From positions 124,001 to 188,000 of the forward strand of contig CACZXH010000005.1 of assembly GCA_902785065.1 (NCBI GenBank): 64,000 nucleotides of DNA, read 5' to 3'. The number at the start of each line of letters is the position of its first letter. The stretch's first letter is position 1. Below the pieces are notes generated by a model that was given only the letters and a program-made list of their open reading frames with translations, made no database searches and was not told where the DNA came from. Shown here piece after piece: positions 1-64,000 of this stretch. This DNA is from an uncultured Bacteroidia bacterium. GTDB lineage: Bacteria > Bacteroidota > Bacteroidia > Bacteroidales > UBA932. The position numbers and the translations under genes are program-made.

Positions 1-77
1 GCGACGAATCCGCGCTCGTAGGTGGACGTTTCCGCATAGTTCAGCTTGCAACCGAGGGTAGTGAGGGCGACTTTCAT
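1..77 (-). CDS. mtaB: tRNA t6A37 methylthiotransferase MtaB, N-terminal fragment
   Basis: Only the first 25 codons lie in the window; the gene runs off the left edge. The translation MKVALTTLGCKLNYAETSTY carries the start of the MiaB/MtaB N-terminal domain, with the TLGCKLNxxE pattern whose Cys is the first ligand of the auxiliary iron-sulfur cluster. MtaB-type radical SAM enzymes convert t6A37 to ms2t6A37 in tRNAs. The TLGCKLN form favours MtaB over MiaB or RimO, but that rests on this short segment. Its ATG overlaps the stop of the upstream methyltransferase gene (ATGA), so the two are probably translationally coupled. Confidence 0.75.
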   Translation of the reverse strand, partial: MKVALTTLGCKLNYAETSTYERGFV

Positions 78-781
78 GCGAGGATCAGGAAAACGCACGG
101 CCTTTTGCCGATCGTGACGGGATGCTCCTTCCAGCGGGCGGCCGGGAGGGTGCGGATGAAAGCGTCGGGCTGCATCAGGTTGGCCGCGACGGTGATGAGC
201 GTCTTGCCGGAACAGGTGGCCGCCAGGTCCGTGAGGAGGGCGTCGTTCCGGTAGGGCGTCTCGATGATGATCTGCGTCTGATGCTCCGCGGCCGACCGCT
301 TTTCCAGCCGACGGATGGCCGCGCGGCGCTCCTCGGTCTTTGCTGGAATGTAGCCCGCAAAGGCGAAGGACTGGCCGTTGAGCCCGGAGGCCATCAGGGC
401 CAGCATCAGGGATGAAGGGCCCACCAGGGGCACGACCTCGATCCCTTCCTGGTGGCACAGGGCCACGAGCTGGGCGCCGGGGTCCGCCACGGCGGGAAGG
501 CCGGCCTCGGAAATGAGGCCCACGTTGCGCCCGCCGTCGAACAGGCGCCCGAGGGGCGCGATCTCCGCCGGGGCCGTGTGCTCGTTGAGCTCGTGGAATT
601 CCAGTCCCTCGATATGGCCTTTGAGACCCGCGCGGGACAGGAAGCGCCGGGCCGTCCGGACCTCCTCGACCACGAAGCAGTCCAGCGTGGGCAGGATGGC
701 CAGGACTGGGGCTGGAAGCACGTCGGCCGGGTCGTTGTCCCCGAGCGGGGATGGAATCAGGTATAGCTTTCCTTTATTCAT
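74..781 (-). CDS. RsmI-like SAM-dependent methyltransferase (tetrapyrrole methylase family)
   Basis: 235-residue protein of the tetrapyrrole (corrin/porphyrin) methylase fold. The N-terminal LYLIPSPLG motif matches the LYVVPTPIG start of RsmI, and VGLISEAGLPAVADPG matches the RsmI SAM-binding loop (AGxPxxxDPG). RsmI 2'-O-methylates C1402 of 16S rRNA. This is the shorter, divergent Bacteroidota version without the C-terminal extension, so the substrate is not certain. I chose the ATG at 781 because the reading frame upstream lies inside the preceding gene and the family motif begins six residues later. It overlaps the end of the TamB-like gene by 8 bp and the start of mtaB by 4 bp, giving a tight three-gene unit. 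Confidence 0.8.
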   Translation of the reverse strand: MNKGKLYLIPSPLGDNDPADVLPAPVLAILPTLDCFVVEEVRTARRFLSRAGLKGHIEGLEFHELNEHTAPAEIAPLGRLFDGGRNVGLISEAGLPAVADPGAQLVALCHQEGIEVVPLVGPSSLMLALMASGLNGQSFAFAGYIPAKTEERRAAIRRLEKRSAAEHQTQIIIETPYRNDALLTDLAATCSGKTLITVAANLMQPDAFIRTLPAARWKEHPVTIGKRPCVFLILA

Positions 782-3700
782 GCGCAGGTGTTTCAATGAG
801 GGGATGGGCCTTGCCGGCGGTGTCAATCTGCAGGTAGGTCCGCTCGACGGGCTGCACTTCCATCAATTCGCGCTCCTGCCGGGGCTTGAACAAGTAGCGG
901 AAGAACTGCTTGAGGCTGTTGAACTCCCGCTGGTAGGCGAAGCCCACGCCGTTGCGCTGGCTGTTGTCCAGGAAACTGGTGTACTGGTCGGCGGAATGGG
1001 AGAACAGGTTGAGCCGGAAGGTGCCCGGCGGGTTCAGCTTGATATCGATGTCCAGGTCGCCCGCCACCTCGTCGGTCGTGGTCCCGTACAACCGCCGGTT
1101 GCCGATCGTGCCGTTCACGATCACCCGGTTATTGAACAGCTGGGTGGAGAGGGCGACGTCGAAGAGGTTCTGTCCGGAGGCGTTCTGCTGGTAGTTCAGG
1201 CCCAGGTCCAGCGGGATGTTCAGCCGTTCGAAGATGCTGTTCAGCTGGCCGGCCATGATGCCGGTCATGTTGGAATACAGCATGTTGGAGCCGCCGGTGG
1301 TAATGATGCCGGACTCTTCGTTGGGGAGGAAACTGTTGGCGATGAGCAAATACAGGAACTGCTTTATCTTCTTGTCCTCGGTGTTCAGGGCGCTGGTCAC
1401 CAGGCCTTCGGTGCCCGGGTCCAGCTGCGGGATTTCGATGTTGAACTTGATCTGCGGGTTCCGCAGCTTGTCCGTGATGTCAATGATACAGTCCACCTGC
1501 CGGCGGGCGGCTTCGGCCGAAGCCGTGCCCGACAGGAGGGTGGAGATCGAAGCCTTGGTCGAATAGACGCCGGTTACATTCAGGTCGGAGTCCATCACGT
1601 CGCCTTTGAAGCGGATACTGCTGCCGTCGCGGATGGTGAATTCCCGCGTCACGACGTCCAGGGCTGAGAATTTGAACTCGCCGCTCGTAAGCGTGTAGTC
1701 ACCGTTGATGGTGAACTGGTTGTTCAGGCCCGTCCGGATGCGGAGGTCGATCAGGCCGTTCCCGAGGCCCTGGAGGGTGTTCTCGCCGATGTCCACATAG
1801 GCCGTCACGGCGGGGTTTGCCCGGACGCGGACCCGGACGTCGAGGTCACTCTGCGTCTTCTTCTTGCCGGTGCGGTTGGTGCGCATCATCAACTCGTAAG
1901 GATCTTCCTCGACTTCGACGTACGGCTGCTTGAATACCAGCAGGTCGCCGGTGGCTTTCGCACCGCCCGACCGCAGCGGGATATGCAGGTGGCCATTCTT
2001 GACCGTCCGGGCATCGATATTGAGGGCCAGGGCGTCGAAGGGCCCCGTGATGTCCACGCGGCCGGTCCCGTACACGTCGCCGTATATGGGGCCGTTCCGG
2101 TCCGTGATGCCCAGCACTTTCATCCGTTCGAACTGGATGTGCGTGTCCAGCCGCATGTCCTTGAAACCGCCGAAGCGGAGGCTGCCGGTGACGGTGCCTT
2201 TCCCTTCCAGTCCATCCGTCATGCTGACATCCTGGAAATGAAGGCCTTCCGTGTCCACGGACACCGGTCCGGACACCTGATAGGGGACCCGCGTGAAGTC
2301 GACGCCCAGGAGGCCGTCCACGATCTGCATCCCTTCGCTTCCGATCCGTAGCTTGTCCAGGGTGCCGTCCACGCTCACCTTGCCGTCCAGGGCGCCTTCG
2401 AAGCGGTCGAAGATCCCCGCGAGGAGCGGGGCGGCATAGCCCATATCCAGGCGGTTCAACGTCGCAGCGGCCCGGATGGCCTTGTCCTTTGGACGGAGGT
2501 AACCGTCCACGTCGAAGTTCCGGACACCGTCCTGGAAGTTCCGGAGCTGGATGTCGAACCGTTTCTCGGGTTCATTCCAGACGCTGGCCACTTCCAAGGA
2601 GCCCATGGGCCTGCCGGCCAGGTACGTGGAGTCGCAGGCGATGCTGGCGAGCAGGGCCAGTGACGGCTTGGTCGGGGAAACGAGGCTGGCCCGGCCCGTC
2701 GCCTGTCCCTTGATGTCCATTTTCCCCTTCATCACGAGGGAGTTCAGCAGGGAGATGTCGAACTGGTCCATCCGCACGGAGAGGGTGTCGTTCTTGACGG
2801 GGGAGAGACCGCCGTCGACGACCAGGGACTGCCGTCCGTTGCGGAGGCGGAAGCGGTCCACCCGGAGGTCGCCGCCCTGGAGCGTGAGGTCGTCGGAGTC
2901 CACCTGCCAGCGGTCGCCGTAATAATAGACGGAGGAGGGAAGCACGGAGGCGACGACAGCGAGACCGTCCGCGTCGCGGGCGAGGTCGGCCGAGAGCCGG
3001 AGTTCGGCTTTGTTGGCTTCCTCGGTCTTGTTGTCGAAGGTATACGTGAGGCTGATGCGGTCGTCGTCGACCATCGCATCGATATGGTTGTCCTTGAGTT
3101 CGATCCCGCCCAGGTTGATGGCGGAGCCGGTCACGTCGGCGTGGAGGGCGTTGTTCCGGTTGTCGAAGTCCAGCCGGAAATCCTTCAGGTAGCGGGTGCC
3201 GAGGGCGAGCCGCCCGGAGGTGACGTTTCCGTCGATGATGCCGTCTTCGTCCACCTTGAGCCGCAGGGACGAATTCTTCTCAATGTACAGGCCGGGCAGG
3301 ACGAACCCGAGCACTTCGCGGGTGTCGAAGAACTTGAAGTTCATCTCGTAAGGCGTTCCGTCCCAAGGCTTTCCCTCCTTCTCCAGCAGGGAGGGGAGTT
3401 CCTTCCGGACCACCAGGTCCTTGAGGTCCGACACCATCGAAACAAGCGACCGGTCCCCGACGAAGGTGCCCTCGGCAAAGCCGGACTCGAACCGCATCCG
3501 GTGGATATCATCGTTCGCGTGCGCACTGGCCGTAATGTCGCCGATCCGGTGGCTGCCGTTCGCGTTCTCCAGCAGGACGTCCCGGAGGTTGACCTCGCCC
3601 AGGAGGTCCCGGTCGCGTGTACGGATGAAGTTCGCGTCGGCCTGGAGGGAGACCTTGGAGGTGCCCCGCTTGTCGATGTGCAGGGCGTTGAGGTCGGCAT

Positions 3701-5357
3701 AGCCGATGTTGGCGTAGAACTGGTAAGCGGCGTTCCGCGTGCGGGAGGACAGGTCGAACTTGCCCTGGACGAGGGCGTTCAGGTTCGGGTCGTCGCAAAC
3801 GATGCGGCCGTCGAAGGATTCGTCGGAATAAGTGCCCACGGCCGCGATGCCGGTATAGTCATAGCCCAGGGCGCTGAGGCGTCCCACGTTCAGGGAATCA
3901 ATGCGGACCTGCAGGTTGCGGGGCGCGAGCGTCGCGTTCAGGCCGGTTGTCAGGGTAATGGGGCCCAGTTCCTTGATGCCGGCGATCCGTCCGGCGTCCA
4001 GGTCCCGTGTCCGGAGGTTGCCGCCTATAGAAATGGGCCGCTTGCGGTCAAGGACGTTCCGAAGGGTGAGGTCCACGTCGGCCGCCCCGGCGTTGGACGT
4101 GAGGTTGCCCTTCACCGCGAGGCGGTCCAGCGGTCCCTTGGCCGTGGCGTTCAGGCTGAAGTCCGTGCCCTTGCCCATCTTGTCGAGGTTCAGTTTCGTA
4201 TCGGGGGCCCATTCCTGGATGAAGGTTCCGAGCCCGTCGAGGCCGAAGCGGAAATCCTGGACGCGGTAGTCCAGCTGCGCGGTTTCGATCTCGGGCAGTC
4301 CCTTCATCGTCCCGTCGATCCGGCCCGTGATTCCACTGCCGTGTTCCCGGATGCCCAGGCCCTTGACGGCAAAGTCGCTCACGGTGCCTTCCAGCTTGCC
4401 GGTGAGGTCCGAACGGAAGGTGAAGCGCTCCAGGTTGGGGGCGAAATGGCGGATGGTCTGCATGGAGAAGACGGTCGGCGCCAGGAACTCGCCCTCGAGC
4501 CGGACCTGGTCGATAAAGTCACTGTAATCCTCGTCCAGCTTGCCCAGGAGGCGGAAATAGCGGAAATGCAGGTCGGAATCCCCGTCGTCGATATGCAGGT
4601 TGTCCAGCAGGACTTTCCCGTGGCCGACCTTCACCTTGCCGGAGAGGTCGCGCACGTTCCAGCCGGTCTTGTCCGTGATGGAGATATGGTCCGCGTCCCC
4701 GCTGATGACTCCGTCCTTGACCAGGATATCGGAGGCGTGGATGTCGGCCTTGATTTCCAGGTCGTTCCAGTCAATGACGCTGTCGGGGAGGGGCTTGCCG
4801 CCCCGTTCTGCGCGGCGGGCGGCGGCGACGTGGTTGAACATCCGGAAGGTGAAGTCTTCGACCTCTACCTGGCGGGCTTCCAGCAGGTCACCAAAGTCCT
4901 TGTCGGGCTTGTCCGGGTCCTTCTTGAGGCGGAAAATGCGGGAAATGTTGTCCAGAACGGCCTTTTCTCCGGTGCCGGGCTCCAGGACCAGATTCAGTTC
5001 CCCGTCCTCCAGCTTCAGGCGGCTTACGGAAATACGTTCCTGGTGGAGGAGCCCCTTCAGGGAGAAGCGGGCGGACAGGCTGCCGATGCGGGCCAGCGTA
5101 TCCTGGCGGGGAAATGCCCCGCCGGTGTAAGGCTGGCGGTCGGTGAGAACGACGTCCTCGAGGGTGACGGCGTCGAACGGGCGGACGGCGATATGGCCGA
5201 TGTGGATGTCGCCGTCGATGTTCTCGGAGAGCTTGTCAACCGCCTTCCGGGCGAGGATGGTCTGCACCGCCGGCGACTGGACGGCCACGACGAGCGCCAG
5301 CAGCAAGATCACGAGTGCCGCCAGGATCCAAAGCGTTATGCGCAGGGCCTTCTTCAC
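774..5357 (-). CDS. TamB-like translocation/assembly module protein (DUF490)
   Basis: 1527-residue giant with an N-terminal membrane anchor (about residues 5-27) followed by a very long beta-rich AsmA/TamB-type body. The C-terminal third has the TamB (DUF490) pattern: GxxxITSGEFKFSALDV-like strands, then the terminal barrel-like region ending near LDIDIKLNPPGTFRLNLFSH. TamB-family proteins span the periplasm and are linked to outer-membrane protein insertion or phospholipid transport. The only plausible start is GTG at 5357: an in-frame TAG lies two codons upstream. The -7 element TATCTTTG ends 6 bases before that GTG, which suggests a leaderless message. First gene of the tamB - rsmI-like - mtaB unit. 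Confidence 0.85.
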   Translation of the reverse strand: MKKALRITLWILAALVILLLALVVAVQSPAVQTILARKAVDKLSENIDGDIHIGHIAVRPFDAVTLEDVVLTDRQPYTGGAFPRQDTLARIGSLSARFSLKGLLHQERISVSRLKLEDGELNLVLEPGTGEKAVLDNISRIFRLKKDPDKPDKDFGDLLEARQVEVEDFTFRMFNHVAAARRAERGGKPLPDSVIDWNDLEIKADIHASDILVKDGVISGDADHISITDKTGWNVRDLSGKVKVGHGKVLLDNLHIDDGDSDLHFRYFRLLGKLDEDYSDFIDQVRLEGEFLAPTVFSMQTIRHFAPNLERFTFRSDLTGKLEGTVSDFAVKGLGIREHGSGITGRIDGTMKGLPEIETAQLDYRVQDFRFGLDGLGTFIQEWAPDTKLNLDKMGKGTDFSLNATAKGPLDRLAVKGNLTSNAGAADVDLTLRNVLDRKRPISIGGNLRTRDLDAGRIAGIKELGPITLTTGLNATLAPRNLQVRIDSLNVGRLSALGYDYTGIAAVGTYSDESFDGRIVCDDPNLNALVQGKFDLSSRTRNAAYQFYANIGYADLNALHIDKRGTSKVSLQADANFIRTRDRDLLGEVNLRDVLLENANGSHRIGDITASAHANDDIHRMRFESGFAEGTFVGDRSLVSMVSDLKDLVVRKELPSLLEKEGKPWDGTPYEMNFKFFDTREVLGFVLPGLYIEKNSSLRLKVDEDGIIDGNVTSGRLALGTRYLKDFRLDFDNRNNALHADVTGSAINLGGIELKDNHIDAMVDDDRISLTYTFDNKTEEANKAELRLSADLARDADGLAVVASVLPSSVYYYGDRWQVDSDDLTLQGGDLRVDRFRLRNGRQSLVVDGGLSPVKNDTLSVRMDQFDISLLNSLVMKGKMDIKGQATGRASLVSPTKPSLALLASIACDSTYLAGRPMGSLEVASVWNEPEKRFDIQLRNFQDGVRNFDVDGYLRPKDKAIRAAATLNRLDMGYAAPLLAGIFDRFEGALDGKVSVDGTLDKLRIGSEGMQIVDGLLGVDFTRVPYQVSGPVSVDTEGLHFQDVSMTDGLEGKGTVTGSLRFGGFKDMRLDTHIQFERMKVLGITDRNGPIYGDVYGTGRVDITGPFDALALNIDARTVKNGHLHIPLRSGGAKATGDLLVFKQPYVEVEEDPYELMMRTNRTGKKKTQSDLDVRVRVRANPAVTAYVDIGENTLQGLGNGLIDLRIRTGLNNQFTINGDYTLTSGEFKFSALDVVTREFTIRDGSSIRFKGDVMDSDLNVTGVYSTKASISTLLSGTASAEAARRQVDCIIDITDKLRNPQIKFNIEIPQLDPGTEGLVTSALNTEDKKIKQFLYLLIANSFLPNEESGIITTGGSNMLYSNMTGIMAGQLNSIFERLNIPLDLGLNYQQNASGQNLFDVALSTQLFNNRVIVNGTIGNRRLYGTTTDEVAGDLDIDIKLNPPGTFRLNLFSHSADQYTSFLDNSQRNGVGFAYQREFNSLKQFFRYLFKPRQERELMEVQPVERTYLQIDTAGKAHPLIETPAHE

Positions 5358-5363
5358 AATCTA

Positions 5364-5371
5364 CAAAGATA
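5364..5371 (-). promoter_or_regulatory. -7 promoter element of the tamB-like gene
   Basis: TATCTTTG on the minus strand matches the Bacteroidota -7 consensus TAnnTTTG. Only 6 bases separate it from the GTG start, so the predicted transcript begins at or next to the start codon. No clear TTG was found at the usual -33 distance. Confidence 0.55.
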
Positions 5372-5417
5372 AGAAAATCCCATGGATTTTCCCATGCCGA
5401 TCCGGAAGGCTTTTTCC

Positions 5418-5487
5418 CGTCATTCCCGGCTTGACTCTTTCGTCATTCCCGGTTTGACCCTTTCGTCATTCCCGGCTTGACCGGGAA
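5418..5487. repeat. Triple 23-bp tandem repeat of the GTCATTCCCGG family
   Basis: Three head-to-tail copies of a 23-bp unit beginning CGTCATTCCCGG start at 5418, 5441 and 5464. The third continues into the palindromic arm CCGGGAAT, giving a CCCGGCTTGACCGGG hairpin. Single related copies lie at 37179 and 46253. The third copy forms the end of the neighbouring minus-strand gene. Confidence 0.85.
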
Positions 5488-6023
5488 TCACAAATGAACG
5501 TGGGTACGTGCCCCGTCTCCGGGATGAATTTCCCCAGGAGGTCCGCCGTCTTGAGGCGCATGTAGCAGGTGGTCGTGCCGTCGGGACAGCCGATGGATTC
5601 CGGCGCGACGGCGGCCCGGTCGAGGATCAGCCGGACCCGGTTCTCCGGGTCGGCGACGAGGCTCAGCGGCGTCGTCGCGCCCACCTCCGTGCCCAGGAAT
5701 TCCTGCAGCATCGCCGCCGGGGCGAAGGATACGCGGGATATCTGCAGCGCGGCGCCGAAGTCCTTGGTACTGAAGGGCTTGTCTCCCGGCATGACATACA
5801 GGTAGAACACCGTCTGCTGCCGGTTGCAAAGGAGCAAAGTCTTCACGGTGGGAACGCCCAAAGCCTCGTCGATGGCGATGCAGTCTTCCATCGTCACGGC
5901 CGGGTCGTTGTCAATGCGTCCGAAGGGAATCTCCAGCCGCTCCAGCGCGGCATAGACCTTCCGCTGGGTTTCATTGGCGAACTCCGCCGGAGCCGTCACC
6001 TTGATTTCGCTGGTATGGATCAT
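5466..6023 (-). CDS. Prolyl-tRNA editing / YbaK-ProXp family deacylase
   Basis: 185 residues of the YbaK/ProX aminoacyl-tRNA editing fold ('prolyl-tRNA synthetase associated domain'), which hydrolyses mischarged tRNAs in trans. Visible family features are KTLLLCNRQ, the LQEFLGTEVGATTPLSL segment (the conserved G-x-x-TPL motif) and a final ETGHVPTFI strand. The last eight or so residues (DSRSSRE) and the TGA stop are written by a GTCATTCCCGG-family palindromic repeat, so the original 3' end has been replaced. The start ATG overlaps the stop of the upstream FAD enzyme gene by 4 bp, indicating coupling. Confidence 0.85.
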   Translation of the reverse strand: MIHTSEIKVTAPAEFANETQRKVYAALERLEIPFGRIDNDPAVTMEDCIAIDEALGVPTVKTLLLCNRQQTVFYLYVMPGDKPFSTKDFGAALQISRVSFAPAAMLQEFLGTEVGATTPLSLVADPENRVRLILDRAAVAPESIGCPDGTTTCYMRLKTADLLGKFIPETGHVPTFICDSRSSRE

Positions 6024-7555
6024 AGCTTCTCCGCGCAGTTGATACCGTCCAGGGCTGAGGAGACAATGCCGCCGGCGTAACCGGCGCCTTCCCCGCAGGG
6101 ATACAGGCCGGGAACGTCCACGTGCTCGAGCGTCTCCGGGTTGCGCGGCAGGCGGACCGGCGAGGACGTGCGGGATTCCACGCCCAGGAGAAGGGCGTCA
6201 TTCGTATAATAGCCGTGCATTTGACGGTCCACCTGTGGGAAGGCGCGGCGGAGCCGCAGCGACACGTGCTCAGGCAGGAGCTCATGCAGCGGCGATGACC
6301 ACGCGCCCGGGTGGTAGGACGTCTTGGGCAGGTCCTTCGAGACAATGCCGCGGCAGAAGTCTTTCATCCGCTGTGCGGGGGCAGCAAGGGGGTGCTTTCC
6401 GCCGTGCGTGGACACATACTCGTACATCTTTTTCTCGATGTCGTGCTGGTAGTCCATTAACGCGAAAGGACCCTGATATTCAGCGGGTTGGTCGCCGGGC
6501 TCGATTTGCACGACCACGCCCGCGTTGGCCCACTTGGAGTTGCGGGCGGAGTTGGACATCCCGTTCAAGACCACGGTTCCGTCCTCGGTGGAGGAGGGGA
6601 CCAGGATGCCGCCGGGACACATGCAGAACGAGAAGACGCCTCGGTTTTCCACCTGCTGGACGAAGGAGTATTCGGCCGTAGGCATGAAGGGCTGGTACTT
6701 GCCGTGATAGCGGATTTGGTTGATGAGCCACTGCGGGTGCTCGACGCGGACGCCCAGGGCGAAACCCTTGGCCTCCAGCGCCCAGCCCCGGCGCGCGAAG
6801 ATCTCGTAGATGTCGCGGGCGGAATGGCCTGACGCAAGGATGACTTTCGCGGCCTTGTATACGGTTTCCCCGGCATGGACCTCGAAGCCGCCGGCGACCG
6901 GGACGATGTCCGTCACGCGGCTGTCGAAATGGTATTCGCCCCCGTGCTCCTCGATGCACAGGCGGATGTTTTCCACGATTGCGGGCAGCTTGTCCGTCCC
7001 CAGGTGCGGGTGCGCGTCAATGAGGATGGACGGATCGGCCCCGAAGCGCACGAACTGGTGCAGGACCTCGCGGATGTCGCCGCGTTTGGAGGAGCGGGTG
7101 AAGAGCTTTCCGTCGGAGAAAGCTCCGGCGCCGCCCTCGCCATAGCAGTAGTTGGAGTCCGGGTCGATGACGCCTTCCACCGAGAGTTTGGCCATATCGG
7201 TCTTCCGGCGGTGGACGTCCTTGCCGCGCTCCAGGAAGATGGGTTTGAGGCCTCGGGTGAGGAGTTTCAGGGCGGCGAACAGGCCGGCCGGGCCGGCGCC
7301 GATGACAATGACCGGTTCAGCGGCGTGGACATCCTGATACTCAGGGAGTTTATAGGGTTCGTGGGTTTCTCCTTCGCGGTAGGCATGCACGCGGTAGCGG
7401 TACAGGATATCCTGCCGGGCATCGACGGAACGGCGGACGATGACGGCGGCGCCCACCTTCTCGGGCTTGACACCCAAGGCTTTGGCCGCGGCCTCTTTCA
7501 GTTCCGCTTCCGTCAATTCCTTACCAATCTTGATAGCAATCTCGAACTCTTTCAT
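6020..7555 (-). CDS. FAD-dependent oxidoreductase, COG2509 type
   Basis: 511 residues. An N-terminal alpha/beta region (1-75) precedes the dinucleotide-binding motif GAGPAGL at 86-92; further FAD-family motifs are ERGKDV, GEGGAGAFSDGKL and a C-terminal GLYPCGEGAGYAGGI. This matches the uncharacterised FAD-dependent dehydrogenase family COG2509; the substrate is unknown. I place the start at 7555 (MKEFEIAIKIG), because the 19 codons upstream are encoded by a hairpin repeat and do not resemble the family. It lies downstream of tsaD and is coupled to the prolyl-tRNA editing gene. Confidence 0.85.
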   Translation of the reverse strand: MKEFEIAIKIGKELTEAELKEAAAKALGVKPEKVGAAVIVRRSVDARQDILYRYRVHAYREGETHEPYKLPEYQDVHAAEPVIVIGAGPAGLFAALKLLTRGLKPIFLERGKDVHRRKTDMAKLSVEGVIDPDSNYCYGEGGAGAFSDGKLFTRSSKRGDIREVLHQFVRFGADPSILIDAHPHLGTDKLPAIVENIRLCIEEHGGEYHFDSRVTDIVPVAGGFEVHAGETVYKAAKVILASGHSARDIYEIFARRGWALEAKGFALGVRVEHPQWLINQIRYHGKYQPFMPTAEYSFVQQVENRGVFSFCMCPGGILVPSSTEDGTVVLNGMSNSARNSKWANAGVVVQIEPGDQPAEYQGPFALMDYQHDIEKKMYEYVSTHGGKHPLAAPAQRMKDFCRGIVSKDLPKTSYHPGAWSSPLHELLPEHVSLRLRRAFPQVDRQMHGYYTNDALLLGVESRTSSPVRLPRNPETLEHVDVPGLYPCGEGAGYAGGIVSSALDGINCAEKL

Positions 7556-7579
7556 TCTGCCAACTGATTTCTGTTTTTC

Positions 7580-7620
7580 GGGAGAGGGTGGCCACAGGTT
7601 TCCGGACGTCACCCTCTCCC
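7580..7620. repeat. Intergenic hairpin repeat
   Basis: Arms GGGAGAGGGTG (7580-7590) and CACCCTCTCCC (7610-7620) form a perfect 11-bp stem around a 19-base loop, filling the gap between tsaD and the FAD gene. The 17 bases GAGGGTGGCCACAGGTT (7584-7600) recur exactly at 45694-45710 inside the MITE-like insertion. No T-run follows on the minus strand, so it is not a typical terminator there. Confidence 0.7.
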
Positions 7621-8642
7621 TAGTAGTCCGCCATCCTGGAGACGGGGGCGACGTCCAGGGGAGTGCGCTCGCCGGCCTGGTAGCGGAACCAGCCGGCGAC
7701 GGCGATCATGGCCGCGTTGTCGGTCGTGAACTTGAACTCGGGGAGGAAGGTCTTCCAACCTCGTTTTTTGCCTTCAGCGACGATCCGCTCGCGGAGGCCG
7801 CTGTTCGCAGAAACGCCGCCGCCGATAGTAATCTGCTTGATCTTCGTCTCCTTCGCCGCCCGGATCAGCTTGCCCATCAGGATGTCGATCAGGGTCTTCT
7901 GGAAGCTCGCACAGAGGTCCTCCTTGTTCTTTTCCAGGAATTCCGGATCCTTCGCCATCTCGTCCCGGACGAAGTACAGGAGCGAGGTCTTGATGCCGCT
8001 GAAACTGTAATCGAGGCCCGGGATGTTGGGCTTCGCGAAATGGAAGCGGTTGGGGTCGCCGAGCTTGGCGAGGCGGTCAATCACCGGGCCGCCGGGATAG
8101 CCCAGGCCCAGCATCTTGGAGCATTTGTCGAAGGCTTCGCCCACCGCGTCGTCGATCGTCTGACCCAAGATTTCGTACTCGAGCGGGCTGTTGACCTTGA
8201 CGATCTGCGAATTGCCGCCGGAAACCAGCAGGCACAGGTAGGGGAAAGCGGGCTCGTCAACAGGCTTGTCCGGCTGCCGGACGAAATTCGCCAGGATATG
8301 GCCCTGCAAATGGTTCACCATCACCATGGGGATATCCAGCGACAGGGACAGCGCCTTGGCGAAGGACGTGCCCACCAGGAGGGAGCCCAGCAGGCCCGGG
8401 CCGCGGGTGAAGGCGATGGCGGTGAGGTCCGCCGGCGTGACGCCCGCCTTCCGCAGCGCCTCGGAGACGACCGGGACGATGTTCTGCTCGTGGGCGCGGG
8501 AAGCCAGTTCCGGCACCACCCCGCCGAAGTCCTTGTGGACCTGCTGCGAAGCGATGACATTCGACAACAGGACGCCGTCGCGGAGGACGGCCGCCGAGGT
8601 GTCGTCGCAGGAAGATTCGATGCCGAGGATAATGTCCGCCAT
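7620..8642 (-). CDS. tsaD: tRNA t6A37 threonylcarbamoyltransferase TsaD
   Basis: 340 residues of the Kae1/TsaD/Qri7 family, which transfers threonylcarbamoyl from threonylcarbamoyl-AMP to A37 of ANN-decoding tRNAs. Motifs: GIESSCDDTSAAV at the N terminus, metal-binding HLQGH (HxxxH), the ATP-site segments GLGYPGGPVID and SFSGIKTS, GGGVSANSGLR, and a final TDNAAMIAVAG. Length is normal. I start at the ATG at 8642: an in-frame ATG at 8651 lies within the -7 element TATCTTTG, whereas 8642 is 6 bases past it, predicting a leaderless mRNA. The window also contains mtaB, which acts on the t6A product. Confidence 0.95.
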   Translation of the reverse strand: MADIILGIESSCDDTSAAVLRDGVLLSNVIASQQVHKDFGGVVPELASRAHEQNIVPVVSEALRKAGVTPADLTAIAFTRGPGLLGSLLVGTSFAKALSLSLDIPMVMVNHLQGHILANFVRQPDKPVDEPAFPYLCLLVSGGNSQIVKVNSPLEYEILGQTIDDAVGEAFDKCSKMLGLGYPGGPVIDRLAKLGDPNRFHFAKPNIPGLDYSFSGIKTSLLYFVRDEMAKDPEFLEKNKEDLCASFQKTLIDILMGKLIRAAKETKIKQITIGGGVSANSGLRERIVAEGKKRGWKTFLPEFKFTTDNAAMIAVAGWFRYQAGERTPLDVAPVSRMADY

Positions 8643-8648
8643 AGATGA

Positions 8649-8656
8649 CAAAGATA
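8649..8656 (-). promoter_or_regulatory. -7 promoter element of tsaD
   Basis: TATCTTTG on the minus strand, 6 bases upstream of the tsaD ATG at 8642. It decides the start, since the alternative upstream ATG overlaps it. Confidence 0.55.
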
Positions 8657-8661
8657 GGCAA

Positions 8662-9846
8662 TTATTCCGAGAGATACCGCAGGTAATCCTGCAGTTCTTC
8701 CTCCGAGCGGATATGGGCCATGAACATGCGGTCGCCGAGGTCCGGGGCGATGGCGGCGGGGATGCGGCCGGTCATCGCCATCCGGGCGCCGTAGCTGGCC
8801 ATGACGGCCTGGTCGTCATGGGCATAGGCGTGGGCGTCGCGGCGGCCGTAATAGACGCACCAGTGGTCGTCGCCGCTCTCCGCGAGGAGGCGCTTGTCAG
8901 AGACGACCATATCGGCCCAGATCGTGTACACGTCCGTGGAGTGGGCGAAGTTCATCATGTCCGGGGTGTAGCCGCCGGCGGGGCGCATGTTGGTCTCCAG
9001 GCCCACGAAATCGCCCACCTCGCCGAGTCCCTTGCGGGCTTTTGTCAGGCGGAAGAACTCGAAGTGCACGAAGCGGCTTTTCACGCCGAACGCCTTGAGC
9101 GTGGCACGGCCCCTTTCCTTCAATTGCGCAGGCACTTCCGGCAGCACCCAGTAGGGCATGTCCAGATTGCCCAGGACGATATCCATCACGGACGGCGGGA
9201 ACAGTGCGCTGGATTCGAACAGGGGCTTGCCGTGGCTGTCCACAATGGCGTCGTAGGAGTAGATGTCGCCGGTGACGAACTCTTCCATCACGTAGGGGAC
9301 GGCGGGTTTCGTGGCGAAGAAAGCGTCCAGTTCCGCCGCATTGCCCACCTTGTAGGTGGCCTCGGCGCCGACGCCGATCTCCGGCTTCACGATGACGGGA
9401 TAGCCCACTTCTTCCAGGAAAGCCTTCGCGGCCTCCGGGGTGGAAACCTGGTGCTGGCGGGCCGTCGGGACGTGGCCCTTGGCGTAGTAAATCTTCTGGG
9501 CGGCCTTGCTTTTAAACTTGGCGATGTCCTTCATCTGGACGCCGGTCGTAATGTTGAAGTCCGTCCGGAGGCGGGCATCCTGCTCCAGCCAGAACTCGTT
9601 GTTGGATTCCAGCCAGTCGATCTTGCCGTACTTGTAGGAGTAGTATGCGACGGCGCGGAACAGCTGGTTGTAATCGGCCAGGGAGTCTACGCGGTAGTAT
9701 TCGTTCAGGTTCGCTTTCAGTTCGGGAGAGAGGCCGTCGTAGGGCGCGTCGCCGATGCCCAGCACCGTGACGCCCCGGCGGCGGAGCCGTTCGCAGAAGT
9801 TCCAGTAGGTCTGCGGGAAATTGGGGGAGATGAATATAAAGTTCAT
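8662..9846 (-). CDS. ATP-grasp domain protein (carboxylate-amine ligase-like)
   Basis: 394 residues. An N-terminal pre-ATP-grasp region (MNFIFISPNFP...VLGIGD) is followed by an ATP-grasp core: GYPVIVKPEIGVGA (ATP-binding lysine loop), VMEEFVTGD, and the metal-binding strand GLETNMRPAGG. Enzymes of this fold join a carboxylate to an amine or thiol through an acyl phosphate; the substrates here are not evident. The gene is divergent from an isochorismatase-like hydrolase. That pairing suggests a shared small-molecule pathway, but this is inference. Confidence 0.8.
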   Translation of the reverse strand: MNFIFISPNFPQTYWNFCERLRRRGVTVLGIGDAPYDGLSPELKANLNEYYRVDSLADYNQLFRAVAYYSYKYGKIDWLESNNEFWLEQDARLRTDFNITTGVQMKDIAKFKSKAAQKIYYAKGHVPTARQHQVSTPEAAKAFLEEVGYPVIVKPEIGVGAEATYKVGNAAELDAFFATKPAVPYVMEEFVTGDIYSYDAIVDSHGKPLFESSALFPPSVMDIVLGNLDMPYWVLPEVPAQLKERGRATLKAFGVKSRFVHFEFFRLTKARKGLGEVGDFVGLETNMRPAGGYTPDMMNFAHSTDVYTIWADMVVSDKRLLAESGDDHWCVYYGRRDAHAYAHDDQAVMASYGARMAMTGRIPAAIAPDLGDRMFMAHIRSEEELQDYLRYLSE

Positions 9847-9877
9847 AGTTCGTTTTCCATTTTAAACTTTCGGGGTG

Positions 9878-9885
9878 CAAAGGTA
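9878..9885 (-). promoter_or_regulatory. -7 promoter element of the ATP-grasp gene
   Basis: TACCTTTG on the minus strand within the divergent intergenic region 9847-9980, about 30 bases upstream of the start. No convincing -33 TTG, and no matching element was found for the plus-strand isochorismatase. Confidence 0.5.
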
Positions 9886-9980
9886 CGAAAAAATCGGGAA
9901 TGGTGGTCATTGGCACGGATATTGGATTTAATACAATGCTCCCGGCATCGGGAAATGACTTTTAACACTTACACTCAGAA

Positions 9981-10532
9981 ATGGAAAAACTCAACCATCC
10001 CGCCATCCTGGTCGTCGACATGCTCAACGACTTCGTGACCGGTTCCATCGGCTGCCCCCGCGCCGTGGAAATCCTTCCCGCCACCGCCCGCCTGCTGGAG
10101 GCGGCCCGCGAAAAGGGTGTTCCCGTGATTTATTGCAACGACTGCCACCTTCCCGGCATCGACCGCGAACTGCAGATCTGGGGCGACCACGCCATCAAGG
10201 GCACGCCCGGCGCCGAGGTGGTTCCCGAACTGACCCCGCAGGCCTGCGACTATGTCGTCCCGAAGCGCCGCTACAGCGGTTTCTTCCAGACGGACCTGGA
10301 CATCCTCCTCAAGGAACTGGGTGTCAAGACGGTCATCATCACCGGCCTCCACACCCATATGTGCTGCCGTCACACCTCTGCCGACGCCTACTGCCTCGGT
10401 TACGACGTAGTCGTCGCCAAGGAAGCGACGAACTCCTTCACGGAGGAGGACTACCTCGGCGGTCTGGCCTACCTCAAGACCTGCTACGGCGCGGACGCCT
10501 ACACGAACGACGAACTCATCGCCGCTTTCTAG
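9981..10532 (+). CDS. Isochorismatase/nicotinamidase-family cysteine hydrolase
   Basis: 183 residues with the cysteine-hydrolase catalytic triad in the expected places: Asp13 in LVVDMLNDF, Lys95 in VVPKRRYSGF and Cys128 in TGLHTHMCCRHTS. The family includes nicotinamidases, N-carbamoyl amidases and isochorismatases. The CC pair and the surrounding residues do not settle the substrate. It is a single plus-strand gene between two minus-strand blocks and ends at a strong bidirectional terminator. Confidence 0.85.
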   Translation: MEKLNHPAILVVDMLNDFVTGSIGCPRAVEILPATARLLEAAREKGVPVIYCNDCHLPGIDRELQIWGDHAIKGTPGAEVVPELTPQACDYVVPKRRYSGFFQTDLDILLKELGVKTVIITGLHTHMCCRHTSADAYCLGYDVVVAKEATNSFTEEDYLGGLAYLKTCYGADAYTNDELIAAF

Positions 10533-10561
10533 CGCGGAAAATCACTGTTAAGAAAAACCGA

Positions 10562-10592
10562 AAGGCGGCTCCGGGATTCCCGGGGCCGCCTT
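10562..10592. terminator. Bidirectional hairpin between convergent genes
   Basis: A 14-bp stem (AAGGCGGCTCCGGG with CCCGGGGCCGCCTT, one G-U pair) around a 3-base loop, between the isochorismatase (+) and the PorV-like gene (-). A-rich and T-rich ends flank it in both directions. Confidence 0.75.
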
Positions 10593-10614
10593 CATCATGC
10601 AGAAGGGGAGCGGA

Positions 10615-11532
10615 TCAGAACCGGTAACCCAGTCCCGCCATCCAGCTGCCGCCGACCGTCTCGGAAGCGGTCACGAAGGACACGTCCAGGGAGATGCCGT
10701 GCCAGGCGAAGCCGGCGCCCAAGCCCAGGCCCGAAGGGATGGCGGCGTTCGCGCTGGCGAGGCGGTAACCGCCCCGGACGAACCCGATGCCGCCGATGCC
10801 TGCGTTCAGGCCCAGCGCCACGGAATAGTTGCCGCTGAAATAGTAATCCCCGTCGAGCGCGACGTGCAGGTTGCTGTTTCCGAATTCAAAGCCGTACTCC
10901 GCCGCCAGTTTGGCGGAGGAGGGCAGGGGATAGGCGGAGGCGACCTTGCCGCCCAGGTGGACGATGCCGCCCGCCAGGTTCAGGCCTGCGATGCGGTACT
11001 GGGCCAGCGCGGAAACGCTGAAGGCCGAGAGGCTGTAGTCCGACAGGAGGGCTTCCTTGGCATAGCCCGCCGTGAAGCCGATGCCGAAGGACTCCGAGAC
11101 CGCGAATCCCACGCCCGCCCGGACCACCAGGTCCGAAGGCTTGAAGGCGGAGGCGGGCTCGAAATCGAGGCCCGGATAGCCCGTGCGGGAGAATCCGAGG
11201 GAGAGCGCCACGCTTTTCTTCACATGGCCGCTCACGCCGGCGGAAATTTGGCTCCCCGCCGCGTACTTGGGCGCCCAGGAGCCGTAGGACACGCCTGCCT
11301 CGAGCTTCTGGGGCGAGAAGGCGGCCGCGGCCGGGTTGCCGAAGGCGGCGAAGGCCTGGTTGGTAGAAGTCATCGCGAAACCGGCGCCCGCCATCGAAAG
11401 CAGGACCGGATCACGGTCAACACGAAGCGATCCCATCGCTTCATTCGCGCCGGCAGTGTTCTGGGCGGCCGCAGGGAGTGCGGGCAGGCACAGGAAGCCG
11501 GCGAGGAACAGGGACAATACGGATCTCTTCAT
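10615..11532 (-). CDS. PorV/PorQ-like outer-membrane beta-barrel protein
   Basis: 305 residues with a cleavable signal peptide (PAAAQ at about 20-24) and then a FadL-like barrel of the PorV/PorQ/UPF0164 type: MAGAGFAMTS, AAFGNPAAAAF near the N terminus, alternating Gly/aromatic strands and a C-terminal aromatic ending MAGLGYRF. In T9SS bacteria PorV shuttles cargo with C-terminal sorting domains to the surface attachment complex. The gene follows an S8 protease bearing such a domain by 4 bp, so a partner role for that protease is plausible but inferred. It is the last gene of the SusCD/protease operon. Confidence 0.75.
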   Translation of the reverse strand: MKRSVLSLFLAGFLCLPALPAAAQNTAGANEAMGSLRVDRDPVLLSMAGAGFAMTSTNQAFAAFGNPAAAAFSPQKLEAGVSYGSWAPKYAAGSQISAGVSGHVKKSVALSLGFSRTGYPGLDFEPASAFKPSDLVVRAGVGFAVSESFGIGFTAGYAKEALLSDYSLSAFSVSALAQYRIAGLNLAGGIVHLGGKVASAYPLPSSAKLAAEYGFEFGNSNLHVALDGDYYFSGNYSVALGLNAGIGGIGFVRGGYRLASANAAIPSGLGLGAGFAWHGISLDVSFVTASETVGGSWMAGLGYRF

Positions 11533-11536
11533 CGTC

Positions 11537-14149
11537 TTACTTCTTTACGAGGGTCCTACGGGTCACGTCGCCGGCGATGTCCACGGACAGCGTGTACAGC
11601 CCGGGGGCGACTTTGCCGGTATCCAGGACGACCGGATGGAAGGCGCTGTACTCGCCGGAGGCCGAGGCGACCACGGCGCCCGACGCCGAGACCAGCCGCA
11701 CAGTGGTCTGCGTGGCTTGTTCGGCCGTCAGGATGGTCAGCTTGTCCGTGAACACGTTGCCTTCCAGCACGGTCACTTTCTCGCCGGCCGGGCGAACCAG
11801 CACCGGGATGTCGCTCTTCGCGGTGGCGCCCATCGCGTCGAAGACGGCGGCGCGCACCTCCCCGAGTCCGAAGGCGCGGGCAGTGACGCGCATTTTGTTC
11901 CCGTCCACGAGCTCGGCGGCGATCGTGTTGGCATCCAGACTGTTGACCCGGTAGTCCAGGGGCTCGCCGTCCTCGTCCGTGAAATGCTGGGAGAGGTCGA
12001 TGTCCACGCTCTGTCCCACGGCATTCAGCGCTACGGGCGCGATCTCGCGGGAGAGGACCGGCTCCACGTTCTCCAGGACGGAATACTTGAAGGAGCGCAG
12101 GGCACGCTCGCCGAAGCGGTCCGAAGCGACGAGGGTCGCCTGGAAGCTCGCCGGGCCGCGGACGGCCTGGCAGATCAGGCGGAAATGCCATTTCCCGTCC
12201 ATCTCAGCCTTGAGCGTCGCCCGGCCGTTCGTCTGGAAGTCCACCGCGATGGTGTCCCGGTCCGGATCGATGATCGTGAACGGAATGTCCACCTCCTCGA
12301 ACTGGCGGAACACGAAGGTTTCCTCCGGATCGGTATCGATCGTCGGCTTGCCGTTGTGTCCGGTGTGGACCTTCTTGATCGGGGCCAGGTCGGAATAGCG
12401 GCGTCCGTAGCTGTAGGCGGCGATGGACACGTAATAGTCCATGTCAGGCTCCAGGCTCAGCAGCTCGATGCTGCGGGGAGCGACCGGCTCTTCCACGTCG
12501 CCGATGACCAGGTGGGAGAACTCGATGCCGGTGTCCAGCATGGACAGGCGCGTGTTCCTGAGGGCCTCCTCGCTCCTGGCCGCCAAGGCCATATAGCCGT
12601 AGGTGCCGCCACCGCCCTGGAAGTCCAGGTGGAGGTTGTGCCCGATGGGCACGACCGTGAAGTCCGTGACGGCTTCGGGGGTCCCGCTGTCATGGGCCAT
12701 GAAGGCACCCATGGCGTCCACGAGGGATCCGACCGGCCGGCTGCCGGACGAAAGACCGATGTCTTTGGCGCCCTCGAGCAGGCGGGATTTCAGGTCATCG
12801 ACCGTGAACCCTTGTCCGCCGAAGTAGGACAGGACCAGGGCGGCCACGCCCGTGACGTGGGGGCAGGCCATGGACGTACCCGAATAGGAAATGTAGGTGC
12901 TGTTCGGATGCGTGCTGATAATGTTGCTGCCCGGTGCACAGAGGTCCACCCAGTCTCCGTAGTTGGAGAAGCTGGCCCGGCTGCCGGAAACCGTCGTGGC
13001 TCCGACGGCGAGACAGGGTTCGTAGTTGGCCGGGCAGCCGTAGGGGATGTTCTCATTACCGGCGGCGAACACGACCAGACCGCCCTTCATCAGGCTGCCC
13101 GGCAGCTGGTTGCCGTCGTTGTCACAGCCCGCGTACTTGACGAAATAGTCGATGGCGCGCGCGATCGAGTAGTACTGGACATTCTGGTGCGCGGAGCGGG
13201 CGGACGCCAGTTCGGCGCCGGAGATCACCCCGTCATCGTCCGCGTCGAAGTTGTACCCCCAGCTGTTGGAGGAGATCAGGGCCCCCTTGTCCGCGGCTTC
13301 CTTGATAGCCGTCTCGAAATCGCCGCTCCGGTCCCGGGCGTTGGCGCCGGTGCCGATGGTGTAGAAGCACTGCTGGGAGAGGAGGCTGATGCCCCGTCGT
13401 CCCTCGGCGTAATTGCCGCCGGCAATGCCGGCTACGCCGATACCGTTGTTGCTCACTGCGGCAATCGTTCCGGCGACGTGTGTTCCGTGGTCATGTCCGA
13501 CGACGTTCGCAGCCCCGGGCACGTAGCTCTTGTGGCCGGAAGGGAGGCAGTTCCACGCCAGGTCGGGATGGTTCAGGTCGATACCGCCGTCAATGACGGC
13601 GACGACCACGTCCGGATTGCCGACCGAATAGTTCTCCCAGACTTCCTGGACGTTGACGTCCTTGCCGGGATACCGGGTGTTGTTGAGCCCCCACATGTCC
13701 CCCCAGTACTTGTCATTGGTCGTGAGGGAGGCCTTGAGGGGCTCCTCGACCATTTCCACGCCCGGAAGGGACTCGAAAGCGCGCGTGGCCCGCGTGGCGG
13801 GCACGTCCTCGGCGTAGCTGACCTTGTACCAGCGGTGCAGGCCCTCCTTCCGCGTCCGGGGTTCGAACTCGCCCGCGAAGGGGAAGAGCCGTTCCATCGA
13901 TTCGATACCCAGTTCGTCCACCAGGCCGTTGAGGCCTTCCGAACGCGTACGGACCTGTCCGCGGGAAAGGTCTTCCTCGACGAGGTCGCACATTTCTTCG
14001 CTGAAAAGCACCTTCACGTAGGAAGGTGTTTGTTCGGAATCAGTTCCCTGGCCCGCTTCCGGCTCCGTCTCGGGAGTGACCGGGGCTTCCCGCACGCAGG
14101 AGACGAGAGCCGTCAGCAGGACAGGGAATACAAGCAGTTTCAGTTTCAT
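11537..14149 (-). CDS. S8 (subtilisin-like) protease lipoprotein with T9SS-type C-terminal domain
   Basis: 870 residues. A lipoprotein signal ends in LVSC (Cys18). The subtilase domain has Asp187 (VIDGGIDLNHPDL), His221 (HGTHVAGT) and Ser426 (SGTSMACPHVTG). Inside the catalytic domain, about 302-313, DADDDGVISGAE is a textbook EF-hand loop. A fibronectin-III-like domain (about 470-560) and two cadherin-like beta domains follow. The last 85 residues (TVRLVSASGAVV ... VAPGLYTLSV ... RRTLVKK) fit a type A T9SS sorting domain. I start at 14149 because the signal peptide begins there; the extra upstream ATG lies in a hairpin. A lipobox together with a T9SS tail is unusual. Confidence 0.88.
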   Translation of the reverse strand: MKLKLLVFPVLLTALVSCVREAPVTPETEPEAGQGTDSEQTPSYVKVLFSEEMCDLVEEDLSRGQVRTRSEGLNGLVDELGIESMERLFPFAGEFEPRTRKEGLHRWYKVSYAEDVPATRATRAFESLPGVEMVEEPLKASLTTNDKYWGDMWGLNNTRYPGKDVNVQEVWENYSVGNPDVVVAVIDGGIDLNHPDLAWNCLPSGHKSYVPGAANVVGHDHGTHVAGTIAAVSNNGIGVAGIAGGNYAEGRRGISLLSQQCFYTIGTGANARDRSGDFETAIKEAADKGALISSNSWGYNFDADDDGVISGAELASARSAHQNVQYYSIARAIDYFVKYAGCDNDGNQLPGSLMKGGLVVFAAGNENIPYGCPANYEPCLAVGATTVSGSRASFSNYGDWVDLCAPGSNIISTHPNSTYISYSGTSMACPHVTGVAALVLSYFGGQGFTVDDLKSRLLEGAKDIGLSSGSRPVGSLVDAMGAFMAHDSGTPEAVTDFTVVPIGHNLHLDFQGGGGTYGYMALAARSEEALRNTRLSMLDTGIEFSHLVIGDVEEPVAPRSIELLSLEPDMDYYVSIAAYSYGRRYSDLAPIKKVHTGHNGKPTIDTDPEETFVFRQFEEVDIPFTIIDPDRDTIAVDFQTNGRATLKAEMDGKWHFRLICQAVRGPASFQATLVASDRFGERALRSFKYSVLENVEPVLSREIAPVALNAVGQSVDIDLSQHFTDEDGEPLDYRVNSLDANTIAAELVDGNKMRVTARAFGLGEVRAAVFDAMGATAKSDIPVLVRPAGEKVTVLEGNVFTDKLTILTAEQATQTTVRLVSASGAVVASASGEYSAFHPVVLDTGKVAPGLYTLSVDIAGDVTRRTLVKK

Positions 14150-14163
14150 TCCATCTCGAAAAG

Positions 14164-14194
14164 AAGAGGGACATTTCATGGAAACGTCCCTCTT
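14164..14194 (-). terminator. Intercistronic hairpin, possible attenuator
   Basis: AAGAGGGAC and GTCCCTCTT form a 9-bp stem between the BACON lipoprotein gene and the S8 protease gene. On the minus strand it is followed by CTTTTC rather than a long T-run, so partial termination or RNA processing is more likely than a full stop. Confidence 0.4.
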
Positions 14195-14206
14195 GACCTG
14201 TAAGCG

Positions 14207-16315
14207 TTACTGAATCTTCCGGGACTTGGTCGGCGCCGCCGCGCGGGTGGCATGGACGAACCGGTTCAGATTCATGTCATAGTAGTTCGCGCGGGCAACG
14301 GACAGCGAGGAAGAAGATGCCTTCGTGAGGGTGGCGGGAAGCGTGAGATCATCGATGCCGTTCAACCCGTACCAGCCTTGGTCGTATCCGTTTCCGTCCT
14401 CCGTCTGATAGTCCAGGATCGTCACAGCGGACGCCTGGACCTCCTTTCCGTCAGACATGTACTTGACCGGGGAGATGGTCATCGACGAACCATTGGCCGA
14501 AAGGACACCCCGTGCGAGCAGGTAATCCTGGTCTTCATCGCCATAGCGGAGAGAATTCCCGTCAATGCCGATGAAGTAGTACTCATCGATGTCATACTCA
14601 TCCACCAGCTGCGTGCAGAAGAGCATCTCGCCGGTGCTGCTGTCCAGCAAGGTCACATACTCGAAACCGCCGAAGCCGGAATCGGTCACCAGATAGCTCT
14701 TTCCTTGCTCGCCGGGAGCGATGGTAATCGTCCGGCCGGAACCGGCGTTCCAGGTGCCGATCCACTTGGAGTAGGCATCGCTGCCGGGATCGTCGCCGGG
14801 ATTATCGCCCGGGTCGTCGCCGGGGTCGGAGCCGCTGCCCTGGGTCAGGTGCTTGATCGTAGCCGGCAGGGAACCCTTTGTGACCGCCGCATAGGCGCTC
14901 TGGCCGACGATGGTGTACAGACTGAATCCGATGATATCGAAATCGCCGACGTTCGTACTCACCGCCTGAGGCGCGAGCGTTGCTTCGGAAGCGTCCGCAT
15001 TGGGGGTGGCGATGAAGATCGGGTAGCTGCCCGTCACGTAATACTCAGTACCGTTGTACAGGATGCGGCCGTAGATACCGGCCTGGCCGGTTACCTCACC
15101 GGCATCGGTGTTGACCGTGTTCTCACCCAGGTTGGACTGGGCGCTCAGGGTCATGGTGCCGTCGGCGGCATTGAATACGGCTTCGGCCGTGATGACGGTG
15201 TTGCCGTCGATGCCGGTCACGTTGTAGGACTGGTTCGGAACTTTCTCGGTGATCGTCCAGATGTCCTCTATGCCGCCACGGTCATAGGACCACGTACCGA
15301 GGAACTTCTCGTAAGGGGAGAGGACCTTCGTCACGTTGAAGGTGGCCACCGCATAGGTATAGTTGACTTTGTTGTCGTTGTTGACACCGATGGCATAGAC
15401 CCGGTAGCTGCCGTTCTGCAGTTTGTCGATCTCCAGGGTGGAGGAGGCACGGAACAGCCTCGGGGAGGCCGCAGCCCAAGTCGCCGCGTTGCGGTTGAGG
15501 AAGATCTGTTCGTCCGCGCCGGCCGCGTTGAAGTCGGCCTGGGTGACGACCTGGATGAAGTAGCGGCCGCCGCTCTGGCCCTCGGCCACATCCACGCCCA
15601 CCGTGGACATCGGGTCCTTCGGATCGGTCGGCTGGATGTACTTGGGCGTCCAGGCGGGCTGGACCGTGAATTCGACAGGCTCCTCCTCGCCCGGGTTGAG
15701 ACCGGCGGGGTTCTTCTGCTGAATGAAGGTGAGTTCGCGGGTGTAGTCGTCACCGATGGTGACGGTCACGTGGGCCACGCGCTCGTAGTTGTAGATGCTC
15801 TTGGCGACGGTGAAGTGGATCAGGTGATTCTCTTCATCGACCTGCGCCGTAATCCAGTTCGTCTCGGAAACATCCACCCAGACGGTCCCGCTCTCGCCAT
15901 ACGGCAGGTCGAGCGTACCGCCGCCATACGGGAAGGTGTAGGTGTCATCCCAGGCATAGGCGGAGTTGATGCCGAACTGCTGGGCCGTGACCTCGGCCGA
16001 GGCGCCGCCGGCGGCGAGCTTGATCGTGGCGTACCGCGATTCCAGGCTCTCGTTCCGGTCGACGGTGATGGTCACGCGGTTGCCCGCGACGGTCACGACG
16101 GCCCAGGAACGGTCCGCCGAGGCGGACACGGTTTCCCGGGTGTTGATTACGATGGAGCCGCTGCCTCCCTGGGGGGCGAAGACCACTTCCTTGGAGATGA
16201 TCTCCAGGGCCGGTCCCGCCAGATACTGGGAGCCGTCCGCGTCTTTCTCGGTTTGGCAGGAGAAGACGCCCAGCGCTGCAATCAGAGTCAGTAAGATGCT
16301 AAAAATCCTTTTCAT
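14207..16315 (-). CDS. BACON-domain surface lipoprotein with two repeated C-terminal modules
   Basis: 702 residues. A lipoprotein signal ends GVFSC (Cys20). Two BACON-type beta domains follow (about 41-115 and 125-200), then a Fn3-like region (215-330) and two related modules. Each module starts Y-x-K-[FW]-[LI]-G-T-W (335 and 514) and ends near P-A-T-[IL]-x-K. An acidic DPGDDPGDNPG linker (about 497-511) separates them. The protein ends in a basic tail ATRAAAPTKSRKIQ. BACON domains are typical of Bacteroidota surface glycan- or protein-binding lipoproteins; ligand unknown. The start at 16315 is supported by the signal peptide and an AGGAGG ribosome-binding site. Confidence 0.75.
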   Translation of the reverse strand: MKRIFSILLTLIAALGVFSCQTEKDADGSQYLAGPALEIISKEVVFAPQGGSGSIVINTRETVSASADRSWAVVTVAGNRVTITVDRNESLESRYATIKLAAGGASAEVTAQQFGINSAYAWDDTYTFPYGGGTLDLPYGESGTVWVDVSETNWITAQVDEENHLIHFTVAKSIYNYERVAHVTVTIGDDYTRELTFIQQKNPAGLNPGEEEPVEFTVQPAWTPKYIQPTDPKDPMSTVGVDVAEGQSGGRYFIQVVTQADFNAAGADEQIFLNRNAATWAAASPRLFRASSTLEIDKLQNGSYRVYAIGVNNDNKVNYTYAVATFNVTKVLSPYEKFLGTWSYDRGGIEDIWTITEKVPNQSYNVTGIDGNTVITAEAVFNAADGTMTLSAQSNLGENTVNTDAGEVTGQAGIYGRILYNGTEYYVTGSYPIFIATPNADASEATLAPQAVSTNVGDFDIIGFSLYTIVGQSAYAAVTKGSLPATIKHLTQGSGSDPGDDPGDNPGDDPGSDAYSKWIGTWNAGSGRTITIAPGEQGKSYLVTDSGFGGFEYVTLLDSSTGEMLFCTQLVDEYDIDEYYFIGIDGNSLRYGDEDQDYLLARGVLSANGSSMTISPVKYMSDGKEVQASAVTILDYQTEDGNGYDQGWYGLNGIDDLTLPATLTKASSSSLSVARANYYDMNLNRFVHATRAAAPTKSRKIQ

Positions 16316-16329
16316 ACGCGTTTCCTCCT

Positions 16330-17613
16330 TTACTCGGCAATCTTTTTCATGGAAAGCGCGCCGGGAACCTGGTAGCTGCCGGTACCCGTCGTCCAGCTGG
16401 ACACGGCGCCCGCGCTGGAATCGCCGTTCATCGACCAGACGAGCCAGCCGGAGCACTTGTAGTCCTCCCAGACGCCGTTGTCAGCGAAGGTGATGACGAA
16501 GTCCTGCACGGAATTGTCCTCGACGGAACCGACGAGACCGGCGCCTTCCATCCAGGTCAAGTAACCCGCGTCGGTGTCCCAAGGAGCCAGGATGTACTCC
16601 AGGCTGCCGGAACCGCCGATGGTCTGCTTGACCCAGTTGAGGCGTCCGCGGCCGCCGTCGAAGGAAAGGACGGGCTCGAAGAAGGTGGAGAAGCCCTTCA
16701 TCTTGAAGGAACGTCCGGGCTCGTCTTCGACGAGGGTCACCTTGAAGCTGCCGGCCGCGTTGTAGTAGAAGAAGGTGTAGTCACCCAGATACTGTTCATA
16801 CGTGACATATCCCGGCGGGATGAACTTGACGAAGGAGACGCCGGAACCGTTCAGGGTCCCGTTCTGGGCGTCATAGGTCCATTCGTCGAACTCCACGTCC
16901 CCGATGCTGAAGGGCTGGGAGAAGCGGAGGGTGTTCTCGGTCAGGATGTACCGCACGGTTTGCAGGTCCGCCTCTTCCGCTCCCTTCTCACCGATGGTGA
17001 TGGAACGGATGCCGGAATCCACATACAGTTCGATCTCCTTTCCGTCCACCGTGCCGGAGGCCGCGGGAACGGCGAGGCTGCCCTCGAATTCCTTCACCCC
17101 GGCGAAATACTCTTCCGCGGGCTTGGTCAGCGGACGCAGGGTGCAGTGGTTGCGGGAACGCTTGCCGATGAGGACGATCTCTTTCTTCTCCTTGTCGAAG
17201 GAGCTGATCTCGAACTCGAAGTCACCGCCCTTCGCCTGGTACTTCTTCTGGTCCGGCGTCGCATAGGCGTGGAGCACCGTGTTGTAGGTGTCGAACGACA
17301 GGACGGCGCCGTCATCGGTCTTCAGGGCGTAGGAGGAAGTCTCGGAAACCGTGGGATTGGTCTCGAGGCGGGCAGTCACCTCCTGGTTGGTGAATTTGAG
17401 CGCATAGGTGACGCCGGCATACTTGGACCCCGGGAAGTAATCCATCGTCCAGCCGTACTGTTCGGCGGCGAGGGTGGTGCGGATGTCTTCCAGGAAGTCG
17501 GACATGCGGGCGGAGGAAGGCTTGTCGAACGCATCGGGTTCCAGCTGCTGGCAGGCAGGAAGGACCGCGAAGCTGACGGTAGCGAGGATGGAAATGAGTT
17601 TCAATTTACGCAT
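16330..17613 (-). CDS. DUF4302 lipoprotein
   Basis: 427 residues with a lipoprotein signal ending LPAC (Cys21) and the DUF4302 features: SDFLEDIRTTLAAEQYGWTMDYFPG, LKFTNQEVTARLE, SYALKTDDGAVLSFDTYN. DUF4302 proteins of Bacteroidota are typically encoded in SusCD operons with a Mx1-type zinc peptidase, as here; function unknown. The last third starts YEQYLGDY and ends VPGALSMKK, which resembles the modules in the two BACON lipoproteins of this locus. Twelve bp separate it from the peptidase gene upstream. Confidence 0.85.
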   Translation of the reverse strand: MRKLKLISILATVSFAVLPACQQLEPDAFDKPSSARMSDFLEDIRTTLAAEQYGWTMDYFPGSKYAGVTYALKFTNQEVTARLETNPTVSETSSYALKTDDGAVLSFDTYNTVLHAYATPDQKKYQAKGGDFEFEISSFDKEKKEIVLIGKRSRNHCTLRPLTKPAEEYFAGVKEFEGSLAVPAASGTVDGKEIELYVDSGIRSITIGEKGAEEADLQTVRYILTENTLRFSQPFSIGDVEFDEWTYDAQNGTLNGSGVSFVKFIPPGYVTYEQYLGDYTFFYYNAAGSFKVTLVEDEPGRSFKMKGFSTFFEPVLSFDGGRGRLNWVKQTIGGSGSLEYILAPWDTDAGYLTWMEGAGLVGSVEDNSVQDFVITFADNGVWEDYKCSGWLVWSMNGDSSAGAVSSWTTGTGSYQVPGALSMKKIAE

Positions 17614-17625
17614 GGTTCAGTCCTC

Positions 17626-18582
17626 CTACAGAATTTCTACGGTGTTGAGATCCACCTTGCCGGCGACCACGTCGCCCATGCGGCGGTTGATGATGTCCCG
17701 GAGCACATCGATGTCGATGTTCCAGGAATCCTGCATGTAGTTGCGCACGATGTCGATCTTGGACTCGATCAGGGTGGCGCCGTCCTGGGCGGACGGGTCG
17801 GTCTTGCGGACCTCGGCCGTCTCCTTGGAGGCGGCAGAGATCTGATCGGCCCACCAGGCGGCGTTGTGCGTCACGTACTCGGAGAGCAACTCGGCGAAAT
17901 CCTCGCGGGGCTCGGACTGGGCGTAGGCAGTGATGTAGCCGCGGCCGCGCCAGTAGTCGTCCGTGTCGAAGCAGGCGTCCGCGACATAGGTGGCGGAGGT
18001 AATCTGCTTGAACGAGTCGGAGAACGCCTTGGTCTGGTTCAGGATGTGCGTGAACTCGTGGTGGATGGTCTTGATATAATAGGTGTTCAGGTAGTCGTCC
18101 AGCTCGGCGCCTTCGTAGTACTGGAAGACGAGCGGGAGCTCGTTCACGCCGGCGAGCATGATCTTCTTGCCGGCCTCGGCGGTACCGAGGACGATGCTGC
18201 CGTTGTTGCGGTATTCCCAGGTGCCGATCAGGAAGAACATCTTGGGGAAGTAGGAACGGGTGAAGGTCACGCCGGCGATCTCGTCATACGTGTCGATGCA
18301 CAGGTACTTGACCAGGTGCGCATAGATGACGGACGAATTGACATCGGCCGGGACCGTGTAATAACCCATATCGGACTCGTTCAGCGCGTAGCGGTATTTG
18401 AACTCGATGTTGTAGGGCTTCAGGAAGTTCACCTCCAGCCACCGGTCAAAATCGTTCATTTCCACCGTGGAATCCTTGATCACGCTCTCCGGCTCGATCA
18501 CGTCACGCTGACAGGACGAGGCGGCGAGGGCGGCCAGGACGATGGTGATGCTGTATATCAATTTCTTCATAACTTTCCGCAT
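17626..18582 (-). CDS. Putative zinc-binding metallopeptidase lipoprotein (Mx1 type)
   Basis: 318 residues with a lipoprotein signal ending ASSC (Cys24). The zinc-binding HEFTH (HExxH) lies at 175-179 in TIHHEFTHILNQ, and the conserved downstream acidic segment EPREDFAELLSEYV is a candidate third ligand region. This matches the Bacteroidota Peptidase_Mx1 family encoded between SusD and DUF4302 genes. It is likely surface-exposed and acts on peptides or proteins handled by the SusCD pair, by inference. An alternative ATG four codons downstream (18570) has a slightly better upstream purine stretch. Confidence 0.85.
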   Translation of the reverse strand: MRKVMKKLIYSITIVLAALAASSCQRDVIEPESVIKDSTVEMNDFDRWLEVNFLKPYNIEFKYRYALNESDMGYYTVPADVNSSVIYAHLVKYLCIDTYDEIAGVTFTRSYFPKMFFLIGTWEYRNNGSIVLGTAEAGKKIMLAGVNELPLVFQYYEGAELDDYLNTYYIKTIHHEFTHILNQTKAFSDSFKQITSATYVADACFDTDDYWRGRGYITAYAQSEPREDFAELLSEYVTHNAAWWADQISAASKETAEVRKTDPSAQDGATLIESKIDIVRNYMQDSWNIDIDVLRDIINRRMGDVVAGKVDLNTVEIL

Positions 18583-18588
18583 TAAAGA

Positions 18589-20256
18589 TTAACGGGGATT
18601 CGGCGCGATACCGGCGGTCTGGGTGTCCGGCGGGATCTGCATGGCGCGACGGGGGTCGTCGACCTTCAGCACATCCACGTCACCTTTGAGGATCTTGAAA
18701 CCGGCGTCGTACTGGCCGGCAGCCGGATCCGGCTCGAGGGTACGGCGGGTGATTTCGATGCCGTACCGCTTGACATCCAGCCAGCGGAGACCCTGGGCCG
18801 CATTCTCGATGCGCTTGAACCCGAGCACGCACTGGAGCATGCTTTCGCGGAGCTCGCCTTCACCGCCGATGGAGAACGCCGGGTGGAGGTGCTTCTTGAT
18901 GGTCGGAACCTCGGGCGTCCAGTATTCGACGTTCTTGTAGAACTCGTGGATGAACTCGGGCGTCAGGGTCTCGGAGAAGTACTGCGTCTTGACGAGGTTG
19001 TGCGTCCAGGTGTCCAGGTCGGCGGCCGCTTCGTCATACCGGCCGAGCATGATGTAGGCTTCGGCGCGGCTGAGGAGGGTCTCGTCGGTGGTAAAGGCCG
19101 GATACACCGCATGGGGGTAACCGATACGGGCCACGGGATCGGTGTACTCGAACAGGTACGGGATCTTCCAGAAGGCCATCTGGTCGAAGTTGGAACCGCT
19201 GTACCATTCCGGCGATTCCCAGTACCAGGAAGACACGTTCCGCCAGCCGGTCTCGGTGTTGCCCCAGATGTTCTGCGCATAGTGGATCTCGGTGAAATTC
19301 AGGAAGGAATTGTGGGAGTACTTCGTGTAGCCGGGATAGCCCATGTAATAGCCGAAGGCGGTGTAAGCGGTGAGCAGCATCAGGTTCGCGTCATAGGAGG
19401 ACTTGATGAAGTCGTTGGACTTCACCTCGCGGTCCCTCTCCAGGCCGTTGCGGTACTTCCAGTTGCGGAGCACCTGCGCGGGCTGGGAACCCAGGCACTT
19501 GGTCGCATATTCGGCCGCCAGGTCCCATTTCTCATAGAAGAGGTAGAACCGGCAGGCGAACGCGTAGGCCGCCTTGACGTTGAAGTGGTACTTGGGCACC
19601 TGATAGTAGCTGTCGCTGACATAGCGGAGGGCGATCTGGAGGTCCTGGTCGATCTTCTCGTAGACTTCCGCGACCGTTCCGCGGTCATACTTGGGGTTCA
19701 GCTCCACGGGAACACGGTCGACGTAGGGGACGCCGAGGTCCTTGTCGCTGGTGTTGACGTTGTAGTTCAGGCTGAAGAAGTTGACCAGCATGAAGTGGTT
19801 GTAGGCGCGGCAAAGCAGTGCCTCGGCCATTTCCGCGGTCAGTCCCGCCTTCTCGATGGCGGAGACGGAAAGCTCGCCTTCGCAACCGGCCAGCTTCTCG
19901 ATCGCCTCGAGGGCCTGGTTGGCGTGGTTGATCGCCTCATAGCCGCCTTCCCAGAAATATTTCGGACTGTCGTTTTCGACTTCTGTGACGTCGGCCCAGG
20001 TGTAGCACTGGTCCACGTACCGATCCGTGCCGGGGTTGTCGTCACCCATGTTGTCCACGTTGTCCGACATGTACTCGCTGAAGAACAGGTAGGTTCCGGT
20101 GGAGTAGGCGGAGGTCAGCAGCGCGCGGATTTTCTCCACGGAGTTGATCTCGGCCCGGTTGTCGGGCATCTTGTCCAGGAACTTGTCGCAGGCCGTCAGG
20201 CCGACGAGAGCGATGACGGCGATGGTAGATTTGAGTAAGTTGTTCATTTTCAACAT
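18589..20256 (-). CDS. RagB/SusD family surface lipoprotein
   Basis: 555 residues. A lipoprotein signal ends LTAC (Cys23), then the SusD N terminus CDKFLDKMPDNR and TPR-like helices (LLCRAYNHFMLVNFFS, AYAFACRFYLFYEKWDLAAEYA). SusD proteins are the ligand-binding lids of SusC transporters. No glycan-enzyme genes are near; two peptidases are, so a peptide substrate like that of RagAB is favoured, by inference. I chose the ATG at 20256: GGGAGG lies 8 bases before it, while the two further upstream ATGs overlap that ribosome-binding site. It lies 18 bp from the SusC stop. Confidence 0.93.
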   Translation of the reverse strand: MLKMNNLLKSTIAVIALVGLTACDKFLDKMPDNRAEINSVEKIRALLTSAYSTGTYLFFSEYMSDNVDNMGDDNPGTDRYVDQCYTWADVTEVENDSPKYFWEGGYEAINHANQALEAIEKLAGCEGELSVSAIEKAGLTAEMAEALLCRAYNHFMLVNFFSLNYNVNTSDKDLGVPYVDRVPVELNPKYDRGTVAEVYEKIDQDLQIALRYVSDSYYQVPKYHFNVKAAYAFACRFYLFYEKWDLAAEYATKCLGSQPAQVLRNWKYRNGLERDREVKSNDFIKSSYDANLMLLTAYTAFGYYMGYPGYTKYSHNSFLNFTEIHYAQNIWGNTETGWRNVSSWYWESPEWYSGSNFDQMAFWKIPYLFEYTDPVARIGYPHAVYPAFTTDETLLSRAEAYIMLGRYDEAAADLDTWTHNLVKTQYFSETLTPEFIHEFYKNVEYWTPEVPTIKKHLHPAFSIGGEGELRESMLQCVLGFKRIENAAQGLRWLDVKRYGIEITRRTLEPDPAAGQYDAGFKILKGDVDVLKVDDPRRAMQIPPDTQTAGIAPNPR

Positions 20257-20274
20257 AGTCATTCCTCCCATTCA

Positions 20275-23200
20275 TTAAAGGCCGATCCGGAGGGTGAAGG
20301 TGAACTGCTTCGCGAGCGGAACAGCCACACCGCCGGTGTTGTAGAATTCAGGATCCTGGCCGTTCAGCTTCTTGTCGGCATACAGGAGGAAGAGGTTGGT
20401 CGCCTGGACCTTGAGACCGAGGTTGCCGAGCTTCATCTTCTCGACGATCCGTTTCGGGAAATCATAGGAGAGGGAAAGCTCCTTGAGCCGGACGAAGTCG
20501 CCGCGGGCGATGCGGGCGTCGGAATAGTTGTAGGCGTTGTACGCGTAGCTCAGGTACGAGCCGGCGTTGGAATAGATGCGGTTCTGCCAGTAGCTGGCAA
20601 TGACCGGAATGTTGGTCTTCTCCTCGTCACCGGGGATGGTCCAGCGGTTCTTGAATTCGCGCGGCATCGAGTTGAGGTCGTCGTACGAACTGCGGAACAC
20701 GGGATCCAGACGGATCACGTTGCCGAAGGAATAGGTGATGTAGGCGTTGAGCCGGAAGCCCTTCCAGGAGAAGATGTTGCCCAGGGAACCGACGTCGGTG
20801 GGATCCACGCTGCCGGAATAGAGCAGGTTCTCCTTCAGGAGGTCCTTGTCACGCTCCTGGAAGTACACGCCGGCCACGGTGGGTTCGCCCGCTTCGCTGA
20901 TGAAAGTGGGGAGACCTTCCGAGTTCAGGCCGGTGAACTGGTAGGAGAACAGGCTCCGGACGGGATAGCCCTCGAAGGCGAAACCGGTGCCGGAGATCAG
21001 GTCGAACGCGCGGACCTGGCTTTCCAGCTGGGTAACCTGGTTCTTCGTGTGGGAATAGATGAAGTTGGTCGTCCAGGAGAAATCCTTGGTCTGGATGTTC
21101 TTGGTCGTCAGGGAGATCTCGAAACCGTTGGAGGCCATCGAAGCGACATTGCCCAGGCGGACGCCGTACACGGTCGTGACGGGGCCGATCAGGTCGTAGT
21201 TGTTACGCTTGTACCAGTCGAAGGTGAGGTTGATCCGGTTGTCGAAGAAACCGGCCTCGAAACCGAGGTTCAGCTCGTGCTTCTTCTCGTAGGTGAGGGA
21301 CTGGTTGGCCATGTCGGAGATGTACAGGGAAGACTCCTTGTCATCGGCGAACGGACGCCAGGGGTTCGTGGAACCGATGACCACTTCGGCGTTCGTGACG
21401 CTCGGGCGGTCGCCGGTCAGGGAATAGGAACCCTTGAGGCTCAGGTGGGTGATCGTCGGGTACAGGGACTTCATCCAGTTCTCCTCGTGCATGTTCCAGG
21501 CGGCGGAGACGTTCCACGTCGGCAGCCAGCGGGCGGTGCGGGCCTTGCCCAGACCGTTCGTACCCTCGTAGCGGTAGGTGCCGTTGAGGGTGTAGCGGCC
21601 CTTGTAGGAATAGGTGCCGTTCGCGAAGAAAGCGACGCTGCGGCTGCTGGTGTTGGAGATCGTGAAGTACTGGGTGTTCTCCTCGGAACCCTGCTTGAAC
21701 ACGTGCCAGTCGTAGTTGGCGATCTCGCCGAAATCGTACTGCATGCCCCAGCCGCGGAACCAGATGCTGTGACGGTCGATGTTGTTGACCTCGGCGCCGC
21801 CGAACAGGTTCACGATGTGGTCATTGAAGAACGTGTTGTTGTAGGTGGCCGTGGTACGGATGTCCCAGCTGTCCATGCTGTTGTCCGAACGCTCGTAGAT
21901 ACCGCCCACGGGGAGGACCGTCACCGGGAGGGCGTACGGGTTCTCCGGGTCCGTGTACAGGAACGGGTTGACGTCACGGATGGAGGCGGTGGACATCTCG
22001 CGGTAGGCGAGGGCCTGGTTGGCTGCATCCTTGATGTAGTGCTCCTGGGAGGTGGTGGTGGCCTTGTAGGCGGCCAGGGCGCTCAGGTCCAGGTGCGCGA
22101 ACGGCTTGTACTTCAGTTCGCCCTGCACGCGGAGGTCATGGACCTTCAGGTCGATGTAGTTGTTGTCGAGCTCGTGCAGGATGTTGAACTTCGCATAGTT
22201 GCGGGTGTAGAACTCATCCGGGTCCAAAGCGCGGGAAGTGTTCAGCGCGTAGGAGTACGGGTTGATGTCGAAGTCACGTTTCACCTCGCCGGAGACCACG
22301 TCCATTTCACTGTTGATGGTACCGGGCGCACGCTGGTTGCGGTAGGAGGCGTTGCTGATGAGGTTCGCCGTCAGCTTGTCGGAGAGCTTGTAGGTGACGT
22401 TCAGGTTGCCGGTGTAACGGCTGACCGAACTCTGCTTGGTCCAACCCGGATCGCCGAGGGCGGACAGGGAGGCGTAGTAGGTACCCTTGCCGGAACCGCC
22501 GGAAACGCTCACCGAGTGGTTGTGCTGGATCGTGTGGTTGAACAGGATGTCGAACCAGTCCGTGTTGCGGAACTCGGCGGCGCGGAGGTAGGCGTTTCTC
22601 GCCGCCTCGGTGTTCGCGAGGCCGAAGGAGCCGCTGGATTCGTCATACTGGGTGATCAGCTGGTACATCTTGCCGTAGATACCGCTGTTGCTGGCGTTGG
22701 CCGTCTCGGCGTAGTTCAGGTAACCCTTCTGCTGGAGCTCCTGGTAGATTTCCATCTGGTCCTGGGAGTTCATGATGTTGAAGGTGTTGTAGCTGGGCTT
22801 GAGCCGATAGGTGTATTCGCCGGTGTAGCTGATCTTGCTGGATCCGGAGGTACCCTTCTTGGTCGTGATGACGATAACGCCCGCCATGGCGCGCGCACCG
22901 TAAATGGAAGTGGCGGAACCGTCCTTGAGGATGTCGAAGCTCTCGATATCGTCGGAGTTCAGGCCGGCGATGGCCGAGGAGATCAGGGTGTTGGCGTCAC
23001 CGGACGACAAGTCGTCCGCGCTCACGTCCACGACATCTTCCATGATCACGCCGTCCACGACCCACAGGGGCTTGGAGGAACCGTAGATGGAGGTGGCGCC
23101 GCGGACGCGGATCTTCGGGGCGGTACCGAACGTACCGGAGACGTTCTGCACGGACACGCCGGCCGCACGTCCCTCGAGGGAGCGGGAGATATCCGCCATA

Positions 23201-23604
23201 CCGCTGATGTTCGCTTCCTTGGCATCCACCTTCACGGCGGAACCGGTGTTCATGCGGCGGTCCACCGTGTACATACCGTTCACGACCGCACCTTCCAGGA
23301 TTTCGGCATCGTCCTCGAGGACGATCTTCATGTTGGGTGTGATCGCGACACGGGCATCTTTCGCGCCCATGAAGGACGCGACGACGTACTGGGCGCTTTC
23401 GGGAACGTTCTTGATCTCGAAGTTACCGTCCAGGTCCGTGATGCCGCCGAGTTTCGTGCCCTCAACGGACACGTAGCAGCCCGGGACCGGGGCCCCGTCC
23501 GCGGCGGCGGTCACATTGCCCCGGACCGTACGGTTCTGGGCCAGTGCGACCAACGCCGTGAACGCAAGCGCCAGTAGCGTGAGAATATATCTCAATTTAT
23601 TCAT
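20275..23604 (-). CDS. SusC/RagA family TonB-linked outer-membrane transporter
   Basis: 1109 residues. Signal peptide ending ALAQ (residues 20-23), a carboxypeptidase-regulatory-like domain (about 25-105: RTVRGNVTAAADGAPVPG ... GITDLDGNFEI), a TonB plug with the SusC signature KIRVRGATSIYGSSKPLWVVDG and DIESFDILKDGSATSIYGARAMAGVIV, then a 22-strand barrel ending in aromatic TFTLRIGL. It imports large ligands captured with the following SusD-like protein, powered by TonB. No extracytoplasmic sigma/anti-sigma pair or hybrid two-component regulator is nearby, so regulation is not evident. Confidence 0.95.
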   Translation of the reverse strand: MNKLRYILTLLALAFTALVALAQNRTVRGNVTAAADGAPVPGCYVSVEGTKLGGITDLDGNFEIKNVPESAQYVVASFMGAKDARVAITPNMKIVLEDDAEILEGAVVNGMYTVDRRMNTGSAVKVDAKEANISGMADISRSLEGRAAGVSVQNVSGTFGTAPKIRVRGATSIYGSSKPLWVVDGVIMEDVVDVSADDLSSGDANTLISSAIAGLNSDDIESFDILKDGSATSIYGARAMAGVIVITTKKGTSGSSKISYTGEYTYRLKPSYNTFNIMNSQDQMEIYQELQQKGYLNYAETANASNSGIYGKMYQLITQYDESSGSFGLANTEAARNAYLRAAEFRNTDWFDILFNHTIQHNHSVSVSGGSGKGTYYASLSALGDPGWTKQSSVSRYTGNLNVTYKLSDKLTANLISNASYRNQRAPGTINSEMDVVSGEVKRDFDINPYSYALNTSRALDPDEFYTRNYAKFNILHELDNNYIDLKVHDLRVQGELKYKPFAHLDLSALAAYKATTTSQEHYIKDAANQALAYREMSTASIRDVNPFLYTDPENPYALPVTVLPVGGIYERSDNSMDSWDIRTTATYNNTFFNDHIVNLFGGAEVNNIDRHSIWFRGWGMQYDFGEIANYDWHVFKQGSEENTQYFTISNTSSRSVAFFANGTYSYKGRYTLNGTYRYEGTNGLGKARTARWLPTWNVSAAWNMHEENWMKSLYPTITHLSLKGSYSLTGDRPSVTNAEVVIGSTNPWRPFADDKESSLYISDMANQSLTYEKKHELNLGFEAGFFDNRINLTFDWYKRNNYDLIGPVTTVYGVRLGNVASMASNGFEISLTTKNIQTKDFSWTTNFIYSHTKNQVTQLESQVRAFDLISGTGFAFEGYPVRSLFSYQFTGLNSEGLPTFISEAGEPTVAGVYFQERDKDLLKENLLYSGSVDPTDVGSLGNIFSWKGFRLNAYITYSFGNVIRLDPVFRSSYDDLNSMPREFKNRWTIPGDEEKTNIPVIASYWQNRIYSNAGSYLSYAYNAYNYSDARIARGDFVRLKELSLSYDFPKRIVEKMKLGNLGLKVQATNLFLLYADKKLNGQDPEFYNTGGVAVPLAKQFTFTLRIGL

Positions 23605-23634
23605 AAACTATTCGATAGGGTATAAGCGATCGGC

Positions 23635-26600
23635 TTAGAACTTGACGGCTTTCTCGAAGGGGTTTCCGCTCTTGCGGGCGGACTTGGGATCATTCTGCTT
23701 GGCAGCCGGCTTGGCGGCCTTGGTGGCCGGAAGGATCTGCAGGCTGTTGAGCGCTTTCACGGGACCGGCATACAGGGCACCGGTGCCCTTGACGCTGCTG
23801 GTGGCGGCGCCCGGGTTCGGATTCACGGAAGAAGAGGCGGCCTTGGCCATCGTCGTCGGCATCATGATCACCTTGGGATCATTGCTGACATTGTACAATT
23901 TGCCGGTGGTCGTGTCTTCAGCGATGATGAGCAGCTGAACGATGTTCTCATGGTAGGTCGTACCTCCATAGACAGCGTCAAATACCGCACCCGTCAGGCT
24001 GGCACTGGTACCTGCTTCGTTCAAGGTAGCCGTCGCGAGCAATCCGTCGTTGTTCGGGTCGCCATCCACGAGGTAGCCCTCGCCGTCGTCGTCCTTGCCG
24101 TACAGGTAGATCACATACGGATCCTGCTGGCCGACTGTCTGGAAGAAGAATTCCATCTTGCCATCCTTGAAACGAGTTTCGAAGTCGTAGCCATCCAAGT
24201 TCGAGACGGTGTAGGTCTTGTTCAGGATACTCTGGCTGACCGTCAGCGTGAGATCACCCACCGTCCAGGAACCCAGCCACTTGGTGTAGTTGGGATCCGC
24301 TTCCTGCGAATTCTTGGAGAGCGTTCCGGGCATCTTGGTGGATTTATTGTAGCTGAGAGACAAGTCTTCTCCCGGGACATAGCCAATGTAGGCCAATCCC
24401 TCCAGCGGGCCATAGCTATCGTTGCTGGGAACGACTTCCACAGTACCGTCCTTGCAGAGATAGGCGGTCAGGATGAGCGGGTCAAGCATATACTCGGCAT
24501 TGTCATTTGCTTTGCCGGCCGAGTTGTACCAGACGGCGGTCAGGTGGTCGACGATGTGGTAACCGGAATAGTCGAACTCGCCCAGCGCCTGGCAGGAGAG
24601 GGTGAACGTGCCGTTCTCGGCATCGTACACGGCCTCCGGGTACACACCGCCCATCGGCTCAGTCTTGCTGATGCCTTCGATGGTGTAGGTGCTGCCATTC
24701 ACTTTCTCCTTAATGGTCCAAACCTCGGAGCCGCTGGCGCCGGTGTAGGTCCATTCACCCAGGAAGTCTTCGTAGGCGGCCTTGGTATACGGGCTTTCTT
24801 TCTCGAAGGCGGTTACGGCATACTTGCCGCTGAGGCGGCCTTCTGAATCCAGGCCCACGGCGAGGATGTAGAACTTACCGTAGCCGAAGTCCTTGTAGGA
24901 CTCTTCCGCGGATTCGGTGTGCGCGAACGCGTCGAAGATGAAATCATACGGATAGCCGCGGACATAAGAATAGTAGAACAAATCGTAGAGGAAATCGTCG
25001 GACGTCTTGTATGCGGCTCCTGCGACGAATTCTTCCAGGCTGGGATACTCGGCGGCAACTTCCTCCTTGACGACGGTAAGCATGTAGTAACTGCCGTCGG
25101 TCGGGTTTGCCACCTCGTTGCCGATAAGCTCGGGATAGCCGGGCTCGGTGGAAGTCATGCCGCCATAGTACGGCTTCCAGCCGGTTTCCTCGGCGAACAC
25201 GATCTCGCGGATGTCGGTCAGGACCGTGACGATGTCTTCCTTCTCGCCATACGCGTAGTCGACGGCCTTGACCCAGCCGCTCATCGCAACGAACTTGCCC
25301 ACCAGGGCGCTCAGATCCTGCGTCGGATTCTCAATCACGAACTGCTGGGGCTCCTCAAGACCGGTCACGTAGTACACGCCTTCATTCTCGGACACATAGC
25401 CGTTGTTGGCCGTGTAGAAGTAGGTGAAGCCATTGGAGCCGATTCCATAATAATAGTAGTAGTCGGTCTTGTTTACCTCGGCCGGCGTGGCCTCAGTGTT
25501 CACCTTCACCTCAGTGGGTTCGACATAGCCGAGACCCAGGTTATCGGTCTTCTTGGTACCGGTGATGTCGATCACGGTGCCCGGGGTGCCGGTATAGCCG
25601 GCGACATAGGAGAAGGCTTCGCCATCGGTGATGATGGTGCTGGCCTTGGACGCGGCGACAACCGTCACGGCGTTGACCAGGACCGGCTTGTCGTCCGGGA
25701 GGGCGACGACAGAGGCGAGGTCGGTAGCGGCCTCGGGATGGGCATACTGGAGGACTTCGATTTCCTTGGCGGTGTTACCGCCCTCGTCGAGCACCTCGAG
25801 GGTGGCGGTGCGGTAGGAGCCGGTCTCGTTCTTGGCGACAGTGATCGTCAGGAAGTCTTCGTGGACGCGGGTGGCGGGAGCGACGGTGATCCATTCCCGG
25901 GCCGCCTGGGGGATATAGACCTCATAGGCCATGTTGGTACGGACGGTGAGGGCAAGCTCGCCGCCTTCCCATTCGATGTCGTGGGTCTCGATAATGGCTT
26001 CGAGGACGCCGCCCTCGAACTTGAGGGTGCGGATGTCAGCCTTGCCCTTGTGGTTGGCTGCATAGACGGTGACCTTGGCGGACTCGCTCTCGGTAGCGGT
26101 GACCTTCAGGACGCCGGAAGCGTTGTCGGCGGGAACGACCTCGGCCGTCCAGTCACCGACGATGCCGATCACGTCGACATCAATCTCATCGGAAGCGTTG
26201 ACACCGGCGATGGTGTAGGGGAAGGAAGCGGTCTGGCCGGCCTTGACGCCATTATTCTCGATGGTCGTGAAGGTGAGGGTAAAGGCCTTCTCCTTGGGGA
26301 TCTGGACCTCGGTCGCGCCGACTACGAGGACGATGTAGTCATCGGTCTCCTTGTCCGGGTCGATGTAGGCGGAGTAGTCGGTGTCGCTGGTGAGGCCGAG
26401 GGTTTTCCAGGTCTCGCCATTGTCATAGGATACCACCCAGTGACCGTCGAGGATGCCGAACTGCGGGGTGATGCCGTCCACGCCGTCCACGCCGTCCACA
26501 CCGTCTTTGCCATTGTTGCCGGTGACGGGGATGGGCTTGCCGGCGTTGTCCTTCAGGATCGCGCCGTTCACGGTCCAGACATACACTCCGTCCACGAGGG

Positions 26601-27003
26601 TGATGCCGATGACGGGCGTCTGGCCGTCGACACCGTCCTTACCGTCCTTACCATTGGTTCCATTGATACCATCGATACCGTCGACACCGTCGCGGCCGTT
26701 CTGGCCGTCCTTGCCGTTCCGGAGGGTGGCGGTGGTCCCGTCGGAGAAGGAAATCACGTAACCGCTCTCGGTTTCCACCACGGCGGTGACGGTAATGTTG
26801 TCTTGAATGGCGCGGACCAGAGCCTGGAGACCAGGAATGTCCTTCTCATTGAGCTGCTTGACAGCCTCTTCGAGAACGCTGACGCGATTCTCGATGCCAT
26901 CCAGGCGCGAACTGACCTTGTCGAGCTCGCTCTGTTTGGCGCATCCGATCACGGCAAGCGCAGTGAGCGCAACCGCGATGATCGACTTAACAGATTTTCT
27001 CAT
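23635..27003 (-). CDS. DUF4988/collagen-like/BACON surface lipoprotein
   Basis: 1122 residues. A lipoprotein signal ends VIGC (Cys21). Then a coiled coil of the DUF4988 type (23-60), a small beta domain, and two runs of collagen-like Gly-X-Y triplets (97-128 and 162-179, rich in GKD, GVD, GID). A BACON-like domain (about 310-430), an OB-like beta region and two C-terminal modules follow; the modules start YEDFLGEW and YTKWLGSW and end MPGTLSK and MPTTMAK. The tail is Lys-rich (ATKAAKPAAKQND onward). Together these suggest a trimeric surface fibre or binding protein; ligand unknown. It is the first gene of the long operon, 30 bp before SusC. Confidence 0.78.
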   Translation of the reverse strand: MRKSVKSIIAVALTALAVIGCAKQSELDKVSSRLDGIENRVSVLEEAVKQLNEKDIPGLQALVRAIQDNITVTAVVETESGYVISFSDGTTATLRNGKDGQNGRDGVDGIDGINGTNGKDGKDGVDGQTPVIGITLVDGVYVWTVNGAILKDNAGKPIPVTGNNGKDGVDGVDGVDGITPQFGILDGHWVVSYDNGETWKTLGLTSDTDYSAYIDPDKETDDYIVLVVGATEVQIPKEKAFTLTFTTIENNGVKAGQTASFPYTIAGVNASDEIDVDVIGIVGDWTAEVVPADNASGVLKVTATESESAKVTVYAANHKGKADIRTLKFEGGVLEAIIETHDIEWEGGELALTVRTNMAYEVYIPQAAREWITVAPATRVHEDFLTITVAKNETGSYRTATLEVLDEGGNTAKEIEVLQYAHPEAATDLASVVALPDDKPVLVNAVTVVAASKASTIITDGEAFSYVAGYTGTPGTVIDITGTKKTDNLGLGYVEPTEVKVNTEATPAEVNKTDYYYYYGIGSNGFTYFYTANNGYVSENEGVYYVTGLEEPQQFVIENPTQDLSALVGKFVAMSGWVKAVDYAYGEKEDIVTVLTDIREIVFAEETGWKPYYGGMTSTEPGYPELIGNEVANPTDGSYYMLTVVKEEVAAEYPSLEEFVAGAAYKTSDDFLYDLFYYSYVRGYPYDFIFDAFAHTESAEESYKDFGYGKFYILAVGLDSEGRLSGKYAVTAFEKESPYTKAAYEDFLGEWTYTGASGSEVWTIKEKVNGSTYTIEGISKTEPMGGVYPEAVYDAENGTFTLSCQALGEFDYSGYHIVDHLTAVWYNSAGKANDNAEYMLDPLILTAYLCKDGTVEVVPSNDSYGPLEGLAYIGYVPGEDLSLSYNKSTKMPGTLSKNSQEADPNYTKWLGSWTVGDLTLTVSQSILNKTYTVSNLDGYDFETRFKDGKMEFFFQTVGQQDPYVIYLYGKDDDGEGYLVDGDPNNDGLLATATLNEAGTSASLTGAVFDAVYGGTTYHENIVQLLIIAEDTTTGKLYNVSNDPKVIMMPTTMAKAASSSVNPNPGAATSSVKGTGALYAGPVKALNSLQILPATKAAKPAAKQNDPKSARKSGNPFEKAVKF

Positions 27004-27068
27004 AAGATGATAGATTAATAAAAACTATAGTTGAAATATTGTCGTTCACATTTGGGTGCAATAGGTGG

Positions 27069-27076
27069 CAAAGTTA
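27069..27076 (-). promoter_or_regulatory. -7 element for the SusCD/protease operon
   Basis: TAACTTTG on the minus strand, about 66 bases upstream of the first gene of the operon, in an AT-rich stretch (27060-27120). The leader would be around 60 bases. No TTG at the proper -33 spacing was found. Confidence 0.5.
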
Positions 27077-27155
27077 GAAAAAATTTTCAAAAACCGTTAA
27101 AAAATCCACCAAATCATCTAGATTTGATGGAGATGTGTGGAAAGAGGGTGGATTC

Positions 27156-28598
27156 TCAGGCGATGACGCCGCTGCCGATGAGTTCGTCGGCCGTGTAGAA
27201 AACCGCGAACTGGCCGGGGGAAATGCCGCGCTGGGGGGCGTCGAAGAGGACGTACAGCCCACCGGGGCGCATCAGCAGCGTCGCGCCCTGGAGGGGCTGA
27301 CGGTAGCGGATGCGGACGCGGCAGCGGAGAAGGCCGCCTTCGACGAGCGCGAGGTCCGGACGGAGCCAGTGGATCTCGGCCGGGTCGATGCGGAGGCAGA
27401 ACCGGCTGAGCCCCTTGTGGTCGTGGCCTTCGCCTACATAGACCGTGTTGGTCTCAGTGTCCGTGTCGATGACGAAGACGGGCTCCGCATGACCGCCCAC
27501 ACCGAGGCCTTTGCGCTGGCCGATCGTGTAGAACTGCGCTCCTTCGTGCAGGCCGACGATGGCGCCGTAGGGATTGGCCTTCAGGCGGGTCTTCTTGATA
27601 TGCTTCTTGCCGCTGCGGTAGGTTTCATACTCGAAACAGATGTCGTAATGGAGCGGCGTGGCAAGACGCTGGAGCTCTTCGTCCGTGAGCGCGGCGGCTT
27701 TGTCCAGGTCGAAAGGGCTTTCGCCCAGGGGCTTGCCGTCCGAAGTCAGGACCTTCTCCTCCGGGGCATAGCGGACGGTGCGGTCCAGTGCGACGCCATC
27801 GCGGAGCAGCCCGTCCAGGACGTGTTGCTGCCACTGGTACAGCGTGTCATCGGCATACCATGCGTCGTAGACTTCAATGATGTCGCCTTCCACGGAACGG
27901 AGTTTCTGTTTCAGGAAGGTGGGAAGGTCCACTTTGCCCACGAAGCAGATGCCTTGGGAGTCCTTCTTCTCCGCCGAAGGGAGGTCCGCCTCCTTGGCGA
28001 TACGCCGCACTTCCGGCTTGGCAATGTCGCCGATGGGGAAAAGCGCCTTCCGGAGCTGTGCCTGGGTGAGCTGGCACAGGAAATAGGACTGGTCCTTGTT
28101 CGGATCCGCCCCTTCCAGCAGGCGGAAGAGGGGCTCGCCGTCCGCGGTGAGAACCGGCATCCCGGCAGCGTCCAGGACGGGTTCCTTCCGGCAGTAGTGG
28201 CCGGTGGCGACATAGTCGGCCCCGTATTTTTCCGCGACGGCGAGGAAGGCGTCGAACTTGATTTCCCGGTTGCACAGGACATCCGGGTTCGGGGTGCGCC
28301 CCTTCGCGTATTCGTCGAACATATAGTCCACCACGCGCTGGCGGTACTGCCTGGACAGGTCCACGAAATAGAACGGAATGCCGATCTTGCGGGCGACGAG
28401 TTCCGCCACGAACCGGTCCTCCTCCCACTCGCAGTCGCCGTGGAGGGTGGCGTCGGCCTCGTGCCAGTTCTGCATGAACATGGCGAAGACGTCGTAGCCC
28501 TGCTCCTTCAGGAGGAGGGCCGCGACGGAGGAGTCCACGCCGCCGGACAGGCCGACGCAGACTTTGATTTTGCCGTTTTCAGGACCGGAAACTGCCAT
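27156..28598 (-). CDS. mnmA: tRNA 2-thiouridine(34) synthase MnmA, with a central insertion
   Basis: 480 residues; the family is usually near 360-380. The PP-loop GLSGGVDSSVAALLL is near the N terminus, the nucleophilic Cys is in TPNPDVLCNREIKF, ATGHY follows, and the second catalytic Cys is in SQGICFVGKVDL. MnmA thiolates U34 of Lys, Glu and Gln tRNAs. Between EGDIIEVYDAWY and the conserved FYTIGQRKGLG are about 95 extra residues rather than the usual short connector (typically G..VG.H.G), which accounts for the extra length. The gene is divergent from cdd. Confidence 0.9.
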   Translation of the reverse strand: MAVSGPENGKIKVCVGLSGGVDSSVAALLLKEQGYDVFAMFMQNWHEADATLHGDCEWEEDRFVAELVARKIGIPFYFVDLSRQYRQRVVDYMFDEYAKGRTPNPDVLCNREIKFDAFLAVAEKYGADYVATGHYCRKEPVLDAAGMPVLTADGEPLFRLLEGADPNKDQSYFLCQLTQAQLRKALFPIGDIAKPEVRRIAKEADLPSAEKKDSQGICFVGKVDLPTFLKQKLRSVEGDIIEVYDAWYADDTLYQWQQHVLDGLLRDGVALDRTVRYAPEEKVLTSDGKPLGESPFDLDKAAALTDEELQRLATPLHYDICFEYETYRSGKKHIKKTRLKANPYGAIVGLHEGAQFYTIGQRKGLGVGGHAEPVFVIDTDTETNTVYVGEGHDHKGLSRFCLRIDPAEIHWLRPDLALVEGGLLRCRVRIRYRQPLQGATLLMRPGGLYVLFDAPQRGISPGQFAVFYTADELIGSGVIA

Positions 28599-28617
28599 TT
28601 GGTGCGATTTTCACCTG

Positions 28618-28625
28618 CAAAAGTA
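28618..28625 (-). promoter_or_regulatory. -7 promoter element of mnmA
   Basis: TACTTTTG on the minus strand, 19 bases upstream of the mnmA ATG, in the 62-bp divergent gap with cdd. Confidence 0.5.
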
Positions 28626-28646
28626 ATGATTTTCAAAAATATTTCC

Positions 28647-28654
28647 TATTTTTG
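28647..28654 (+). promoter_or_regulatory. -7 promoter element of cdd
   Basis: TATTTTTG ends 6 bases before the cdd ATG at 28661, predicting a leaderless transcript. Confidence 0.5.
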
Positions 28655-28660
28655 AGAACT

Positions 28661-29143
28661 ATGACCGACAGACGCATTACCATCGATTACACCGAGTATT
28701 CCACCCCCGACGAGATGGAACCGCAGGACCGGGAACTGGTCGCCGCCGCCCTCCGGGCCCGGACCGGCTCTTATTCTCCCTACTCCAAGTTCCGCGTGGG
28801 CGCCGCCCTCCGCCTGGTGGACGGAACCATCGTCCTGGGCGCCAACCAGGAGAATGTCGCCTATCCCTCCGGCCTCTGTGCGGAGCGCACCGCCATGTTC
28901 GCCGCCGGCGCGAACCATCCCGGCGTGGCCTTCGACACGCTGGCCATCGTGGGTGCGAACGGGGACGACGTATGTGAACTGCCGGCCGCGCCCTGCGGCG
29001 GATGCCGCCAGGTGATGGCCGAGTACCAGCGCCTGTACGGGCACCCGCTGAAGGTCATCCTCATCGGCACGCACGCCATTTATAAGTTCGCCAAGGTGGA
29101 TGACCTGCTGCCCCTGATCTTCGACAGTTTGAACGTGGAATAA
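28661..29143 (+). CDS. cdd: Cytidine deaminase
   Basis: 160 residues with the zinc-dependent cytidine/deoxycytidine deaminase motifs: SYSPYSKFRVGAAL, the catalytic GLCAERTAMFAA (Cys ligand and Glu proton shuttle), and the second zinc motif APCGGCRQVM. It deaminates cytidine to uridine in pyrimidine salvage. I start at the ATG at 28661; an in-frame TTG at 28652 falls inside the -7 element. Confidence 0.93.
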   Translation: MTDRRITIDYTEYSTPDEMEPQDRELVAAALRARTGSYSPYSKFRVGAALRLVDGTIVLGANQENVAYPSGLCAERTAMFAAGANHPGVAFDTLAIVGANGDDVCELPAAPCGGCRQVMAEYQRLYGHPLKVILIGTHAIYKFAKVDDLLPLIFDSLNVE

Positions 29144-29144
29144 T

Positions 29145-29174
29145 TTGGTAGTCGCGGAAAAATGACTACCTTTG
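29145..29174 (+). promoter_or_regulatory. Promoter of the SRP RNA gene
   Basis: A -33 TTG (29145-29147) is 19 bases from the -7 element TACCTTTG (29167-29174). Transcription would start at about 29179-29181, where the RNA's 5' arm begins. Confidence 0.8.
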
Positions 29175-29178
29175 CAAC

Positions 29179-29275
29179 GGGAAAGTCTTACACGACCAGC
29201 TCCCTCTGAACTCCCCCAGGGCAGGAATGCAGCAAGGGTAGGAGGTCGTAGCGGTGCGATGTAATCAGCTTTCCC
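29179..29275 (+). ncRNA. ffs: Signal recognition particle RNA (4.5S-like, Bacteroidota type)
   Basis: GGGAAAG at the 5' end (29179-29185) pairs with CTTTCCC (29269-29275). The apical SRP54-binding loop reads AGGGCAGGAATGCAGCAAGG (29218-29237), the Bacteroidota form of the universally conserved GGAA/AGCA tetraloop and symmetric loop. With Ffh the RNA targets nascent membrane proteins. The 3' terminal 16 bases are duplicated in tandem just before the T-run. Confidence 0.85.
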
Positions 29276-29294
29276 TTTAATCAGCTTTCCCTTT
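29263..29294 (+). repeat. 16-bp tandem duplication at the SRP RNA 3' end
   Basis: AATCAGCTTTCCCTTT occurs twice back to back (29263-29278 and 29279-29294) and runs into TTT. Either copy of CTTTCCC could pair with the 5' GGGAAAG arm. Confidence 0.85.
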
Positions 29295-29308
29295 TTTCGT
29301 ATCCGACC

Positions 29309-30502
29309 ATGAGCATCGCCGTCTATACCATCACGTCCGGCCTCCACGACGAGGCCTCCGTCACTCGTCTGTCCGACGCGTTCCTCCAGGGCGTCTTTCC
29401 GGAGGGGGATTTCGTATTCCGCGGGGCCGATTTTTCCGATTTCGGCACGCATACCCTGGACCTGATCTACGTCCGCACCGGCGGGGCGGAGGGCATTTTC
29501 AAGGCCCTGTTGCCGGAGATGCTGGCCCGCGGTACCGAGCGGTACTACCTTCTGACCTCCGGTAAGAGCAATTCCCTGGCCGCGTCGCTGGAAATCCTTT
29601 CCTACCTGCGCCAGCAGGGGCTCAAAGGCGAAGTCCTGCACGGCTCCGACGCCTATGTCGCGCGGCGGATCCAGGTGCTGGCCACGGTGCAGGAAGCCCG
29701 CGCCCGCCTGAAGGACATGCGCATCGGTGTCGTTGGCCAGCCTTCCGACTGGCTCATCGCCAGCCAGGCGGACCCGATGGCGGTATTGGACAAGCTCGGC
29801 GTCCGGATGGAGGAAGTGCCCATGGAAGAGCTCCTGGTGGAGATCGGCAAGGTCGACGGCGCGCCTGCTCCGGCCGACGAGCCGATGGCATCGGAGGTCC
29901 GGGCGGCCTATCCCGGCGCCGTCAAGATCTACCGGGCCCTGAAGGCCCTCGTGGAGCGGCACCGGCTGGATGCCTTCACGCTCCGCTGCTTTGACCTCCT
30001 TACCACCGTGGGTAATACCGGCTGCCTGGCCTTGTCCTGCTTCAACTCGGAGGACGTTCCCGTCAGTTGCGAAGGCGACGTCCCGGCGCTTCTGTCAATG
30101 ATGATTGCCCACGCCCTCACCGGCGTCTCCGGCTTCCAGGCGAATCCGGCGCAGATTGATGTGGAAACCGGCCGCATCCTTTTCGCGCACTGCACCATCC
30201 CGTTCAACATGGTGGAGAACTGGCAGTTCGACACGCACTTCGAATCCGGCATCGGCGTAGGCATCCACGGCGTGTTCCCGGAGGGTCCGGTGACCGTGTT
30301 CAAGGTCTCCGGCGACCTCAAGCGTCACTTCGTTGCGGAAGGGGAACTCATTGGCAATCAGTACGAACAGAATCTCTGCCGCACGCAGGTCGTGCTCCAG
30401 CTCAAGCCCGAGGACGCCCGTTATTTCCTGACAGATCCCATCGGCAACCACCACATTATCGTGCCGGGCCGGTGCAAGGAACTGTTCGAGGAACTGCTAT
30501 AA
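29309..30502 (+). CDS. L-fucose/L-arabinose isomerase-like protein
   Basis: 397 residues with the fold of L-fucose/L-arabinose isomerases. A Rossmann-like N-terminal part ends with RIGVVGQPSDWLIASQ, and the C-terminal part has LSCFNSEDVPVSCEGDVPALLSMM, as in FucI-like proteins, with Glu in CEGD and His in FAHCTIP as probable metal or substrate contacts. It is shorter than true FucI (about 590 residues). No fucose operon surrounds it, so the sugar is unknown. Its stop abuts that of the convergent DUF4249 gene. Confidence 0.8.
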   Translation: MSIAVYTITSGLHDEASVTRLSDAFLQGVFPEGDFVFRGADFSDFGTHTLDLIYVRTGGAEGIFKALLPEMLARGTERYYLLTSGKSNSLAASLEILSYLRQQGLKGEVLHGSDAYVARRIQVLATVQEARARLKDMRIGVVGQPSDWLIASQADPMAVLDKLGVRMEEVPMEELLVEIGKVDGAPAPADEPMASEVRAAYPGAVKIYRALKALVERHRLDAFTLRCFDLLTTVGNTGCLALSCFNSEDVPVSCEGDVPALLSMMIAHALTGVSGFQANPAQIDVETGRILFAHCTIPFNMVENWQFDTHFESGIGVGIHGVFPEGPVTVFKVSGDLKRHFVAEGELIGNQYEQNLCRTQVVLQLKPEDARYFLTDPIGNHHIIVPGRCKELFEELL

Positions 30503-31378
30503 GAAGGGGAGCATCCGCTTGAAATACGGCCGGAAAGGGTCTTCTATCTCGACGCTCGCGCGGGCGACGGGGCACACCGCGAAGTAGCCCAGCACGTGCT
30601 CGCCGCGGATGTTGGTGGGCACGTTCGCCGGCTGGGGCGTAAAGAGCGGGATGGAGACGCTGTTCATCGTCAGGGACAGGAGATAGTCATAGTATCCCTT
30701 GTCCAGAGTCCAGATTTCCAAGGTGATCTCGTCGCCCCGCTCCAGGTATTTGTAACAGTCACCGTACTGCTTCCGCAGGATTTCGGACTGCATCAGCGCC
30801 GTGATCGGGAAGCCTTTCACGTCGTTGTGGTTGAAGAATTTGTCGTCGGAGACCAAGGCCATCGAGAAAGGCTGGTAGTTGCCGTTCACGGCGTGCGTGA
30901 GCAGGTAATAGCTGTCGATGTCCTTCTCCAATCCCCACACGCCCACCGTCCACAGGCTGTCGGAATCCATCGTCATCCCGCCGGCGAAGAGGTAGTCGAT
31001 GGCGTCCATCCGGAAGCCGGCCTCGGGCATCTCGGCCTCAGCCTCGTACGCGTCGCCGTCCGGGAGCCGGATCCGGAGTTTGTATTCTACGCCGGGTTCG
31101 CAGGCATAACCTTCAGGAGCCGTATAGATACCAGGCTCTTTCTCGTTGAATGTCACGTCATTGACCTTCACCGACGCCCCCCTTACCATCGGCTGGGATT
31201 CGGTGTGGAAGTAGGAGATGGTCCGGGAGAGGACAATCTGCTGGGGGTCTTCGGGCCGGTCGGTGAGGGTGGCCTCGACCGCCAGATAGTCATGGTAGTC
31301 CGACCGCGAGCGGAGGTCGACCTTCTCCGTGCAGGCGCACAGGATGAATGCGAGGAGGGGGAGCAGGTACTTTCTCAT
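30497..31378 (-). CDS. DUF4249 lipoprotein, TonB-receptor partner
   Basis: 293 residues with a lipoprotein signal ending LCAC (Cys16) and the DUF4249 layout: YHDYLAVEATLTDRPEDPQQIVLSRT, GASVKVNDVTF, YKLRIRLPDGDAYEAEAEMP, and a C-terminal RGEHVLGYFAVC. DUF4249 proteins of Bacteroidota usually sit directly downstream of a TonB-dependent receptor, as here (3 bp gap), and are thought to be its surface partner, much as SusD is for SusC. Ligand unknown. Confidence 0.85.
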   Translation of the reverse strand: MRKYLLPLLAFILCACTEKVDLRSRSDYHDYLAVEATLTDRPEDPQQIVLSRTISYFHTESQPMVRGASVKVNDVTFNEKEPGIYTAPEGYACEPGVEYKLRIRLPDGDAYEAEAEMPEAGFRMDAIDYLFAGGMTMDSDSLWTVGVWGLEKDIDSYYLLTHAVNGNYQPFSMALVSDDKFFNHNDVKGFPITALMQSEILRKQYGDCYKYLERGDEITLEIWTLDKGYYDYLLSLTMNSVSIPLFTPQPANVPTNIRGEHVLGYFAVCPVARASVEIEDPFRPYFKRMLPFL

Positions 31379-31381
31379 GGG

Positions 31382-33742
31382 TCAGAACTGGATGTTGCAG
31401 GACAGGGAAGGGATGGCGGTGAAGAGATAGACCTTCGCCGACTGCGCTTCCTCGTCCTTCTTGCTGTAGGTGAAGGCGATGGACCAGGCATTGTGCCGGG
31501 CATAGGCGTTGTACACCGAGAGATTCCATTCGGCGGACCAGCGCTTCCCGGCTGCGCGCCGCTTGGTGCGGTAGGTCAGGGACAGGTCCATCCGGTGGTA
31601 GTCCGGGAGCCGGTCCTCGTTGCGGCTCGAATAGACGGGCACCCAGCGGTCCATGTAGTTGAACCGGCCCACGGGATAGGTGGTGGGGGAGCCGCTGTAG
31701 AAGACCCATTCGGTGGAGGCGGACCACCGCTTGGAGAAGTCGTAGGTGAGGACGAAGTTCACCGCGTGCTCGTGGTTCAGCGGGGAAGGATAGGGCTTGC
31801 CGCCGTTCAGTTCCGGAATGTCGTACCAGGCCCGGGACCAGGTGTAGGCCAGCCAACCGTTCCATCGGGCGAAATCGTACTTGAGCATGAGTTCGGCGCC
31901 GTAGGACCAGGATTTCCCGAAGCGGAGGAGGCCTTCGCGGTCCGGATCGGCCAGGACGAGGCCGGGGTTGTCCACGAAATCCATGGTGTTCCGGTTGTTC
32001 TTGTAGAAGCCTTCCAGGGAAAGCTGGAGCGCCTCGCCCGACAGGAGGGCGTTCAGGCCCAGCGAGAACTGGTCCGAGCGTTGCGGCTTCACGTTGGGGG
32101 AGGCCGTGAACCAGGCGTCCACCGGGCTGCCGGTGATGCTGATGCGCGACTGCTGGAGATACTGGAAGGACCGAACCCAGGCCCCCTTGATGGAGAAATC
32201 GTCCGTGAAGGGGAGCGACGCGGAAATGCGCGGCTCGAGGCCGGAGAAAGTGGCGATGGCCTTGCCCTTCTCCACCTGCTCCGACCGGACCAGCTTGTGC
32301 GTTTCCGGGTCGAAGTACTTCTGCTCGGTGGGGCCGAGGGCGGTGAAGGTGGCGAAACGGAGACCGTAGCGGAGGGTCATCGGTCCGATCTTCTGCTCGT
32401 TCTGCAGGTAGGCGGCCGGCTGGAAGGCGAAGTTCTCGGGAATGGCGACTTCCTTGACCATGGACTCGTCGTTCCGGGGTTTCGTGTTGCCGGGGACGAC
32501 CCCGTACCAAGCGGCCTGGAGGCCCGCTTTGAGGGTGTTGTTCCCGTTGATGTACCAGGTCCAGGCGGCCTTGACGCCGCTCTCGCGGATTTCCTGCCGG
32601 GTGTCGAAGTCGGCGCTGTCCATTTCCGTGCCGATGTCGTTGCGGTACAGGGAGTTATAGAGGACGAGGTCGGAGGTGAGCTTGGGCGAGTACTGGTGGT
32701 TCCACCGCAGCGACTGGGTGTGGTTCGCAAAACCGAACACCATTTCCGTGAGGTTGAACTCCTTCATGCTGAAGCCGAACACGTCCTTGCCGCTGAAGGC
32801 GCTCAGGTATACACGGTCCTTTTCGCCGGCGATCCAGCTGAGTTTTCCGTTCAGGTCGTAGAAGTACATTTGCGTCCGGTCCGGCAGTTTGGCGCCGATG
32901 ACCGGGAGCAGCAGGTCCATGTAGGTCCGCCGCCCGGCGAGCATGAATGAAAACTTGCCCGGGACAATGGGCCCTTCCAGGAACAGCTTGGACGTGATCA
33001 GGCCGAAGGACGCGTTCCCACCGAAAGTGCGGTTGTTGCCATCCTTGGTGGAAATGTCCAGCACCGAGGAGATACGGCCGCCGTAGGAGGCGGGGAAATC
33101 GCCCTTGTAGAGGTCTGCGCCGCGGATGGCGTCGCCGTTGAACATGGACAGGAAGCCCAGGAAATGGCCGCAGTTGTAGACGGGGGCGCCGTCGATGAGG
33201 ATCAGGTTCTGGTCGATGCCGCCGCCCCGGACGCTGAAGCCGGTGGAGCCCTCGCTCGGGGTCTGGACGCCCGGCATCATCTGGATGACGCGGATGATGT
33301 CGTTCTCACCCATGAGGGTAGGCATTTTCTTGACCAGGGCCGCATCGACCCGTTCCAGGCCCATTTGCGGAAGCTTGATCTCCTCCCGCTTGGAGCGCGA
33401 GAAGATGGTGGCGGCTTCCAGCTCGCTCCGGTCGAGCTTCAGGTTGAAATCCTGCTTGGCCGCTTTCGTGAGTTCCAGCGCGGTCTCTTCCGTCTCGTAG
33501 CCGAAGTATGAGCAGTAAACGGTGTGTTTTCCTGCGGGAACGTGCAGCGAGTAGAAGCCGACGGCATCGGCGGCCACGCCCGTCTTCCGGTCTTCCAGGA
33601 AGACGACCGCCTGTGGGAGCGGTTCCCCGCTCTCCGCGTCGCGGACGTAGCCAGACAGGACGACCGTCCGGGGCTGGGCCAGTCCCGTCAGGGACATGAG
33701 CGCCAGGAGGGCCGATCCGAGGATGCGCCGGATGGAAATCAT
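31382..33742 (-). CDS. TonB-dependent receptor with carboxypeptidase-like N-terminal domain
   Basis: 786 residues: signal peptide (to about residue 22), a carboxypeptidase-regulatory-like beta domain (28-105), a TonB plug with GSTGFSVRGGGIDQNLILIDGAP and SVLDISTKDGN, then a barrel ending PSLSCNIQF with a terminal Phe. The substrate is unknown. Its ATG overlaps the stop of the upstream flavoprotein gene (ATGA), and DUF4249 follows, so the three genes look co-expressed. Confidence 0.92.
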   Translation of the reverse strand: MISIRRILGSALLALMSLTGLAQPRTVVLSGYVRDAESGEPLPQAVVFLEDRKTGVAADAVGFYSLHVPAGKHTVYCSYFGYETEETALELTKAAKQDFNLKLDRSELEAATIFSRSKREEIKLPQMGLERVDAALVKKMPTLMGENDIIRVIQMMPGVQTPSEGSTGFSVRGGGIDQNLILIDGAPVYNCGHFLGFLSMFNGDAIRGADLYKGDFPASYGGRISSVLDISTKDGNNRTFGGNASFGLITSKLFLEGPIVPGKFSFMLAGRRTYMDLLLPVIGAKLPDRTQMYFYDLNGKLSWIAGEKDRVYLSAFSGKDVFGFSMKEFNLTEMVFGFANHTQSLRWNHQYSPKLTSDLVLYNSLYRNDIGTEMDSADFDTRQEIRESGVKAAWTWYINGNNTLKAGLQAAWYGVVPGNTKPRNDESMVKEVAIPENFAFQPAAYLQNEQKIGPMTLRYGLRFATFTALGPTEQKYFDPETHKLVRSEQVEKGKAIATFSGLEPRISASLPFTDDFSIKGAWVRSFQYLQQSRISITGSPVDAWFTASPNVKPQRSDQFSLGLNALLSGEALQLSLEGFYKNNRNTMDFVDNPGLVLADPDREGLLRFGKSWSYGAELMLKYDFARWNGWLAYTWSRAWYDIPELNGGKPYPSPLNHEHAVNFVLTYDFSKRWSASTEWVFYSGSPTTYPVGRFNYMDRWVPVYSSRNEDRLPDYHRMDLSLTYRTKRRAAGKRWSAEWNLSVYNAYARHNAWSIAFTYSKKDEEAQSAKVYLFTAIPSLSCNIQF

Positions 33743-35235
33743 TTGTCTGTCAAGGCCTTGGCGGCAGACTGACCGGCCAGATAGCCGGTAGAGAAGGCGA
33801 GCTGGAGGTTGTAGCCGCCGGTGTCGGCGTCCATGTCCAGCACCTCGCCGCAGAAATACAGTCCGGGCTGCTTCTTGGACTCGAGCGTCTTCGCGACGAC
33901 CTCGCCCGTGGCGATGCCGCCCGCGGTGACGACGCTGCGCTCAAAGCCCACGAAGCCGGCGATGTCCATCCGCCAGTCCTTCATGCGGGCCGCGAGCGTG
34001 TCCACGCTCACCTTGGAATTGGTCTTCAGGAACGCCAGCGTGAGGTTCCACGGCATGAGCTTGCCCAGCATGATGCGGAACAGGCGCTGGAAACTCTGGC
34101 CCTGGGAACGCTCGTCGTGGATGACTTCCTCCCACTTCTGGTGGATGTCCTCATTCAGTTTCTCCAACTCCACGGCGGGTTTGAGGTCGATGGAAACGCT
34201 CACTTTCTGGCCGTTGTTGAGGGCGTTCACCGCCTTGCGGCTTACCATGAAGCCGAGCGGGCCTTCCAGGCCGCCGTCGGTAAACTCAATGTCGCCGAAC
34301 TCGCTCTGGACCTCTTCGCCGTTGATGAAGAGGGTGAGCTGGACATTCTCCAGGTTGTTTCCGTTGAAGAGTTCACCGACCTCGGACAGGGGCTTGATGC
34401 GCTCGATGTGCTTTTCGAACTTGGGATACCATTCCGGCAGGGGCGTGATCTTGCGTTCCTTCGTCTTGCCGTAAACGGTGCGGCCGCGGAAGGCCTGCTT
34501 GATTTCTCCCGCGAGGGCGCTCTGCTCCGTCTTGTAGCCCTCGGGGACGAGGGCGGTCAGGGACGGATAGCAAGGCTCGACGCTGTGGCCGAGTTCCTCG
34601 GCCCACATGTAGCCGTCGCCGGTGGAGCCAGTGCCCGGATAAGACAGGCCGCCGGTGGCGATAATGAGCTTCGAGCAGGTGTATTCCTCAGTTTCGATCT
34701 TGGTTTCAACCTTGAACTGGGGTTTCTTGCGCGGGTCGTCGCTCGGGATGCGGCGCTCTTTGGTGATTGTTTTCACAGTGTCCAGGCTCCAGCCGCGGGC
34801 CGTCTTGTCTACGGTCTTGACCTCGCAGCCCGTGACGACCTTCACGCCCGCGAGCGTGCACGCCCTGAGGAGGGTATCGACCACGTCGCCTGCCATGTGG
34901 GACTCGGGGAAGGCGCGGTCACCGCGCTCCACGACACTCCGGAGGCCGTTGGCCTTGAACAGCTCGATGAGTTTTTCCGGGGTGAGGTTGTGCCACGCGG
35001 GGCTGACGAAATTGGTGTCGGTACGGACATGGTCCGAGAAGTCGCCCCACTCCTTGACGTTGGTGAAATTGCACCGGCCCTTGCCGGTGATCATCACCTT
35101 CCGGCCTGCCTTGGGCATCTTCTCCAGCACGGTCACGGTTTCTCCGCTGCCCGTCTGCGCCAGCACTTCCGCGGCTCCGAGGGCCGCCACCAGGCCGGAG
35201 GCTCCTCCTCCGATCACAATGATATCCGATTTCAT
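33739..35235 (-). CDS. HI0933/BaiN-like NAD(P)/FAD-dependent oxidoreductase
   Basis: 498 residues. N-terminal FAD motif IVIGGGASGLVAAL, then EKMPKAGRKVMITGKGRCNFTN, the hallmark of the HI0933 (YhiN/BaiN) flavoprotein family, IIATGGLSYPGTGSTGDGYMWAEELGH, and the C-terminal YFCGEVLDMDADTGGYNLQLAFSTGYLAG. The physiological substrate is unknown for most members. It is translationally coupled to the TonB receptor. Paired AACA-N4-TGTT palindromes lie upstream of its -7 element. Confidence 0.9.
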   Translation of the reverse strand: MKSDIIVIGGGASGLVAALGAAEVLAQTGSGETVTVLEKMPKAGRKVMITGKGRCNFTNVKEWGDFSDHVRTDTNFVSPAWHNLTPEKLIELFKANGLRSVVERGDRAFPESHMAGDVVDTLLRACTLAGVKVVTGCEVKTVDKTARGWSLDTVKTITKERRIPSDDPRKKPQFKVETKIETEEYTCSKLIIATGGLSYPGTGSTGDGYMWAEELGHSVEPCYPSLTALVPEGYKTEQSALAGEIKQAFRGRTVYGKTKERKITPLPEWYPKFEKHIERIKPLSEVGELFNGNNLENVQLTLFINGEEVQSEFGDIEFTDGGLEGPLGFMVSRKAVNALNNGQKVSVSIDLKPAVELEKLNEDIHQKWEEVIHDERSQGQSFQRLFRIMLGKLMPWNLTLAFLKTNSKVSVDTLAARMKDWRMDIAGFVGFERSVVTAGGIATGEVVAKTLESKKQPGLYFCGEVLDMDADTGGYNLQLAFSTGYLAGQSAAKALTDK

Positions 35236-35255
35236 AGACTTGACAAAGATTTCGG

Positions 35256-35263
35256 CAAAGGTA
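35256..35263 (-). promoter_or_regulatory. -7 element of the flavoprotein - TonB receptor operon
   Basis: TACCTTTG on the minus strand, 21 bases upstream of the flavoprotein ATG at 35235. No good -33 TTG. Confidence 0.5.
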
Positions 35264-35321
35264 CTACTTTTTTGCGAGATAACGGACGGATATCGCCCAT
35301 TTGCCAGGCATTCTGGACTAT

Positions 35322-35354
35322 AACAAAAATGTTATTACTATTAACAATATTGTT
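35322..35354. promoter_or_regulatory. Paired palindromes, candidate operator
   Basis: AACAAAAATGTT (35322-35333) and AACAATATTGTT (35343-35354) are two 12-bp AACA-N4-TGTT inverted repeats exactly 21 bp apart, two helical turns. They sit in an AT-rich island 59-98 bp upstream of the flavoprotein operon -7 element. The 287-bp gap 35236-35522 otherwise holds only that -7 element, a hairpin repeat and the tRNA-Thr terminator. Confidence 0.4.
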
Positions 35355-35405
35355 TTATATGCTAATAAACATAACTTTAGCTGCTAATAGAATTGCTCAA
35401 GAGAA

Positions 35406-35475
35406 AGACTACCTTCGGAGGCCTTCGGCCGACATGGGGGTGTTTGAGGGGGCGGAGCCCCTTCAATCAAGACGA
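35406..35475. repeat. GC-rich hairpin repeat-like element
   Basis: A GC-rich block in an AT-rich gap. It has a GGCC-TTC-GGCC mini-hairpin, then TGGGGGTGTTTGAGGGGG and a GGGGC-GGA-GCCCC hairpin. It has no coding potential and differs sharply from its flank. No second copy was seen in this window. Confidence 0.4.
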
Positions 35476-35488
35476 CAGTAAGTGGCAC

Positions 35489-35521
35489 AAAAAAAGCCCG
35501 GAAGCAATTCCGGACTTTTTT
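35489..35521 (-). terminator. Rho-independent terminator of tRNA-Thr
   Basis: Directly downstream of the tRNA on the minus strand: AAAAAAGTCCGGAA and TTCCGGGCTTTTTT pair (one G-U) around TTGC, ending in a T-run. Confidence 0.85.
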
Positions 35522-35522
35522 G

Positions 35523-35595
35523 AGCCACTCAGGAGGCTCGAACTCCCGACCTGCGCGTTACGAATGCGCTGCTCTACCGACTGAGCTAAAGTGGC
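35523..35595 (-). tRNA. tRNA-Thr (anticodon CGU)
   Basis: The complement folds as a 73-base cloverleaf: acceptor GCCACTT/GAGTGGC, D-arm GCTC/GAGC, anticodon loop TTCGTAA with CGT, T-arm GGGAG-TTCGAGC-CTCCT. CCA is not encoded. The loop-closing pair 31-39 is A-C rather than A-U, as far as the sequence shows. Confidence 0.93.
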
Positions 35596-35622
35596 AAGAC
35601 CGATTACGGTGAATCGGGACTG

Positions 35623-35652
35623 CAAATATAGGAATTATTTTTTGATTCCAAA
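35623..35652 (-). promoter_or_regulatory. Promoter of tRNA-Thr
   Basis: On the minus strand, TTTG (35652-35649) is 18 bases upstream of the -7 element TATATTTG (35630-35623). The precursor would have a leader of about 20 bases. Confidence 0.65.
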
Positions 35653-35683
35653 GAATTTTTCGTGATTCGACGGCACATCCGAC

Positions 35684-36010
35684 TCATTCGTCGCGGAGTT
35701 CGGCCTTGATCCGGTCCATGCGGCGCCAGGCCTTACGGGAGGGGAAGGGCCAGAGGACGCATCGGCACCGGTTGGCTTCCTGGAAGCTGGCCGCGTAACG
35801 GCCTTCCTCCGACATGGGCTCCACGACGGCGCGGACGACGCTGAAGAAGAAGGCGTCGGAGAAATCGGCCAGGAAGGCGCCGGAGGCGTATTCTTCCAGT
35901 TCCGCGCCCTGCAGCGCCAGGAGCACCCTGGCGACGGCGTCCTCCTGGCTAGCCGCCCGGAAGAGCACCGTTCCGCTGTCCATCAGTTTGACTTTGTCCA
36001 CGTGGATCAT
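35684..36010 (-). CDS. Small hypothetical protein
   Basis: 108 residues (start MIHVDKVKLMDSGTVLF). I do not recognise the family. It has mixed alpha/beta character with a conserved-looking acidic middle (GAELEEYASGAFLADFSD) and a basic Trp-containing end (WPFPSRKAWRRMDRIKAELRDE); no signal peptide or membrane segment. I start at 36010, because a longer frame would begin inside the divergent promoter; a -7 element (36025-36032) lies 14 bases upstream. It is divergent from the BtuF-like gene. Confidence 0.6.
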   Translation of the reverse strand: MIHVDKVKLMDSGTVLFRAASQEDAVARVLLALQGAELEEYASGAFLADFSDAFFFSVVRAVVEPMSEEGRYAASFQEANRCRCVLWPFPSRKAWRRMDRIKAELRDE

Positions 36011-36021
36011 ATCGGTCGTTT

Positions 36022-36052
36022 TTGCAAAACTACGGACTTTTCCGTAATTTTG
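36022..36052 (+). promoter_or_regulatory. Palindromic divergent promoter (hypothetical gene / BtuF-like gene)
   Basis: For the plus gene, TTG (36022-36024), a 20-base spacer and TAATTTTG (36045-36052) form a good promoter. For the minus gene, TAGTTTTG occupies 36032-36025. The two halves form an inverted repeat CAAAACTACGGA / TCCGTAATTTTG with one mismatch, so both -7 boxes lie in one palindrome. Confidence 0.6.
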
Positions 36053-36059
36053 GAACACT

Positions 36060-37178
36060 ATGCTGTGCCGCGTTTGCAGAAAAGCCTCAATTCAACGCCT
36101 TCCAGGTGTTGACGCGGCGGCCTTTTCCCCCGTTTTGACGTTTTTCCGTGCCGCGTTTACAGCTGTATTGCGCTGTGCGGCTGTTTTATTGTTAACGTGG
36201 CAAGCCGTGTCCTGCCGGACGACCCGGCCATCGGCCGAAAGCGGCGGGATGGAGTACGCGCAGTGGTTCGACCTGCAAGGGGATCGTGCCGTCATCCTGT
36301 CCCCGTACGGGGGCGCGCCGGACACGATCAAGGTCGATGCGCCCGTTCGGAGCATCGTGTGCATGTCCTCGTCCTATATCGGTTTCCTGGACGCGCTGGG
36401 ATGCGATTCCGTGGCGACGGCCGTGTCGGGCCTGGCCTATGTGTCGGACCCGGAGGTACGGGCCCATGCCGTCGATGTGGGCTATGACGCCGCACTGGAT
36501 TACGAGACCATCCTGAAGCTCCGGCCGGACCTGGTATTGACCTATGCCGTGTCCGCCGCGGAGCCACCGTACCTGCAGAAGCTCCGCGACCTGGGCATCC
36601 CGACGGCCGTCATCCACGAGCACCTGGAAAGCCATCCGCTGGCCCGCGCGGAATACATCAAGTTCTTCGGCCTCCTGACCGGCCGCACCGCGCTGGCGGA
36701 CAGTCTCTTCGCCGACGTCCGCGACCGTTACCTTTCGCTGGTAAAAGAAACGGATGCGCCCAAGAAAATCCTGGTGAACATCCCCTATGCGGACCAATGG
36801 TACATTCCGGGCGGCGACAACTACATGACGCGCCTCATCCAGGACGCTGGCGGCGCGGTACTCGGCGCCGTCCCCGGCCGCTTCGAGTCCACCGTCATCT
36901 CGGTGGAAAAGGCCTTCTCATTGGCACAGGAGGCCGATTGCTGGCTCAACCCCGGCTGGTGCGCCACCAAGGCCCAGCTCCGCAGCGTCCACCCGCTCTT
37001 CGCCGATTTCCCCGTCCTCGGGAAGTCCGTCTGGAACAATACGAAACAGGCTACCCCGGGCGGCGGCAACGCTTTCTGGGAAACCGGCCCCGCCCGGCCG
37101 GACCTCATACTCGAAGACCTCCGCGCCATCTTCGACGGCACGGAGGTCCCGGGGTATTACTTTTTCGAAGTGGAATAG
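36060..37178 (+). CDS. BtuF/FecB-like periplasmic binding lipoprotein of an ABC importer
   Basis: 372 residues. A long N-terminal region with a hydrophobic helix and lipobox VSC (about residue 52) precedes a class III (helical-backbone) binding protein: RSIVCMSSSYIGFLDALGC, YETILKLRPDLVLTY, KKILVNIPYADQWYIPGGDNYMTRLIQDAGG. Such proteins bind cobalamin, haem or siderophores. No permease or ATPase gene is adjacent, so the ligand is open. The ATG lies 7 bases past the -7 element, suggesting a leaderless mRNA and ruling out a leader riboswitch. The n-region is unusually long; a later TTG start is possible. Confidence 0.8.
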   Translation: MLCRVCRKASIQRLPGVDAAAFSPVLTFFRAAFTAVLRCAAVLLLTWQAVSCRTTRPSAESGGMEYAQWFDLQGDRAVILSPYGGAPDTIKVDAPVRSIVCMSSSYIGFLDALGCDSVATAVSGLAYVSDPEVRAHAVDVGYDAALDYETILKLRPDLVLTYAVSAAEPPYLQKLRDLGIPTAVIHEHLESHPLARAEYIKFFGLLTGRTALADSLFADVRDRYLSLVKETDAPKKILVNIPYADQWYIPGGDNYMTRLIQDAGGAVLGAVPGRFESTVISVEKAFSLAQEADCWLNPGWCATKAQLRSVHPLFADFPVLGKSVWNNTKQATPGGGNAFWETGPARPDLILEDLRAIFDGTEVPGYYFFEVE

Positions 37179-37203
37179 ATTCCCGGTCAAGCCGGGAATG
37201 ACG
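37179..37203. repeat. GTCATTCCCGG-family palindrome between convergent genes
   Basis: ATTCCCGG-TCAAG-CCGGGAAT, a perfect 8-bp stem with a 5-base loop, fills nearly all the gap between the BtuF-like stop and the exonuclease stop. It is the inverted form of the repeat at 5464-5487 and may serve as a bidirectional terminator. Confidence 0.85.
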
Positions 37204-37207
37204 CGGG

Positions 37208-38185
37208 TCAGAACAACTTCCCGCCCCACTTGGTGGCCAGGCCGGCGAGTTCGTCGGCCGTGGCGGGACGGTTCAGGGATTCCTTGCGTTCGCGCTGGAA
37301 CTGCTGCTTGAGGCGGGCGAACTGGCGTTTGGTGTCCAGCGTGAAGTCGCCGTTCTCGATCCAGGCGAAATAGGAAGGCTCGTTCTCCCACACATCGCGG
37401 GCGGTGCGGCCTTTGTGCTTGCCGAAGCTGATGGTGGGCTCGCCCTCGTCGTTAAGGATCAGGCGGCCGGCGAAGTCCACGTTGCGGGCGCGGGCGCCGA
37501 TCTTCGCCAGTGCATCCACGTCGTTCTTGAGCGCTTCCTGCTGAATCTCCGTCGGCTCCTTGTAGCGGTCCAGCTGTGCCTTGAGTACTTCGTAGGTGGC
37601 CAGGGTATCGGCCTCCGCCGTATGGGCGTTCTCGAAGTCCTTACCGCCGCAGTAGAAGCGGTAAGCAGCGCGGAGGTTCCGGGGTTCCATGTGGTGGTAG
37701 ATATTCTGGACATCGACCATCTTGCAGTCGTGGAGGTCGATCTTGTCGATGCAGTCGAGCATCGCTCGGGCCTTTTTCCGGGCCTCCTCACTGGCCTTCG
37801 CATCCGCGAGGCGGGTGTTGCAGTAGTCCCGCACGCGCTCGATCTCCTCCGCGAGGAGCGGGAGGTCGAACTTCGTGGAGTTGAAGCCGGCGAGGTCGCT
37901 CCCGGCGAGCCAATCGGCCACTTCGGGGAGCACCTCAATGAATTTCGGGCAGTCCACGAGGTCCTCGTCCTTCACCCCGTTCACTTCCGAGGCGCTCGGG
38001 TTGATGGGGATGACGCGGCGGTTCCTGTAATCCCAGGGCTTGATCTTCCAGGTCTTTACCTGGGGTGCGTCCCCTTCCGGAAGCACTTTGACGAAACTCA
38101 GTTCAATGATGCCGTCCGTGGCAATATTAAGGCCGGTGCTCTCGATGTCGAAGAAGAGCAACGGCCTTTCCAGTTTCAGTTCCAT
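37208..38185 (-). CDS. DnaQ-like 3'-5' exonuclease with ExoX-like C-terminal domain
   Basis: 325 residues of the DEDDh exonuclease family: Asp13 and Glu15 in FFDIESTGL, LAGFNSTKFDLPLLAEEI, and the final HTAEADTLATYEVL (His and Asp). A C-terminal segment (ISFGKHKGRTARDVWENEPSYFAWIENGDF) is the small ExoX/DUF3820-type domain. It is probably a repair or proofreading-type exonuclease rather than the PolIII epsilon subunit. It lies 6 bp downstream of dnaN and is probably co-transcribed with it. Confidence 0.85.
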   Translation of the reverse strand: MELKLERPLLFFDIESTGLNIATDGIIELSFVKVLPEGDAPQVKTWKIKPWDYRNRRVIPINPSASEVNGVKDEDLVDCPKFIEVLPEVADWLAGSDLAGFNSTKFDLPLLAEEIERVRDYCNTRLADAKASEEARKKARAMLDCIDKIDLHDCKMVDVQNIYHHMEPRNLRAAYRFYCGGKDFENAHTAEADTLATYEVLKAQLDRYKEPTEIQQEALKNDVDALAKIGARARNVDFAGRLILNDEGEPTISFGKHKGRTARDVWENEPSYFAWIENGDFTLDTKRQFARLKQQFQRERKESLNRPATADELAGLATKWGGKLF

Positions 38186-38191
38186 ACGCTG

Positions 38192-39313
38192 TTATGAAAT
38201 CATGATCGGCATCAGGATGCCGCAGATCTTCTCGCTTTCAGCCTCTTCCTCGGACGGGAGGATGAGGGCGGCGCGGCGGGCGTCGGCAAACTTGATGACG
38301 ATCCCGTTGCAGCCCATGTTGGAGAGGATTTCCGTCAGGAAGGTGGACTTGAAGCCGATGGTGAGTTCGTCGCCGGCATAGTCGCAGTTGATCTTCTCAT
38401 AGGCGGCGAGGGCGAAGCCCAGGTCCTGCGCGGACACTTCCAGCTGACCTTCCTTGAGCGTGAACTTGATGTGGTTCGATGCCTTGTTGGAGCACACGGC
38501 CACGCGGCGGACGGTGTTCAGCAGGAGGGTGCGGTCGATCTTGAGGACGTTCGCGTTGTTCTGCGGGATAACGTCACGGTATTTCGGGTATTTGCCCACG
38601 ACCAGGCGGCAGATCATCGTCGTCGCGCCGAAGGTGAACTGGGCGGAACTGCCGTCGAATTCCACGTCGACCTTCTCCACGTCCTTGCCGATAATGCTGC
38701 GGAGCACGGCGGCGGGCTTCTTGTGGAGGATGAAGGAGGCCTTCTCGGCGGCCTTGACGTCGGTGGTGGTGTAGCAGATGAGCTTGTGGGAGTCGGAGGC
38801 GACGAGGGTGGTGGAGGCCGTGTCGATGTCGAAGAAGATACCGTTCATCGCCGGGCGGATCTCATCGTCCGCGGTGGCGTAGACGGTGCCCTGGATGCCT
38901 TCCACGAGGCTCGCGGCCGGGAATTCGACCTTCTGCGCATCCTCGCCGGTCCCCTTGATCTCGGGATAGTCGTCTGCGGGGAAGTAAGGGAGGACGGAAT
39001 TACCGCTGGCCCATGCGCACTCGAAGGAACTGTCGCTGACCGTGCGGATGCGGACCGGCTGGTCCGGGAGCTCCTTGAGCAGGTCGATCATATGGCGGGC
39101 GGGGACGGCGATACTGCCGTCTTCCTCGGCGCCGTCCACCTCGAGGGCGGTGCGGAGCGTCAGTTCGGAGTCCGAGGCGGTCACTTCGAGCCGGTTGCCC
39201 TTCAGGACGAACAGGAAGTTCTCGAGGATCGGAAGGGGAGACTTGGACGGGATGGCCTTCGAGACGTCCAGGAGGCCCTTCAGCAGGTCGGTACTGGAAA
39301 TGTTCAGTTTCAT
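38192..39313 (-). CDS. dnaN: DNA polymerase III beta sliding clamp
   Basis: 373 residues of the three-domain beta clamp. Recognisable parts: MKLNISSTDLLKGLLDVSKAIPSKSPLPILENFLF, VPARHMIDLLKELPD, FPADDYPEI, GIFFDIDTASTTLVASDSHKL, and the last domain ending CGILMPIMIS, close to the usual ILMPMRI terminus. As a dimer it encircles DNA and tethers the polymerase and repair enzymes. dnaA is not adjacent. The -7 element TATATTTG is at 39339-39346. Confidence 0.95.
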   Translation of the reverse strand: MKLNISSTDLLKGLLDVSKAIPSKSPLPILENFLFVLKGNRLEVTASDSELTLRTALEVDGAEEDGSIAVPARHMIDLLKELPDQPVRIRTVSDSSFECAWASGNSVLPYFPADDYPEIKGTGEDAQKVEFPAASLVEGIQGTVYATADDEIRPAMNGIFFDIDTASTTLVASDSHKLICYTTTDVKAAEKASFILHKKPAAVLRSIIGKDVEKVDVEFDGSSAQFTFGATTMICRLVVGKYPKYRDVIPQNNANVLKIDRTLLLNTVRRVAVCSNKASNHIKFTLKEGQLEVSAQDLGFALAAYEKINCDYAGDELTIGFKSTFLTEILSNMGCNGIVIKFADARRAALILPSEEEAESEKICGILMPIMIS

Positions 39314-39338
39314 ACTTCAGTCGCAATATTAATACTGA

Positions 39339-39346
39339 CAAATATA
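39339..39346 (-). promoter_or_regulatory. -7 promoter element of dnaN
   Basis: TATATTTG on the minus strand, 25 bases before the dnaN ATG. Confidence 0.5.
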
Positions 39347-39411
39347 ACAAAAATATCGCAAATGGCATAAAACTTGAAAATTTTAGGCCGGCAAATACAA
39401 CTGTGTACTAT

Positions 39412-40872
39412 ATGAAAAAAGGATTTTTAACCGTATTGCTTTCCATCCTCGCCGGCGGACTGACCGCCTACGGCGTCGTGAAAGCCAATGAGAACAACCT
39501 GATCCCAGCGGGAGCAAGCAGTGAAAACGGCAGCATCGAATACCGTACTGTCAATCTGGCAGACTCTGATTATCCCGACTTCACCTACGCGGCCGAATCC
39601 GCCGTGCAGGCGGTCGTCTATGTGGAAGTGACGGTCCAGCAGACCGCCCGCCGCGGCATCGACCCGTTCGAGTACTTCTTCGGCTTCGGTGACGGCTATG
39701 GTTTCGGCCAGCCCCAGTCCCGCGAGGCGAAGGGCAGCGGCTCCGGCGTCATTATCCGCCCGGACGGCTACATCGTCACCAACAACCACGTCGTCTCCGG
39801 CGCCACCAAGATCTCCGTGACCACGAACGACAACCAGAAGTTCGACGCCACCGTCGTCGGCACCGACCCGGCCACGGACGTCGCCATTATCAAGGTCGAC
39901 GCGCAGAACCTCCCGACCCTCCCGATGGGAGACAGCGACCAGCTCCGCCTCGGCGAATGGGTCCTCGCCATCGGCTCCCCGCTGGGCGAGCAACTCCGAA
40001 GCACCATCACCGCCGGTATTGTCTCCGCCAAGGGCCGCTCCATGCCCGACGGCAGCGGCGAATTCAAGATCGAATCCTTCATCCAGACCGATGCGGCCGT
40101 GAATCCCGGCAACTCCGGCGGCGCCCTCGTGAACAAGAAGGGCGAGCTGGTGGGCATCAACACCGCCATCGTCTCCCAGACCGGTTCCTACACCGGCTAT
40201 TCCTTCGCCGTCCCGGTGAACATCGTCAAGCGCGTCGCCGCCGACCTGATCGACTTCGGCTCCGTCAAGCGCGCCATGCTCGGCATCACCATGCAGCCCG
40301 TTTCGACCCTTGATAAAAAAATTCAAGAAGATTTGAAACTTAATTCCATGAACGGCGTATATATAGTTGAGGTTTCGAAGGGAAGCGCCGCGGAAGAGGC
40401 CGGCCTGAAGCAGGGCGACGTGATTGTCGCCATTGGCGGCCAGAGGATTACGGACGGTGCCTCCGTCCAGGAAAAGGTGAACAACTACCATCCTGGCGAC
40501 AAGGCGGTCGTCAACTATATCCGCGACGGAAAGGAACTCACGACCGAAGTCACATTCCATGCCGCCGCCTCGCAGAACGGTGAGACGGATGTGGACGGTT
40601 CTGTCGCCTTCTACGGAGCGCGCCTGAAAGAATTGAGCAGTGAGGAGAAGCAGGCGATGGGTCTCCGGGGCGGTGTCAAGATCGTCTCCGTGGGCCAGGG
40701 CAAGATGGCCGACGCCGGCGCGACCAGCGGTTCCGTGATCCTGTACGTGAACGACGAACCCGTTTCGAAACCCGAGGACGTGATCGCCAAGGCCAAGAAG
40801 GCCCAGCGCGGCATCTACATCGAGGGTGTCGATGCGAATGGACAAACCTTCTACTACGGCTTTGGCAAGTAA
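39412..40872 (+). CDS. degP: DegP/HtrA-type periplasmic serine protease
   Basis: 486 residues. N-terminal membrane/signal segment (1-22), then a trypsin-like domain with the triad His126 (IVTNNHVVS), Asp156 (PATDVAIIKVD) and Ser235 (NPGNSGGALVN), and two PDZ domains (about 300-385 and 400-480). It degrades or refolds misfolded envelope proteins. The ATG at 39412 is used; an in-frame GTG three codons earlier has no merit. It is followed by a strong terminator just ahead of rpoD. Confidence 0.93.
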   Translation: MKKGFLTVLLSILAGGLTAYGVVKANENNLIPAGASSENGSIEYRTVNLADSDYPDFTYAAESAVQAVVYVEVTVQQTARRGIDPFEYFFGFGDGYGFGQPQSREAKGSGSGVIIRPDGYIVTNNHVVSGATKISVTTNDNQKFDATVVGTDPATDVAIIKVDAQNLPTLPMGDSDQLRLGEWVLAIGSPLGEQLRSTITAGIVSAKGRSMPDGSGEFKIESFIQTDAAVNPGNSGGALVNKKGELVGINTAIVSQTGSYTGYSFAVPVNIVKRVAADLIDFGSVKRAMLGITMQPVSTLDKKIQEDLKLNSMNGVYIVEVSKGSAAEEAGLKQGDVIVAIGGQRITDGASVQEKVNNYHPGDKAVVNYIRDGKELTTEVTFHAAASQNGETDVDGSVAFYGARLKELSSEEKQAMGLRGGVKIVSVGQGKMADAGATSGSVILYVNDEPVSKPEDVIAKAKKAQRGIYIEGVDANGQTFYYGFGK

Positions 40873-40899
40873 GGAACTGCCGAAGGCCTGAACCATACC

Positions 40900-40940
40900 G
40901 TTACGGTCAGTTTCTTACCGAGACTGACCGTAACTTTTTT
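40900..40940 (+). terminator. Strong hairpin terminator immediately upstream of rpoD
   Basis: GTTACGGTCAGT (40900-40911) and ACTGACCGTAAC (40923-40934) make a 12-bp perfect stem, followed by TTTTTT. The T-run ends about 8 bases before the rpoD ATG, leaving no room for a promoter between them. Confidence 0.85.
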
Positions 40941-40948
40941 AATTAATA

Positions 40949-41491
40949 ATGAGACAGTTAAAGATTACAAAATCGATCACCAACCGCGAGAGCGCGTCCC
41001 TGGACAAGTACCTCCAGGAAATCGGCAGGGAAGAGTTGGTGACCCCGGAAGAGGAAGTGGAACTGGCCCAGCGCATCCGCAAGGGCGATCCCGTGGCCCT
41101 CGAGAAACTCACCCGCGCGAACCTCCGTTTCGTCGTGTCTGTCGCGAAGCAGTACCAGAACCAGGGCCTGAGCCTCCCGGACCTGATCAATGAAGGCAAC
41201 CTCGGCCTGATCAAGGCTGCCGAGAAGTTCGACGAGACCCGCGGCTTCAAGTTCATTTCCTACGCCGTGTGGTGGATCCGCCAGAGCATCCTCCAGGCCC
41301 TCGCCGAGCAGAGCCGCATCGTGCGTCTCCCGCTGAACCAGGTGGGCTCCCTGAACAAGATCAACAAGGCCCTCTCCAAGTTCGAGCAGGAGAACGAGCG
41401 CCAGCCCTCCAACGAGGAACTGTCCGAAATGATCGACGTCCCCAAGGACAAGATTTCCGATACCCTCCGCGCTGGACGTCCTCCCCAATGA
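40949..41491 (+). CDS. rpoD: Primary sigma factor RpoD, N-terminal part (frameshifted gene)
   Basis: Carries regions 1.2 to 3.0/3.1 of the short Bacteroidota Rpo[22 protein letters not shown], region 2 ([56 protein letters not shown]) and region 3 up to KISDTLR (174 codons to 41470). There the expected V-S-G-R-H-V-S-V-D segment is missing. The frame changes and the protein ends after AGRPPQ. The 174 codons here plus 92 in the downstream frame make 266, about 20 short of the usual 286. The gene is essential, so an assembly error or a second copy must be considered. Confidence 0.9.
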
Positions 41492-41750
41492 CGACTCCCC
41501 GATGGCCGACCGCGGCCTCGTGAACGAGTCCCTGAACACCGAGATCGAGCGCGCCCTGTCCACCCTCACGGACCGCGAGCGCGAGATCGTCAAGTCCTTC
41601 TTCGGCATCGGCTGCCAGGAGATGACCCTCGAGGAGATCGGCGAGCGCTTCGGCCTCACCCGCGAGCGTGTCCGCCAGATCAAGGAAAAGGCCATCCGCC
41701 GGCTCAAGAGCCCGTCCCGGAGCAAACTCTTGAAAGGATACCTCGGATAA
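41472..41750 (+). CDS. rpoD: RpoD C-terminal part in a shifted frame (regions 3.2 end and 4)
   Basis: From [21 protein letters not shown] onward this frame encodes the rest of Rpo[47 protein letters not shown] (region 4.2 helix-turn-helix for the -33 element) and the terminus SKLLKGYLG. The frame is +1 relative to the upstream part. If translated alone, the first ATG is at 41502, in MADRGLV. The stop overlaps the argS ATG (TAATG), so argS translation is normally coupled to this end of rpoD. Confidence 0.88.
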
Positions 41751-43531
41751 TGACACCGGAAAAATTCATCCAGAACAAGGCTGCCGAAGCCATCAAGGCC
41801 CTGTATGGGGCGGATGTCCAGGCCGATAGCCTCCAGGCCGCCGTGACCCGGAAGGAGTTCGAGGGCGATTACACCCTCGTGACGTTCCCGCTTTTGAAGA
41901 TTACTCACAGCGCCCCCGATGCGACGGGGAACGCGATTGGCCAGTGGCTCGTGGACAACGTCCCCGAGATTGCGGCCTTCAACTCCGTGAAGGGTTTCCT
42001 GAACCTTTCCTTCTCCGCCGTCTATTGGGACGAAACCTTCGCCGAGATCGCCGCTGACGACGCTTTCGGCCAGCTCGCCCCCACCGGCAAGCGCATCATG
42101 GTGGAGTTCTCCTCCCCGAATACGAACAAGCCCCTTCACCTCGGGCATATCCGCAACAACCTCCTCGGTGACAGCGTGTCCCGCCTGCTGAAGGCCTGCG
42201 GCAACGAGGTCATCAAGTCCACGATCGTGAACGACCGCGGCGTCCATATCTGCAAGTCCATGCTGGCCTGGCAGAAGGAGTTCCAGGGCAAGACCCCGGA
42301 ATCCACCGGCATCAAGGGCGACCACCTCGTGGGCGACTGCTACGTGGCCTTCGACAAGATGTACAAGGCCGAGGTCAAGCAGCTCATGGAACAGGGGATG
42401 TCCGAGGACGAGGCCAAGAAGGCCGCCCCTTCCCTGAAGGAGGCCCACGAGATGCTCGTCAAGTGGGAGAAGGAGGATCCGGAGGTCCGTGCCCTGTGGG
42501 CCATGATGAACGGCTGGGTCTATGCCGGGTTCGACGAGACCTACGCCGCCCTGGGCATTACCTTCGACCAGGTGGACCACGAGTCTGAGACTTACCTTCT
42601 CGGTAAGGAACTGGTGCAGAAGGGTTTGGACGAAGGCGTGTTCGTGCGCGAGGCCGATGGTTCCGTGTGGTGCGACCTCACGGCCGACGGCCTGGACCGC
42701 AAGCTCGTGCTCCGCGGTGACGGCACCTCCGTGTATATCACCCAGGATCTCGGCACCGCTGAGCGCCGTTTCGCCAAGTACGACCTCGACTCCCACGTGT
42801 ATGTCGTGGGCAACGAGCAAGACTACCACTTCCAGGTCCTGAAGCTCATCCTCAAGAAGCTCGGCTTCGACTGGGCGGACCAGATCTACCACCTGTCCTA
42901 CGGCATGGTGGAGCTCCCGGAAGGCAAGATGAAGTCCCGCGAGGGAACCGTCGTCGACGCCGACGACCTCATCCAGAGCATGTACGAGGAGGCGAAGAAG
43001 ACCTCCGAGGAAAGCGGCAAGCTCGCGGACCTGAGCGAGGAGGAGAAGGACAAGCTGTACCACATGATCGGCCTCGGCGCCCTCAAGTACTTCATTATCA
43101 AGGTAGATCCAAAGAAGACGATGCTCTTCAACCCGAAGGAATCCATCGACTTCAACGGCAACACCGGTCCCTTCATCCAGTACACGCACGCCCGCATCTG
43201 CTCGATCCTGCGGAAGGCGACGGTGGAATTCGGCCCGGCCGACATCACCACCAGCCTTGTCCCTTCGGCGAAGGAAATCCGCCTCATCAAGCTGCTGGGC
43301 ACGTTCCCGGCGAAGGTCGCCGAAGCCGGCGCGGCCCTGAGCCCCGCCGTCATCGCGAACTACGCCTACGACCTGGCGAAGGAGTTCAACCAGTACTACC
43401 ATGACACGCCCATCCTCCGCGAGGAGGACCCGGCCGTCCTGAAGTTCCGCCTGGAACTGATTTCCGTGATGGCCCGCACACTCCGCTGCGCCATGGGCAT
43501 CCTGGGCATCCAGCTTCCGGACCGGATGTAA
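41750..43531 (+). CDS. argS: Arginyl-tRNA synthetase
   Basis: 593 residues of class I ArgRS. N-terminal additional domain (about 1-115), HIGH motif in HLGHIRNN, the KMSKS-like GKMKSREGTVVDADDL, and the DALR anticodon-binding domain at the C terminus ending MGILGIQLPDRM. It charges tRNA-Arg. It overlaps the rpoD stop by one base, so expression would normally depend on readthrough from rpoD. A repeat pair and a terminator follow. Confidence 0.95.
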   Translation: MTPEKFIQNKAAEAIKALYGADVQADSLQAAVTRKEFEGDYTLVTFPLLKITHSAPDATGNAIGQWLVDNVPEIAAFNSVKGFLNLSFSAVYWDETFAEIAADDAFGQLAPTGKRIMVEFSSPNTNKPLHLGHIRNNLLGDSVSRLLKACGNEVIKSTIVNDRGVHICKSMLAWQKEFQGKTPESTGIKGDHLVGDCYVAFDKMYKAEVKQLMEQGMSEDEAKKAAPSLKEAHEMLVKWEKEDPEVRALWAMMNGWVYAGFDETYAALGITFDQVDHESETYLLGKELVQKGLDEGVFVREADGSVWCDLTADGLDRKLVLRGDGTSVYITQDLGTAERRFAKYDLDSHVYVVGNEQDYHFQVLKLILKKLGFDWADQIYHLSYGMVELPEGKMKSREGTVVDADDLIQSMYEEAKKTSEESGKLADLSEEEKDKLYHMIGLGALKYFIIKVDPKKTMLFNPKESIDFNGNTGPFIQYTHARICSILRKATVEFGPADITTSLVPSAKEIRLIKLLGTFPAKVAEAGAALSPAVIANYAYDLAKEFNQYYHDTPILREEDPAVLKFRLELISVMARTLRCAMGILGIQLPDRM

Positions 43532-43541
43532 TCCATCCCCT

Positions 43542-43588
43542 TGTCATTCTGAGCGTCCTTTGTCATTCTGAGCGAAGCGAATGAATCT
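43542..43588. repeat. Two tandem TGTCATTCTGAGCG repeats
   Basis: TGTCATTCTGAGCG occurs at 43542-43555 and again at 43561-43574, the second extended to GAAGCGAATGAATCT. It belongs to the same loose family as the TGTCATTTCGA repeat at 46290 inside the methyltransferase gene. It lies between argS and the terminator. Confidence 0.8.
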
Positions 43589-43592
43589 AAAT

Positions 43593-43625
43593 AAAATCGC
43601 CAGCCTTGAACGGGCTGGCGATTTT
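43593..43625. terminator. Bidirectional terminator between argS and the phosphohexomutase gene
   Basis: AAAATCGCCAGCC (43593-43605) pairs perfectly with GGCTGGCGATTTT (43613-43625); the A and T ends make it active in both directions. Confidence 0.88.
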
Positions 43626-43644
43626 CGTTGGTGCACCGGAAGAC

Positions 43645-45309
43645 CTAGCTGATGAACTGGGCCTTGAGCAGTTCGATCTTCTGCGGGGCGTCGTCGCCCT
43701 TGGCGCCGAAGTAGAACTTGATCTTGGGCTCGGTGCCGGAAGGACGGACGGACACGACGTCGCCGGCCTCGTTGAAGAACTGGAGGACGTTGGATTTCGG
43801 GAGTCCGGTCTCCTCGGGCTTGTTGTAGTCCACGACCTTGGCGAGCGGGCTGCCGGCGATCTCCTTCGGCGGGCAGGCGCGGTAGTCGGCCATGATCTTC
43901 TGGATTTCCTCGGCGCCGGATTTGCCCTTGCGGACGATGTAGACCATCTTCTCCACGTACAGGCCATACTCCTTGTACACCTTCTGGAGGAGCTGCCACA
44001 GGGTCATGCCCTGGTCGGCGGCCCAGGCGGCGCACTCGGCGACGGCGCAGCCGGCGACCTGCGCACACTTGTCGCGCACGAAGGAACCGAGATTGAAACC
44101 GTAGGACTCTTCGCCGCCGCAAATGAACGTGGCCTTGCCTTCCTGCTGCTTCTGGATCTCAGCAATGTACTTGAAGCCGGTGAGGACGTTGTAGCATTTC
44201 ACGCCGAAATGCTCGCAGATCGCGGCGAGCAGCTCGCTGGTGACGATGGTCTTGACGCAGTACTGGTTGCCGTCCAGCTTGCCGAGCTCCTGCCAGCGGG
44301 TCAGGATGTAGTAGGTGAGGAAGCTCCAGGTCTGGTTGCCGGTGAGCTGGACCATCTGGCCTTCGTCGTTGCGGACGGCGATGCCCAGGCGGTCGGCGTC
44401 CGGGTCGGTGGCGAGGACGAGGTCCGCGCCGGTCTCGTCGGCCTTCGCCAGGGCCATCTTCATGGCCGCGGGCTCCTCCGGGTTCGGGGAGACGACCGTC
44501 GGGAAGTTGCCGTCGCTGACATCCTGCTCGGGCACGTGGATGACGTTCTTGAAGCCGATGCGGGCGAGGGCCTCGGGCATGAGCTTGACGCCGCAGCCGT
44601 GCAGCGGGGTGTAGACGATCTTGAGGTCCGCGTGGCGGGCGACGGATTCCGGGGACAGCATCAGGGAGAGCTGGTCCTTCAGGTAGCATTCATCGACCTC
44701 GGTGCCCATCGGCTCGATACCGCCGGGAACGGTGCCGGCGACCGGGGCGAAACGGACGTCGGCCGGGTCCTCGATCTTCGCGACCTCGGCGACGATGTCC
44801 TTGTCCACGGGCGCGGTGATCTGGCCGCCGTCGCACCAGAAGACCTTGTAGCCGTTATACTCCTTGGGGTTGTGGCTGGCGGTGACCATGATGCCGGCGG
44901 TCGCGCCTTTGAGGCGGATGGAATAGCTCAGTTCCGGGGTGGGGCGCAGGGCGTCGAACAGGTAGACGTGGATGCCGTTGTTGGAGAGGACGTCGGCGGA
45001 AATCTCGGCGAACAGACGGGAGTTGTTGCGGCTGTCGTGCGCGATGCACACGCTGGCGGCGCCGTCCACATGGGCCTTGATGTAGTTCGCGAGGCCCTGG
45101 GTGGCCATGCCCACGGTGTACTTGTTCATGCGGTTGGTGCCCACGCCCATGATGCCGCGGAGGCCGCCGGTGCCGAACTCGAGGTTCCGGTAGAAGGCGT
45201 CTTCCAGGCCGACGGGGTCGGTTTCCTGCAGTTTCTTGATTTCTGCCTTGGTCTCGGCGTCGAAGTTCCCTTCGAGCCAGCTCTTGACCACATCCTTGTA
45301 ATCTTTCAT
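43645..45309 (-). CDS. Phosphoglucomutase/phosphomannomutase family phospho-sugar mutase
   Basis: 554 residues of the alpha-D-phosphohexomutase superfamily. FGTGGLRGIMGVGTNRMN is the N-terminal signature, the phosphoserine loop is GIMVTASHNPKEYNGYK, the metal loop ATDPDADRLGIAV, the sugar-binding loop CGGEESYGFNLGSFVRDK, and the phosphate-binding end SVRPSGTEPKIKFYF. It most likely interconverts glucose-1- and glucose-6-phosphate (PgcA-like); mannose specificity is not excluded. Single gene with its own -7 element (45346-45353). Confidence 0.92.
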   Translation of the reverse strand: MKDYKDVVKSWLEGNFDAETKAEIKKLQETDPVGLEDAFYRNLEFGTGGLRGIMGVGTNRMNKYTVGMATQGLANYIKAHVDGAASVCIAHDSRNNSRLFAEISADVLSNNGIHVYLFDALRPTPELSYSIRLKGATAGIMVTASHNPKEYNGYKVFWCDGGQITAPVDKDIVAEVAKIEDPADVRFAPVAGTVPGGIEPMGTEVDECYLKDQLSLMLSPESVARHADLKIVYTPLHGCGVKLMPEALARIGFKNVIHVPEQDVSDGNFPTVVSPNPEEPAAMKMALAKADETGADLVLATDPDADRLGIAVRNDEGQMVQLTGNQTWSFLTYYILTRWQELGKLDGNQYCVKTIVTSELLAAICEHFGVKCYNVLTGFKYIAEIQKQQEGKATFICGGEESYGFNLGSFVRDKCAQVAGCAVAECAAWAADQGMTLWQLLQKVYKEYGLYVEKMVYIVRKGKSGAEEIQKIMADYRACPPKEIAGSPLAKVVDYNKPEETGLPKSNVLQFFNEAGDVVSVRPSGTEPKIKFYFGAKGDDAPQKIELLKAQFIS

Positions 45310-45345
45310 GATGGTATCGGTGTTTTAGTGTTTTTCTCTATCGTA

Positions 45346-45353
45346 CAAATATA
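45346..45353 (-). promoter_or_regulatory. -7 promoter element of the phospho-sugar mutase gene
   Basis: TATATTTG on the minus strand, 36 bases upstream of the ATG, back to back with the promoter of the methyltransferase gene. Confidence 0.55.
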
Positions 45354-45365
45354 GCGAATAATGTG

Positions 45366-45373
45366 TATTTTTG
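45366..45373 (+). promoter_or_regulatory. -7 promoter element of the methyltransferase gene
   Basis: TATTTTTG ends 8 bases before the ATG at 45382. Its position rules out the in-frame ATG at 45361 as the start. Confidence 0.5.
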
Positions 45374-45381
45374 CAATGCCA

Positions 45382-46707
45382 ATGTCTTTCGCCGATTTCA
45401 TATTGCAACACGAGGGGGACGATCCCGTCCGCCTTCTCCTGGCCCGTGACAAGTACCCGGAGGTCGATATCGACCTGGCTGTCACGACGTTGGAAGTGCG
45501 GCGCAAGCTCCGGACGAAAGTCCCCGAGTGGTATGCGGTTCCGTCGCTGATTTATCCCTTCCGGCTCTCCGGAGAGCAATGCAGTTCGAGTGAAACCGCC
45601 AGGTATAAGGCAAGGGTTTGCGGGAGCAGTTTGGTCCCCGAACCGTCGCTTCGCGACCCCTCCCATAAATGGGCCCCTCCCTCTTATGCGGCCGAGGGTG
45701 GCCACAGGTTCGGGGACCAAACCGCTCCCGCAAATGAGCGTTTGAAAATTGCTGATTTGACGGGTGGTATGGGGGTCGATGCGTGGGCGTTTGCGCAGGT
45801 GGCGGAGGAAGTGCTTTATAATGAGATGCAGGTTGAATTGGCGCGGGCGACGGAGTTGAATTTCAGGGAGTTGGGGGTGGAGAACGTGCGGTTTCGGAAC
45901 TGCCGGGTGGAGCCGGGGAAGGTTGCGGAGGTGCTGGACGGGTTTCGGCCTGATGTCATTTTCCTGGATCCGGCACGCAGGGCCGGGGACGGGCGGAAGG
46001 TGTTCCTGATCGAGGAGTGCCAGCCGGATGTGCTGGGGCTGCTTCCGGAACTGTTCGAGGCGAGCCGGTACGTGCTGCTGAAACTCTCGCCGATGGCGGA
46101 CATTACCATGGCCTGCAAGCGGCTGGGAGCGCACGTGAAAGAGGTGCACGTCGTGGCGGCGGGAGGGGAGTGCAAGGAACTCCTGTTCCTGCTGGACCGC
46201 GACTGGGAAGGGGCCCCTGCGACCTTCATCGTCGAAGGCGGCGCCGTGATGGAGATTCCCGGTCAGGCCGGGAATGACGGTCCCTCCCTTGTCATTTCGA
46301 CCGGAGCGAAGCGGAGTGGAGAAATCTGGCTCTTCGAACCCGGGAAGTCCCTCCTCAAGGCCGGGGCGTTCGACCTGCCGTGCGAACGGTTCGGCTTGAC
46401 CAAGCTGGGGCAGCATACGCATCTGTATGTGGGTGAGGCCATACCGGAGGCGTTGCGGCCGTTCGGGAAGGTGTTCGAAATCCTGGAGGTGCTGCCCTTG
46501 AACAACCGGACGATGAAGGAGGCGGGAAGGCGGTGGCCGCAGGCCGAGGTGACGGCCCGGAATGTGCCCATGACCTCCGACCTGCTGCGGAAGAAGCTCG
46601 GCTGCGCCTCGGGCGGGGACATCCACCTGTTCGGCGTCCGGATCGAGGCGGCCGCGGAAGCGGGTAACTACTTGATTGTAACTAAGAAACAATATGGAAC
46701 AGATTGA
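45382..46707 (+). CDS. Class I SAM-dependent methyltransferase (THUMP-like domain) carrying two in-frame repeat insertions
   Basis: 441 residues from MSFADFILQH. An N-terminal helical part has SGEQCSSSETARYKA; the SAM-binding strand is IADLTGGMGVDAWAF, the catalytic-type loop DVIFLDPARR, and the C-terminal THUMP-like part runs from FEPGKSLLKAGAF to the end. Family members go almost directly from ARYKA to the SAM strand. Here about 40 residues (CGSSLVPEPS ... TAPANE) come from a 118-bp inverted-repeat element, and about 22 more (PGQAGNDGPS ... KRSGE) from two small repeats. Both keep the frame, so the gene may still work. Substrate unknown. DUF4298 and CPBP genes follow. Confidence 0.82.
   Translation: MSFADFILQHEGDDPVRLLLARDKYPEVDIDLAVTTLEVRRKLRTKVPEWYAVPSLIYPFRLSGEQCSSSETARYKARVCGSSLVPEPSLRDPSHKWAPPSYAAEGGHRFGDQTAPANERLKIADLTGGMGVDAWAFAQVAEEVLYNEMQVELARATELNFRELGVENVRFRNCRVEPGKVAEVLDGFRPDVIFLDPARRAGDGRKVFLIEECQPDVLGLLPELFEASRYVLLKLSPMADITMACKRLGAHVKEVHVVAAGGECKELLFLLDRDWEGAPATFIVEGGAVMEIPGQAGNDGPSLVISTGAKRSGEIWLFEPGKSLLKAGAFDLPCERFGLTKLGQHTHLYVGEAIPEALRPFGKVFEILEVLPLNNRTMKEAGRRWPQAEVTARNVPMTSDLLRKKLGCASGGDIHLFGVRIEAAAEAGNYLIVTKKQYGTD
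45617..45734. repeat. 118-bp MITE-like inverted-repeat element inside a coding sequence
   Basis: The left arm (45617-45644, starting TTTGCGGGAGCAGTTTGG) and right arm (45707-45734, ending CCGCTCCCGCAAA) are 28-bp inverted repeats with one mismatch. The interior has a GTCGC-TTC-GCGAC hairpin and a CCCAT-AA-ATGGG hairpin. The right part includes GAGGGTGGCCACAGGTT, shared with 7584-7600. It is translated in frame within the methyltransferase. Confidence 0.88.
46253..46327. repeat. Two dispersed repeats inserted in frame in the methyltransferase gene
   Basis: 46253-46279 is a GTCATTCCCGG-family palindrome (ATTCCCGG-TCAGG-CCGGGAAT) in the same orientation as the one at 37179. 46290-46327 is a TGTCATTTCGACCGGAGCG-type repeat ending GAGAAATCT. 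They are read as PGQAGNDGPS and ISTGAKRSGEIW. Confidence 0.85.
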
Positions 46708-46999
46708 ACGGATTCAGCATTTCGAGATGCTGCTGGACCGGGTCGCTCCCGTCCTGGGAAGCCTGACGGAGGCGCTGGACGCCTTCGACGGCATCCAGGA
46801 GGACGTGCGGGAACTGTCGGCCTACTATGAAAGCGACGAATGGCGCGATGACTTCGAGGCCGACGAGGCCGGGAAACTGCCCGCGGACCTCAAGCGCGGC
46901 GTACTGTCCGAGGACGGCATCTACGACGCCCTCTCCGACCACTACGCCCTGACCGTCCGTCTGTTGGACACCGTTTCTGCCATCCTCAAAGACAGATAG
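46694..46999 (+). CDS. DUF4298 domain protein
   Basis: 101 residues, acidic and helical (ERIQHFEMLLDRVAPVLGSL ... ELSAYYESDEWRDDFEADEAGKLP ... LKRGVLSEDGIYDALSDH), matching the DUF4298 family of small Bacteroidota and Firmicutes proteins of unknown function. No signal peptide. It overlaps the methyltransferase end by 14 bp and the CPBP gene follows 3 bp later, so the three form an operon. Confidence 0.8.
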   Translation: MEQIERIQHFEMLLDRVAPVLGSLTEALDAFDGIQEDVRELSAYYESDEWRDDFEADEAGKLPADLKRGVLSEDGIYDALSDHYALTVRLLDTVSAILKDR

Positions 47000-47002
47000 A
47001 CC

Positions 47003-47836
47003 ATGACACGGACGGATACCCCTTTCTGGAAATGGCTCCTGCTGCTGATTGCAGGCTCTTTCCTGTTCATGCTGGCGTATGGATTCTCCGGGATTCCGGC
47101 AGCCCTGGATGAAACGTTGCACATGCCGCTCTGGTTGCAGGCGCTCCTTTGCGTGCTCGCTTCCGCGGGTGTGCTGGCGCTGTATGGGTGCTGGTGGCAA
47201 TGGACTGAAAAGCAGAAGGCCCGGGACATCCCGATGCGCCGGCTGGCCGGGGACACCGCCATCGGCTTCGGCGTGGGCATCTTCTTTTTTGTCCTGGTGA
47301 CGGGTTGCATGGCGCTGATGGGTGGCTATCGCATCGACAGTGTCAAGTGGGACTGGAACGCGCTGATCAGTAGCCTGTTCACGTTCCTTGTCGTCGCCGT
47401 CGGTGAAGAAGTCCTGTTCCGCGGCATCGTGTTCCGGATGATCGACGACCGGTGGGGGACTGTCGTCGCCCTCATTGTTTCGGCCCTGATCTTCGGCTTC
47501 GTCCATATCTCCAACAACAACGCGACGGTGTGGTCTTCCGTGGCCATCGCCGTCGAGGCCGGCCTCCTGCTGGGCGCCGCCTACAAATGGTCCGGCACCC
47601 TGTGGGTACCCATCGGCATCCACTGGTCCTGGAACTACTTCCAGGGCCCGGTTTTCGGTTTTGCTGTTTCGGGAAACGGGACACAGTCCCTTATCCACCC
47701 GGTCATCCAGGGCTCCGACTGGCTTACCGGCGGCTCCTTCGGCGCCGAAGCCTCCATTCCCGCCTTCGTCCTGGGCCTCTCCCTGGCTATCGTGTTCCTG
47801 CTGCTTCCTCGGCGTACTGCTTGCACCAGTCGATGA
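47003..47836 (+). CDS. CPBP family intramembrane metalloprotease
   Basis: 277 residues with about seven membrane helices. The CPBP (CAAX protease and bacteriocin-processing, ABI) motifs are present: GEEVLFRGIVFR (EExxxR), FGFVHISNNN, and IGIHWSWNYFQG for the third catalytic His/Asn. It cleaves substrates within the membrane; targets unknown. The last 50 bp overlap the end of the convergent nth gene, an unusual amount for a compact pair. Confidence 0.88.
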   Translation: MTRTDTPFWKWLLLLIAGSFLFMLAYGFSGIPAALDETLHMPLWLQALLCVLASAGVLALYGCWWQWTEKQKARDIPMRRLAGDTAIGFGVGIFFFVLVTGCMALMGGYRIDSVKWDWNALISSLFTFLVVAVGEEVLFRGIVFRMIDDRWGTVVALIVSALIFGFVHISNNNATVWSSVAIAVEAGLLLGAAYKWSGTLWVPIGIHWSWNYFQGPVFGFAVSGNGTQSLIHPVIQGSDWLTGGSFGAEASIPAFVLGLSLAIVFLLLPRRTACTSR

Positions 47837-48434
47837 GGCCGCAGGCGACGCATTTGGGGGTGCGGGCGGTGCAGGTGTAGCGTCCGTGGAGAATCAGCCA
47901 GTGGTGGGAGCGGGCGCGAAGGTGCTCCGGAATATGGCGCTCCAGGTCGCGCTCGACCTCCAGGGGCGTCTTGCCGTTCGATAGACCCAGCCGGTGGGAC
48001 ACACGGAAGACGTGGGTGTCCACGGCAATGACGGGCTTGTCATAGACGACGGAGGCGATGACGTTCGCGGTCTTGCGGCCGACGCCCGGAAGGGTCATCA
48101 GCGAGTCGATGTCGGAAGGAACCTCGCCGCCGAAATCGGCCAGGAGCTTCTGCGCCATGGCGATCAGGTGCTCCGTCTTGGAATTCGGGTAGGAAACGCT
48201 TTTCACATAAGGATATACCTCGTCGAAGCTGGCGGAGGCCAGGTCCTGCGGGGTGGGGAAGCGTTCGAACAGGGGCGGGGTGACGATGTTCACCCGCCGG
48301 TCTGTGCACTGGGCCGACAGGATGACGGCCACGAGCAGCTGATACGGATTCCCGTAGTGGAGTTCGGTCTCGGCGATGGGGACGTTCCGTTCGAACCAGT
48401 CGACAATGCCCGCGAAGCGTTCCTTGCGTGTCAT
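47787..48434 (-). CDS. nth: Endonuclease III
   Basis: 215 residues of the HhH-GPD DNA glycosylase family: VILSAQCTDRRVN, the helix-hairpin-helix LPGVGRKTANVIAS with catalytic Lys, the catalytic Asp in VDTHVFRVSHRLGL, and the [4Fe-4S] motif C-x6-C-x2-C-x5-C (CTARTPKCVACGLIDWC). It removes oxidised pyrimidines and nicks abasic sites in base-excision repair. I start at 48434: the longer open frame upstream is only the shadow of the FtsE-like gene. It is coupled to that gene by an ATGA overlap. Confidence 0.94.
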   Translation of the reverse strand: MTRKERFAGIVDWFERNVPIAETELHYGNPYQLLVAVILSAQCTDRRVNIVTPPLFERFPTPQDLASASFDEVYPYVKSVSYPNSKTEHLIAMAQKLLADFGGEVPSDIDSLMTLPGVGRKTANVIASVVYDKPVIAVDTHVFRVSHRLGLSNGKTPLEVERDLERHIPEHLRARSHHWLILHGRYTCTARTPKCVACGLIDWCKQYAEEAAGTR

Positions 48435-49132
48435 ATCGTCAGGTCCAGTTCGAAGGTGTCGTCCTCGATGATTTCGGTGCAGTGCTCGTCGGCGCAGGAG
48501 AAGACGCGGCCGGGATAGCGCTCGAATATGGAGCGGTTGTGCGTGACCATGATGATGGCCGTGCCTTCCTCGTTCAGCTTGCGGAGGAGTTTCAGGATGC
48601 CGTCGGCGGTTTCGCCGTCCAGGTTGCCGGTGGGTTCGTCGGCGAGGATGGCCTGGGGGCGGTTCAGCAGGGCGCGGGCGATGGCGATGCGCTGCTGCTC
48701 GCCGCCGGAGAGCTGATGCGGCATCTTGTGGGCCTTCGTGCCCATGCCGACATCTTCCAGTACCTCCTGGATACGGGTGTCGATGGCGGTGCGGTCCTTC
48801 CAGCCCGTGGCGCGGAGGACGAACTCGAGGTTCGCTTCCACGGAACGGTCCATTAGCAACTGGAAATCCTGGAACACGACGCCCAGGCGCCGGCGCAGCA
48901 TCGGTATGTCTTTTGTACGGATGTCGCGGAGGTTGAACCCACAGACGGATCCTTCTCCCTGGGTGAGCCGGTTTTCGGCCGTCATCGTCCGGATGATGGA
49001 GGTCTTGCCCGAGCCCACCTTGCCGACGATGTACACGAAATCGCCCGGGTTGATGGCCATGTCGAGGCCGTAGATGACGACGCTGTCCCCGCCCAGGATG
49101 TCTGCGCCGCTGAATTGGATAATGGGTTCCAT
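48431..49132 (-). CDS. FtsE-like ABC ATPase
   Basis: 233-residue ABC ATP-binding subunit: Walker [10 protein letters not shown], the Q-loop VVFQDFQLL, signature [15 protein letters not shown], Walker [13 protein letters not shown] and the H-loop VTHN. The sequence is closest to FtsE, which with FtsX controls peptidoglycan hydrolysis at division, rather than to a LolD importer. FtsX is not adjacent, as is common in Bacteroidota. Its -7 element is at 49155-49162. Confidence 0.85.
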
Positions 49133-49154
49133 TGCGTTTTTGGACTGGATTACA

Positions 49155-49184
49155 CAAAGATAATCAGAAAAATTCGTAAATTTG
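49155..49184. promoter_or_regulatory. Divergent -7 elements of the FtsE-like and TPR genes
   Basis: TATCTTTG on the minus strand (49162-49155) serves the FtsE-like gene, 22 bases before its ATG. TAAATTTG on the plus strand (49177-49184) serves the TPR gene, 19 bases before its ATG. Confidence 0.55.
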
Positions 49185-49203
49185 TAAAATAATCTACGCG
49201 AAG

Positions 49204-52143
49204 ATGAAGAAAAGACTGATCCTGGCCCTGGCGGCCGTCCTCCTTGCAGGAGCCGCCTCCGCCCAGACTCCGGAATACGACCGCGCCCTGGACCTTTACG
49301 GGCACGGAATGTACGCGGAGGCCGCCCGGCTGCTGGAGCGCATTCCCGGCAGCGAAGCCGAAGGTTACGCGGCCCTCTGCGCCCTCGAACTCCAGACCCC
49401 CGGCTATGAGCAGCGCGCCGAAGCCTTCCTGGACCGCTGGCCCGAATCCCTCCTGGTCCCGCAGGTGAACTTCCGCTGGGCGCAGGACCTGTTCGACCGC
49501 GGGCTCTATCGGGAGGCCTCGTACCGGTTCAGCTGCGTCACGCAGGACGAGTTGATGCCCGGCCAGGTGGCCGAATACGCCTACAAGAAGGGCTACAGCG
49601 CCTTCGGCAGCGGCGACCTCACCCTCGCCCGGACGCTCCTGGAGAAGGTGCAGAGCCTGCCGCCGTCCGACTACACGGCCCCGTCCCAGTACTCGCTGGG
49701 CTACGTGTGCTACTCGCTGGGCGACTTCCGCGAGGCGGCCGACTGGTTTGCCAAATCCGCCGTGGACCCGCGCTTCACGCAGCTTGCGAACTACTATATC
49801 CTCGAATGCCGTTTCAACGAGAAAGATTACAACTACGTGATCAAGTTCGGCGAGGATATCTACGACAAGATTCCGGCGGACCGCCAGCCGCACTTCGCCC
49901 GCATCATGTCCGAGTCCTACCTCGTGCTCGGCGACAAGGAGAAGGCCCGTTCCTACTACCAGAAGAACCTGGCGGACAACACGGCCCGCAACCGGTCCGA
50001 CTGGTTCTACGCCGGCTCCGTCCTGTATGCCGTCGAGGACTGGCAGGGCGCCGTGGAGAGCTTCAGCCAGATGCCTGAACGCACGGATTCCCTGGGCCAG
50101 ATCGCGAACTACCAGCTGGGCTACAGCTACATCCAGCTGCGCAACAAGGTGGCCGCCCTGGATGCGTTCAAGGACGCCGCCGCCCTTCCGTTCAACAAGG
50201 ACATCCAGGAGGACGCATACTTCAACTACGCGAAACTCGCCTTCGACCTGAACAACGATGTGTCGGCCTTCAACGACTACATGAAGCGGTATGACGCCCT
50301 TTCCAAGGGGGACCAGATCTACAGCTACATGGCGATGGCCGCCCTCGCGAACCATGACTACGAGGCCGCCGTCGCGGCTTACGACAACATCGACGAACTG
50401 GACCCGCGGATGCAGTCCAACTACATGAAGGCCTATTTCCTCCGCGCGAACCAGCTGATCCAGAACGGATCCTTCCGCGATGCGGTGCCGCACCTGAAGG
50501 CCGCCGCCTACTACAGCCCCCGGCAGGATCCCTTCAACCAGCTCTCCCGCTACTGGATCGCCGAGTCCTACTACCGGGACGGCAAGTACGCCGACGCCCG
50601 CGCCGTCCTCATGGACCTGTACAACCTGTCCGCCCTGGATGGCAAGAAAGAAGGGAACCTGATCCCGTACGACCTCGCCTATACGTTCTTCAAGGAGGAG
50701 GACTATCCCGCCGCCCTGAAATGGTTCAACAACTACCTCGCCGGCAACCATAACGACCGGGGTGCCGATGCCGAAACCCGCATCGGCGACTGCTACTTCT
50801 TCCAGAAGGACTACACGACCGCCATCGCCGCCTTCGAGCGCAAGCTGGCCGATTATCCTGATCCCGACGACATCTACCCGTACTACCGTGCCGGCGTGGC
50901 TTGCGGCCTGGTGCGCGACTTCCCGCGCAAGGTCCAGTTCCTCGAGCGCGTGAAGAAGGCCTCCCCGGGTGTCCCGTACTATGCCGATGCCATGTACGAA
51001 CTGGGCCGCGCCTATGTCTCCGTGGGCGAGCCGGAGGACGCCGTCCGGACGTTCCGGACCCTCCGCGCCACCACCGACGATCCCGACTATGCCACCCGCG
51101 CCCTGCTGGAGCTGGGCATGATCGCCCGCAACGCCGGGGACGACGCCAAGGCCCTGGAGTACTACAAGGAAGTCGCCGCCCAGGGCGGTGATTATGCCGA
51201 TGACGCCCTCCTCGCGGTCGAGTCCATCTACCGCACCCGCCAGGAGCCCGATGCCTACCTCGCGTTCGTGAACAGCCTGGGCGACAAGGCCGCCCGCACC
51301 GACGCGCAGAAGGAGGAAGTCTACTTCGGCACGGCCGAGGAAATCTACCTCGGCGGCAACTACGCGAAGGCGGAAAGCACGTTCAAGAGCTATCTCGAGA
51401 AATATCCCGAAGGCGCCAAGGTGGCGGAAGCCGCCTTCTACCTGGGCGAATGCTACCGCGGGATGGGTGACAAGGAAAAGGCGGCCGATGCCTATGCCGA
51501 CGCCCTCGAACGCGGCCTGGAAGGCTCCTTCCTGGAGACCGCCTGGTTGCGGCTCGGCGACCTTTCCTACTCCATGCAGCGCTATCCCAAGGCCTATGCC
51601 GCATACCTGAAGCTCCGGGACGCCGCGCAGCTGGACGACAACAAGGCCGCGGCTGCCGTAGGCATGATGCGTTCCGCGTTCAAGGCCCGTGAGTTCGAGG
51701 ACGCCGTCGCTGCCGCGCAGTCCGTGCGCGGGATCCGCGGCGCCTCCGACGACCTCCGCCGCGAGGCCGACTACGTCCGCGCGAAATCCTGCCTCGGCAT
51801 GAGCCGCCGCGCGGAAGCCTACGGTCTCTTCGAGCAGCTTGCCAAGGATCCTTCCACCGACGAAGGCGCCGAAGCCGCGTACCTGATCATCCAGGACAAG
51901 TTCGACCGCGCCGAGTTCGCCGGCATCGAGGACAAGGTGTACGACTTCGCGGCCAAGGCCGGCGGCCAGAACTACTGGCTCGCCAAGGCCTTCATCGTCC
52001 TGGGCGACACCTTTGCCGAGAACGGCAACATGACCCAGGCCAAGGCCACCTTCGACAGCATCAAGTCCGGGTACAAGCCGTACGGTCCCGAGGACGAAGT
52101 CCTGGACCAGGTGGAACTGCGGCTGAGAAAACTTAACAAGTAG
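49204..52143 (+). CDS. Large secreted tetratricopeptide-repeat protein
   Basis: 979 residues. Signal peptide (cleavage after ASAQ, about 21), then almost entirely TPR helices: repeats such as YKKGYSAFGSGDLTLARTLLEKV, LAYTFFKEEDYPAALKWFNNYL, AEAAFYLGECYRGMGDKEKAADAYADAL and YELGRAYVSVGEPEDAVRTFRTL. It is periplasmic or outer-membrane associated, a scaffold. Seven bp after its stop begins the outer-membrane barrel gene, so the two are probably one functional unit. The specific role is unknown. Confidence 0.88.
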   Translation: MKKRLILALAAVLLAGAASAQTPEYDRALDLYGHGMYAEAARLLERIPGSEAEGYAALCALELQTPGYEQRAEAFLDRWPESLLVPQVNFRWAQDLFDRGLYREASYRFSCVTQDELMPGQVAEYAYKKGYSAFGSGDLTLARTLLEKVQSLPPSDYTAPSQYSLGYVCYSLGDFREAADWFAKSAVDPRFTQLANYYILECRFNEKDYNYVIKFGEDIYDKIPADRQPHFARIMSESYLVLGDKEKARSYYQKNLADNTARNRSDWFYAGSVLYAVEDWQGAVESFSQMPERTDSLGQIANYQLGYSYIQLRNKVAALDAFKDAAALPFNKDIQEDAYFNYAKLAFDLNNDVSAFNDYMKRYDALSKGDQIYSYMAMAALANHDYEAAVAAYDNIDELDPRMQSNYMKAYFLRANQLIQNGSFRDAVPHLKAAAYYSPRQDPFNQLSRYWIAESYYRDGKYADARAVLMDLYNLSALDGKKEGNLIPYDLAYTFFKEEDYPAALKWFNNYLAGNHNDRGADAETRIGDCYFFQKDYTTAIAAFERKLADYPDPDDIYPYYRAGVACGLVRDFPRKVQFLERVKKASPGVPYYADAMYELGRAYVSVGEPEDAVRTFRTLRATTDDPDYATRALLELGMIARNAGDDAKALEYYKEVAAQGGDYADDALLAVESIYRTRQEPDAYLAFVNSLGDKAARTDAQKEEVYFGTAEEIYLGGNYAKAESTFKSYLEKYPEGAKVAEAAFYLGECYRGMGDKEKAADAYADALERGLEGSFLETAWLRLGDLSYSMQRYPKAYAAYLKLRDAAQLDDNKAAAAVGMMRSAFKAREFEDAVAAAQSVRGIRGASDDLRREADYVRAKSCLGMSRRAEAYGLFEQLAKDPSTDEGAEAAYLIIQDKFDRAEFAGIEDKVYDFAAKAGGQNYWLAKAFIVLGDTFAENGNMTQAKATFDSIKSGYKPYGPEDEVLDQVELRLRKLNK

Positions 52144-52150
52144 CACGAAC

Positions 52151-53905
52151 ATGAGACAGCATATCCTTGCGACGGCCTTTGCGGCGGCGGTGACCGCCCT
52201 GGCCTATGGACAGAACCTGAATCCCACCGTGGAGGTCACGAACGCCTACGAAGGCGGCCCCTCCGCGATCGCCAAGCCCGCCCAGCAGCTGGCGGTGCCG
52301 GATTCCGTGACCCGGTTCAACCTGGATTTCGACTATTCCGTGTTCGAGAAGCCCTATCAGGGCGCCTATGAGTTCACGCCCTACTACGTGCAGCTCAAGC
52401 CCACGCCCAAGCCCTCCACGACGGAGAAGTTCTATCTCCGCGCCGGCGCCGGATTCACCCTCCATCCGGAACTGGACTTCGTCTGGACGCCGCTCCAGAA
52501 GGAGAAGTACCGGATGAGCGTGTACGCCACGCACCAGTCCTATTTCGGAAGGTATCACGATTTCGCACTGGGAACGCCCCAGGACGGCATTATCCCGGTC
52601 GTCAAGTCTGGCGGGAAAATGAATGGCTACCTGGCCGATACGAAGGCCGGCATCGACGGCACTTTCAACTGGGACGGCGGCCTGGTCACCCTGGACCTCG
52701 GCTTCCGCAACCGGATGGCCAATGATGCCTATCACTACCAGAAAATGAGCGGTCTTGAGGCCAAGGCCCGCGTCCGTTCCCTGCCTTCGGACGAGCCGCA
52801 TCTGCTGTATGATGCCGCCATCGACTACTCTCTCCTGGGCGGAGACCTGTCCAGTTTCTCGCGGGTCGCGAAGGATTTCCGCGAGAGCAAGTTCGACCTG
52901 GTCGGCGAGTTCGGCCCCGTGCTGGATGCCGACCGCCGCATCCTCGTGGGCGTGAACCTGGACCTGGCGCGTTACATGGGCGATTTCGCCGGCTATACCG
53001 GCCGGATGGCCGTCACGCCCAAGTACCAGTTCAACCTGGACCGCTGGCGCTTCAGCCTGGGCGCGAAACTTTCCTGGCTCATCTATTCGGAGGACTTCAA
53101 CCTTTGGACGAAGGACTTCCAGCACAAGTCCGGCTTCATTTTCCCGGATGTCCACATTGACTTCCACGCGGTGGACGACCGGCTGGTCCTCCAGACCTCC
53201 GCGACGGGCGGCGACCGGTTCAACACCCTGTCCGGCCAGTTCTTCTCGCATCCGTTCTCCTATGACGCCCTGTACGGCCATTCCGTGGAACGGGTCCGCG
53301 CCATGATCGGCGCGCGCGGCAACTTCGCCGGCCGCTTCCGCTACGACCTGCAGGGCGGTTATGCCCGCTGGACCTATGCGCCCGTGGAGGGAATGGCCTC
53401 GTATCACATCAGCGTTGTCGATCCGAATCCTTCCGACACTTTCACGACCGGGCTTACCGAGATCCTGGTCCTGAGACCCTCGCTGGTTGAAAAGGGCTTC
53501 AACCTCCTGTTCGTCGACTTCGACTACGGCTGGAAGTCCGAGAGCGTGACTGTCGACGGAAAGCTGTCCTACCGGCATACCAACATCGCCGACAGCGCAG
53601 CCTTCGGTCCTGCGGCCTTCACCGGTTTCATCCGGCCTGCGTACAACTACGGCACACGGATGAAGGGCGGCCTTGACATCGCCTGGTCCACCGGCCGGAA
53701 AGCCTCTGTGACCATCCCCAATGAAACCGGGGAGGTTACGAAGGTGTACCGCGTCCCCGGCTGGGTCGATCTCGGCGTCTTCGCGGAGTACCGTTTCACC
53801 CACCGTTTCGGCTTCTGGGCCAAGGGTGGCAACCTGCTCGACCAGGTGGTCCAGCGCACCCCGCTCCACGCCGAGGCGGGAATGTATTTTACGGCCGGTA
53901 TCGTA

Positions 53906-53917
<12 letters not shown>
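52151..53917 (+). CDS. Outer-membrane beta-barrel protein (TonB-receptor-like, no plug)
   Basis: 588 residues. Signal peptide ending AYGQ, a short periplasmic linker (ALAVPDSVTRFNLDFDYSVFEKPY), then amphipathic strands rich in aromatics from FYLRAGAGFTLHPELDFVWT to the terminal YFTAGIVLNF, which ends in Phe like outer-membrane barrels. There is no TonB plug domain. It pairs with the TPR protein upstream. The gyrB promoter lies in its last codons. Confidence 0.78.
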
Positions 53918-58004
<4,087 letters not shown>

Positions 58005-58025
58005 TAACAAAAACCTAACGATACA

Positions 58026-59342
58026 ATGAACATTACCAAAAACCAGCCCGATGCCCTGAACTACCAGGTCACCATCGACATCACCCCGGACGATTACGCC
58101 GAGGCTCTCAACGCCAGACTGAAAGAATACCGCCGCCGCGCCGATATCAAAGGCTTCCGCAAGGGAATGGCCCCGATGTCCCTGATCCAGCGCCTCTATG
58201 GCGACCAGTCCCTGTATGAGGCCGTGAACCGGCTCGTTTCCGAGCAGCTCGACACCTTCATCCGCGACGAGAAGATCCGCGTCGTCGGTGAGCCCCTCCC
58301 GTCCGAAGACCAGCCCCAGCTGGAATGGAAGTCCGGCGCCGACTTCACCTTCAAGTTCGACATCGCCCAGACCCCGGAACTGAACTTCGAGGTGGGCGAG
58401 GGCGACAAGATCCCGTACTACGAGATCAATGTCACCGAGGACGCCAAAAAGGCGATGAAGGCCCAGATGCTCCAGCAGTACGGCTCCCTCCAGGAAGGCA
58501 CCAAGGCCGGCGAGAACGACTACATCATCGCCGACATCGCCAACGAGGCCCACAGCGCCGAAGGCGTGTATATCTCCGTCGCCCACGTCGCCGAGATCGC
58601 CCGTCCGCTGTTCGTCGGCAAGAAGGCCGGGGACAAATTCACCTGTGACGTGAGCGTGGCCTTCGAGAACGAGACCGACCGCGCCTCCATGCTCAAGGTG
58701 GACAAGGCGAAGCTCGCCCCCCTGGATCCCGTCTTCAACTTCACCGTCGTGAACGTCAAGACCTTCAAGGCCGCCGAATCCAACCAGGAGACCTGGAACC
58801 AGATGTTCGGCGAAGGCGCCGTGACCAGCGAGGAGCAGTTCATGGAGAAGGTCGTCGAACGCATCCGCGCCAACCACACCCAGGAGGCCAATTACCGCTT
58901 CGCCGCCGACGTCCGCAAGTACTTCGTGGACAAGGCCGGCATCCAGCTTCCGGAAGCCTTCCTGAAGCGCTGGCTCGTCTATGCCAATGACGGCAAGTAC
59001 ACCACCGAGGAGGTGGAGAAGGAATTCCCGGGCTTCGTCGAGGACTTCAAGTGGCAGCTCACCCGCGGCTACCTGATGCAGAAGCTCGGCCTGAAGGTCG
59101 AGAAGGCCGATATCGAGCAGGCCGCCGAGAGCTACGTCGCCTACCAGTACGCCATGTACGGCATGGGCAACGTGCCGCAGGATCTGATCAAGAGCTCTGC
59201 CCGCAACGTCCTGGAGGACGAGAACCAGGTGCGCCGCCTCGAGGAGCAGGTAGAGGACAACAAGACCATCGGCACCCTGCGCGAGAAGGTCTCCCTCCAG
59301 ACCAAGAAGATTTCCGAGGAAAAGTTCCGCGCCCTGAAATAA
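58026..59342 (+). CDS. tig: Trigger factor
   Basis: 438 residues. The ribosome-docking signature reads GFRKGMAP (normally GFRxGKVP) at about 42-49, in the N-terminal domain. A divergent middle (PPIase-like) region and the long helical C-terminal chaperone domain ending VSLQTKKISEEKFRALK follow. It binds nascent chains at the ribosome exit. The location upstream of clpP-clpX is the usual arrangement for tig. The Bacteroidota middle domain is degenerate, so peptidyl-prolyl isomerase activity is doubtful. Confidence 0.9.
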   Translation: MNITKNQPDALNYQVTIDITPDDYAEALNARLKEYRRRADIKGFRKGMAPMSLIQRLYGDQSLYEAVNRLVSEQLDTFIRDEKIRVVGEPLPSEDQPQLEWKSGADFTFKFDIAQTPELNFEVGEGDKIPYYEINVTEDAKKAMKAQMLQQYGSLQEGTKAGENDYIIADIANEAHSAEGVYISVAHVAEIARPLFVGKKAGDKFTCDVSVAFENETDRASMLKVDKAKLAPLDPVFNFTVVNVKTFKAAESNQETWNQMFGEGAVTSEEQFMEKVVERIRANHTQEANYRFAADVRKYFVDKAGIQLPEAFLKRWLVYANDGKYTTEEVEKEFPGFVEDFKWQLTRGYLMQKLGLKVEKADIEQAAESYVAYQYAMYGMGNVPQDLIKSSARNVLEDENQVRRLEEQVEDNKTIGTLREKVSLQTKKISEEKFRALK

Positions 59343-59388
59343 ACCGGCCTTTTTCCCGTATTCCCAGGTGTTACCAACATTGACTGAC

Positions 59389-60057
59389 ATGAACGAATTC
59401 GAGAAATTTGCCGTGAAAGGCCAGGGGATCGGCTCCGCCACCCTGTCCCGCTATGCGTCGGCCCTCGACGCCTATATCAACCCGACGATCACCGAGGAGC
59501 GCAAGCTGAACGTGGCCCAGATGGACGTGTTCAGCCGCCTGATGATGGACCGCATCATTTTCCTGGGCGTTCCCATTGACGACGACGTCGCGAACATCGT
59601 GATGGCCCAGCTGTTGTTCCTGTCTGCGAACGACTCCGCCGCCGACATCACCATGTACCTGAACACCCCGGGCGGCCAGGTGTCCTCGGGCCTCGCCATC
59701 TATGACACGATGCAGATCATCCAGCCCGACGTGGCCACGGTCTGCACCGGCATGGCGGCGTCGATGGGCTCGGTGCTCCTGTGCGCCGGCGCGGCCGGCA
59801 AGCGCAGCGCGCTGCCGCATTCCCGCGTGCTGATCCATCAGCCGCTGGGCGGCGCCCAGGGCCAGGCCAGCGACATCCTCATCGCCGCCCGCGAGATCGA
59901 GAAGACCCGCACGGAACTCTTCCGCATCATCGCCGAGCACTCCGGCCAGAAGATCGAGCGCGTCGCCGCCGACGGCGACCGCGACTTCTGGATGACTGCC
60001 GAGGAGGCCAGGGAGTACGGCATGGTGGACGAGGTCCTGTACAAGAAAGGCAGGTAA
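59389..60057 (+). CDS. clpP: ATP-dependent Clp protease proteolytic subunit
   Basis: 222 residues of the ClpP serine protease: catalytic Ser in [12 protein letters not shown], His in [13 protein letters not shown], and Asp in [15 protein letters not shown]. ClpP tetradecamers form the chamber fed by ClpX. The ATG at 59389 gives the family N terminus ([14 protein letters not shown]). Its stop overlaps the clpX start (TAATG), coupling the two subunits. Confidence 0.96.
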
Positions 60058-61280
60058 TGGCCAAGCGGGAGAACCACCAGAACCGCTGCGTCCTCTGCGG
60101 CCGGACCGATGCCGAGGTCCCGTTCATGCTTCAGGGCATCGACGGGTACATCTGCTCGGACTGCGCGAAGATGGCGGCGGAATACGTGGCGGAGCTGGAG
60201 AAGCGGCCCGCGAAAGGGGACACCTCCGTGGGCTCGCTGGACAAGGCCCCGAAACCGAAGGAGATCAAAGCCTACCTGGACCAGTACGTCATCGGCCAGG
60301 ACCGGGCCAAGACCGTCCTCGCCGTGGCCGTGTACAACCACTACAAACGCATCAGCCACAACCTGATCGGCCAGGCCGATGACGGGGTGGAACTGGAGAA
60401 GTCCAACATCCTGCTGGTGGGGCCCACGGGAACGGGCAAGACGCTGCTGGCGAAGACCATTGCCAAGCAACTGGACGTGCCCTTCACCATCGTGGACGCC
60501 ACCGTCCTCACCGAGGCCGGCTACGTGGGCGAAGATGTCGAGAGCATCCTGACCCGGCTGCTGCAGGAGGCCGATTTCGACCTGCAGAAGGCCGAGCGCG
60601 GCATCGTCTTCATCGACGAGATTGACAAGATCGCCCGCAAGTCCGACAACCCCTCCATCACCCGCGACGTGTCGGGCGAGGGCGTGCAGCAGGCGATGCT
60701 CAAGCTCCTGGAAGGGAACGTGGTGAACGTCCCGCCGAAGGGCGGCCGCAAGCACCCCGAGCAGGAGTTCATCCATGTCAATACGCAGAACATCCTGTTC
60801 ATCTGCGGCGGCGCCTTCGAGGGCATCGAGCGGCACATCGCCCGGCGCAAGAACACCCGGATCATCGGCTTCAACGCCGAGGAGAAGCAGCGCGTAGGCC
60901 AGGACAATCTCCTGCAATACGTTGATGCCCAGGATCTTCGGTCTTACGGTCTCATTCCCGAGATCGTGGGCCGTCTTCCGGTCGTCACCTATCTGGACCA
61001 ACTGGACCGCGACTCCCTCCGCCGCATCCTGACCGAGCCCAGGAACGCCATTATCCGGCAGTATCAGAAGCTCTTCGAAATGGATGGCATGAAGCTCGAG
61101 ATCGAGCCGGAGGTCCTGGATCTGATCGTGGACACGTCCCTCGAGCGGAAACTTGGCGCCCGCGGGCTCCGGAGCATCTGCGAGGAACTGATGAATGACG
61201 CCATGTTCGAAGCGCCATCGTCCAGGAAGAAGACCTTCAAACTCACGTTGGAATATGCGAAGGAGCGTCTGGCTGACTAG
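60057..61280 (+). CDS. clpX: ATP-dependent Clp protease ATP-binding subunit ClpX
   Basis: 407 residues. An N-terminal zinc-binding domain has two CxxC motifs (CVLCGRT and CSDCAKM). The AAA+ module has Walker A GPTGTGKT, pore-loop GYVGEDVES, Walker [11 protein letters not shown], sensor [14 protein letters not shown], the RKN and the IGF loop for ClpP docking ([10 protein letters not shown]), and arginine-finger/sensor 2 LGARGLRSI. It unfolds substrates for ClpP. I start at 60057; the frame extends further upstream only as a clpP shadow. Confidence 0.96.
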
Positions 61281-63405
61281 CCTGACGCTCTTTTGCGTTC
61301 TGGCCTGCGCGGGTCCCGTCCGGGATTCCGTGAAGACGACGTTCCAGACGGGGCAGGGGTGGCGGCCGTCCATCGACAACCGCGCCGATGCCGTGATGGT
61401 GTACGGCGTCGGCGGGAATCCGACGGACAGGAACGCCCCCGGCAGCGTGGAGGCCCGGCTCGCTTCCTGGCGGGAAAAGGGCTATGTCACGCATTTCATG
61501 ACGGGCATTGCCTGGGGCGGCTATCAGGACTATTTCACCGGCGGTTGGGACGGCGAATGGCACCTGGACGAAGGCCAGGTCCAGATGGACGGGGATACGA
61601 TCTGGCACGGGCCGATGGTTCCGTATATCGTTCCGACGGAGAACTACCTCGCGTATTTCAAGGAGCGGCACATCAAGCGCGTCATCGACGCGGGTGTGGA
61701 CGCCATTTTCCTGGAGGAGCCCGAGTTCTGGGCCCATGCCGGGTATTCCCAGGCGTTCAAGCGCGAATGGAAGGCCTTCTACGGGGAGGACTGGCGTCCG
61801 CAGGACGAGTCGCCGGAAGCCACCTATCTGTCCTCCAAACTCAAATATCACCTGTATTACCGGGCCCTGGACGAGGTCAGTTCCTATGCGAAGGAATATG
61901 GACGCTCGCTGGGCCGGGACATCCGGTGCTATGTTCCTACACACTCGCTGGTGAACTATTCCGCCTGGCAGATCGTCTCCCCGGAAGCCTCGCTGGCCTC
62001 GTTGGACGGGGTCGACGGATACATTGCCCAGGTATGGACCGGAACCTCCCGGGTGCCGGACTATTTCAACGGCGTCCGCCGCGAGCGGGTGTTCGAGACA
62101 GCATATCTGGAATATGGATGTCTGGCCTCGATGACGGCTCCGACCGGCCGCCGCGTCTGGTTCCTGACCGATCCGATCGAGGACGCCACCCGCGACTGGG
62201 TCGATTTCCGGCGGAACTACCAGGCCACCTACGCGGCCCAGCTTCTGTACCCGCAGATCGACTCCTACGAGATCATGCCCTGGCCCGAGCGCATTTACGA
62301 ACGGCCGTACCCGGCAGGCCCTGGGTCGGACGAGCGCATCAGCATCCCGCAGGATTTCGCGTCGATGATGCAGGTGATGACGAACGCCCTGCAGGAAATG
62401 CCCGTCTCCCGGAACACCCTGGACGGCTCGCAGGGCATTTCCGTCCTGATGGCCAACTCCCTGATGTTCCAGCGTTTCCCGGTCCATGAAGGGTATGACG
62501 ACCCGCAGCTCTCGAACTTCTTCGGCCTGGCCCTGCCGCTGCTCAAGCGCGGCGTTCCCGTGGGCATTACCCATATTGAGAACCTGGGCTATCCGGAGGC
62601 GCTTGCCGGCGTGAAGGTCCTCCTGATGACCTATGCCAACATGAAGCCGATGGACCCGTCCGCGCACCGCCAACTGGCTGACTGGGTGCGCAAAGGGGGA
62701 CGGCTCATCTATAGCGCTACGGATACCGACCCCTTCCAGGACGTACACGAATGGTGGAATACGGGGGAGTGCTCCTATGACGCCCCGTCCGACCATCTGT
62801 TCGCGTTGCTGGGCTTGGGACCGTATCCCGGCGGAGGCGTGTATCCCTGCGGCAAAGGGTGCGTATGCGTGCTGCGGTCCGACCCGAAAGAGTACGTCAT
62901 GACAGCAGGCGGCGATGCGATGCTGCTGTCTGCCGTCGAATCGCTGTACGGTCCACTGCAGTGGAAGAACCACTTCCTGCTGGACCGCGGTCCCTACAAG
63001 ATCGCCGCCGCGCTGGACGAAAGCGTCTCTGATGAGCCGTACGTCCTGGAAGGATCGTTCATTGACCTGTTCGATCCCACGCTCTCCATTGTTACGCGCA
63101 AGGAACTCACACCCGGCTCCCAGGCTTTCCTCTACGACCTCCGCAAAGCCCCCAGGGCTCCTGCCATCCTCGCCGCAGCCAGCCGCTCCTACGACCTCCA
63201 CCGCACCGCCCGCACCTTCTCCTACTTGTGCAAGGCCCCCGCGGAAACCTATAACGTCACCCGCATCCTTCTCCGCCGCCAGCCCACGAGTGTGCTCGTA
63301 GACGGCGAACCGGCTTCGGATTTCTCCTGGGACCCCGCCACCCGCACCCTCTTCCTCCGCTTCCCCAACAACCCTGACGGCGTCCACGTGGAAATCCGAT
63401 GGTAA
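61255..63405 (+). CDS. Secreted glycoside-hydrolase-like lipoprotein, family unassigned
   Basis: 716 residues. A lipoprotein signal ends LAC (about Cys18). A TIM-barrel-like domain (about 30-400) has [25 protein letters not shown], where the Glu pair after the strand looks like a catalytic site, and [20 protein letters not shown] flavodoxin-like beta-galactosidase-trimerisation-type domain (about 410-560: [39 protein letters not shown]) and a beta-rich end follow. The architecture resembles GH42-like enzymes, but I cannot assign a CAZy family. The start at 61255 lies 26 bp inside clpX and has the signal peptide. Confidence 0.65.
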
Positions 63406-63430
63406 TTCGTGAAAAAGTGAAGCTCGACTC

Positions 63431-63461
63431 TTGCGGGAATGAAAAAAAGTTTCTACCTTTG
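63431..63461 (+). promoter_or_regulatory. Promoter of tRNA-Val
   Basis: TTG (63431-63433), 20-base spacer, TACCTTTG (63454-63461), 16 bases before the tRNA. Confidence 0.8.
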
Positions 63462-63477
63462 CAATCCCAAAATGAAT

Positions 63478-63552
63478 GAGGGCTTAGCTCAGTTGGTTTA
63501 GAGCGCTTGCTTGACAGGCAAGAGGTCGGCAGTTCAAATCTGCCAGTCCTCA
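63478..63552 (+). tRNA. tRNA-Val (anticodon GAC)
   Basis: 75-base cloverleaf: acceptor GAGGGCT/AGTCCTC, D-arm GCTC/GAGC, anticodon arm CTTGC-TTGACAG-GCAAG with GAC, T-arm GGCAG-TTCAAAT-CTGCC, discriminator A. CCA is not encoded. Confidence 0.95.
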
Positions 63553-63560
63553 CAGAACGA

Positions 63561-63593
63561 AAGGCACTTGCAGGAATGCAGGTGCTTTTTTTG
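63561..63593 (+). terminator. Terminator of tRNA-Val
   Basis: GCACTTGCA and TGCAGGTGC form a 9-bp stem (one G-U pair) around GGAA, followed by seven T. Confidence 0.8.
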
Positions 63594-63624
63594 TTGAAAC
63601 CTGTCAATTAATTGTCTATCTTTG
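63594..63624 (+). promoter_or_regulatory. Promoter of the GH5-like gene
   Basis: TTG (63594-63596), 20-base spacer, TATCTTTG (63617-63624); about 31 bases before the ATG. Confidence 0.7.
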
Positions 63625-63655
63625 ATTCTTGGAGAACAATCAAATCGCTAAGACC

Positions 63656-64000
63656 ATGAGAAAGAGTATCCTGACCCTATTGGCCGCCACCCTGATCGCC
63701 GCCGCGTGTTCGGCGGGCGAGGGATGGGTGAAGGTGGAAGGAAACAAGTTTGTGGACCCGCAGGGGAACGAGCTGGTTTTCCGCGGACTCTGCTTTTCGG
63801 ACCCCGTGAAGCTGGTCCGGGCGGGGCAGTGGAACGAGCGGTATTTCGCCGAGGCCGCCGACTGGGGCGCGAACGTCGTCCGTTTCGCCGTGCATCCGAC
63901 GAACTTGAATGCGATGGGCTGGGAGGAGACCTTCCAGGCCATGGACCAGGGCGTCGCCTGGGCCAAGCAGTACGGGATGTACGTGATCATGGACTGGCAT
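63656..64000 (+). CDS. Glycoside hydrolase family 5 (cellulase-like) lipoprotein, N-terminal part
   Basis: The first 115 codons; the gene runs off the right edge. The protein begins MRKSILTLLAATLIAAAC (lipoprotein signal, Cys18). It continues with the GH5 N terminus: WVKVEGNKFVDPQGNELVFRG, then AADWGANVVRFAVHP and AKQYGMYVIMDWH, the first barrel strands of GH5 enzymes. The catalytic Glu residues lie beyond the window. It is probably a surface or periplasmic beta-glycanase. It follows another glycosidase-like lipoprotein, with tRNA-Val between them. Confidence 0.85.
   Translation, partial: MRKSILTLLAATLIAAACSAGEGWVKVEGNKFVDPQGNELVFRGLCFSDPVKLVRAGQWNERYFAEAADWGANVVRFAVHPTNLNAMGWEETFQAMDQGVAWAKQYGMYVIMDWH

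Follow-up and report, generated by a model that had tools for sequence, protein, structure and literature searches.

A dispersed hairpin element of rumen and gut Bacteroidales with predicted in-frame copies in many housekeeping genes

A near-perfect hairpin lies inside the reading frame of a methyltransferase gene in an uncultured bacterium of the Bacteroidales (UBA932). Is it a native loop of the enzyme that happens to fold, or an inserted repeat that is now read as protein, and how are its arms and its interior kept? We addressed these questions from the window, meaning the whole stretch of 64,000 nucleotides analysed here (contig CACZXH010000005.1, positions 124,001 to 188,000). The original prediction described a MITE-like element, translated in frame, and held that a Bacteroidota equivalent of the Rickettsia palindromic elements (RPE) would be of interest. 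The features discussed below, all on the + strand, are as follows.

45361..46707, +, host gene, a PG_1098-type class I SAM-dependent methyltransferase (ORF list, Pfam, PDB)
45617-45644, +, left arm of the element, 28 nt (inverted-repeat search)
45645..45706, +, conserved core, 62 nt (family listing and alignment)
45645..45657, +, core hairpin 1, GTCGC..GCGAC (96.2% of cells paired)
45662..45673, +, core hairpin 2, CCCA..TGGG (92.0% of cells paired)
45687..45706, +, core hairpin 3, around GGCC-GAGGGT-GGCC (95.2% of cells paired)
45707-45734, +, right arm, reverse complement of the left arm with one mismatch (inverted-repeat search)
46252..46328, +, second in-frame repeat, unrelated, with two short units at ~46252-46282 and ~46288-46328 (own-genome matches)

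Hairpin and host gene

The near-perfect hairpin claimed at 45617-45734 was confirmed. Its arms, 28 nt each, were 96% complementary with one mismatch and 62 nt between them, and they formed the sole inverted repeat reported within 45400-46000. The hairpin strand folded better than dinucleotide shuffles (z = -6.9), none of 200 being equally good. The reading frame was free of stops, as claimed: the 448-aa ORF at 45361-46707, which starts at ATG 45361 or 45379, ran uninterrupted through the insertion. Pfam PG_1098_Fer and Thump_like matched the C-terminal part of the protein, and PDB 3LL7 matched it with E=4.4e-50. Homology to 3LL7 broke after query residue 80 (chain 90) and restarted at 120 (chain 93), so that the join holds 39 residues in the window protein and 2 in the structure, in agreement with the claim of about 40 residues added at a short connector.

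Alignment of orthologues revealed sites without the core, as an insertion predicts. The 55 best-scoring orthologues were retrieved, 54 from the genus and one from the order, and 53 could be assessed. The core stood at the same landmarks in 9 of them (linker 46-55 aa) and was absent from the join in 44 (linker 9-71 aa, 30 of them 9-24). No distant orthologue was seen that shares these residues and lacks the inverted repeat. In two copies, those of G019 and G118, the core was reversed. One of the 44 core-less genes, that of G255, holds a truncated element copy.

Several side observations concern the same gene. In the G255 linker the right half of the element is replaced by other sequence, and other long, differing expansions occur at this join (L124 in G252, L126 in G115, L125 in G255). 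G019 carries a second element copy directly upstream of the gene, besides the internal one (L012, 1349-1448). The repeat at 46252-46328, whose units we take to resemble CGTC-type REPs, had 45 own-genome matches, mostly in two blocks of the query; several orthologues lose alignment around it, near residues ~276-309.

Repeat family, host genes and alleles

Comparison of 45617-45734 with its own genome gave 17 match rows, one of which was the palindrome matching itself in reverse, leaving 16 places and bearing out the predicted repeat. The element was matched in 36 of the 61 sampled genomes of the genus, which probably resembles Cryptobacteroides. An order-wide scan of 295 genomes (its own genome, one other of the genus and 291 outside the family among them) with a degenerate 31-base core pattern, required to match exactly, hit its own genome and none of the 294 others. 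In GTDB genomes this pattern hit at least 118 stretches; among the matches listed (80), all records were titled Bacteroidales or Bacteroidia bacterium, and many titles gave a ruminant or horse source. Viral contigs of the virus collection gave 0 exact core-pattern matches, and a search of Rfam to E 10 brought 4 matches, each far short of its gathering score. These searches define a structured palindromic element dispersed in genomes of rumen and gut Bacteroidales, with none in the sampled genomes outside its family. The total set came to 228 distinct copies and is biased by the methyltransferase searches.

Many copies lie inside genes. A pattern scan that is blind to genes returned 114 unique copies, 109 of them scorable, and 40 of these were open inside ORFs. 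The in-ORF calls come from a codon-score heuristic that misses the window copy itself; in its own genome 7 of 16 copies were called open in ORFs, or at least 8 of 16 with the missed window copy. Over all 228 copies, 81 lay in ORFs, 131 elsewhere, 15 had too little flank and 1 was in frame but stopped. An RPE is presumably read by its host in one fixed frame and orientation; unlike that, the 81 in-ORF copies were spread over all six orientation/phase classes.

Profile families were found for 18 of 20 scanned hosts (from 74 non-methyltransferase in-ORF hosts), and two had none. They included TrmB, YgiQ, glycosyltransferases, YggS, MurB, RibF, RapZ-C, an ABC ATPase, DapF, a papain-like peptidase, DnaX, FAD-dependent (HI0933-like) proteins, RNB ribonuclease, TruB and KsgA/RsmA. 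In a 2-oxoacid dehydrogenase E2 the insert lay between the lipoyl and E3-binding domains. A single profile match spanned the insert in five hosts (YgiQ, MurB, RibF, ABC ATPase and RNB ribonuclease). Judging by the open frames, the element is predicted to be read as a protein segment inside many housekeeping enzymes.

Some copies are missing from the sister genomes G003 and G172, whose longest matches showed 91-95% identity. The RapZ and RibF copies in G003 were plain partial deletions that leave remnants. Core-less TrmB, YggS and ABC ATPase alleles of G172 kept the left arm or outer part and had lost the rest, including the right arm. Judged by eye, two sites of the own genome lack both core and arms in relatives: L072 in 5 of 5 (in a poor alignment) and L069 in 3 of 4 fetched, the fourth, G172, holding a reversed core. 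Since neither arm is seen at these two sites, insertions that brought arms also happened. Across 15 filled/core-less comparisons no consistent target-site duplication was seen by eye, and several core-less alleles were deletions. For one G014 locus searched for an empty site, the nearest relatives were ~75% identical. The element is a repeat family with in-frame copies in many enzymes and with sites filled in several species.

Arms, cores and strand polarity

Elements measured 81-174 nt (median 121) with cores of 57-110 nt. The median arm length was 26 bp, and over the 228 distinct copies 235 of 5578 paired columns were mismatched. Core covariation was quantified with one copy from each of 52 sites, restricted to cores that begin with GTC and measure 59-72 nt. 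The three core hairpins had 94.3% of cells paired compared with 82.0% in shuffles, and a covariation of 0.255 compared with 0.088 (sliding controls <=0.078). Both-side changes occurred in 2 of 5 pairs of hairpin 1, in 5 of 8 pairs of hairpin 2, whose length varies between copies, and in 3 of 6 pairs of hairpin 3; three pairs were invariant in each. The innermost eight arm pairs were 98.0% paired (72.8% shuffled) with a covariation of 0.703 (0.211 shuffled) in alignment A3, which kept 37 of the 52 rows, the other 15, misaligned with a 3' part one base shorter, being dropped. On one of the five covariation measures, further pair types, the counts did not exceed the shuffles (core 20 vs 23.2; arms 14 vs 15.8). 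The stretches CCCTCCC, GGGCCCCTCCCTCTTA and GAGGGT were near-invariant in the core. At L155 (G072) about 30 further bases of near-perfect inverted repeat lie outside the arms, either an assembly fold-back or a real arm extension.

The arms follow the site and the cores follow the family. Fifteen site clusters hold at least three copies. Left-arm identity over positions 7-24 had a median of 0.56 in same-orientation orthologous pairs (99 pairs), 0.47 in flipped orthologous pairs (62 pairs) and 0.33 between unrelated sites. The core was thus reversed in 62 of 161 site pairs; it occurs between the arms in both orientations at the same site, and arm identity of flipped pairs stays above that of unrelated ones. 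Conversely, at six or more sites of G014 the cores match fully or almost fully and the arms are unrelated, and G072 and G016 are alike in this. Of the 115 pairs whose cores were >=93% identical, 58 had an ungapped arm identity (positions 6-23) below 0.5, and the arms show a weak consensus between sites. Hairpin-2 sequences reappear at different sites and were identical within only 16 of 99 same-orientation and 6 of 62 flipped orthologous pairs. Because these variants recur between sites and are rarely shared within orthologous pairs, core exchange or conversion among copies seems to take place. The family therefore comprises covarying arms and core hairpins, either core orientation at a site, and partial deletions.

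Most differing arm positions had changed on both sides with pairing kept (359 of 460, in the 68 same-orientation pairs with left arms >=50% identical; the other 31 of 99 were left out of this count). When each of 17 sites was represented by its closest pair, 64 of 88 differences were two-sided. The ratio of double to single-sided changes was 12:15 at left-arm identity >=0.90 (16 pairs), 30:17 at 0.80-0.90 (10 pairs), 59:19 at 0.70-0.80 (12 pairs) and 258:50 at 0.50-0.70 (30 pairs). These site pairs are not independent, the 359 of 460 overstates two-sided change, and the low-identity bins prove little, as misaligned, shifted or unrelated arms also score as double changes, both arms of each copy being complementary. 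By this split arms that diverged recently often differ on one side only, and older differences are mostly paired. Individual comparisons went both ways: at the intergenic site L006 all 5 of 5 differences between G000 and G003 were paired, and in the closest pairs L301/L313 and L109/L327 0 of 2 each. The window copy and that of G003 gave 10 of 11 paired, a weak figure, since the arms, compared without gaps, were just 54% identical.

The residual arm mismatches were strongly polarised. On the displayed strand, 110 were A/C or C/A, 28 G/T or T/G and 97 other; with one copy per site the contrast was 70 vs 21 (p = 2.5e-7). The A/C-type to G/T-type ratio was 26:3 where the host gene reads the displayed strand, 13:5 where it reads the other strand and 71:20 where no ORF was called, so that polarity tracks the core and not the host gene. 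The mismatches behind single-sided differences in pairs at >=0.80 were 22 A/C, 6 G/T and 6 other. An A/C mismatch on the displayed strand reads as G.U on its complement. It therefore seems that the complementary strand folds and comes under selection at some stage, regardless of which strand serves as host mRNA.

Explanations and known systems

We consider it probable that the copies are old, mostly inherited in-frame insertions tolerated in loops, whose arm pairing is kept stepwise and whose cores flip. The methyltransferase copy would be an old insertion in a loop that links the N-terminal part to the SAM-binding domain, and would have persisted because it preserves the frame and extra residues are tolerated there. 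In the arms, one side would change first, in most cases giving G.U on the complementary strand, before the other followed; pairing would be maintained by selection on the folded complementary strand, by slow arm-to-arm copying, or by both. Such compensation agrees with the polarity and with paired changes becoming commoner as copies diverge. Cores would flip by exchange between arms, and the recurrence of core variants at different sites would reflect core exchange or conversion between copies. Several points weigh against this account: most changes (15 of 27) in the 16 closest pairs are single-sided; a flipped core could have come from an insertion of its own; L069 and L072, core-less with no trace of arms, mean that arm-bringing insertions also occurred; and near-identical cores with unrelated arms could be recent insertions that took their arms from the target.

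A neutral palindrome, whose arms are copied, cores flipped and copies deleted by DNA polymerase switching templates within the hairpin, with no selection on pairing, seems to us unlikely. According to the available text of PMC8604942 and PMC8794818, which treat yeast genes and RNA genes, template switching homogenises arms and inverts spacers, also in coding DNA (PMC8604942), and yields compensatory stem changes (PMC8794818). The Bacteroidales element is like these inverted repeats in having its core, as spacer, in both orientations, flipped in 62 of 161 site pairs, and the 5/5 paired differences at the intergenic site of G000 and G003 also fit. Unlike the cases in those excerpts, close Bacteroidales pairs show many one-sided changes, in the closest pairs about as frequent as two-sided ones (15 vs 12), a split on which one-step template switching was placed below stepwise compensation as the main keeper of the arms. 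The polarity of 110 vs 28 follows the core, moreover, a bias that strand-blind correction does not predict. Template switching between arms is the simplest account of the reversed cores and may also correct arms; it and stepwise compensation can act together, and the present data fit both.

About equally doubtful is the reading in which the arms are made at insertion, a structured core being copied into the target and the adjacent ~25 bp duplicated in inverted form. It would explain the cores that sit between unrelated arms in G014, G072 and G016, as well as the G172 alleles of TrmB, YggS and ABC ATPase with a left arm or outer part and no right arm. The latter can equally be microhomology deletions, given the clear partial remnants in RapZ and RibF, and the weak arm consensus persists between sites. 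As the main reading it is weakened by the shared sites, the partial deletions and the sites core-less without either arm (L072, L069). A stronger version, a new class of bacterial element in which a structured single-stranded core builds fresh inverted arms from the target and persists genus-wide as invertible translated hairpins in essential enzymes, we hold to be rather less likely still; as part of that same reading, the active strand would be the complement of the one displayed, and the element would need no terminal repeats of its own in order to spread.

It is very improbable that the element is a classical MITE, mobilised by a resident transposase and ending in conserved terminal inverted repeats. 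The short palindromic copies are dispersed as in a MITE, and among 34 hand-chosen genomes Y1-type (RAYT-like) transposase matches (E <=0.001) were commoner in the 17 with the element than in the 17 without an element match (16/17 vs 7/17; Fisher p = 0.0024), a contrast that weakened at the curated cut-off (14/17 vs 7/17, p = 0.03). The core lay within the fetched stretch at 1 of 20 Y1 loci inspected, and G014 (70% complete) had no Y1 match despite its many near-identical cores; the link to a RAYT as cognate enzyme is one of association only. The one locus with a core nearby is L381 (G172:C36). Since near-identical cores can carry unrelated arms, the ends are not conserved between copies, and fixed MITE ends are largely refuted. 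Of the original prediction, the in-frame palindromic insertion belonging to a repeat family is supported, and the term MITE-like in its strict sense is not. A native coding loop with an accidental hairpin and no insertion, to which the open frame would be congenial, is refuted by the genome-wide copies and the 44 of 53 orthologues without the core, and deserves practically no credence.

Elements of this kind are known already. In the available text of PMC10969869, RPEs are short palindromic DNA found in frame in many unrelated genes, and that of PMC3733652 places RPE-1 in a tRNA pseudouridine synthase B gene of R. conorii. The Bacteroidales element is similar in its in-frame insertion into many unrelated genes (40 of 109 scan copies in ORFs) and in its TruB host. 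In anatomy it differs by its multi-hairpin core and site-specific arms, and it comes from another phylum. The predicted equivalence to RPE hence stands for in-frame relatives in many genes and gives way for the several frames, the two orientations and the anatomy.

Intragenic palindromes outside Rickettsia, the CGTC and GTAG REPs, are already reported in the same source (PMC3733652), where CGTC REPs have no dedicated transposase and occur in five phyla including Bacteroidetes. Dispersed palindromes, some of them intragenic, are common to both. REPs as given there are 20-40 bp, CGTC units having 8-9-bp stems and 4-5-nt loops; the Bacteroidales elements, by contrast, have three internal hairpins and are 81-174 nt long (median 121). 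CGTC is present at the arm/core join of the element, and the structure that follows differs from the CGTC REP outlined in that text (CGTC tag, 8-9-bp stem, 4-5-nt loop, CCA tail). Coding palindromes with inverted repeats translated within proteins are also described in the accessible part of PMC6649704, for Nematomorpha mitochondria; there both arms encode conserved host protein, whereas the Bacteroidales palindrome is an added repeat.

We found no description of this element family in open-licence PMC text, which is weak evidence of novelty. Its outcome resembles RPE and its anatomy differs; within the text searched, the family, the multi-hairpin core, the site-specific co-changing arms and the two core orientations appear to be new. 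The family offers a Bacteroidota counterpart to the Rickettsia case that is rich in material: 228 distinct copies, alleles with and without the core, arms that change together, and cores in reverse. Three questions thereby become testable: the route by which a selfish hairpin turns into part of a protein, the role of selection as opposed to template switching in preserving long stems, and the identity of the single strand that counts for the cell.
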